A stretch of 43,816 bases of DNA, taken from the NCBI RefSeq assembly GCF_000264995.1, contig NW_006767444.1, positions 62,624 through 106,439 of the forward strand. Reading direction: 5' to 3'. The notes below the pieces were generated by a model. The model ran no database searches and was not told the DNA's origin. It worked only from the letters and a program-made list of their open reading frames with translations. The DNA comes from Punctularia strigosozonata HHB-11173 SS5 (lineage: Eukaryota; Basidiomycota; Agaricomycetes; Corticiales; Punctulariaceae). This document shows, piece by piece, positions 1 to 43,816 of the stretch (its first letter is position 1; the number at the start of each line of letters is the position of its first letter). The translations under genes were made by a program, and so were the position numbers.

Positions 1-16
1 GGGGGAAATACACATA

Positions 17-80
17 CCTGTCGCACAAGGCAGGGAGGCAACTGAGAGAACAATTCTGGGTTGCTCCCTGGTGCGACAGG
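17..80. repeat. Inverted repeat (hairpin) in retroelement
   Basis: The arm cctgtcgcac at 17-26 pairs perfectly with gtgcgacagg at 71-80. Inside it, cagggaggcaac pairs with gttgctccctg with one bulged base, leaving a loop of about 16 nt. It lies downstream of the gag-like frame on that frame's strand, so it could be an RNA structure between reading frames or a piece of an element end. Confidence 0.7.
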
Positions 81-314
81 CGACTATATAGTAGATGAGT
101 AATCCATCAACGCAACGAAAGATGGTCCAATGAGAGAAGGGGAGGGTCCTCGGGCGCCCGACACGTGACCGGTGGACCGGCCTAGGAAGGCCGGTCGAGT
201 GCGGAGGCCCTAGGAGCACCGAGCGACGGAACGAAATAGGGGAGATGCCAAAAGGAGGGCGCGGGAAGCCTAGGAGGGCGCGGGAGAGCCCGACCGAATA
301 GGGAGACGGAAGTA

Positions 315-1466
315 TTAGGGGAAATGAACGAAATGGGACAGAAGCGGAAGCAGAAAAAGAGAACAATGAGACATGAGGCGAGTGTGGGAGCCGTGCCCTG
401 ACAGCTTGGTTTCACGAGAGTTGAGGGTGTGACGGGGGGAGCTATTCCCAGTGTGGCCAACTCCGAGCTCACTGAGCCATGCAAGCTTGAGGTCGGCATA
501 TCCCTCGACATCCGTGAGTAGCAAGTCGCGTCGTTGCGCGACACGGGTTCGGACTGCTTTATCATAGCAAATGACGCGGTTGTGGAGAGATGGGATGATT
601 GTGGAGAATAGACGGAGGACAGACTGTCCATAGCCATGAAGCTCGGAGGTGCGCCAAGGGAAGACGAAGGTGATGGCGGCGACATACTGTTCCCAAGCAA
701 TCGTCCACTCTCCGTGTGTCCTGACAATCTTTGCAGGCGCGGCAGCTCCGACGGCAATTTCGATTTCCCCAATCTTCTCGGTTTGCTTGTCGTTGAAGGC
801 AATGGAGAATGTTCCGGATAGGACTCTGTCAAAGTCAACGGGCCGGCCTTTGAGGATGTTATCCCACTCGGCATCTGGGAACTGCGGGCACCGAGGCGAG
901 TTGACAAGGAGGCGCTTCGCAAGTTTATAATCCTTGGCGAAGTTGAGGAGGGTCTCCTGGGTCTGTCGCAGTGTCGTTGGGAGCATGATGGAGGTGTCGT
1001 TCTGGACCCAGGGCAGGCTTGCCGCGTCCAGCTTAACGCCGGCGAGCAACTCGTCGACCTCTTCTTCAACGGTGCGTTGTTTCTTTCGACTAGGTCCGTC
1101 GTCTCGAGTCTCCGCTTCGGAGTTTGTCTCGTGGTCTCGGTCGACTGACTCGCCGCTGACTGATCCCTCAGGTTGCCCGATATCTTGCGCCCTCTTTCGC
1201 TGCATGCTGACCCGGTCAAGCATTTCGAGGTACGCATTGAAGGCGGATCGGTGAGTCTCTGTAGCAGACCCGGCTTCGCTGGCTGGGAAAAGCAAGTTTC
1301 CGATCTGAATGACAGCATCGGCCTTTGTGCTCCCGCTGGTTCGAAACCGATCGACGACTTCGAGGCAACTCTGCGTAAGCTCTGTGTCGACAGAGGCCGC
1401 GTTGGCAACTTGTGGTGAGTCTTCTGTCCCTTCTCTTTCATGCTCAGATGACATAAGTGAGATCAA
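315..1466 (-). CDS. Gag-like ORF of retroelement (fossil)
   Basis: This open frame of about 383 residues has no intron signals. The N-terminal half is acidic and low in complexity, with a basic patch near residue 125 (SRKKQR). The conserved-looking part runs from about residue 165 to 340. It includes DYKLAKRLL, FSIAFNDKQ, VRTHGEWTIAWEQY, a Trp/Pro-rich FVFPWR and a C-terminal ADLKLAWLSELG. I recognise this layout as the protein that precedes reverse transcriptase in many mushroom retroelements; that is memory rather than a search. It is treated here as part of an old mobile element, not a host gene. Confidence 0.5.
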   Translation of the reverse strand: MISLMSSEHEREGTEDSPQVANAASVDTELTQSCLEVVDRFRTSGSTKADAVIQIGNLLFPASEAGSATETHRSAFNAYLEMLDRVSMQRKRAQDIGQPEGSVSGESVDRDHETNSEAETRDDGPSRKKQRTVEEEVDELLAGVKLDAASLPWVQNDTSIMLPTTLRQTQETLLNFAKDYKLAKRLLVNSPRCPQFPDAEWDNILKGRPVDFDRVLSGTFSIAFNDKQTEKIGEIEIAVGAAAPAKIVRTHGEWTIAWEQYVAAITFVFPWRTSELHGYGQSVLRLFSTIIPSLHNRVICYDKAVRTRVAQRRDLLLTDVEGYADLKLAWLSELGVGHTGNSSPRHTLNSRETKLSGHGSHTRLMSHCSLFLLPLLSHFVHFP

Positions 1467-1497
1467 GGATGATCGATGTTCACGCCGCGAGCGGGAT

Positions 1498-1635
1498 GTA
1501 ACGAAAATGTATGCTGGGCGAGCAACAGTCGAGGCGTAACTAAAATGTATGCTATACGAGAAAACAGCCTGGTCAGGCCGAGAGGGACACGAAGACGACG
1601 AGAAGATTTTACCTGGGCGAGCAACAGTCGAGGCG
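1498..1635. repeat. Short direct repeats next to retroelement ORF
   Basis: A 22 bp sequence beginning tgggcgagcaacagtcg occurs at about 1515-1536 and again at 1614-1635. A second short repeat, gtaac(g/t)aaaatgtatgct, occurs at 1498-1515 and 1536-1553. They sit immediately upstream of the gag-like frame on its strand, where promoter or terminal-repeat sequence of the element would be expected. Confidence 0.65.
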
Positions 1636-1640
1636 AGAGG

Positions 1641-2312
1641 GGCAACGGCAATGTTCCCCGCTCGACCGCTGTTCTATATGCCCAGGCAATCTGAGACAGC
1701 GCAGCGGCGCCATTAAGACAGGGGGGAAGACACCCGGTCACTGACCCGCAGGCTATCGGGCCCGTCGAGGTCTCGCGCGGACGGGTGACCGGGGTGCGAG
1801 TACTGGCTGAGACATCATTCGACAGCCGCGCGCACTGGGTGTAGTACTCGGCTTGAGTATGGGGCCGGGAGGCGCAGACGTGCATGGTACACTTGTTGAT
1901 TAGACTCTAGTAAATTACCTTTAAAATCGATGAATCTGACCTCGTAAGCACGTGTCCCCCGGGCAGGCTGCGGATGAACTTCCCCACGGCCCCGAACTTG
2001 GGGGTCCCCTCCGACCTGGCCGAACTTACGGTCGTAAAAGTACAGTACGTGGTAGAAACTTATCTTGCCATCATGCGAAGGCGGAGCTTTCAACTGCACA
2101 GTCTGATATGACCGCTCTTCTTCCGCTGGGCGCTTTGCCGACCCATTCAAAGACCGCGCCCAAGCCCCCGTACTTGGCAACAATCGGGATATGTATATGG
2201 CTATGAACGCCCTAGCATTTGCATTTGTTGCGAAGCTATCGTTGCATCGTCCAGTCCTCTTCCACCTTCCCCTGTCATTATCCCCCTACCTCCTCCGCTA
2301 GTCCGGCATCAC
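1641..2312. other. Intergenic stretch, no supported gene
   Basis: This is GC-rich, with several partly open minus-strand frames but no recognisable domain or consistent splice pattern. The last 100 bp (CT-rich, ending cctcctccgctagtccggcatcac) look like the 5' leader of the gene starting at 2313. A minus-strand frame at 1815-2183 has a protein-like stretch (DGKISFYHVLYFYDRKFG) that I could not assign. Confidence 0.5.
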
Positions 2313-3524
2313 ATGCTACGTATCCTCCAATTACTCACGATACCGGCCCTTGTTGCAGCAGGCACAACTTGCGCCACGAACCAGACCGACTGGTATAGCC
2401 AAGAAGTCGGCGAAACACCATGCACAACCTACCAGCGACTGCGTCAGATTTGCGATACCAGCTGTGAGTCTTCGGGTGTCGTTGCATACGAACCCACTCA
2501 TGCTGACCCAATGGGAATCATAGATCAAGTCGGTGACTTCGCCGATACCACCCCTGGCGACACTTGCGATACAAGCCAGGTGCAGGACTGCTGTTGCAAC
2601 TCCGTCTCGTGGGCGCTCTCAATGCTCTGTTTCAAGTGCGATATTTTTCGTGCATGCATTCGAATCCAGCTTTCAACGAGCTGCCTGACCTCTGATCTGA
2701 TTCAGCTGTCAGAAAGCGCCAGACGCATCTTCGGCTCCAAACGGCATAGACGCGGGCGTGGGCGGCTACCAGCAGTACCTCGGAAGTTGTAGCGCATCGG
2801 CGGTCGATCAGACCCTGCCTGCTAATGTTCAAGACGCCGTGTGCAGCCAGCAAATTGACATACCAGCTGCATTGTACAGCAGCTTTTGGCTCGATGGCGA
2901 ATGGCAAGTGCAGTCACATTTCTAATGCTGACGATAGCCTCATCCTTTCCCAGGTTCTATACGTTCTCGAGAGAATCTATACAAGCAGACTTCTCGTCCA
3001 ATCCCGCTCCCAACTTCTCGCGTTGTCCAAATGTCACTTCGACGAGCGCACAAACCTCGTCTGGTAGTCCCACCTCCTCACACACCGCTTCGTCGTCCAC
3101 GTCTACGTCTTCTTCCTCGTCTTTCTCCTCGAGTACATCTCTTGCATCGACGACTGTTGCCCACCAAGACTCCAAGATCAATGTAGGCGCCATCGTTGGT
3201 GGCTCGGTCGCGGGAACCATTGTTTCACTGGCTATCGTGGCGGTCGGCATCTTCTTCCTGTGCAGACGAATTAAGCGACGCAGACGCAGGGTCAGCTTAC
3301 TCCCGACGCAAGCTGACGAAGTCGAAACACCCATCATGTCGCCGTACATGATCTCTTCGACCGCGGTCATGGCGGGCCCAACCAAGTTGATTACGCAGGA
3401 GTCGGAGATGCCCCCACCGTATTCCGGGCCACGGTCTGAGACAACCCTTACATCTTCTTCACCGGCATCTCCGGATATTGCGCCAGCGAGTCCAAGAGTT
3501 CCGGAGAAGCGGAGAAGAAGATAG
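2313..3524 (+). CDS. Secreted-ectodomain, Ser/Thr-stalk, single-pass membrane protein
   Basis: Exons 2313-2463, 2524-2635, 2706-2903 and 2954-3524 join in frame to give 343 residues. Residues 1-16 are a signal peptide (MLRILQLLTIPALVAAG). The ectodomain is Cys-rich: CTTYQRLRQICDTSYQVGDF, then TPGDTCD, then DCCCNSVSWALSMLC. A Ser/Thr-rich stalk follows (about 180-225), then one membrane helix at about 231-257. A stop-transfer run of Arg/Lys and a proline-rich cytosolic tail with a PPPYSG motif complete the protein. The layout is common in Agaricomycetes and suggests a cell-surface glycoprotein or sensor; the function is unknown. The third intron (2904-2953) uses a GC donor, GCAAGT. The GC choice gives GEWFYTFSRE, whereas the nearby GT options shift frame or use a poor donor. 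Confidence 0.82.
2904..2953 (+). other. GC-AG intron
   Basis: The 50 bp intron starts GCAAGT, the preferred form of the minor GC donor class, and ends TTTCCCAG. It is the only option with a good donor consensus that joins the ectodomain to the stalk exon in frame. Confidence 0.7.
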
Positions 3525-3955
3525 TAGACCGAATGATCGTCTTGTGCCCTGACACGGATATGGGTCTGGCAGAACGAGCCTTTTGTTGACGGCGGATCGT
3601 CAGACGTAACTTTACGGCTTCTTGATGGACCACATGGGCGGATGTCATGCAGTTTATCGTTACACCGAGCTAAGCACTACGCGAATTACAGCAGAATACA
3701 CCTCCCATGCACTTAAAGACTTCCCCAAACGCACTCCGGTAGGATTGCGCTGCTGTCGGGCTAAGCTATGATCACGGGCAGCTGGATGCCGGCCAATGAC
3801 GACGCCACTCCCACAAGCAAGTGTCACAACTGAGCAAGTCATGCACGTCCCATTCACGACGGCGCGCAAGTGTCTTCGTGGACAATGCGTGGTTCACGCC
3901 GTCCCTAGACGCCGGTCGTGAGCAACGCAGGCTCGTAAAACGCGCGCCGGGCTAC

Positions 3956-4453
3956 TCACAACGTCACCCAGTATATGTCTGCCTGGCGATGCGTGGTGCA
4001 TAGACCATGTACACTGCCGGAATCGTTCATCGATGTCCACGGCGCGGTCCCGCTGACTGGCGTTAAGTTGGAATCCAGGAAAAAGAGGCAGCCATCTTTG
4101 TCCACTTCATCTGCTCGACAGATCCGTCCGATGTAGCATCGACGAGTCACGGTCGACGGGCCTGCAATCGGCGTATACCCATTTGAAATGTCATTTGCCT
4201 CCACCCATCGCGAATGAGCTAGCCCTCTCCATGGTGCCACGAAGCGTGCGCAATGAGAATCGCCGTGATACAGTCTAGGGGAAGGGAGGGGATTCCAATA
4301 GTGGTCATTGTATCCAAGGAAATTGTCCACTGTTCGCCCAGCCCCAACTCGGCCGTCCTCGGTAAGATCAGACTCTGAGGCGAAGGAGAGTGCGTCAAAG
4401 TCGAACTGGTCGTGATAAGGCGTGGATGTATCGCGGTGTGACGCGGACTCCAT
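3956..4453 (-). CDS. Doubtful small ORF, 165 aa
   Basis: This single open frame begins MESASHRDTSTPYHDQFDFD. It is acidic at the start and has six scattered Cys later. It lacks a signal peptide, membrane helix and known motif. The composition is more protein-like than that of neighbouring random frames, but nothing else supports it. No TATA or pyrimidine-rich leader is obvious upstream. It may be spurious or one exon of a diverged gene. Confidence 0.25.
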   Translation of the reverse strand: MESASHRDTSTPYHDQFDFDALSFASESDLTEDGRVGAGRTVDNFLGYNDHYWNPLPSPRLYHGDSHCARFVAPWRGLAHSRWVEANDISNGYTPIAGPSTVTRRCYIGRICRADEVDKDGCLFFLDSNLTPVSGTAPWTSMNDSGSVHGLCTTHRQADIYWVTL

Positions 4454-5734
4454 TGAGACTCCCGCATGCAGTGGAATGTCAAACAGACCACGAGATATTG
4501 CTCCTTCAGACCTGCGCTAACTGATCTCCGCGCACCATCTTCCGGAGCTGTGAGCCGAGCGACCAACAGCCATGTCTTCATTATTGGAGCTGGCATTGAT
4601 TTGTAGCCAAGCGAAGACTGTGCGATCCCGCCTGGACTTCATGCTAACTCCAGAATTCCAGAAGCACGAACTCAAGCACGTACCAAAGCGCGTCCACGAT
4701 AAAGCTCTCTGTGTACATAGCACAGTTTGATTATAATCCCGAACGACGAGGTGCTAGCAAGTTGGAGTCAGAGAGGTTTACGAACGAGAAGTACGCGCGG
4801 GACCCAGCTTTGGATGACGCCACATACGTCCGATAAACGTCCATTCTAGAGACGTTCAGAGCAGAGCGTGATGATGGAGTTCGAGCAACGGGGAATAGAT
4901 AATGAAAAGGCTGTAATGTCAATAAAAACTGCCTGAAGCCAACGCCGGCTCTTCTTGCTGCGGAGACCGTGAATCGAAACGCGTAATTCTTATGGCATAT
5001 GAGTGTCGTGGTTGGTACGATGCATGAAGAAGCATGGGTTTGAGGTCCTGATATTTGTGCAGCACCGGTCCTGTGTTGTGTTGTTTCTTCCGTACATGTC
5101 ATGCTGTTCGATAAGAACTGCGGACAGCCATGCAGCGGGAAAATCGCGGGTTCTGGTGCACGGCAAGGCCCACGATACCTGCAACCGCGATCATTCGGTA
5201 AGAGATCCTGAGGTGAAAAATCGACATTCCAATGGCACGCTGTCGACTGCACGAGTGGCGTACGTGCAGCGCAGCAACCGGCTGTTCCGCTACCGGGACC
5301 TCGTCGGCAATATACCTACCTACCTACCAAGATCTGTATGGGACGTTGTTGCCCGAAGACATGTACAGGAGTGCGAGCCTCGTCGACCGTACAATGGGAA
5401 ACATCATCCCGAAGTGACCTGCGAAAGACTCAGGTGACACGTGTACACGCACAGAACATACGCAGGTCTTACATTGACTTGAGAACTGGAGCGCGATATT
5501 ACTGCACCGGCGAGATCTTCGTCTAGACCTGACGAAAAACTGTCTCGTGGGAATAGATAGAGGCGCAGCAGCGGGGGGGAAACAGCCAGTGAAGTCGAAG
5601 TCAAGAGTACGAAGGTACAGCTTCCCATGAAAATTGACCGTCGCGACCCCTCATGCTTGCTCATTGCCCAGAGCGCATAGACTGAGACGAGGCTTGAGGA
5701 CATGCCTTGAATTTAGGCTGACGCAAGCCTGAAG

Positions 5735-5749
5735 AAAAACCGTTGAAAA
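5735..5749 (-). terminator. Pol III terminator of tRNA-Leu
   Basis: On the minus strand a TTTT run (5746-5749) and a TTTTT run (5735-5739) follow the tRNA 3' end within 20 bp, as expected for RNA polymerase III termination. Confidence 0.75.
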
Positions 5750-5753
5750 CGTC

Positions 5754-5850
5754 TGACAACTGTGAGATTCGAACTCACGCCCCGAAACCGAGACTAGCAA
5801 TCAAGAACGAGCCTGAAGCTAGCGCCTTAGACCAACTCGGCCAAGTTGCC
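5754..5850 (-). tRNA. tRNA-Leu(CAG) with intron
   Basis: Read on the minus strand, the 7 bp acceptor stem GGCAACT pairs with AGTTGTC (one G-U pair). The D-arm is GCC/GGC around GAGTTGGTCTAA. The anticodon stem CTAGC/GCTAG encloses TTCAGG, giving anticodon CAG at 5813-5815. The long variable arm (CTCG/CGGG) is typical of tRNA-Leu, and the T-arm GTGAG-TTCGAAT-CTCAC is perfect. An intron of about 12 nt lies one base 3' of the anticodon (about 5800-5811), the position used by all nuclear tRNA introns. The A box (TGGCCGAGTTGG) and B box (GAGTTCGAATC) are intact, and the discriminator is A. CCA is not encoded, as expected in eukaryotes. Confidence 0.93.
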
Positions 5851-5983
5851 TTACCCCAAACAAACCGCAGTCCATATATAGTCAATATAGGACTACAGGG
5901 GACCCAACCAAGACGCATTCATATTCTACAACGTACATATAGTACATACATACAAGATGATCTCCACGCAGTAAACGATGTCA

Positions 5984-7557
5984 TCAGAAACCCATCCTCT
6001 CGTCGAAGTCTACCGAGCTCAACTTGACGGGCTCCGGGTCGAAGGGATGAAACGCCCCAGCTTGGTGGTCTTCGGCACCCGCCTCGTTATCGTGTATGAG
6101 TATGGGCCGATCCTGCGCTTCAGCAGTGGCGTTGTCCTGAAGCTTTGGTGCTGCAGAGAGAACGAGAACCGGACCCTCAGCAAGGGTTGCGCTCCCATCG
6201 CTCCCACCGGACGTATGCATCGTCCCTGCTTGTCCTCGTCCGAACCGCAAGGTGGTCATTTGCGTTCTGTCTTCTTCCATCTCAGAGTTGTAGTAATGCT
6301 GCCGCACCTGTGAATGCATCAGTAAAGCGAGCGTACACAGCACCCGTTAAGCACCCTTACACTGATCATGAGCCGGTTAGCAAACACTGCAGAGACAGCG
6401 AAGCTGAACCCCGTCGCCAATTCGTTCAACGTGATCCGATTGATCCACCATAAGATTTGGTTCAGAAGGTAGATCCCGAATATACTAGGTAACTGTCAGC
6501 GTAACCGACACGTCTCGGTGACAGAGGTGAGATCGCACCCCATAAAGTACAGTACACTCTCCCGGCTGAGCGACCGCATAAGCGGGCCTCCTATGCCAGT
6601 TTTGTAGTTTTCATACGCCTGCCGATAAATCCATTCGTGATAGGTTCCACCGAGTCACGTCGCATGGTGCAGCGTACCTTATACATGGCTAGGCCCATCA
6701 AAATCGCCTCAATGGACAGTATCGCAGTCCAGTAGAATGCGATCCAATGCAGATGAGGTGGGTCCGCATCCGCACAGATACGGAGGCCAGGGAAAGGGTT
6801 GTTTTCACCTTACATGAAATCAAGATAATTTCGATATCATGTCGAGTTGCTACTGTGCTCACCGACTTGACCTGGCTTCGTCGTGCCGAATATGACGCCG
6901 ATTGCGATCACTTCGCATGTCTCGAGGAAGACGAGTAAGGCAAGGATGTAATGTGATGACCGGTACATTGCATATAGCCGCATCTCGAGGATGACTGTGA
7001 TCGGATTATATAGTGCCACGCGTGAGGCACTCGAGTGGGATCAACGGAAGCCGCGACTCACTATGCGTCGTGACAACTTGCAGGGACGCTCCGGTGTTCT
7101 GCCAGTGAAAGAAACGGTTGCATAACTACGACATGCTCAAGGTCAGTTTACGAATGAGGCCCGGCAACAAAGTGTTCGTCCTCACGTCGTACGTGGCATG
7201 TTCTTGCATGAACACGCTGGCGTTCCCGATGTTGAAGCCAAGGCTGTAGACCCGACTCCACAGGAAGATAGCCTTCCCCAATGACCATCTTTTCTTCCAG
7301 AACAGCTCGACTTCGACCGAGAACTGGAGCACTGGGTAAGGATGGTACATCTCGCATCAGCCGGTCGATAAGACGATACAAAGCGAGACTCACGATACTC
7401 ATACAGAATCAGGGCAGCAGCAGAAACTGCGTATACGGATTAGTCCCCGCGAAACGTCTAGCGGGGCTGGATTGGCCCATGGCATCAACATACGCTGGCA
7501 ATATCGTTCCCATCGCGCTTGCCAGTACCCGTTCAAGACATCGAAGTCGAGGTCCAT
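5984..7557 (-). CDS. DUF6533 multi-pass membrane protein
   Basis: Nine exons in transcript order (7557-7494, 7426-7394, 7331-7186, 7125-7062, 6994-6863, 6808-6678, 6618-6539, 6484-6361, 6307-5984) join to 1098 nt, or 365 residues. The N-terminus carries the DUF6533 pattern: a short soluble start, then LSAAALILYEYLLQFSVEVE followed by LFWKKRWSLGKAIFLWSR. About seven hydrophobic segments follow, with the family motifs HWQNTGASLQVVTTH, ILEMRLYAMYRSS and DADPPHLHWIAFYWT. The hydrophilic tail from about residue 260 is probably cytosolic. The family is greatly expanded in Agaricomycetes and its function is unknown; a receptor-like role is often guessed from topology. All nine introns/exon joins keep frame, and exon 2 is only 33 bp. 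The ATG at 7557 was chosen because the first intron has a clean GTATGT donor and a CTAAT branch site. Confidence 0.9.
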
Positions 7558-9065
7558 AAGGCAAGGGACTCCTCGCAGACACCACGTTCCTTGTCACGTT
7601 ATAAGATCTTGCCGATTACTGCGACTGATGGCGGCGTCGAAGATTTGGCGGACTCAGACAAACTCGGATGAGACAGGCGAGCGGGATCCGCGGGGCATGG
7701 AGGTGCCGGAGTAGTTGAAAGACACGCGAAGGTCGGAACACATATACCGCCCGCGCGACCATTTAAATAGCTTGTTTTCCGCAGAGACCCCTGGAAGGGA
7801 TGGAGTAATGCCAGTGATATGGGGAACCCCAGGTACAGCCGCCCATGAAAGTCACCGGGAGGAGATATTGGAATGTCGAATATAACCAGGAATAGCGACG
7901 AGTGCGGGGAGGAGAAACAGCATCTGAGCCATATTTGGTTTGGTCAATGGTTCGCGATAAGAGGTTGTCGGCAGATACGTACTCATTCGCACGCCCGGCG
8001 CGCGTGCTTTGAAATTTGAATTTTGAGGTGTCTCAACCAACTCGTGAGGAATACTTTTTCTAAAGCGCGATATAGACTTCATGCAGGAGAGCGTACCGTA
8101 TGGAAACCTCGGGAACTGGGCGCAAGTGTTTGAGGGCGTCTTCAGAGCAACTGCAAGCATCTTGAGCTGTTCTCGCCTCAAGTTGCGGTGCTGTGGTCAA
8201 ACGGGCGCATATGATTCCCGAAGTCAAGACTGAACCTGACAGTAACCTGAGATGGATTGTATGTAGTCTCCCCAATCAGACTCGAGATGCGCAGTGTCGT
8301 TCGCACGCATTGTGTGCATCATCGCAGATCCCTGTGGCGACCCACGCATACCTTCGATGTTTGTCTTGCCAGCTGTTCCAGATAGCTGCGGCACATGTCT
8401 TGGCGAAGCAGGAACTAGTTCCAGTGCCTTTTTGCACCAATCTGACCGTTTCGAGAGAGAGATATTCGAGGCGGATGTGCACCGCCACGCTCACAACCCG
8501 CCGACCACCAACGCTTTGTCCTTTCTCCCTCCCCCCACTGACGCTCTCTGATTCACGCGCACAATCAGTGACAGTGTTCTCCAAGCTACCTATGGATGTA
8601 TCAGTGTATCTGGTAATCGAACGTTCTTCCGCGCCATCGTTTGCAGGTTAACCAATATTGCGCTGCTCGAGACGACTTTGCTAGATAAAAGTCCGCACGC
8701 GCAACATGCATGAAGCGGTCCAATTTTCCAGCTCACGTCTTTCGACAGACCCAGTAGCAAGAATCCTCGCTCAGTGAAGCTTTGAAATTCGGAAGCTTGA
8801 AGTCGATGCTCTAGAGCGTACGCCACCACTCGTGAACGCGCTCCAACGCTGTGCCCGAAGATGACATCACCCACGCTGTTGGCTCTGCTCGCGTTACGCA
8901 CTCCATCTTGGCGTCATGCTACCATTTCCAGGCGCCAAACCATGCATATAAGCCGGCGCGGGGGAGGGAAGGTAGCACCTCTACTTTTATGACCACGACC
9001 GCCCGACCATCATACGATATAGTCCCTGTCTCACCACTCTATCGACCAACTCATTCAACCTCGCA
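7558..9065. other. Divergent intergenic region
   Basis: The region lies between the start of the DUF6533 gene (-) and the start of the repeat protein (+), so it should hold both promoters. A TATA-like ctatttaaat on the minus strand near 7764-7773 is about 210 bp upstream of the first gene's ATG. Another TATA-like site serves the second gene. A minus-strand frame near 7852-8181 ends in a hydrophobic stretch (MLFLLPALVAIPG), but I found no continuing exon. Confidence 0.5.
8946..8952 (+). promoter_or_regulatory. TATA-like box of repeat-protein gene
   Basis: The sequence atataag lies about 115 bp upstream of the ATG at 9066. It is followed by a GC block and then a CT-rich leader, as in many fungal promoters. 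Inferred from position and sequence only. Confidence 0.5.
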
Positions 9066-10686
9066 ATGGCTGCACCCAACATTTCGATGCCTCCTCCAGG
9101 CACCCCGGCTCAGGAATGGGCGTCGCAGACGATTTCTCAAGCGACCGAGTCGGAACGGCCGATTGCACACGGCGAAAACAGCATGCCCTCTGTAGGCACC
9201 GCACAGCAAGCAACCGGCACAGGCTCGTCCGGCATTGTGGTTGGTACTCTCTAAAAGGCTCAGGGTGAGAGGCTGACCTAAGGATCTTTCAGCCACTAAC
9301 CGACGCGTCCACATACGATCCTTCCCAGCCTGCGACCCGGACTGACGCGAAGTACGCCGAAGCGACAACTCATGCTGCGCCTCCCGCGCAGCCGCAGACC
9401 CCCGGAACGGATTTCCCTGGCTCGTATCCCTCTTCGGGCCTGACGCCCGCAGACGAGAAGGCGAACGTAAGTTGAATGTTGAGCATCAGTCATGAGTGAC
9501 GCCACTCATAAACCTTCGCCTGCAGTTCTCCGCGGTATCGAACGCATGGGCTCCCATCCAGGACTCGCTCGGAAAAGCCGCCCAGACCGCTGCGTCGTAC
9601 CTCCCCGCCGGCGTCGCCGACACTATTAACCAATACGTCCCGGGTGCCGCCCCGAGCACCGCCCAAGCGTCCGCCAATGACGCTACACACACCACCTCTT
9701 ACCCATCAAAGGAAATCGCTGGTCATCTCCCTGGCGAGCACGTCGGTGGAGTCGGAGCGCTCCCAGGCGCGATAACTGAGTCAGCAGTATCGAAGCTCCC
9801 CGATGAACGTATCCCCGGTGAGGCGGGCAGCGGTACCGCGACCACCCAAGCACAGACTGCGCTCGAGACTGCCAGGCAGAAGCTCGCCGAAACCGGAATC
9901 GCTGCTTCCGCAACCGCCGGAGCTGCTGCAGGTACAGTAGTCGGCGTTGCTCAGGGCGCGAAGGACAAAGTTACGGGCACAGTAGCCAGCGCTACCAGTA
10001 CCGGCACGACCACCACCGCCATCGCCCCCGCTACGTCTCTCCCCACGGACGAGGTTGCAGGCCAGGGCGAGTACGAGCGCTCGTCAGGCGCGGGCAAGCT
10101 TCCGGGTACTATTGCCGAGACAGGTGTGGCCGTCCTCCCGCAGGAGAAGGTGTTGCTCCCGACGAGTGAGACCGAGGGCGCGTACCCGGGCGAGAAAACC
10201 TCTGGCGTCGGCCCGCTTCCGGGTCGCGTAGGAGAAGAAGGCGTTGCGAAAGCGCCGGGCGAGTACAATACCACCCTGCACTCGGGCGCGGCCAAGCTCG
10301 ACGGCGTGTCGTTACCAACTACGGAAACGGAGGGCGTACGCCCGAGCGAGAAGACGGCGGGTGTGGGGGCGTTGCCGGGGCGCGTCGACGAGCAGGGCGT
10401 GGCTAAGTTGCCAGACGAGAGTGCGCCGACGAAGAAGACGGAGGCGGTGAAGCAGAAGGTGGAGAAGGCCGCGGCTGTCGCGCCGGGCAAGGCGAACGGG
10501 ACGGCTCCGCTCGACACCACGTCGACTACTAGCGCGCCTTCGGCGTCGTCCGGCGAAGCTTCGCCGCATAAATCTGGATTCATGAGCAAGATCAAGGGCG
10601 AGGTGAAGATCTTGTCGGGCAAGCTTGGTCGGAATCACGACAAGGTTGAGGAAGGGAAACAGTTGAAGGCTGGTACTGTGCAATAA
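9066..10686 (+). CDS. Hydrophilic protein with about 40-residue repeats
   Basis: Exons 9066-9239, 9293-9466 and 9526-10686 (all phase 0) give 502 residues. No signal peptide or membrane helix is seen. The middle holds at least four imperfect repeats built on E.AG..(P)GE..(S)GVG.LPG....GVA.LP(D/Q)E. Examples are ERSSGAGKLPGTIAETGVAV, EKTSGVGPLPGRVGEEGVAK and EKTAGVGALPGRVDEQGVAK. The C-terminus is basic and Lys-rich (GFMSKIKGEVKILSGKLGRN). Composition (Ala, Gly, Thr, Glu, Lys) resembles hydrophilic stress proteins of the LEA kind, but I do not recognise a named family. The first intron's donor, GTTGGT, is weak, so its 5' edge may be a few codons off. Confidence 0.8.
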
Positions 10687-10907
10687 GCGACGGAAATCGG
10701 GAACCGCAAACGAGATTTGTATAGTACTGTATCACTACGTGTAATTTTTGGGGAATGAATCACGTCGATATCCTTCAACCTTTAGGTAGACCACTGAATT
10801 TGACGAGCTATCGGAGCCCGCAGTAGCGTCAAGCACGGAAAATGAAACGATACATTGCGGGCAAATTAATCTAACATTGTCTACGTGTGTAGGTATGCAT
10901 AAGTGAA
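10687..10907. other. Convergent 3' region
   Basis: This short gap lies between two genes that converge. It is AT-richer than its flanks and should carry both polyadenylation sites. No other structure was noticed. Confidence 0.5.
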
Positions 10908-12344
10908 TTAGGTGCGGTACTCCCTCGCGTCCTCCAACCCCTTCCTGATCCCCTCGAAACTCGGCAACCGCTCTGCCCTCGTCCGCTCGACCTCGGCGCC
11001 GAGCGCCTGCTCCCACCACCGCTCGCTCTCCGACACCTCGCGCCAGCCGCCGGAGAGGAACTTGCGGAAGTCGCGCAGCTTGAGCGGGTGCGGCCGCAGC
11101 GCGCGCACGGTGGTCCAGTGCGGCGGCGGGTTAGCCAGCGAGTAGCTGCCGATTTCGACTTCTTTGGTGGAGGAGGAGGGAGGAGCGTGCGAAAAGCCCT
11201 CGGCGGCGAGCGCGAGCGCGGGCGGGACGGTGATCCGCCCGATCTTGAAGCAGATGGCGGAGACGGCGATACAGTGGAGTGTCGCGCCGTCGGGTTCGGG
11301 CGTGGCCGCGGGTGCGCGAGCGGTCGGTGCAGGAGAGGAAGAGTAGGCGGCGTTCGCGGCCGGGTTCGGGGTGACGCTCCCTGGTGTGGCGGACGGGCTG
11401 GACTCGGCTTCGAGGGGTTCAGCGGGGGTGTGCAGCATCGGCACGTTCTCGTGCAGCTCAGATTCGCTGTCGGATTTGCCAGTGGATTGCAGGGTGGCGC
11501 GGACTTGGGCGGCGGAGGGCATGGCTTGGGGTTTCTTGGACTTGTTCTTCGGATGAGAGACGAATCGCGCGACGATGTACAACTGTTAGGGAGCGGCTTG
11601 GGATAAGGGAGACTGCGCTGGACGGGATCGTGCTACGGAACACGCACCCATTTCTTATCCCAGCTGCCGATACTCAGGCGCACTTCGAAGTTGGCAAAGA
11701 TGGGGACCTCGCGGATGAACTGGTGGTGCGTCGCGCCTAGCGGCATCCACCCGCCGGCGCGGAAGAAGGTGGGGCAGGTCGCGAGCGCCGCTTTGAGGCG
11801 AGCTTGGTCCAAGATCTTCGGATAACAGGAGTTGCTCAGGTGCATGTTGTAGTCGCAGTCCTCCGGACCTGATAAATCACAATATCACGGTAAGGAATCC
11901 GCACATACTGCTTGCTGGGACGGGATGCACTCACCGGCCCACGCTTGATGCCTAACCTCGAGCTCGAATGGGCTCTTGCCCACCGGCATCAGCTTCTCCA
12001 ACCATTCCTCTTTCGCTTGTAGCTTCTCTTCGGGAGACTTGAAGAGGGTCTTGAGGACCAGGAGGTACCACTGATATCGCAACTTGAATACGGGGGCAAA
12101 GACGCGGACTGAACGGCGTCAATCTTCTGTCGCATGCGCACACGGACTGCTCAGACGACTCACAGTGCCAACTGAGTGGTATAGCCCGTATGTTGACGAG
12201 CAGCAACAGCCCAAGCGCGTACTTCAGCACGCTGAACAGGAGAGACATGGCCCGCGGCAGACGCACGTCCAGTCGACTCAGGATAACGCGAAGAGCTTGC
12301 AAATGAGGTCGCCGAGCGACGGCCGAAGATGACGTTCCAGCCAT
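10908..12344 (-). CDS. THEM6-like membrane-anchored hot-dog thioesterase
   Basis: Exons 12344-12164, 12108-11935, 11868-11648 and 11582-10908 join to 1251 nt, or 416 residues. A membrane helix (VLKYALGLLLLVNIRAIPL) sits at about residues 38-56. The hot-dog core follows: GPEDCDYNMHLSNSCYPKIL, then LDQARLKAALATCPTFFRAG, GATHHQFIREVPIFANFEVR and WDKKWLYIVARFVSH. The D-YNMHLSNS motif marks the THEM6/4HBT-like family of acyl-CoA thioesterase folds. The catalytic substrate is unknown. The C-terminal third (after about 200) holds a disordered Ser/Pro/Ala insert (ESSPSATPGSVTPNPAANAA), longer than in short family members. The ATG at 12344 has A at -3 and G at +4. A second in-frame ATG at 12248 would start the protein just before the helix. 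Confidence 0.85.
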
Positions 12345-13463
12345 CTTTATATTGTCTCTCTTGAAATGTTTGTACCACAAATGTTGGGGAGGCGCTATCG
12401 GGTCCCTCCGGTCCAGTCGTCGCCCGAGCCGGTGATGTCGGTTCTGCGGATTATTCAGAGCTGATGGCGGCGCTTCGCCTACCGCTGTCGCTGCCGTTCA
12501 CTGGTTGAAGACAGTGTGGACGGTGTGGAGGAGGAGGAAGATAAGTATAGGGCGGACAGCTCCGTATTTTGTGAAACTGTGCGCTCATGATGGGTTGAAG
12601 AGGCTGTGGGTTTCACGTGTTATTGGATAACAGTCTTCCGAAGTGCTCGGCGGGCACGACGATATGCATGTGTTTTACTCGTAATCTTATCGTACCGTAA
12701 AGCATTGCATCTGGTATGATCTTGGAATCTCGGCGTATATAAATCAACCAGACAGATTCTGAGGCAACGTATCGAGGATGACGAACTCAACCTCACGATT
12801 GGACAAGTATTATTATCGCAGTCCATACGGAATTGATGATGCGCACCTTCGATCTGTCGTGTAATCAATCGTATACGCCTTCTTTTGGCGGAAGTCCATC
12901 AGGTCGATACTCACCCATGCACCGCAGTCCAGGCGCTGTAAGACGATCAGCTCCGAAAGTCTTACATGCATGCCTAAGATACTTTTCCTTGTCGGAGGTT
13001 GTAGGATGAGGGTCCGGAAATCGCGTCGATAATTGTGGTAACATGTAACTGCAGCATTCCCCGGTGAGCATATGAAGACCATCAGAAAGATGTTTGTGCG
13101 GATCCAGTCCTTGTTTGTTGAAGAACAGTGGTAGTTCTGTATCCCATGCATTGCTAGAGGACGAGCGGAGTGTCCAGTGCCAGGAGTGATCCAAATATAA
13201 ACGCATTTCACACGATGTTACAGCCACATTACGGCACCGTGATCCGTCCCGCTGCAGCGCAGCGCAGCGACCGCTGTAATACTCACCTCAACCTTCTGTG
13301 CACTGCGCTGCAAATTGGCCGCCAGTCGAGCTTACGTCTACATTGATGACCCTACGTTACCTGCTTCCAATCAGCGTTCAAAAGACGCGTCGTGCACTGA
13401 ATACGGATCAGCGCCTATGTTGCTCATCAGATGGATCGTTGGACCAGACGATGAGCTAGACAA
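12345..13463. other. Intergenic stretch, no supported gene
   Basis: The first 250 bp probably hold the promoter of the thioesterase gene, with an acaatataaag TATA-like sequence just upstream of its first ATG. The rest is AT-richer with scattered short frames and no recognisable domain. A run of short GCTGCAGCGCAGCGCAGCG-type repeats occurs near 13250-13270. Confidence 0.45.
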
Positions 13464-13584
13464 TAGGGGGCCTCAAAGTTGGCGATTATGGGCTGATTAT
13501 GTGTCCGATTCTGTGTCGATTCTGTGTCGATTCTCGTGTCGCTACACCGCCATAATCCGACTCTCAACTTTGAACCCCCCGCTA
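13464..13584. mobile_element. MITE-like element with TA-flanked inverted repeats
   Basis: The left end reads TAGGGGGCCTCAAAGTTGG then CGATTATGGG. The right end (about 13552-13584) is an imperfect inverted copy, ccataatcc...aactttgaacccccc. TA dinucleotides flank the outer G-runs, as expected for Tc1/mariner-like target duplications. The interior contains a triplicated (t)gtgtcgattc. There is no coding capacity. Its left end also matches an inverted copy at 14642-14670, so it could be one end of a longer element. Confidence 0.55.
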
Positions 13585-13964
13585 CATCCCCGGATTCTGT
13601 CTGGATTATGAACATGAATCTCCTCCTGCCGACTCGCCGGCATGTCCTTCTGAGCTTGAATACCGAGTTCGGCCGCACGGCCGAGCCTGCGTTTGTGCCC
13701 AAGTCGAAGAATGAGCACCTCACCTAAGTCCCGAGGATATTCAGACACCTCTGGGTATACTGACGTTGACATTCCTGTCGGGTGAAGGAAAAATTGTATA
13801 TTGTCTGGCTGAAACAATGACAGCAGTACTGAGTTACTATATGACCAGGTGCCTTTAGTGGCGACGAGGCGCGACCTCATGGAATACATGGACATAAGGT
13901 AGTGTTACATATCAGTACTAAGAACACCATCCCCAACGTCCTCTATGTGCCGTCACTAAGCCGC

Positions 13965-14530
13965 TCACATTGGGATTCCGCTGGACGGCTGCGATATTGC
14001 GCCCAGATTCCCTGAAGCGCGATGACGAGCCATCAGCCCGCAAACCGCAAGGTCAAGCTTGGCCAAAGGCATGTTGATGCGGAAGGCACGTCCGGGAGCG
14101 ACGCAGGACGGTGATACGATCTTGATCGTGACAAATGAGCGTAAAGATACTACCGGGGGAGAGAGGAACATCTGAGCTACACACATACCGTGCTGATTTA
14201 CTTGCAACCACCTCCAGCACCATGTGCATTCCAAATCGTATTGTTGAACGACGTAGGTGGTGTTGTACCCACAGGAAAACGTGCCGTCCCGCCAGGCCCG
14301 CATTGAATGATTCCCTGCCATCCATGGAGTTCCTTATACGCCGATGAGAACCATGAAGAGGACGAAGAACGTCAATACGACGTGGATGGTCAGGGCCAGA
14401 ACTATACGGTGATACAACCGGAGAGAGGACGGAAGAACGACGATGCGGCGGGGTTGGTCAGGACGAAGAGGCGAGTGGACATCCCAGACCCGGTGGGAAG
14501 GATTCCAAACTCCGATGTAGCGAGAGTCGT
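13965..14530 (-). pseudogene. Decayed membrane-protein gene fragment
   Basis: On the minus strand three protein-like pieces follow each other in three different frames: a membrane helix (HRIVLALTIHVVLTFFVLFM), then SMDGRESFNAGLAG, then RDGTFSCGYNTTYVVQQYDL. Their order resembles a large multi-pass membrane protein family that I recall from Agaricomycetes but cannot name. Two frame changes within about 120 bp, with no convincing introns between them, indicate a broken host gene. The fragment lies inside the inverted-repeat pair. Confidence 0.4.
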
Positions 14531-14539
14531 AGCAGAATC

Positions 14540-14602
14540 GGATTATGGGTCGAATCGAGTGTAGCGGCTCTGGAGCCGCTACACTCGATTCGACCATAAT
14601 CC
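14540..14602. repeat. Near-perfect 63 bp palindrome
   Basis: The left arm 14540-14570 and right arm 14573-14602 are inverted copies differing by a single extra G, with a 2 nt centre (tg). The arms contain tcgaatcgagtgtagcggct. It sits just inside the right-hand inverted repeat and shares ataatcc and gctacac words with the small element at 13464-13584. Confidence 0.85.
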
Positions 14603-14939
14603 GCGACCATAATCGACTTTCGAATCCACTCCGTAATCTGTCCCATAATCGCCAACTTTGAGGCCCCCTAATGCCGGCGATGCTTGGTGTGTGGGTTGGT
14701 GAGACCCTCGAGATCGACGCCGTGAACAGGGTGGGCCTCGGATTATCAAATATGAGCCTCAGACGTTTAACACACCGGCTTCAGAGCACGTGTACGCTGA
14801 GTACAGAGGCTACCTACCCCCACTTGAACCTCGTATCACGGTATCCGTACCGCTTCTCCTTCGTGCGCCGACGCTTGAACTGAGCAGTGAGCGTTCTCTG
14901 ATTTCATCCCCACTACCACCCTCATTGCATCTGATATAG

Positions 14940-16899
<1,960 letters not shown>

Positions 16900-18505
16900 C
16901 AGCATACCTCCACACCACCCAATTGTATTATTTCGCCGCGTGTTTGTCTGGGCGTTCCGCCGGCATTTTCGGACGAAGGTTTGCCAGCCTTTGTGCATCA
17001 CCACTTGTGTATGCTGTTCACACGTACTGCTATAAATCCACCGGATTCTTTCCTCCTCGCGGAAACCTGTCTACGGGGCTGGTTTTGCGTTCGCAAGGTC
17101 CCTTGGAGCTTGAAGGTAGTTCGGTGCTGTGGTGAGAGCTCGTGCCTTCGGGTCCACGTGGCAGTGGCCAGGCGTTGTCAAAGGACTGACGTCATCCGCG
17201 AGCTGACCACAGATCGCCCTGACAACTGTGCGAACTCATTTGTTTCAGACTCTTCACGAACAAGATGCGAGCGATTGCTAATGCGAGACTTCGCGCATGA
17301 CTGCAAAATACGGTCAAGCATTAATATCAAACATGATCTTGTTCTCGAACGTTCGTACGCTCTATATCATCTCGCTAATTTTTTGTGCGCCCTAGTATTT
17401 CCCCGCGTTGTGGAGCTCAACCGACTTCGAATAACTTCAGTCGCCTTGGAGGCTGAGCCAAATCGTAGTCTGAAGCACGACTAAGCGCGAATTTGCCCCG
17501 CCAAACGTAGTTCTGACGACATGTTCCGGACGCAAAAGCCGCTTCTTTGGGCAGAGCTTCCGCGAGCCAGGGACAGCTGTGATTCTCGTTCCAAATACGG
17601 ACCGGCGGCGCTGGAGGAAGCGTATCCTGGACCTTCCGCCCTCCTCATGCGCTTTCCCTGGTGATGCCCACTTTCATTTCTGACGACTTTCTGATGCTTC
17701 CCGTTCAGCTCCACAGATGCAAAAATGCAAATGCAAATAATGTACTGCAACCGGAACAACACGGCTTTGTCCGCGAGTGCTGCGAAACCTCGCCTTCCCC
17801 ATGTGCGATGAACTGTTTATCCGGGCGTACGCCATCATGTCTGGAGTGTGTGTTCAGTGACCCGTCGGACTTAGCGTGGATGCCTGAGGCCTGGAATTGA
17901 ATGCTCGCACAGGTCTCGAACTCGCGTGCGCACGGCCGTCGTTCTCGTTGTAACTGGATATTTGGATTCCCGAACGATATGTTTCGGTACGATCCGTCGC
18001 AAACAAGCGCCACTCTCGTGCGAACTGCCCCGGTGGTTGGCGCCTCCGATGGCACGTACGAGGCACTGCAGCGCAACCTTCTAATCCACCTGACCCGAGG
18101 GAGCGTGTCACTTGGAGTACGTACCTGCGCCCCGCGGCACCCCTCCTCATTCATTCCCGGCTGGCCGCGTTTTTGTTTGGCCTTAGAATTTCCCAAACCA
18201 CGAAGAAGGGTGGAGCGACGCGAGTGTTCTTCCTCCGGAACCTCCAAAAACTCGGTTCGCGTTTTGGATCTGGATCTTACGTCTCTGAGACTAGGAGGTA
18301 CGAGCGAACACCGTCGTCTTCTGACATCACTTCGCAGTAATCGTTCGTGCTTCGCAGTTCGATGTCTGACGTAGTGCATTCACCATCGGGATATAAAACG
18401 AGAGGGGGATGCAGCCGTTTTGACCAACGCACTGTTCCAGGACGTCAACCAGCGTACCAAAATCCATAGCATCAAACCCCATACACACCTCATCCATCGA
18501 ATAAC
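16900..18505. other. Intergenic; upstream part of duplicated block
   Basis: No gene is supported. From about 17503 the sequence is homologous to the region from about 20983 (shared word aacgtagttctgacgacat and many later blocks), forming the upstream half of the duplicated unit. It ends in the promoter of the first small secreted protein gene. 16900-17500 shows nothing recognisable. Confidence 0.6.
18367..18398 (+). promoter_or_regulatory. CRE-like site and TATA box, secreted protein copy 1
   Basis: TGACGTAG (18367-18374) lies upstream of TATAAAA (18392-18398), which is 108 bp before the ATG. Both are kept at near-identical spacing in the second copy, although surrounding bases differ. TGACGTA is the core recognised by bZIP factors of the ATF/CREB type; the bound factor is unknown. 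Confidence 0.6.
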
Positions 18506-19225
18506 ATGCAGTTCTCCCGCGTCGTGTCTTTCTTCGTCGTCGTCCTGACGTTCGGCGTTTTCGCCCTCGCGGTCCCGGCGAAGAGGGCTGCCTCTCCGGC
18601 CGATATCATCCCGATTCTTACCGACTTGCAGACGGAGATTCTTCCCATCCTCGGTCAGATCAGTGAGTAAGGCTCTTTAACGTATCTGAACCTCACTGAT
18701 TACGCCTCTCTCGAAAAGACTCGACCGTCGCCAGCGGCAACGCAACCAGTGACTCAATCGCTCCTTTGGTTGGCGAACTCGTAACGGACCTCTCTGCGGC
18801 CGCCTCGTCGCTTCAGGGTCTCTCTGCCAAGCGCTCATTGGAGACCATTGAGAAGCGCCAGAGCGATGACGATGTCGCCACCCTGGTCGCATCGATCATC
18901 GAGGTATACCATTGATACCACTTATACAAACCTCCTCTAATCATGATCCATAGGACCTCACCGCGGCCTTGGACAACCTCTTGGGTGACGCTGCCTCCAT
19001 TCCCGACCTCGGCTCGCTCCTGGCCGGCGTGGACACTTCCTTGGATCAGGTGCTTACTGGCCTCGAGACCCTCCTGGCCGGTGTTCTTAACCTTGTCGCT
19101 AATCTGTGCGTCTCACCTTGCGTCTTCAAAGAATAAAGACTGATTGCAGTTATAGGCTCGTTGACGTCGCTGGTTTGCTCGAGAGTCTTGCTCTCGGCCT
19201 GACCCTCGCTTCGCTCGGCCTCTGA
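18506..19225 (+). CDS. Small secreted protein with dibasic sites, copy 1
   Basis: Exons 18506-18662, 18719-18903, 18954-19105 and 19156-19225 give 187 residues. A signal peptide occupies about residues 1-25 (MQFSRVVSFFVVVLTFGVFA...). Lys-Arg pairs follow at 26-27, 90-91 and 98-99, each a possible Kex2 cleavage site, so the product may be cut into three pieces. N-glycosylation sequons are N53-S-T and N60-A-T. The C-terminal piece is rich in Leu, Ala and Asp with spaced Leu (DLGSLLAGVDTSLDQVLTGL) and should form amphipathic helices. No Cys is seen in the mature part, so it is neither a hydrophobin nor a Cys-rich effector. I do not recognise a named family; a loose resemblance to hydrophobic-surface-binding proteins is only a guess. 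Confidence 0.87.
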
Positions 19226-20982
19226 GTGATACCAATACCCGTTCCGTGCGACCGTCTCCAATGTGCCTGAACATTTGTGGAAACTAGCGAGCGATGTAGA
19301 CACAGGACAGTTCAGACACTGTAGTACCGTGGACTATTGAATAATACTGTATCGTATCACTTTTCAAAACCGTCGGTCAAGAACACGTCCATGATTTTGT
19401 GGAACATGCGTTTCATGAACCCGCATTTAACTCACTGGTCCGAGGCCAAAATGCGAAAATGGGTCAGAGGTGGGTTCTGACGTGCAAAGGCCCGCTCAAG
19501 ATCGGCATGCGGGTTTCAAGCACTATCCTATGGCTAGAAGTTGCGAGTGAGGGCACGCACGACGGTAACTGGGAACGAGCCCGCCTTGGCCTACGGATTG
19601 CGTTCGGTTCACCTACGCCCCACCGGCGAGCAAAATTTTTAAACTTGTCACGAGTCATGTTCGCCCGCAGTGAGAAGGCACGTCGTCGTTGTGTATTCGA
19701 TAGCTTATGACGTAGCCAGTACAAAAACAAGGGTTTGTTTTTCCAAGTTTTGAGTCGTAAGAACACGGAGCATATGAGCAAAAGACTGTGCATCGGACGT
19801 TTGAACTTGTTCCGGATTTGGTAGTGTGGTGTAGTGATGTTGATTCCCCGATTTGTCGGGCCGGACTTCGGGTTAGAAAGCAATCGGGTGAGTCAAAAGA
19901 ACCCCTGTATGTAATCTAGACGATGTACGTAGTCTGTAGACCGAATAATGACCTTGCGAAGCCGATGTTGTGTCAAGGGGTGGATGCGTGGGAAAGGGCA
20001 ACCGGTCGAAAGATCGGGATGGCGAAGAGGGGCGTCGATTCGTAGCCCTTGTTTCTAGTAGGTGCGTATTTGATACAGGCTTGGCTAAGGGGATTGCGAT
20101 TTTGAAGCTTTGCTGTGGCGATATCTCGGTATTTACGCGTTTCACACATAGGATCTCAAATGTGCTCTCAAACGGCTTGGGAAAAATAAGATGCTCGGAT
20201 GATGGTCTATAGCCCTATTTCATAGCTATCAAATTTATCTTCTATAGCCGAAGCTAACTATGTAAGTCCGAGACGATCGAGGAAGAATCAAAGAGGGAGA
20301 TGAAAATTGAGGATGACATCGCTTCCCCTAAAATGCAAGATCTCATCGAAAGCTCGCCGCCGCCGCTCGCTCTGACGCAGTGACGTCTGCTGTCCCTTAT
20401 TTGTATTACTTATTACAAGATCTACACCTCTCTGGGAAGCTCCTGCGCTGCTCTAGTAATTCCCAGAGCGTTTCGGGACCGATCGGGGTCATGTGAAATC
20501 GTAGAATCGCATGGAATATTCAGGGCAGGGTACCCTACAGACATATAAAATATTATGAGGGTTTTCAGGCGGCGAGAGAGCATGTGGAACATACAGGAAT
20601 CGGGCGGCGACGCACGACAGGGCTATTGCCTGAAAAGGGCATTCACACGCCCAAATGGGCCACGTGGCAGTGCTGCTCGTTCGGGCGTCGGGACTCGGGA
20701 GGCGAGAGGCACGATCTCGCTCGCTGTCTTTCGCGTTCTGGTTCGCTCTTGGACTCTCTCGCACTCGCCACGGACCATTTGATCTATTCTTTGTGGAAAC
20801 GCTCTCGCGGTGGGACAGGTGGTAGATCCTTCTTGTAAGATAGCTCAGTAACCCGTCGCTTCTTTGCTAAGATTGGCTTTAGTTCCTGCGCAGAGGCATC
20901 AATGGACGTTGTAGAGCGTTAACGTATAGATGCACGCGGCTGTACCAGACAGAACTTTGGCCAGAGCATCTTGTGGCTGCTC
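19226..20982. other. Spacer between the two duplicated blocks
   Basis: After the 3' homology ends near 19530, about 1.4 kb of unrelated sequence separates the copies. Short frames on both strands lack motifs or splice structure. No terminal repeats or target duplications were noticed that would explain the duplication as transposition. Confidence 0.5.
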
Positions 20983-21701
20983 GAACGTAGTTCTGACGAC
21001 ATCTTTCGGTTGCAAAAGCTTCCTTGGGCGGTGCTTCAACGAGCCTGGGGCAGCTGTGATTCTTCCGTGTCCGGGGAGCTCCGACGGAGGTTCGGGTGTC
21101 GGGAGCCTGGCGCTGGCGAGTTCCGAGGCAGTATCGAAACCCGCGTCGAGCGGGTGTGCTGACGAGATTCGGAGGCGTAGCCACCGGCCGAATCTGCAGC
21201 TACCCAGGTACCGCTTCGCATCTGTTCGCCTGTCGTCTCTTTGGACAGGTCACGAATCCGTGCGCCGAGCGCGGGGCGGTAGTCAAAGTTAAGTCGAGTC
21301 TAGCGATAACGATATAGGCGCGTCGGCTCTACGCGTCCCTTCCCTATCAGGAAATCCGTTGTCGTGGTGGGGGAGTCTCGAGCACCGACGACCTAGGAAC
21401 GTCACCTTTACGACGAACGGACAACCCACTCCGCATCGGTGGATGGCGCTTCCGATGGCGCATACGAGGCGACCAAAGCGCGACCTTCTTCCCCACGCGT
21501 CTGAGTCATCCATACGGCGGCGCCCCTCGTTCATTCCCCGATTGGCCGCGTTCTGTGTCGCCAAAGAATGGAGGAGCGCACGTGTGTTTCTCGCAGGACA
21601 TCCGCTCACAATTCGGTCTGGTTTTCCACGCATCTGAGACAGGGAGGGTACGAGCGAACACCATTTCGTAGCAATCGTTCTTGCTTCGAAGGTTGGAGGT
21701 C

Positions 21702-21733
21702 TGACGTAGAGCGCTCACTGTTGAGCTATAAAA
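21702..21733 (+). promoter_or_regulatory. CRE-like site and TATA box, secreted protein copy 2
   Basis: TGACGTAG (21702-21709) and TATAAAA (21727-21733) repeat the arrangement of copy 1 with 17 bp instead of 17 bp between them, and the TATA is 110 bp before the ATG. Confidence 0.6.
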
Positions 21734-21843
21734 CGAAGGGGTGGTGGAGCCGTTTTTCCCAGCGTACTGTTGCAGGACGTCTACCAGCCCGGCGGACCGA
21801 AGTCAAGAGCGCCAACGCCAACGAACCTCATCCATCCAACAAC

Positions 21844-22566
21844 ATGCAATTCTCTCGCGTTGTCTCATTTTTCTTCGTCCTCCTGACATTCGGTGTCTTC
21901 GCTCTTGCGGTCCCGGCGCAGAGGGCTGCCTCTCCGGCCGATATAATCCCGATTCTCACCAACTTGAAGTCGGAGATTCTCCCCATCCTCAGTCAGATAA
22001 GTAAGTAAAATGCTTTAATGTATTTGACCTCTACTGATCATACCTCTATCTCGAAAAGCCTCGACGGTTGCCAGTGGCAACGCTACCAGCGACTCGATAG
22101 CCCCTCTAGTCGACGGAATAGTTGCGGACATCCACGCGGCTGCCTCGTCGCTCCAGGGTCTCTCCACCAAGCGCTCATTGGAAACCCTTGAGAAGCGCCA
22201 GAGCGTGGACGACGTCGCCACCCTGGTCGCGTCGATCATCGAGGTATATCATCAATACCGTTTCCGCGAAACTCCTCTCACCATGTTCCACAGGACATCA
22301 CCCCGCCCCTGAACAACCTCTTAGGGGACGCTGCCTCCATCCCCGACCTCGGCTCGCTTCTGGGCGGCATGGATACATCCATGGATGATTTGCTTAATGG
22401 CCTTGAGATGCTCCTTCCCGGTATCCTCACCTTCGTCGCTAACTTGTATGTCTCACCTTGATTGTTTCACGAAACCGGAACTGATCGAATCGACAGGCTC
22501 ATTGACGTCGCCGGTTCGTTAGAGAGCCTTGCTCTTGGCCTGACCCTCTCCAGCCTCGGCCTCTGA
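21844..22566 (+). CDS. Small secreted protein with dibasic sites, copy 2
   Basis: Exons 21844-22000, 22059-22243, 22294-22445 and 22497-22566 match copy 1 in exon length exactly (157, 185, 152, 70), giving 187 residues. The signal peptide is kept. Residue 26 is Gln, so the first Lys-Arg site of copy 1 becomes Gln-Arg, while the KR pairs at 90-91 and 98-99 stay. Residue 53 is Thr, removing the first N-glycosylation sequon; N60-A-T stays. The C-terminal part differs more (ITPPLNNLLG, GGMDTSMDDLLNGLEMLLPG), including a helix-breaking Pro-Pro. All splice sites and the frame are intact, so it looks functional and possibly specialised. Confidence 0.87.
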
Positions 22567-23427
22567 GGGCCACCGATAACCGTTCTTCGCGCGGCTCTGT
22601 GCCGGAGGACACTAGCGAGCAATATAGATACAGGACACTTCAGACACCGTAGTATCCTGGACTGTTCATTGATGCTGTATTGTATCGCTTTTCGAACCCG
22701 CCGGTTGAGTTCCCTTCCGTAAATTTGTGAAACATGGGCTTTCATGAAACCTGGACTCGACGTCCTGGTCTGAATTCACGATGCGAAAGTGGGGCAGAGG
22801 TGGGTTTTGACGTGCAAAGACCCAATCAAGACCGAGATGCCGGATTTCAAGGACTACGCAGGCTACAAGTTGAGGATGCGTGCGAAGAAACCCGGAATGA
22901 ACCCGCGTACTACTTACGTGGGTCCGCGTCCATACGAAGACGAGACATCCCCATTGGAAAGTAAGCCCCCGCCAAAGAGCTAACCTCAATCCCGAAAACA
23001 GTACTCGTGCTCGTGATGATGCATAATAGATATGAATTCGAGATGTCTGTGCTTAGTACTAATGCTTAATAACATCCTCGATCGCCCGTGACAAGGGATT
23101 ATCATTGGTAGATCAACTCATTCGTTCTCTTAGTCAGGAGGGAGCTTCTCGTGTCCTATCAGCAGGACATCCAATGGCACAGTGTGTATGAATGCGGTAC
23201 TGAGCATGAGCAGTAAAAGTAAGCGGGAGGCTTTGGTGTGTGCGGCGGTACCCCACTTGGGCAAACCATTTTTCAAAGGTGGCTGTGTTCGAGCAGTGAG
23301 TAATCCTGCCGGTTAAACCCAACTACCCGCTTCCCCATGGTCCCATTTCGTGCGTATATTGGGACCATATAACTTCTCATGTCGGTCCTCGACCCCGACT
23401 TCATCCTCCAGCTTCACGCACTTGACG
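22567..23427. other. Intergenic; tail of duplication and MFS promoter
   Basis: The first 300 bp are the 3' side of duplicated block 2. A 64-residue frame at 22789-22983 (MGQRWVLTCKDPIKTEMPDF...) covers the conserved 3' block and continues past it, but the equivalent frame in copy 1 has diverged. I do not call it a gene. The rest should contain the promoter of the transporter. Confidence 0.45.
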
Positions 23428-25705
23428 ATGGCAACCAATGCCAATGCGACGACCTCACGAACAGAGATGTCTGAGAAACAAGCGTGCATCAACGCTGATG
23501 CGAGGGCGGCCAACTCCGACGACGCGACGGAGGTCGATGCGGAACGGGGAGCCGCGAAGGAGAGCGAGGGCGCGGTACAGAAGGGCGACGTAACTGGGGA
23601 AAGCGGGGGGTCGGAAGACCCGTATCTTGTCCACCTCGATGCGTCTGAAGACCCGAAGAAACGTTACAGCTCCTTCCACAAGTGGCTTGCGATCCTCGTC
23701 ATCGGGTCCGCATCTCTATGCACCACTTGCGCCTCCTCCATACACTCTTTCGCGGAGGCGGGGATGGAGAAGCAGTTTGGCGTTTCGCATGAGGTCGCCA
23801 TTCTGGGGATCAGCTTGTTTGTCGAAGGACTCGGGATGGGACCCTTGCTCGTAGGACCTCTAAGCGAGATGTACGGTCGAAACATCATCTATCAAGTGTC
23901 TTATATCCTCTTCTTTGCCTTCACCTTCCCCGTGGCGTTCACCGATAGCGCAGGTGGGTACCTCTGACCCAATTACCTGCTTTCCTTCGTTGAAAGTACC
24001 CTTGCTCGCAGCGGTGTTTCTGGTGTTCAGGTTCATCACTGGTTTCTGTGGATCAGCGTTCTTGAGCGTAGCTGGGGGGAGTGTTGCCGATCTCTTCGAT
24101 GATGCTCATGTTGCGACACCTATGGCGGTGTACACCATGACACCATTCATAGGACCAGGTGTGTTGTCAATCTGTCCTCAATCTCAACGCTCATCCATTC
24201 CGCAGTCCTTGGGCCGTTAATATCGGGGTTAGCATAATTGCTTGGACCCGCATTATCTGCAACTGGGAATGTCACTCATCATTGCATTGGCACTCCACAG
24301 ATTCATTAACCAGGTATTACCTCTATTCCATCATATCACTCATAGGCTAAAGTAACGGTTTCGCAGAATACGACGTGGCGATGGACATATCGAACAATGC
24401 TGATCTGGATCTTTATTGAAATCCTCGGACTATATTTGGTACGTGTCGCCTCCCAATGAACTCATAATCAAATGTCGACCCCTGCACAGCTTATCCCCGA
24501 GACCTATGTTCCGGTCCTAGAAGTCCACAAAGCGCGCAAGTGAGATTCCGAGCCCCTGCGTATCTACTGCGATCTTCTGACATGTCGCGCCGGCGTGCTC
24601 CAGAATGAGGAAAACTACCGGTGATCAACGTTACTATTCCGCAACTGAACGAAAACGGGCAGAGGGTGCCAGCCTGTTCCACATGATTCTTGTCAGCTGC
24701 TACAAACCGTTCGAGCTCATACTGTTTGAGCGGATGGCGCTGCTGATAGATCTGTGGTCAGTCGTTTTTTTTTTTTTTGGTGTGGAGAACCGGGACGGGT
24801 TCTCATGTCCGGCGCGTTGACTGTGCGGGTTCATGCGCTGACATAACATCACACAGGTGCGCGCTGATTCTCGGCGTATTGTACCTAGCGTTCCAAGCAT
24901 TCCCGATCATATTCGAACAGAATCACGGCTTTAGCCCGCAGGAAACTGGATTGAGTTTCTTAGGCATTGGCCTGGGGATGTTCATGGCCCTGGCGTCGCA
25001 ACCGTACTGGAACCGATGGGCAAAGCGGCGAGCCGTTACGAAGTACGGCGGCGCCGCACCGCCTGAGGAGCGGTTGATTATGGGCATGGCTGGCGCTGTG
25101 ATAACTCCTATATGTGAGCTGCGGTTAATAGAATACGCATAGATTCTGATCACATCCCTCGATTACAGCCTTGTTCTGGCTGGCGTTTACGACTTACAAA
25201 TCTGTGCACTGGATTGTGCCTATTATAGCCAGCGTACCATTTGGCATCGGCATGTGTTCATTTTCAACTATTCCATGACGCTCGTGCTGATGCAGCGTCC
25301 AGGGATCTACTACATCTTCACATGCTCCTTTACATTTTTGGTTGCAACATACAGACCATACGCAGCGTCGGCGCTTGCGGGAAACTCGTTCCTGAGATCC
25401 GCCTTCGCAGCTGTCTTCCCTTTGTTCGCAGTACAGGTAAGCACTGCCATGCCTCTTGTCCCCAAAACATGTGATCCTGAGGCTATATGCGCCGACAATA
25501 GATGTATGACACGCTTGGAACAGTGGGAGCGACTGCACTTCTCGCTGGTCTTACCACGCTCATGGCGCCTCTTCCGTGGGTCGTCTGCCCCTCATGCTAT
25601 CTTCTCCACGTTTTGATGTTGGCTTCCCTCTGCAGATTTGTATTCTATCGGACCGGGGCCCGCATACGACAGAAGTCCCGATTTGTGGTCGGAGCGACAT
25701 CGTAG
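23428..25705 (+). CDS. MFS transporter, DHA1 (drug/polyamine:H+ antiporter) type
   Basis: Twelve exons (23428-23953, 24012-24158, 24206-24227, 24301-24313, 24367-24438, 24490-24539, 24604-24756, 24857-25113, 25169-25255, 25303-25436, 25502-25575, 25636-25705) give 534 residues and twelve predicted helices. The first about 85 residues are acidic and cytosolic. Motifs include the A-like loop GPLSEMYGRNIIYQVSYILF, VFRFITGFCGSAFLSVAGGS, the central loop LIPETYVPVLEVHKARK, the helix 7 region CALILGVLYLAFQAFPIIFE, and TYRPYAASALAGNSFLRSAF in helices 10-11. The layout matches plasma-membrane exporters of the Tpo/Flr1 kind; the substrate is unknown. Exons 3 and 4 are only 22 and 13 bp. The intron at 25256-25302 has a weak donor (GTTCAT) but is the only choice I found that keeps frame. 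Confidence 0.88.
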
Positions 25706-27543
25706 AGTCGATATACAGCATCTTGAGGACAGGATTCAACCAACGATCAGTGCTTTCCCTCATTGTAAAATATATTCAGGTAGTACATCATTCTCAGCGT
25801 CGATATCCGAGTAAATGTTCCATGTCCGCGTGCTCTCCGCGAGTGGTGCAAAGAAGGAAACTGTCCTGATTACGTTCAGAAACCGTCTCAATTGACCGCC
25901 ACGATTTGTAAGTGATTACCACGCGATCTTCTGTTCAAATGTGTTGATGAGCAACGTGTGGCAGGGACGTAGTCGCGATCTTCCTGCCCTGTACATGGCG
26001 TGCGACGTCAGGCACATTCTCTATTTGATTGCTATGGAGTACTACCGATGGTTTGAACCCCATTGCAAGAAGATTCAGATATGGCACGCCGCGATCACAA
26101 ACCCGCATGGACGGATACAGCCTATGGGAGACGCATGGGTCCCTAGTGGCGCATCCCTGCGGAAACTACAGAGCCACCAGGGTGATCCGCACCGAGGGTG
26201 GTGGTTTACTGTGACCCTCTCATGTCGTTCGGCGACAGAGACCACACCGAGCACTTCGAAAGGGTCACGCCTTATCGTGTCCTTGACGACGCATCGATGC
26301 CAACCCGAGTATCTCTGCGAATGCACAACATGGCAGTAGACAACTGTTGCGTATATGAGCAGAGAAGGCCGTCGATGACCTTCCATACTATCCTACCCTC
26401 TTATCATCGGAACGAGATCCACAGATCAAGTTCATCCATTGACCACTATCTCAGTCGGTCGGATGCTATATGCCTAGTATTCTTCTCTCAGAAATTCTTC
26501 TCCTCCGCAGGCTATCTCAGTGCTCGATACAACAGAACAGCGACAAGGGTTGTATGGAGTCTGTAACGTACGGGCCCAAGGATCCTCCGTCAGCACCTCC
26601 TCCCACGCCGAAACCGAGGCCCCGTTGACGAGGCCGAGGTGTGTATGTTAATTGCATTCATGGATGCGCAGCTGATGAACATAGGCATGCCCGCTCTGCT
26701 TCATGGCCGTCGATTATAGCTTTGGATATGACATCACAAGACATCTTTCGTTGCCTCGACAATTTGAGGCAATTCACATTACCATAGCTTCACCATGTCT
26801 ATTCTCTCAAACATACACGTCCCTCCTTTCCACAGATGACTTTCGTGCTAATTCATTGATGATTTACCATATAATTTGCCCACTAATACACGAACGTCCT
26901 TCAATCACTCACTTGGGTCGTCTTGATTATCGTAGCCTAGCGTATGTTTACGGTTAATCAAATTGTGTCTTACTTCATAGCGGAACAAACAGTGCACAGT
27001 AGCAAGCCCGAACTTGGATAGTGCTGTGAGCAGATCACTTTCAGTGGTCTACCAGGAATTACGGGAAGGTACTGTAGTTTTTCGACCGTAACAGACCCCC
27101 TGGAGACAACCTCCAAGTGCGGGCCCGTGGGAAGTTCGCCAAGTGATCCTCGATCAGTTTGAATACTCCCACGGTCAGAGCACGAGTCTCCCACGGTCAG
27201 TCATTGGGCAAGAAAAATGGAAGGGGACAGGGGACAAATGGGCGAATAGGTTCGCAGGTGGGGAAACGAAATTACGGTCGAAAAACGACAGTAGAACGGA
27301 AACCCTCTCGAGACACGAGATTCAGAGTTCTCACGATCACGCGGCATGGGTTTGAACACGCTTTAAGTTTGCGCCGCCTGTGCAACTGCTTCAAGAGGTT
27401 GGAACTGCATGACCACTGCCCCAGGCGAATAGTTCGTTTTACTCAAGAAAATGCCCAGTGGTACAATCCCTCGTTTATCCGACCCGAATACGGCACAGGC
27501 GCATGGCTCTGCTCACCCTTTGTGGAGACTCCTCCAGCATGAC
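25706..27543. other. Long intergenic stretch
   Basis: Several open frames of 100-130 codons occur on both strands (for example 25941-26339), but none shows a domain, biased composition or paired introns. An in-frame ATG at 27451 could extend the following gene by 31 codons. I see no tRNA, terminal repeats or obvious mobile element. Confidence 0.45.
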
Positions 27544-29118
27544 ATGTCTGCTTCTCGGGATACACCTGGTCATGATCTCCCTACGGCTCCTCCTCCAGCA
27601 CCTGTCGATAAGAGTAACATATCTGCTCGCATGCTTCTGCACGATACGCAAGCTCAGTTGGAAAGATTCTCTCATCGTGCCGACCTGCTTCTCCAGGGCG
27701 TTGACGATGTGAAGGCGGGTACTTCAACGACACAGGCGCTCTTCAAACAAGATCGCGAAGCTCTAGTTGATGAATTTGTTAGGATAGGTGAATTTCAGAA
27801 CGAATAATGATTTCGAGCGATTTTCAGACGCATATATGCTTTTGAAAATGTTTATTCACTCGTATTCCGCTTACAGCCTCCAGATGCCAGAAGGAGCTCC
27901 GTTTATGCTTAGGCGAACCCGCTCAAGCTTCAAAACTCAACGAAGCCACCATGCTGCTCAGCACGACGGATTCTCGCTTATCAGCTTTGGATACCAAGTT
28001 TGCTGCATTCGAGCGGTCGCTGGATATCGTTACTGCTGTGCGCTCACACTTATTGTTCGGCGCAGTGAACCCGTCTGACGCATGGAGTAGATCCCCAACG
28101 TTCTCCTCGAGGGCTTGCAGTCCCAGTCTCGTGACTTCACCGCGGTCATAACGCAGCTTGCCGCTCACTCCCAGAACGCTCATATCCTTCAGGACCACAC
28201 TGCCGCCCTTGTCCAGGAAATACACCTTATCAAGGACTCACATGCGGTTCATGGGAACGAGCTCCACGCTATCCGTGAACAGCAATTTCTCCAGGCCGGA
28301 GCTCTGCAAGCTATCAAAGACGAACAGGCACAGCTCCATGGCAGTTTCGAGGCGATGAAGGACACACAACAACAAATATTGGCTTCACTCGTTTCCCTGA
28401 AAGTTATCGCTTCTGGTCTTCACGCTGTGGAACACATGACCGGCCACCCCGAATTGCCTGCACAGGACCCGCCACCAGCACCAGCCTGCTTGACTGCCCT
28501 TTCTCCGCATCGGTTGGCGCGTCTCAGGGACTCATCGCTTCATCTCCAGCGCCGCTCTCCTTACGCTCGGGTTGTATCCCGATCTCCCAGATCACCAATA
28601 TTGAAGGATCAAGCTACCGCAGCTGCGCTCGCGGGGCGTCGTTCGAACCCTGCGCGATCTCCGGTCACTCCGTCGGCCGCAACGAAACCGAGATATGATC
28701 CGCCTGCTCCTCACACCTCAACACCTTCTACAAAAGCTCGCCGCAGCCCTCTCTCTCGCCGGGCGCCAGTAACGCCAGCCCCTCTACCGACACCGCCCTC
28801 GCCAACCCAGGAGGAGCCCGCTTCTGCATCTTACGCTCGTGATCGTTCGTTGTCATGCTTGTCTGACTCTGATCCGTGGGGCTTGTTTCTGGTCCCAGAG
28901 TCCCCTCAAGCACCGTCTGCTCCTGAATTGGCTCGTAGACTGACCGAAACTTCAGCTGGCGGGGATGTTTGGCATCCCCGGCTTTCTTCGGAACCAGACG
29001 ATCTCAACCATGCTCCAAGCTCCACCTGCTCGGATCGCGTGAGTGGATTCCTTTCGTTGCTTATTCATCTCAGTTGCTCTTGCTTCAGCGAATCAAAAGA
29101 TCATTCTTCGAAGATTGA
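27544..29118 (+). CDS. Uncharacterised coiled-coil protein
   Basis: Exons 27544-27787, 27877-28037, 28091-29038 and 29089-29118 give 460 residues. The N-terminal half is helical with many heptad-like Leu/Ile/Val positions: RMLLHDTQAQLERFSHRADL, LSTTDSRLSALDTKFAAFER, then a long run through HILQDHTAALVQEIHLIKDS and GALQAIKDEQAQLHGSFEAM. Around residue 230 it becomes a disordered Pro/Ser/Arg region (RSPVTPSAATKPRYDPPAPH). It ends in a basic-aromatic tip, DRRIKRSFFED. No known domain is seen; a structural or scaffold role is only a guess. The first intron (89 bp) is longer than usual here, and its boundaries are less sure than the last two, which have GTGCGC and GTGAGT donors. An in-frame ATG at 27451 is an alternative start. 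Confidence 0.7.
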
Positions 29119-29363
29119 AGAGGCCGCGATCATCCACACGCGCGATAAAACGACAGAATTAGCTCTGTATATGCCCAAAAATAATAGCTGTAATGTATGC
29201 TACAAATGAGACTACGTGGTCCCCGAAATCCAGATCCACTGTCCTACTTAATTTCCACAATGAAAGCGAACCCATAGTACAGACACATGCGCGAGAACAA
29301 AGCGATACGAAGAAAGAGAAGTCCGGAGGAATGTTGATCGCCATGGAGAGGGGATCAAAGGGT

Positions 29364-32300
29364 TCACACCCCAAGGCCAGAGCCCTCGCGCCCACTGTCT
29401 TCCGCCCCGCTGCCGATGTCGAGGCTGAGCATGTCCAGATCGAGCAGGTGGCGGTCGTGTTCCGGTTGAAGGTTCAGGCTGCCAGGGGAGCCCGTCAGGA
29501 CCGAGTAGTTCGCCGTCGAGGGCGAGATGCTTTCCATCGACGCGACCGACGCCTGCTTCGGCGCGTGGCCACCCCGCCTCCGGCCGGCGAGCGGGCCCGA
29601 GCTGTGCCTTGCCGCGTACACGAGCGTTGGCGACGGCGGTGCGGAGGGCGCGAAGGACGCGACGGACCGGTCGAGCGGCGCGACGGCCGTGTTGTCTTCG
29701 CTCATGAGCAGGCTCATGTTGCTCGGCGGGAGCGGGAAGACCGACGAGGCTGTGCTGCTGCGACGCTGATGCTGTGCCCTGCCCTGCCGCGCTGTGTCTT
29801 CTTCAGGGAAGCGTGCGGGCGGATCAAGCGAGCCGTGGCTGCCGTAGGCGGACGAACTGGAGAGGTTCTGTACGCGAGAGTGCGACCTCGCCTGCGATGA
29901 CGGCGGACGCGACCCCGCCCCGGACACCGATCCGGACGCCGTGGAGGGGCGCTCGAACACTCGACTACGGCCCATGGCTCCAAAGTCGAGCGGAGGCGGC
30001 GCTGCGTGGCGGGGTTGCTGTTGCTGTTGTTGACGGTGTTGGTGGTGCCGTTGCACGCGTAGCTCGGCGCGCGCCTCGCCGAGCGCGTCCTCGAGCTCCT
30101 CCACGCGCCTTCGCAGCGCGTCGTTCTCCTCCCGGAGCGCGCGTCCGCTCGCCTGCGCGTCGGCCAGCGCGGCGAGCAGCGTGCCCATCTCCGCCTGGTG
30201 CTTATCCGCGAGCTCGCGCGCGTGCGTGGACGCGGCGGAGACCGAGGTGTACGTCGTGGACGGCGCCGAGCGCGGCGTCGCGCCCGAGTAGACCGTCGGG
30301 CTGCTCGTCTCCATCGACGGGCGCCGCCCGTGGCCGTCCCGGTCGGGTGTCCACGCGCCCGCGCGGCTCCACGGACGCTCGGAGTGCGCGAGGCGCGAGG
30401 GCGCGCCGCGCGCGGCGTAGTGGCCCTGCTGGCTGACGCTGCGCGGGGAGGACGAGTCGGAGGCGGGATCCATGAGCCCCGCGGACGCGAAGGCACGCAG
30501 GGTGCGCGGGCCGAGAAGGTCGAGCGCGGGGCGCACGCGGCCCGCGGACGAGCCCGGGCGCGTGAGCGGGGACGGCGCTGGGGCGGAGGAGGGGCTGCTC
30601 GTGCTCACGCTGGCGCCGCGGCGTCGGCCGAGGCGGTCTAGCACATCCTGCCGGCTCGGGGTGGCTGACGCGCGGGTGGGGAGTTGGTCCGTGCTCGGCG
30701 GGCGCCGGTGAAGAAGGCGCGCGGCGGAGGACGGAGGGCGGGAAGAGGGCGGGGGCTGGTGGCTTTCTTCGGATGCGGGCGTCATTTGGAGGTGCGAGAG
30801 GGCGGGGCGTGAGGCGGGGCGCGCGGGGGTGGCGTAGCGGGACGGCCGAGCATGCTCCTCGCTCGCGCGGCGGCTGGTGTTGCCTGCTATGCCGGCCGGC
30901 CGGCCGGAGGACAGCGCTGCATAGAGCTTGCGCCGGGGCAGACCGTCGACGGAGGCGCGGCGCGCGGTGTCGTCCTCAGAGTCGTGCTCGTGATCGGGAA
31001 GGAAGGACGCGGTGAGAGGCGAGCTCGAGTTGGAGCTCGGGCCTGGGCTGCCGCGGGTGAATGCCGGGCTGCGCGGGGAGGGCGAGGGCGAGAGCTTGCC
31101 GCCGCCGTACCGGGGAACTGCGGATGGGCTGGAGGAGGTGCGTTCAAGCGAAGGACGCGGAGGAGGAGAAGGTGTAGTTGCGGGCGGGGGTATTGCGTTC
31201 GCGGCGGCGAGTACAGCTGGATGTGGTCCAGTCCGGCGGGGGGCGAAGCGGTGCGGGGAGAGGAGGGCAGCGAGATCCGGATCGAGCGCGGAGAGGTTGA
31301 GATCGAGGGACTCGTCTGGGTGTTGTGCAGGCCCGCGTCGTGCGGTGAGCGCGTCGCCGAGGCCAAGAGTCTCGCCGTATTCTTCGTATTGCTCGCCCGG
31401 GGAAGGAGGCGGGAAGCGGTAGGAAGAAGGAGGGGGCGATGGTGAAGGCGAGGCGGAAGAGCGGATTTCCGGCGTTAACGTCGTCCATGGCGCGGTAGTG
31501 AGGAGCGCGCCGCGGACTTCAGCGTCGAGGTGGGTCGTGGAGAGGTCCAGCGCCGAGTCGTCCGCTTCATCCCCATCTTCGTCGTGTCCCGGCATTTCGG
31601 CTTCTAGCCTGGCTCTTACAGCTGTTTCGGCGCTTTCTTCTTTCTCTTCCCCTTGGAGGTGGACGCGGATGTCAAGGAGAGGTGACGGTGACGGGCGGAG
31701 GTTGCTCGACGTGCCACGGAGCGCGTGCGAGGAGAAGGGTGCGGGCGAGGCAGGGGACGAGGACGGAGAGTCGTCGTCGGAGAGAGGAGGCAGGTGTTTG
31801 GAGAGGCCCGAGAGCGCAGAGGCAACGGAGGTGTCGGCTTCGAGGATCGTCGAGAGGTCCGTAGCCCCTTGACTTTGCAGGGTCGGATCGGGGTCGGGGT
31901 CTAGGGAATACGAGGAACAATTTAGTGGGGACGTATGGAATAGATGGGGGTTGAGATGCGTACCGAGTGGTCGGACGGTCCGTTCGCCAAACTCGCCGTA
32001 TGAGCTTGTGGATGGGAGGTGAGGAAGGAAGGGTTCGTCGTGGCCTTCCTGTTCCTGAACCTGATCCAGGGGCGCACTTGCGCTAGGACTGTGGCTGCCA
32101 GAGGATGCGGAGGGAGAGGGCTCCGGTGCTATAGAGAGCACGGGGTCTGAGTCCGAGCGGAGTGCCTGGCCTGAGAGGGCGGGTGAGGAGCGAGGCGATG
32201 TGCGAGTGCCGCGGTCGCCCGTGAGGGAGCGACGGATGGAGCCGAGGCTACGAGAGGCGAGGGAGCTGGAGGAGGGGGCGACGAGGGCGGATGATGTAGA

Positions 32301-32648
32301 GGCCGTCCGGCGGGGCGCGGTGGGAGAGCGCGAGGGCGACTTGGAGGAGGACGAGGATCCGAAGGGGAGGAGGTTGCGCAGCGAGCGGAAGGAGGATAGG
32401 CCAGATCCTGAGTTGTTGGCGTTGGGCGAAGGACCCGGGCTAGGCCGACGCGGTGTTGAGACGGTGAGGGAGGAGGAAGGTAGGCGTGATGGAGGGACGA
32501 GCACGAGTTGGGGGAGCGAGAGGGACGAGGGCACGCGACTTGTTTGGGTGGAGGAGCGGCGCGGGGTGGGTGTAAGGAGCGGAATGTGCGAGGGAGCGGT
32601 AGCGGCGGGTAGACGCGGGGCGGAAGGGGTCGATGTGGATGCCTGCAT
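29364..32648 (-). CDS. Large Ser/Pro-rich protein with C-terminal coiled coil
   Basis: Exons 32648-31964 and 31900-29364 give 1073 residues. Most of the protein is disordered: runs of Ser, Pro, Arg and Ala with many S/T-P sites, suggesting heavy phosphorylation. At about two-thirds to three-quarters of its length there is a coiled coil with strong heptads (ELADKHQAEMGTLLAALADA, ALREENDALRRRVEELEDAL) followed by a His/Gln tract (HHQHRQQQQQQP). Several short conserved-looking segments (SFRSLRNLLPFGSSSS near residue 90, LGSIRRSL near 135) might be docking motifs. No catalytic domain is visible. The layout suits a cytoskeletal, polarity or septation scaffold, but that is conjecture. Coding GC is very high, which leaves long open shadows in other frames. 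The 63 bp intron at 31901-31963 is a multiple of three without a stop, so retention would add 21 residues. Confidence 0.8.
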   Translation of the reverse strand: MQASTSTPSAPRLPAATAPSHIPLLTPTPRRSSTQTSRVPSSLSLPQLVLVPPSRLPSSSLTVSTPRRPSPGPSPNANNSGSGLSSFRSLRNLLPFGSSSSSKSPSRSPTAPRRTASTSSALVAPSSSSLASRSLGSIRRSLTGDRGTRTSPRSSPALSGQALRSDSDPVLSIAPEPSPSASSGSHSPSASAPLDQVQEQEGHDEPFLPHLPSTSSYGEFGERTVRPLGTHLNPHLFHTSPLNCSSYSLDPDPDPTLQSQGATDLSTILEADTSVASALSGLSKHLPPLSDDDSPSSSPASPAPFSSHALRGTSSNLRPSPSPLLDIRVHLQGEEKEESAETAVRARLEAEMPGHDEDGDEADDSALDLSTTHLDAEVRGALLTTAPWTTLTPEIRSSASPSPSPPPSSYRFPPPSPGEQYEEYGETLGLGDALTARRGPAQHPDESLDLNLSALDPDLAALLSPHRFAPRRTGPHPAVLAAANAIPPPATTPSPPPRPSLERTSSSPSAVPRYGGGKLSPSPSPRSPAFTRGSPGPSSNSSSPLTASFLPDHEHDSEDDTARRASVDGLPRRKLYAALSSGRPAGIAGNTSRRASEEHARPSRYATPARPASRPALSHLQMTPASEESHQPPPSSRPPSSAARLLHRRPPSTDQLPTRASATPSRQDVLDRLGRRRGASVSTSSPSSAPAPSPLTRPGSSAGRVRPALDLLGPRTLRAFASAGLMDPASDSSSPRSVSQQGHYAARGAPSRLAHSERPWSRAGAWTPDRDGHGRRPSMETSSPTVYSGATPRSAPSTTYTSVSAASTHARELADKHQAEMGTLLAALADAQASGRALREENDALRRRVEELEDALGEARAELRVQRHHQHRQQQQQQPRHAAPPPLDFGAMGRSRVFERPSTASGSVSGAGSRPPSSQARSHSRVQNLSSSSAYGSHGSLDPPARFPEEDTARQGRAQHQRRSSTASSVFPLPPSNMSLLMSEDNTAVAPLDRSVASFAPSAPPSPTLVYAARHSSGPLAGRRRGGHAPKQASVASMESISPSTANYSVLTGSPGSLNLQPEHDRHLLDLDMLSLDIGSGAEDSGREGSGLGV

Positions 32649-33335
32649 CTTGAGGAGCTGATCTACGTTCTGTAGGCTGCGTGTTAGATGCGATTATACG
32701 GGACTTTCAGGTTGGTACAACAAAGGATTGCCCGTTCGGTTGATGCATTCGAGGAGTGATAGAGAGAATGCATGGATAGGTGAAGACACTCACGTTGTAG
32801 TCTACGTATTCACTCTGATATGAGCTCGCTGCAGGAGCTCCCGAGTGTATCAAGGTGTAGCACCTTCCGAGCGAACGAGCGGGACGGTTTAGGTTAATCC
32901 GATTTCTGCGCGAACATGAAGTCGCGAGAGGCCAAGTCCGAAAGATAACGAGCTGTGTGATTCACAACGACCGTGTCGTCGGACGCGCAGATTATCCTAG
33001 GACGACCGGGCTATAGCGGACAAGACTGAGTGGTTGTGAGAGCGACAAGTTCGGCACCGTCTACGACGACGAGCAACTTCCTACCCGAAGGAAGCAGCTT
33101 CCATCAGAAAACCTATATTAAGCGACGATAACGTTTATGACGCTAACTCCTTTACACCTACCTAAGCTACCTATACTTTCTCAATGACTGAGTAACTGCT
33201 AGCATAGATAGCTTTAATATACAGCTTAGCCTACAGTTCCCCGCATCATCACGTCGGCCTGTGATTATTAGCCGGCCATCTCCACTGCTCGCTCCTCTTC
33301 CTCCTCAGGACCATCGTCGTCCATCTCGCCCACCC
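32649..33335. other. Divergent promoter region
   Basis: The region lies between two divergent starts: the Ser/Pro-rich protein (-) and the IML2-like gene (+). It switches from very GC-rich to AT-rich near 33110-33240 (taagctacctatactttctc, gctttaatatacagctt). The AT-rich part probably holds core promoter elements. An in-frame upstream ATG at 33261 could extend the IML2-like protein by 25 codons but sits in a poorer context than 33336. Confidence 0.5.
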
Positions 33336-35893
33336 ATGGACGCGCCCGACAACATGAGCACTGCCGACTCAATACCTGTCGCACCGCCAGCCGCGCCGGG
33401 CCCATACTCTCCTGCCCGCGCGCTGGCCGACATTCCCGGGATCCAGTACGCGCTCGAGATCTTCTTGCAGTCGCACATGGTCGAGGCGGAGGCGCACTGT
33501 AACTCCCGCGACCCGCGCAAGGAGCGGCTATACTACGCCACTGGGTACGGGCTCATACAGTGCGTCAAGGCGCTCATGAGTTACGAGGACGAGGTATGCG
33601 GCGTTCCCTGCCCTCCATCTTCGTCCCTGGCGTGCCTGTTGTCATCGTTGTTGTTGTGTATGGTGGAGGACTGACGAAGGTCGCATAGGACATCGAGCGT
33701 GCGCTGGGCCACGTCCGCACCGGCAACGCCGTCGCACAAGCGCACCGTAAGCGCCCGACCTCGTTCGCGGGTCGACTCGCAGGCTACGTCGTCGGCTCGT
33801 CCGTCAAAGCCATGACGCCCGTCGAGCGCCATGCCGAGCTCGTCTTCGCGGAGTCGACGTTTGAGAAGGCGCTCCTCGGCATCGTCTACTCGGGCGACTG
33901 GCTCGCGTTCATCAAGGAGGCGTGCGTACCCCTTTCCAATGCCCCCTCCTCCACCTCGAGCTGAAGCTGATGCGGGTAGGGTGTCGACGGCGTGCTTAGG
34001 CTGAAAATGCGGACCTGCGTGTCGATCTACCGTACGCTTGGCAAGTTCATCGACGCCGCGGACGCCGCGGATCCTGCCGGCTTCGACGCCGGCATAGATG
34101 CGCACTTTCGCTCCGGCGTCTACCTCGGTGAGTGACCTACCATGCTCTCCTCGCGATACACATATATTGAAGAGGCATCGAAAAATCCAGGTTTAGGCGC
34201 AATGAACCTCATCCTCTCGATGATGCCCAATCGGCTGCAATCCCTCGTCGAGCTCTTCGGCTACAGCGGCAATCGGCTCGAAGGGTTGCGCCTATTAGAA
34301 AAGGCGGGCGGATGGAGTGCAGACAGCGACGAGCCCGCGATTGGCCAAGGTACCCCCTCAATCCCTTGTCCGCCCCTTGCCTTTGTCAACGAACTGACCT
34401 CGCTGTTGAACAGCTGAAGAAGGCGTGCGCAGACCAATCTGCGATATGACACTCCTCATATTTCACCTCGTTCTTTCCAGGTCAGCCCCTCCGCTCCTCG
34501 TTGCGCGCACACGCTGACGCGCCTTGCAGCTTCACCTACCTCGGCGTATCGACGCCGATGGCGTCCAAGATCCTCGCCTACCATCTCCGCCGATTCCCGC
34601 ACGGCGTCTTCTTCCTCTTCGGCGCCGGCAGGCTCGCCCTCCGTAAAGCGCAGCCCGCCAAAGCTCTTCGGTGCCTCCTTTTCCATAGCTCAAACGTCAT
34701 TGCCGAGGCTGACGCGAATCCGGACATAGGTACTACAAGCAGGCGATGGACGCTCAAAACCAGATGCGCAACCTGCACCTAATCTCCTACTGGGAGATGG
34801 CCGTGGCGCACCTCAGCCTGTGGGACGTGCGCGAGAGCCTCGCGTGCTGGCGTACGCTCGAGCAGGAGGGCACCGTCAGTCCACCTCTCCCTTCGTCATG
34901 CTCACTCTGTTCCATCCCTGACCGACGTCTCACGTCCTGCAGTGGAGCAAGGCGTGCTACACCTACGGCGCCGCCGTCTGCCTCCTGCAGCTCGGCGGGG
35001 ACGATAACCGGGAAGAGGCCGCCAAGCTGATGGACAAGGTGCCCAAGCTGCGCCAGCGGCTGGCCGGCAAATCGATTCCGCTCGAGGTGCGCCCCCTTCC
35101 GCTCCTCCATCGTCATCGACTGACGTCGGTCGTCGTTGCCAGAAATTCGTGGCCCGGAAGGCGCGCAAGTTCTCGCAGCAGCTCGGGCGGCTGCTCCTCC
35201 CCGCGCTCGAGTTCGGCTACCTCTTCCTCACCCCTGCGCACGCGCCTGCGTCCGTGCTCCGCGCGCGAGTCATACCCACGCTCGACGCCGCGCTCGCGGG
35301 CGTCCTTCCGTACGCTACGGACGAGAAGCGGCGGGCGGAGTACGAGGAGCGTGAAGGGAAGGACAGTCTGTGGGACGACCTCTGCCTCGCGCGCTTCTTG
35401 GAGGGCGTGTGCTGCCGATACGTAGCGTGGCCGGATCCGGACGCGGAGCCAGAGGAAGGGGAGGAGACGGTGGGCGAAAAGGAGGAGGGTGAGATGGCGA
35501 GGCGCGCGGAGGCGGCGTTGAACGAGGTGTTGAAGCACGGAGGCAAGATCGTGTACGATCACCATCTCGTGTACCACGCGCGTGAGTGGCGCCCTCGTCA
35601 GGCGGATGACAGACGGTTTGCTGATGGACTGTGTTTGCACGGCAGATTACGAGCTCGGGAGGCTGTTGGCGTGCAAGGGAGATAGGGACGGCGCGCGGCG
35701 GCACCTCGAGCTCGTCTTGTCCGGAAAGCCGCTCGAGGCGAGTGCCGCAGCGCGGAAGGGCAAGTACAGCATGCAGGTGCGTCGGTCCCGCTTGACCCGC
35801 TCCACGCTCTCTGATGGACCTCCCTCGTAGAATGCACTAGAGATGCGTACGCACGCGGCGCTGGAGAGTCTAGACCTAGCGAAAGGATCATGA
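33336..35893 (+). CDS. IML2: IML2/TTC39-type TPR protein
   Basis: Eleven exons (33336-33593, 33689-33921, 34000-34127, 34191-34349, 34414-34480, 34530-34670, 34730-34874, 34943-35086, 35143-35581, 35646-35776, 35831-35893) give 635 residues. Family features appear in order: an N-terminal IQYALEIFLQSHMVEAEAHC, HRKRPTSFAGRLAGYVVGSS, GLGAMNLILSMMPNRLQSLV with FGYSGNRLEGLRLLEKA, GVFFLFGAGRLALRKAQPAK and the TPR-like MRNLHLISYWEMAVAHLSLW. A C-terminal TPR pair ends near HYELGRLLACKGDRDGARRH. Members of this family (PF10300) include yeast Iml2, implicated in inclusion-body clearance with lipid droplets, and animal TTC39 proteins. An acidic insert (EPEEGEETVGEKEEGE) near residue 535 is probably lineage-specific. 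All ten introns keep frame. Confidence 0.92.
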
Positions 35894-36517
35894 AACTTCG
35901 GATAAACCCCGCAATCATCACCGTAATGGACGCTGCTGCCAAAATCTCATCCATCTACAACACCCGCACCATGCCTCGTCACTGAAGAATACCTGACTTT
36001 CTTATTCCTGCTATCGTTATCACCTAGTTCGCACTCGCTTGTACGCATAAATGTAAACCTGCAATGCTGGATCTGAAGTTGTTCCGTCACCATGAACCCA
36101 CGCCCACGCTCAGTTCCCGATAGCGTCCTTTGCAGTCCTCGCTTTTGATCTTCACACTCGGGGGCCTATGTACTGGCTGATCTAGATCAAGAGGAACCAA
36201 CAGCACTCCTCTTCCCTGCCTCCGTACGTGCCTCCATGTTTCCCGATGCCTTCCTTGATTTGTGCGAAGGCGGACGCAAGCGGCGCTGGATCCCTTAGAC
36301 AATGGCCCAGGACAATACTTGATAACCTGTGTTTTAGATTGGAGTCCCTTGTCCTTCTTGGTTGCAGCTATACTCATTAGAAAGCTTGGTGTTCGTGGAT
36401 ACGTTGTATGAGCCGTGCGCCACGTCTCTCCCGAATGCGATTAGTAAGGCGTGATCATCGTCGGCTACATTTCATAATACAATCATACAAGCGTGAAACG
36501 CGACAAGGGATATTCTA
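35894..36517. other. Convergent 3' region
   Basis: The region lies between the ends of the IML2-like gene (+) and the copper transporter (-). Short frames only; no gene, RNA or repeat noticed. It should contain both polyadenylation sites. Confidence 0.5.
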
Positions 36518-37347
36518 TCAAGCATAGTGCACGACTGCGCTGCTGGCGTACCGGCCGAAAAGAGTCTCGCCGACGCCTTCGCCAATGACGATGGAGAGGA
36601 TGAATCCGACTTGGTAGGTCCTGGAGCGACCGATAAGTATATTTGAATGGTGAATAGATGTGGAAGGCACTAACATGACTACGAGCATGAAGGCAAAACC
36701 AAGCCCCGTCTGAGCGGCTTGGATGATGCCTCGTGGTATATCGTGGGAGGGGATGAACGGTGTCGACATCCGGACAGCCATCGACTGCCGCAGCGACGCA
36801 GGGCGCTTGTAGTCGAGGTCCGGAGCGGTGTAAGACGAGTTCTTCTCCTTGAGGTCCGGGCGCTTGGATGTTGCAATGTCGGAGGAGTTGAACTTGTCGG
36901 ACAGCGCGATCTGGGCGCTGATATCGGGGTGGTCATGAGTGGGCAAGCGCAAAGAGGACAGAAGCGGCGTTGGATACTCACCGCATCCGCCAGTGAGCTT
37001 CACCCAGCGCTCGGCATGCGGCAAGCCATCGCTCGAAGATGGCAAGCAAGAACAACCCGATACATGCGCCGACCATAGCGCCAGTGCTCTTCGGAACCCA
37101 TCTATTGACATAGAAAGCAGCAACTATGTGGTTAACATTGAGATATCAGTCACAGAGATGAAACGCACCCAAGGAACCATAGAATATCGCCCGTAGTGAA
37201 GTGTAGATATGGCAGCATCTGTCCAGACTCTAACGACATTGCCCCATCCATCGACATGTCCATGCCATTACTATGAGCACCAGCAATAGATGCCAGAGTT
37301 AACGTTGATATCGCTGAAATCCATAAGGACCTTGTTGAGGGAGCCAT
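36518..37347 (-). CDS. Ctr-family copper transporter
   Basis: Exons 37347-37169, 37101-36982, 36917-36675 and 36620-36518 give 214 residues. The N-terminus has a short hydrophobic start and then a Met-rich copper-binding motif, MDMSMDGAM at residues 29-37. Helix 1 is WVPKSTGAMVGACIGLFLLA, followed by ERWLAACRALGEAHWR. A polar cytosolic loop leads to helix 2, which holds the family's M177xxxM181 copper-relay motif (FAFMLVVM). Helix 3 holds GxxxG packing (IGEGVGETLFG). This is the trimeric high-affinity Cu(I) importer fold (PF04145). The C-terminus ends HYA and lacks the Cys-His tail of some members. The first hydrophobic stretch (LWISAISTLTLASIAGA) could be a cleaved signal. Plasma membrane or vacuolar membrane location cannot be told apart. 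Confidence 0.93.
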
Positions 37348-37607
37348 GGTCGTAGAACGTTGGAGTGCAGTGAATTGCTTGAGCCGGTCGTTGGGTCGCT
37401 AATCCCGTCCTCAAGCCTCACGTGGCATGCCGGGGTATGAGGATCTCTTGAGGCTCCTTCGTCGACCTTGATGTCTTTCTCACCTTTACCTCGCTAGTCC
37501 AGATGGGCACCTCAAAGTATCGACTGAGTACAAGTACATCGGCCAGACTCATATTGAGAATGTTTCACGCTAAGGACCTATAGCTACTCCACCAGCATGC
37601 ACAACCT
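37348..37607 (-). promoter_or_regulatory. Copper transporter upstream region
   Basis: Only 260 bp separate the 3' end of the CHAT gene from the ATG of the transporter on the same strand, so the transporter promoter must lie here or overlap the CHAT 3' end. No clear TATA box or known copper-response motif was recognised. Confidence 0.4.
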
Positions 37608-40600
37608 TCAGATACCCATATGAATATAGGTAGCCCAACGACTATAATGAGCACCTCCGTCCCGAAGCTTTCTAGCCGCCGCGTCTAATGCGTACGGTAC
37701 TCGCTGCATGTCTAGACGAGGATAGCTCTTGAAGAGCTCGTCGTAAACGATCTCAGAAACCATAGGTCCATCCGCGTCGTTCATCGGCCTGAACGTGGGG
37801 TCAGCCGAGACCTCTCGGAAACCCTGGGGGACTCACCACAACGTTCCTATGACGCTCTTCACGCCCATGAACAACATCGCTGCGCCGAGATGTATCGACT
37901 CGTCAGGTTGCTCTCGGTCACCCGTAGCGCTTTCGCACGCAGCGAGGAACGCAAACAGTGTATTTGGGAGCTTCAGGCGCATCACTTCCGATACCGTCAG
38001 CTGGCCGTCTCGGAGGGTAAACCCGCTGTCAAGCGGGCTGTTGCGATCCTGGTGGCCGTGGCATGCTAGATGGATGATCGACGCGTCTCGCATCTCGTTC
38101 AAGACGTCTGCCATGCAAGGACGTATCTGCAGCTTCAAGCGCCACGCGTCGTATGGACCCTGCAGCACCTTGCGCTCGATCATATTGATCTCTTCGAGAG
38201 CGTTGGGCAGCGGAGCAGTTCCTTCTACATCTGGATCGGCGACGATCAGAAGCTTGTGCGCCGAGGTCAACGGCTGACCCGATCCTTTGCGAGCCATTAT
38301 GAGGCTCGTCAGCGTAGGAACGAACGACGAGACAACGAAGTCCGACAGGAATCGAGGCTCGTGCCCAGGCAAGCCCGCGGCATGTATGGGCAATGACGCG
38401 AATGGTCCTGCGCAGCACCACCAGATGCGAGGTCGGTCATCATAATCCGTACATTTCTGTAAAAAGTCAGCTTATGACGCATCCTTAACAGTGGACGATT
38501 CCCGCACCTGGATTCCAAGGCGCAGTACTACAGGTTCGACCACCAAGGTCCACAGCCTGCTCAATAGATTGTCCTCCTGTCGACACGCCCACATCTTGCG
38601 GTTTAACTGGAGCCTTTCTACTGTATCCAATGCTTCCTCCTGCAGGCAGCCCCGTGCGCGATGGACGCAATCCTCAAGAGATGAAACCATGCATCGAAGA
38701 TCGCTCGAGGTCACCTTCAGAAGGACATGCTCCACTCCGGGGTTACCCGCGCCCGAAACGATGAGAGCGGAAGATCCATAACGCTCGCTAGACAGCAGCA
38801 GGACGACTGGTCCGTCTGTTGCAGCCTCGGCAAGCTCCCCGAACTCCGATGGCAAGAGAACGTCCCTGAAATGTGCATAAGTACGAGCTTCTTTCACGAG
38901 TCTCTTGAATTCTTCGTGGTGTTGCCGTCGTTGGATCATCCTTTGTTCACCAGAGATGTCCGATGATTGAGTGTCGCCGTGATCCTCGATCATCCTGACA
39001 ACCGAAGCGAGATTATCTGCCATGTCTTCAGGCAAGCCAGCCAATGACACATTGAGCTGGAGCCTCTCTGCCCAGAAGATAGCTCTTCCTTGATCGAGCA
39101 TGGAGACGGCTTCCTCGACCTCTCCTATCATTAACGCGCATCCCGCTGCATCGCAGGACAAAGATGCAAATTCTCGCTTCATGGAATCTAGCCGCGACGC
39201 CAAGTCCAAACCGAGATAAGTGCAGTAAGGGAGCATGCTGATAGCGCGTCGATACGCTTTCATTGCCGTGTTAGGATCATCATGTTGCACTGCGGATATC
39301 CAGTCCTTTGCTGCCATGAATCGCTCGACGTCGGGCGCATCATGGTCCTCCGCGGATGCCTCGTAAAGGTGCATCGATCTCGACCAATCGTCCTGATCAT
39401 GCGAATGCTCAAAACGAGCCCGCAGAAGCTGGGCGAAACCTCGCAGAACCTGAGAACGGAAACCTTTTGTCGTTTGGTTATCATGCGCAAGTAGATCCTC
39501 GTGAAGCTTGATCGCCTCGTCGAGGTCAGACAGCGATGGCTCTGGATGCATCGTCGTACGCTTTCCAAGAGCCAGCACGGCCAGGAAATGGTGGTGATGC
39601 CCCCGCGGACAGTGGTTGAGTGCCTCGCGTCCCAAATCGATGGCTCGTACTATATCATCCGCGTCGCCGAAGGACTCAAAGCGAAGCTCGTGGGCGTGGG
39701 CTAAGTTGTGAAGGTCGCTGTAACGTTGTCGGTCTCGAAGGTCATCTTCGTCCAGTAGCGAAGCATACAGCTCGATGCATTGATCGAGATCGTTTCGATT
39801 CCCTAAGAAAGAGAAACGGCACGCTAAAGCTACGGCAAGCGTGCTCGTCGGGAATCGACGTTTGGCGTTCAAGGAAGGATTGAGTGCATGCCCCTCCCGA
39901 CAGAGCCGGACACCTTCGTCGAGGTCAGCCCTGCTGCCTTTAGAGCTGTCAAACGAGGTACAGAGTATGTACCCTAGCATGGAAGCAACCGCAGCCCGGC
40001 GAGGATGGGTCGGAGATTGTAAAGACAGAGCCATTCGGTAGTACAATCTAGTGTCCTCTCGGTCCTCGTCCTTCTGTCGTATTTCGTGCAGCGCACTCGT
40101 CGCGACGGCTGCTGCTAAGAGACTAGCAGGTCGATCTCTGTGACAAAAAGGGAAGATTTGAAGTGCATGTTGGGCAGACGCAACAGCTTCCAATATATGT
40201 TCGATACCGCCGTCGTGATACCGGAAAAACCTTTCGAGGGCGATGCTAAGCCTGGTGCTCAACGATGCATAGAGATGCGTGGTCTCTGAAGTCGTATCCA
40301 ACGCTTCGCGGAGAAGTGCTATAGCTCGCACGATAGATGAGGTCCCAGACGAATCTAGGTAGATGAGCGCAAGTCCGAGATCTCCCAGAATTCGCGCTCT
40401 GATAGGGCAACTGTTGTCACAGAGAGAAAGGGATTCTTCGTATAAATCGATAGCTTTGTGGAGGTCTTCCGTTAATTCCGTGAGGTACCAATGCTCGGCA
40501 GTGGCGAAAGCAAGATGGTCCAGCGCAGCAACACGGAATGAGACCGGAAGCCCTGGATGCTCTAGGACATCACTGTGCAGTCGCATACTGGCCTCCAGAT

Positions 40601-41368
40601 CTCCCATATGGCCGTGGCTTTTGTGTCGAAGTCGCAATAGCTCGGCCAGCTCGGTGTGGAGAATAGGATCCAGAGAGGATGTATTGTTCCAGTCGATGAA
40701 CAAGGTCCATTGTATGAGAGCGGTTTCCAGTTCCGTATCACTGGGCCCCAAGATTTACGACGTTTGAGAAGATAGACGAAAGAAGACAAACCTCGCCGTG
40801 TCAAATCGGTCAGTAAACGCTACGATGTTTTCATTCGCATCTTCTGAACATACACATTGGATTAAGGGTTAGTCGACTAATAGGCAGGTACGACAGTGAT
40901 CTACGCACTGTGAAGACACGAAGCGGGATGAGTCTCGCGAGGGATGTGCATGAGGAACAAGATCGTTAAGGCTTGATGTGTCGTGCAGGACGCAGGGCTT
41001 ACATGTTGTACCCGTGCCAGTGGTTCCGTTGAGAACGTGAAGTTCTGCAGTTGATCATACCCTTGGAGGCGGATCCTTCCTCGATGGGGATATCCACCCG
41101 TACCTGAATACTGATCGATTGGCCCGAGATTTACCTCAGAGAAAGCGAGAGGATCAGGTTCAGCACCGCAATCCGCACCTCAGGGCTTCGACCCAACTTC
41201 GAACAAGCGCCGAGAAAGGGGCACTTGCCTGACTCTATTGGAAGAAGTGAGCTCCGGTTGATAGGTGGCTAGCATCGCGATGCTAGCATGGGAGCTCGAA
41301 TTCTTGGCGACAGGCAACTCTGGTAGCATTGCAGCACGTACATCCGTTTTCCCATACCTACCGACCAT
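37608..41368 (-). CDS. TPR-CHAT caspase-like protein
   Basis: Well-supported exons in transcript order are 41178-40909, 40843-40792, 40740-38508, 38456-37837 and 37788-37608. The frame needs one more base from an upstream exon. A 7 bp exon at 41368-41362 with a GTAGGT donor fits and gives 1120 residues, but it is tentative. Residues about 1-105 match no domain I know (GPIDQYSGTGGYPHRGRIRL, TTHQALTILFLMHIPRE). A long TPR-like array of about 600 residues follows (YASLSTRLSIALERFFRYHD, DLDEGVRLCREGHALNPSLN, DLDQCIELYASLLDEDDLRD, DIVRAIDLGREALNHCPRGH). The CHAT domain starts near 740: PRIWWCCAGPFASLPIHAAG, then HLACHGHQD with the catalytic His (codon 38058-38060), then FLAACESATGD with the catalytic Cys (37935-37937). 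The C-terminus ends WATYIHMGI. CHAT is a caspase-fold protease family; both dyad residues are present, so activity is plausible. In bacteria TPR-CHAT proteins act as immune proteases. The target of the fungal protein is unknown. Confidence 0.9.
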
Positions 41369-41391
41369 CCCTGTTGGAGAAAGCTCAAAGA

Positions 41392-41413
41392 CACCGCCTT
41401 GATAAAGGCGGTG
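41392..41413. repeat. Short perfect hairpin
   Basis: The 9 bp arms caccgcctt and aaggcggtg enclose gata. It lies upstream of the tentative first exon of the CHAT gene. It could be a regulatory palindrome or chance. Confidence 0.4.
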
Positions 41414-41582
41414 CGCCTCGGTCTAGGTGCTCAATCAATTGGCCAATGAGAAACCCAGCTTTCACAGCTGAAGCGTCATTCAGCATGCCCTCCTCGAAGA
41501 GGTCGAGCGGGAATGGTGGTCAACGGAGTCCATAGCAGAGTAAATCGGACGTTCGAGGATGTGAGCGCCCTTGGGGACCCAC

Positions 41583-41901
41583 GTGTAACGGAGTACTCCG
41601 TAGTTTAACCGTAGAATAAACTTAGAACGGTCGCGGCTCCGCCGCGACTGAGAAATCACAATGATGACGCGCCCGTTGGGCGCCATATGGTCAAACCTTG
41701 CGTGCTTAACTCTACCACCCGGGCGCCTGATATCTGAGATACGATTATCTCTGATATCTATGGTGTCTCGAATATAAAAGACTCGATTGCACGCCTGTAT
41801 CTACATTCTAATTTGCTATACTACCGGATCCTGCTCTGTTGCCTGCGAGGCGCGTCGTGACACCGCCACCGCCCGCCTCGCCCCCTCACGCCTATATTAC
41901 A
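41583..41901 (+). repeat. Probable 5' LTR
   Basis: It starts TGTAACGG and ends ATTACA, giving TGTAA/TTACA terminal inverted bases and the TG...CA rule, with a length of about 319 bp. A TATA box (gaatataaaagactc) lies near 41773. Hairpins include CGGAGTACTCCG near its start, gtcgcggc-tcc-gccgcgac at about 41630-41648 and a 13 bp imperfect palindrome at 41729-41758. Exact edges need the second LTR. Confidence 0.6.
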
Positions 41902-41931
41902 CTTTTTTGAGCACCCTAAGAGGTTAGTACA

Positions 41932-43359
41932 ATGCCTGTAGATACAGTAACCGACGCTACGCTACCGCGTACGTTGAGAAGTGGGACGATCCTACCGGAC
42001 GTCCGAGTAGAGGGCAGACCGCCCAGAGATCGGCGCCAGGCGCCGAAGAGTACCGTAGATACTACGGCCAATCAGAATGATCTGAATGATGACATCAGAT
42101 CAGAGAGCCATGTGAGCAGTATTACCCAGACTTACGGTTCTGAACCGGAAGAGCGGCAAGGAATGAAAGACCTTGCGCGCACGCTGTGGGAAAGAGGCGG
42201 CAATATGCCGATCCGAATTAATGATATCAACAATTTGATCAAGCTAACTGAAGATAAGGAAAATGACACTTACCTGTACCTCATGCTACTGAAAAGGCGC
42301 ATGAAGCGAGGGAAAGTAAAGGATATCGGCGATCCGAGGTGGTTTGACATCGCGCCAACTGAAGGACTCGAGGCGGCGCAAGGCCAAACACCGCCCGGAG
42401 AACCGCAGGGCGAGCCGAGCAACAGCGGGAAACGTGACAAACGGCGGATGACGCTTCAGGAACACCTGATGATCACAGAGCATGAGGCTACGGGCCTGAG
42501 AGCCGAGACCGACCACGAGGTGTCCAAGGCCGAAGATGCTGAGGATGATCGTCGCGACATACCGCCGCACATGCACAGGATCCCTAGCCGGGCCGGAACA
42601 GCCCCAGAAGCCAGCCGATATGCCGGCGATTGGCGCATGTTATCACGAATCTCTTCTCCCAGGGCTCAGACCGTACCTATCGAATTCATCAGGAGACGTA
42701 ACGGACGAGACCCAGGAGGGAGCTCGGACAGCGACCCAGATGATAATGGGGACCGGCGCACTCCGCGGGGAGGGCCAAATCGCAATAGGAGGGGAGAACC
42801 CCCAATAGACTCTCGGAGGAACCACGGGGCCGCGCCAGGCGGAGACCCCGGATCAGGATCTGAGGACGACAGCCGTGAGAACAGAAGTCTCCCCGGGCGC
42901 GAACCTCCGGAGAGACCGAACATTCCCAATCGCGAGGGCTCGTACATCCCCATGCAAGAGGATCTTTCTGCAATAACATTGAGAGAACTATATCATAAAA
43001 GGATTCTTAGAATGTTTAAAAGATATGTAGACTCCTATAGAGTCCCTTCAAAGAACATAAAGAATCAGAAGCCGGCTCAACCTAAGGAGTGGCAGGGGGA
43101 CGATGATGCCGATCGCTTCCTTGATTGGTTAGATCTATTATTAAACTTTTTCATGCTCACCGGAATGACCGGAGAAGAACACGAGGACGAACGGGCCGCG
43201 TTTACGACAGGATTCCTGTCGTTGAAGCCTAGGCATTGGTGGCAAACTAAAATAATTAGAGCCACGGCGCTTGCAGATCCTGTTCCCTTCAAGGAAGGGA
43301 TCATTAAGTTATTCGATAGGTTTGTAGTTACATTAACGCCGGTGTCACGCGAACTGTAG
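41932..43359 (+). CDS. Gag-like protein of LTR retrotransposon (fossil)
   Basis: This frame of about 475 residues starts 31 bp after the LTR. The first 330 residues are charged and low in complexity, with Arg/Gly/Pro/Asp runs. The last about 110 residues look like a retrotransposon gag core (KEWQGDDDADRFLDWLDLLL, LKPRHWWQTKIIRATALADP). No zinc knuckle is seen in this frame. It belongs to the mobile element and is not a host gene. Confidence 0.7.
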   Translation: MPVDTVTDATLPRTLRSGTILPDVRVEGRPPRDRRQAPKSTVDTTANQNDLNDDIRSESHVSSITQTYGSEPEERQGMKDLARTLWERGGNMPIRINDINNLIKLTEDKENDTYLYLMLLKRRMKRGKVKDIGDPRWFDIAPTEGLEAAQGQTPPGEPQGEPSNSGKRDKRRMTLQEHLMITEHEATGLRAETDHEVSKAEDAEDDRRDIPPHMHRIPSRAGTAPEASRYAGDWRMLSRISSPRAQTVPIEFIRRRNGRDPGGSSDSDPDDNGDRRTPRGGPNRNRRGEPPIDSRRNHGAAPGGDPGSGSEDDSRENRSLPGREPPERPNIPNREGSYIPMQEDLSAITLRELYHKRILRMFKRYVDSYRVPSKNIKNQKPAQPKEWQGDDDADRFLDWLDLLLNFFMLTGMTGEEHEDERAAFTTGFLSLKPRHWWQTKIIRATALADPVPFKEGIIKLFDRFVVTLTPVSREL

Positions 43360-43548
43360 TGCTAGTATATAGTCACACAGTTGCCTAGGGTCCCGGTCTA
43401 TCTAAGTCGGGGATGACCTAGTTGAATCAGGAGAAAGAAATGGGCCGCTTGAATGTATTCACTTAAACAGAGAACTACGCTCTGTCCTTTTGTCTGTACT
43501 GGAAATCCGTTCCCACGCTTATAGGGAAGTTACTGAGTATGTTGTCGG

Positions 43549-43773
43549 TCTTCTGGAAGCGTCTTGTCGCTTCAATGTATCCTATTTCCTATCTTCTGGA
43601 AGCGTCTTGTCGCTTCGGCGTATCCTAATTCCTATGTCGTATGTCCTGGAGCGATACTTAGATCTATTGCCTAAGTCAACACTCAAATATCTTCCTAATT
43701 CCTATGTCGTATGTCCTGGAGTGATACTTAGATCTATTGCCTAAGTCAACACTCAAAAGCGTCTTGTCGCTTT
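43549..43773 (+). repeat. Nested tandem repeats after the gag-like frame
   Basis: A 25 bp word beginning tcttctggaagcgtcttgtc occurs at 43549-43573 and 43592-43616, with a shorter copy at about 43756-43773. A 64 bp unit beginning cctaattcctatgtcgtatg occurs at 43624-43687 and 43694-43757 (period 70, one difference noticed). They lie inside the element, between the gag-like frame and the window edge. Confidence 0.85.
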
Positions 43774-43816
43774 AACTGTCAGAGTACGCGCTCGGAGCTC
43801 CTAGGAGCGGCGCGGA

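What the first reader, a model, noticed from the sequence alone, without database searches (positions are those of the whole stretch)
37608..41368. TPR-CHAT protease candidate with an unassigned N-terminal region
Seen: an array of TPR-like helices feeds into a CHAT domain with both catalytic motifs, HLACHG and AACESA. Known: CHAT is a caspase-fold family, and bacterial TPR-CHAT proteins are proteases in immunity and cell-death pathways. Inferred: this may be a fungal sensor-protease in which TPRs sense a ligand and unleash cleavage. About 105 N-terminal residues match nothing I know and could be the sensor or a localisation module. The target is not evident: no gasdermin-like gene is seen nearby.
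Basis: partly seen in the sequence, partly recalled or inferred. Interest (0 to 1): 0.75.

Follow-up and report, generated by a model that had tools for sequence, protein, structure and literature searches.

The report
Fungal TPR-CHAT protease, large family
This is a real fungal gene for a repeat-built sensor arm joined to a caspase-like protease, but it is one of about 79 similar copies in the same genome and belongs to a family already known, so it is ordinary as a gene even though its trigger and target are unknown.

Summary
A minus-strand gene ends at 37608 and encodes TPR-like repeats followed by a CHAT domain (Pfam E 2.6e-25) with the His/Cys dyad. It reads as five exons with four short introns and a 1042-residue protein. 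The "105 unassigned N-terminal residues" are not supported. The 41368-41183 frame has no significant match in 20 paralogous loci and no coding signal. The three closest paralogues share clear homology only from about the splice acceptor at 40741. TPR-like units start about 30 residues later.

The gene is one of 79 CHAT places in its 33.6-Mb genome. The dyad Cys is kept in 78 of 79, the His in all 78 places whose fetched stretch covers it. The fold resembles Craspase TPR-CHAT/Csx29 and caspases, at modest TM-scores. CHAT is more conserved than the TPR part in 120 of 120 paralogue pairs. No neighbour recurs among 21 loci. The genome has no Pfam gasdermin match (insensitive).

Best reading: a latent cysteine protease of fungal immunity or regulated cell death, with a fast-diverging TPR sensor. 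A new member of a known kind. Ligand and substrate are unknown.

The parts
40909..40951 (-). Candidate exon 1 (ATG 40951-40949), 14 codons plus one base; tentative
   Evidence: In-phase splice model with intron 40908-40844 (GTGCGT...TTCAG; a CTAAC in it is seen); not conserved in paralogues, so only a candidate
40792..40843 (-). Candidate exon 2, encodes DANENIVAFTDRFDTA
   Evidence: In-phase model; RFD.. resembles RFSLAE and RFDLDE read by eye in the same position of L010 and L017; weak
40741..40791 (-). 51-nt intron (GTTTGT...CCCAG); the acceptor position is shared by the subfamily
   Evidence: Homology with L025, L010 and L017 begins at about this acceptor
38508..40740 (-). Exon 3: TPR-like helical array (744 codons) plus the strands that lead into CHAT
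   Evidence: Open frame; TPR-S and TPR_2 sub-threshold; TPR-like units from residue 29 of the exon; low-confidence model, helices then three strands from residue 645
40557..40655 (-). First clear TPR-like unit (envelope, exon residues 29-61)
   Evidence: Unit profile, i-Evalue 1.5e-6 in a four-sequence database
38457..38507 (-). 51-nt in-frame intron holding a TGA; if retained the product ends before the CHAT exon
   Evidence: GTGCGG...GCTGAC...TACAG; frame rejoined KCTDYDDRPRIWWCCAG; L010 and L017 read through here in one frame
37837..38456 (-). Exon 4: core of the CHAT domain with both catalytic residues
   Evidence: PF12770 E 2.6e-25; NF041237 Csx29 E 2.9e-11, 43 bits against a cut-off of 300; fold match to Craspase and caspases
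38058..38060 (-). His of the dyad (second His of HLACHG)
   Evidence: Invariant in 19 of 19 rows of A1 and 21 of 21 rows of A2; coordinates computed from the alignment position
37935..37937 (-). Cys of the dyad (AACESA)
   Evidence: Invariant in A1 and A2; coordinates computed from the alignment position
37789..37836 (-). 48-nt intron (GTGAGT...GGCTGAC...TTCAG)
37608..37788 (-). Exon 5: C-terminal end of CHAT (PMNDADGP...IHMGI) and stop
   Evidence: In-phase continuation
41183..41368 (-). 62-aa frame the finding takes as the start; judged not to be part of the gene
   Evidence: No paralogue match, no Pfam match, non-coding score

Best explanation
The gene encodes an intracellular sensor-protease. 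A TPR superhelix holds a caspase-fold CHAT cysteine protease (His909/Cys950 in the 1042-residue model) latent until a ligand binds; the protease then cleaves a cellular target that starts a defence or regulated-death response. It is one of about 79 paralogous places in the genome; in the genes compared, the TPR part diverges faster than the protease part, as expected of a receptor repertoire against changing non-self or invader ligands. Shown: architecture, gene model from 40740 to 37608, dyad conservation, caspase-like predicted fold, expansion and faster sensor divergence. Inferred: latency, ligand binding, cleavage, and the immune or death role. Not identified: ligand and substrate.
For: CHAT by Pfam. 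80 CHAT matches genome-wide, merged to 79 places. Dyad Cys in 78 of 79 places (one, L039, has Arg) and His in all 78 places whose stretch covers it. Dyad invariant with 20 bacterial relatives, 19 actinobacterial and one Aminicenantes. PDB relatives by profile are Craspase TPR-CHAT, E 7.4e-9, and Csx29, E 4.2e-8, with His and Cys aligned to CHG and CES/CET. Fold: 17 chains at E <= 0.001, 15 of them CHAT proteins (Craspase/Csx29, DdvA, SAVED-CHAT) and two caspases. CHAT identity exceeds TPR identity in 120 of 120 pairs of 16 genes, medians 48% and 28%; in the four pairs with finite dS in both parts among the 22 pairs printed, dN is below dS in both parts, i.e. constraint rather than decay. Precedent: a TPR-bearing CHAT protease of P. 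anserina activates a fungal gasdermin (PMC12881547, passages).
Against: No ligand, substrate, expression or activity data. No partner gene recurs beside the 21 loci surveyed, and no Pfam gasdermin is in the genome (PF04598 may not see fungal gasdermins). Faster TPR divergence can be relaxed constraint rather than selection for new ligands; dS is saturated for most printed pairs. The CHAT model has mean pLDDT 72 with the loop after Cys under 50, and its TM-scores against the 17 best PDB chains are only 0.34-0.48 by query length. The TPR model has mean pLDDT 46. Most paralogues are not in tight clusters (19 of 79 within 30 kb of another, 10.6 expected at random, up to 28 in 1000 draws).
Confidence: 0.55

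Rival explanations
1. The protein is a regulated housekeeping or developmental protease (separase- or metacaspase-like work such as cell-cycle or stress processing), not an immune receptor.
For: The caspase-like fold fits any regulated proteolysis; the closest paralogue pairs are under constraint.
Against: 79 paralogous places and fast-diverging TPRs are not how single-substrate housekeeping proteases usually look (general knowledge). Orthologues in other fungi could not be surveyed, as no fungal collection is held.
Confidence: 0.2
2. The gene is a decaying or silent copy: the frame is still open but the native 5' end was lost near the retrotransposon that starts about 41584.
For: The 5' end is not conserved with the three closest paralogues, a stop directly precedes the TPR exon with no in-frame ATG between it and the acceptor, and an LTR-like start with a gag-like frame lies about 630 bases upstream of the candidate ATG.
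Against: More than 1000 codons are open with four in-phase introns, the dyad is intact, and an in-phase start exists.
Confidence: 0.15
3. The CHAT part is a pseudo-enzyme used for assembly, with the TPRs doing the work.
For: The dyad geometry could not be measured in the model.
Against: His and Cys are kept in nearly all of 79 places and in 20 bacterial relatives, which a scaffold would not need.
Confidence: 0.07

Closest known systems
Fungal TPR-bearing CHAT protease that activates a gasdermin (Podospora anserina two-gene cluster; PMC12881547 and PMC10197012, passages seen)
   Same: TPR repeats plus CHAT caspase-like protease in one fungal protein
   Different: There the protease sits beside its gasdermin gene; here no gasdermin was found nearby or by PF04598 in the genome. 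No direct sequence comparison could be run.
Craspase TPR-CHAT / Csx29 (PDB 7zoq, 7y9x, 8d9g and others)
   Same: TPR-CHAT order, caspase fold, His and Cys aligned
   Different: Csx29 is solved with the Cas7-11/gRAMP CRISPR effector (titles); NCBIfam's Csx29 model scores 43 bits against a cut-off of 300. Not a Csx29.
Actinobacterial CHAT proteins (L086-L103, L105)
   Same: 33-40% identity over the CHAT exon, same invariant residues
   Different: Bacterial, function untested. A TPR part was tested in four of them and shows only in L093, sub-threshold. PADLOC has no model for the two scanned.
CHAT expansion in Rhizoctonia solani AG8 (PMC4014442, passages seen)
   Same: CHAT named there as the most abundant peptidase domain, with abundant TPRs, in a basidiomycete
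   Different: That paper gives no gene-level mechanism in the passages seen

Membership tests
CHAT (PF12770) cysteine proteases | Profile match above the curated cut-off | tested here: met
   89.9 bits against 24
CHAT (PF12770) cysteine proteases | His and Cys dyad at the ends of the two core strands | tested here: met
   Sequence. Model: strands 125-133 and 166-172 hold His131 and Cys172 at or near their ends
CHAT (PF12770) cysteine proteases | Dyad residues in contact in the fold | tested here: inconclusive
   Coordinates not available to measure; the loop after Cys has pLDDT under 50
CHAT (PF12770) cysteine proteases | Proteolytic activity | not testable with these tools
   Needs bench work
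TPR-CHAT proteins | TPR array directly N-terminal to CHAT | tested here: met
   Met on combined, individually weak evidence: TPR-S E 6.5e-5, sub-threshold; unit profile hits; helical low-confidence model; a paralogue, L021, reaches 58.5 bits for TPR-S against a cut-off of 27.6
Gasdermin-controlling fungal CHAT protease | Gasdermin gene within about 10 kb | tested here: inconclusive
   None by PF04598 in the whole genome, but that model is not known to detect fungal gasdermins and the control rang only in E. coli, below the cut-off; neighbours share no recurrent ORF
Fungal NLR with CHAT effector domain | NACHT or NB-ARC domain in the same protein | tested here: not met
   No NACHT or NB-ARC in the window exons or in the 14 paralogue and 4 bacterial ORFs scanned. 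The 23 NACHT and 10 NB-ARC matches in the genome are all over 10 kb from any CHAT place (nearest about 13.5 kb, positions compared by eye)
Csx29 / Craspase | NCBIfam Csx29 cut-off | tested here: not met
   43 bits against 300

The most novel reading that the evidence does not exclude
The fungus uses stand-alone TPR-CHAT sensor-proteases, not NLRs, as its largest receptor-protease repertoire (79 CHAT places against 23 NACHT and 10 NB-ARC matches, two of which are the same places, found by the same kind of search), each with its own fast-diverging TPR sensor and all feeding targets that are encoded elsewhere in the genome and are not gasdermins. That would be a gasdermin-independent, one-protein immune receptor system.
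Probability: 0.25. Interest if true: 0.6.

Novelty: new member of a known kind. Interest (0 to 1): 0.27.

Why it matters
As a single gene it matters little: it is one of many in a known family. As a family, it is a large unassigned repertoire of conserved proteases with diversified sensor arms, and finding one ligand or one substrate would say what such expanded CHAT families do in fungi.

Tried and rejected
Rejected: the 105-residue N-terminal domain. A GPxDQ-like stretch lies upstream in the window, L010 and L017, but blastp-short gave E 0.30 and 0.57 for the two pairs listed, and its frame scores as non-coding in the window (41179-40911, -0.19), so I did not use it. Rejected: a recurrent partner gene. 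One search listed shared ORF groups; one search found 0 pairs among 768 ORFs (of 1321, 70 aa or more) that lie outside the CHAT genes and in non-overlapping loci. Csx29 membership rejected. A tree of 91 CHAT sequences places the window with L025, L017 and L010 (support 0.80), but 19 of 20 bacterial sequences fall inside the fungal ancestor node, so origin cannot be read from it. The viral contig scan gave no relative. PADLOC had no model. The single-sequence fold of the TPR exon is low confidence (mean pLDDT 46) and was not searched.

Rows dropped: L011 and L026 were left out of A1 because CHAT is split there between frames; L106 (a 37-residue match) was left out of A2; 5 of 57 small CHAT stretches under 120 residues, L011, L026 and the copy at C5:290089 were left out of the tree; the divergence test used 16 of the 21 genes with long loci, and its script printed 22 of 120 pairs. 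Pfam was run on the window exons and 18 ORFs from paralogous (14) or bacterial (4) loci, exon by exon, not on all 79. The neighbour survey covers 21 of 79 places. In one search two labelled rows (CHAT exon, exonB) were scored in the wrong frame and are not used; one search gives the CHAT exon in frame.

Literature: searches. Papers seen only as found passages: PMC12881547, PMC10197012, PMC4014442, PMC9815663, PMC8195603 (the last holds no whole-word CHAT and was not used). In the listings of the searches for 'CHAT domain' with Basidiomycota or basidiomycete, no paper devoted to basidiomycete TPR-CHAT expansion appeared; the library lacks most subscription journals. Recalled, not from a call: the CTGAC/CTAAC branch-site form and which His of HLACHG is catalytic.

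Full report
What is there. The window is G000:C12:62624-106439 of a 33.57-Mb assembly in 32 contigs. Short GT-AG introns and the gene family suggest a basidiomycete fungus; that is inference, and no taxonomic test was run. On the minus strand a frame of 759 codons (38472-40751) lies before a second frame (37833-38393) that holds HLACHG and AACESA. The second frame is CHAT by Pfam (E 2.6e-25). The first gives only sub-threshold TPR hits, the best being TPR-S at E 6.5e-5.

Gene model. Removing four short GT-AG introns (65, 51, 51 and 48 bases) gives one open frame of 1042 codons from ATG 40951 to the stop at 37608. The introns 38507-38457 and 37836-37789 end in CTGAC...CAG, a form I recall as a fungal branch site, and the first restores text that L010 and L017 read through without an intron. 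The acceptor at 40741 is about where homology with the three nearest paralogues begins. The two 5'-most exons are candidates only; the in-frame ATG inside the TPR exon (MGDLEAS) is another possible start.

The N-terminal claim. The frame 41368-41183 matches none of the gene-strand ORFs of 20 paralogous loci (best outside itself E 0.24 over 23 residues) and no Pfam family. Its hexamer score is -0.19 per pair, against +0.15 for the TPR exon and -0.21 and -0.23 for the wrong frames of that exon; none of 682 pieces of the TPR exon of the same length score that low. The test was trained mostly on TPR exons, and the CHAT exon scores about zero, so it weakens the claim rather than excluding it. TPR-like units start at residue 29 of the TPR exon (profile from four units). 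In the best model only 32 residues precede that exon.

The family. Pfam CHAT rings 80 times in the genome (a lower bound), or 79 places after joining pieces. The dyad Cys is present in 78 of 79 places and is Arg in L039. The His is present in all 78 places whose stretch covers it; the L085 stretch does not. In the extra copy in L015 (C5:290089) both residues are there but in different frames. The nearest paralogues are L025, L017 and L010, with CHAT 57-62% identical to the window and TPR exon 39-41%. Across 16 genes, CHAT is more conserved than the TPR part in 120 of 120 pairs, medians 48% and 28%. 19 of 79 places lie within 30 kb of another, against 10.6 expected for uniform placement (maximum 28 in 1000 draws), so clustering is mild.

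Fold. AlphaFold2 on the CHAT exon with 20 bacterial relatives gives mean pLDDT 72 and pTM 0.69; His131 and Cys172 fall in or at the end of strands 125-133 and 166-172. Foldseek against the PDB returns DdvA (a CHAT-containing anti-sigma factor), Craspase TPR-CHAT, Csx29, SAVED-CHAT and two caspases at E 2.3e-5 to 9.2e-4. TM-scores by query length are only 0.34-0.48 for these 17 chains, which fits a partial, medium-confidence model. Profile search against PDB sequences agrees: 7zoq E 7.4e-9 and Csx29 E 4.2e-8, with the dyad aligned. The distance between the dyad residues was not measured.

Relatives and neighbours. The one genome-contig scan gave 21 loci: 20 actinobacterial and one Aminicenantes. 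His and Cys are invariant in the 21 rows of A2, i.e. the window plus 20 of those loci. Of four bacterial ORFs scanned, only L093 shows a (sub-threshold) TPR hit. No neighbouring gene recurs among the 21 fungal loci surveyed: 0 similar pairs among 768 ORFs outside the CHAT genes. Downstream lies a Ctr-type copper transporter. Upstream lies an LTR-like start and a frame that looks gag-like by eye, without a Pfam match. PF04598 gasdermin has no match in the genome. NACHT rings 23 times, 18 over the cut-off, and NB-ARC 10 times, none within 10 kb of a CHAT place by the positions. These are exon-level lower bounds, not NLR gene counts.

Known context. Reviews state that CHAT proteases, some with TPRs, control fungal gasdermins, that 19% of fungal gasdermin genes lie within 10 kb of a CHAT gene, that gasdermins are more abundant in Ascomycota, and that a TPR-bearing CHAT protease of P. 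anserina activates its gasdermin (PMC10197012 and PMC12881547, passages). CHAT was named the most abundant peptidase domain in Rhizoctonia solani AG8 in 2014 (PMC4014442, passages).

Mechanism. The best reading is a latent cysteine protease opened by ligand binding to the TPR superhelix, acting in non-self response or regulated death. Architecture, dyad conservation, predicted fold and expansion are shown. Latency, ligand, cleavage and biological role are inferred. The intron 38507-38457 is a multiple of three and holds a stop, so its retention would give a TPR-only product; whether this is used is unknown.

Verdict. A real, intact-looking gene, correctly recognised as TPR-CHAT, with an overcalled N-terminus. 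It is an ordinary member of a known and expanded family; the open question (ligand and substrate) is that of the family, not of this gene.

Noticed in passing
window 41584-43816: LTR-like start (TGTAACGGAGTACTCCGTAG, single copy in the window) followed by a 475-aa frame that looks gag-like by eye (41932-43359, no Pfam match), running towards the window end, about 630 bases upstream of the candidate start codon.
   Followed up: partly
window 36518-37347: Ctr-type copper transporter gene on the minus strand just downstream of the CHAT gene (PF04145 E 5.1e-11 for 36521-37123); the Met-rich frame 37150-37347 as its first exon is inference.
   Followed up: partly
window 38457-38507: The 51-base intron between TPR and CHAT exons is in frame and holds a TGA; L010 and L017 read through this junction in one frame.
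   Followed up: no
L039 (G000:C14:141121-141711): The one CHAT place whose dyad Cys is replaced (STRESA), a possible inactive paralogue.
   Followed up: no
L015 1152-1824 (G000:C5 about 290 kb): A second CHAT copy next to an intact one, with His and Cys in different frames (intron or break not told apart).
   Followed up: no
L021 2916-5405: Paralogue whose repeats match the Pfam TPR-S (sensor) model well above its cut-off (58.5 bits against 27.6).
   Followed up: no
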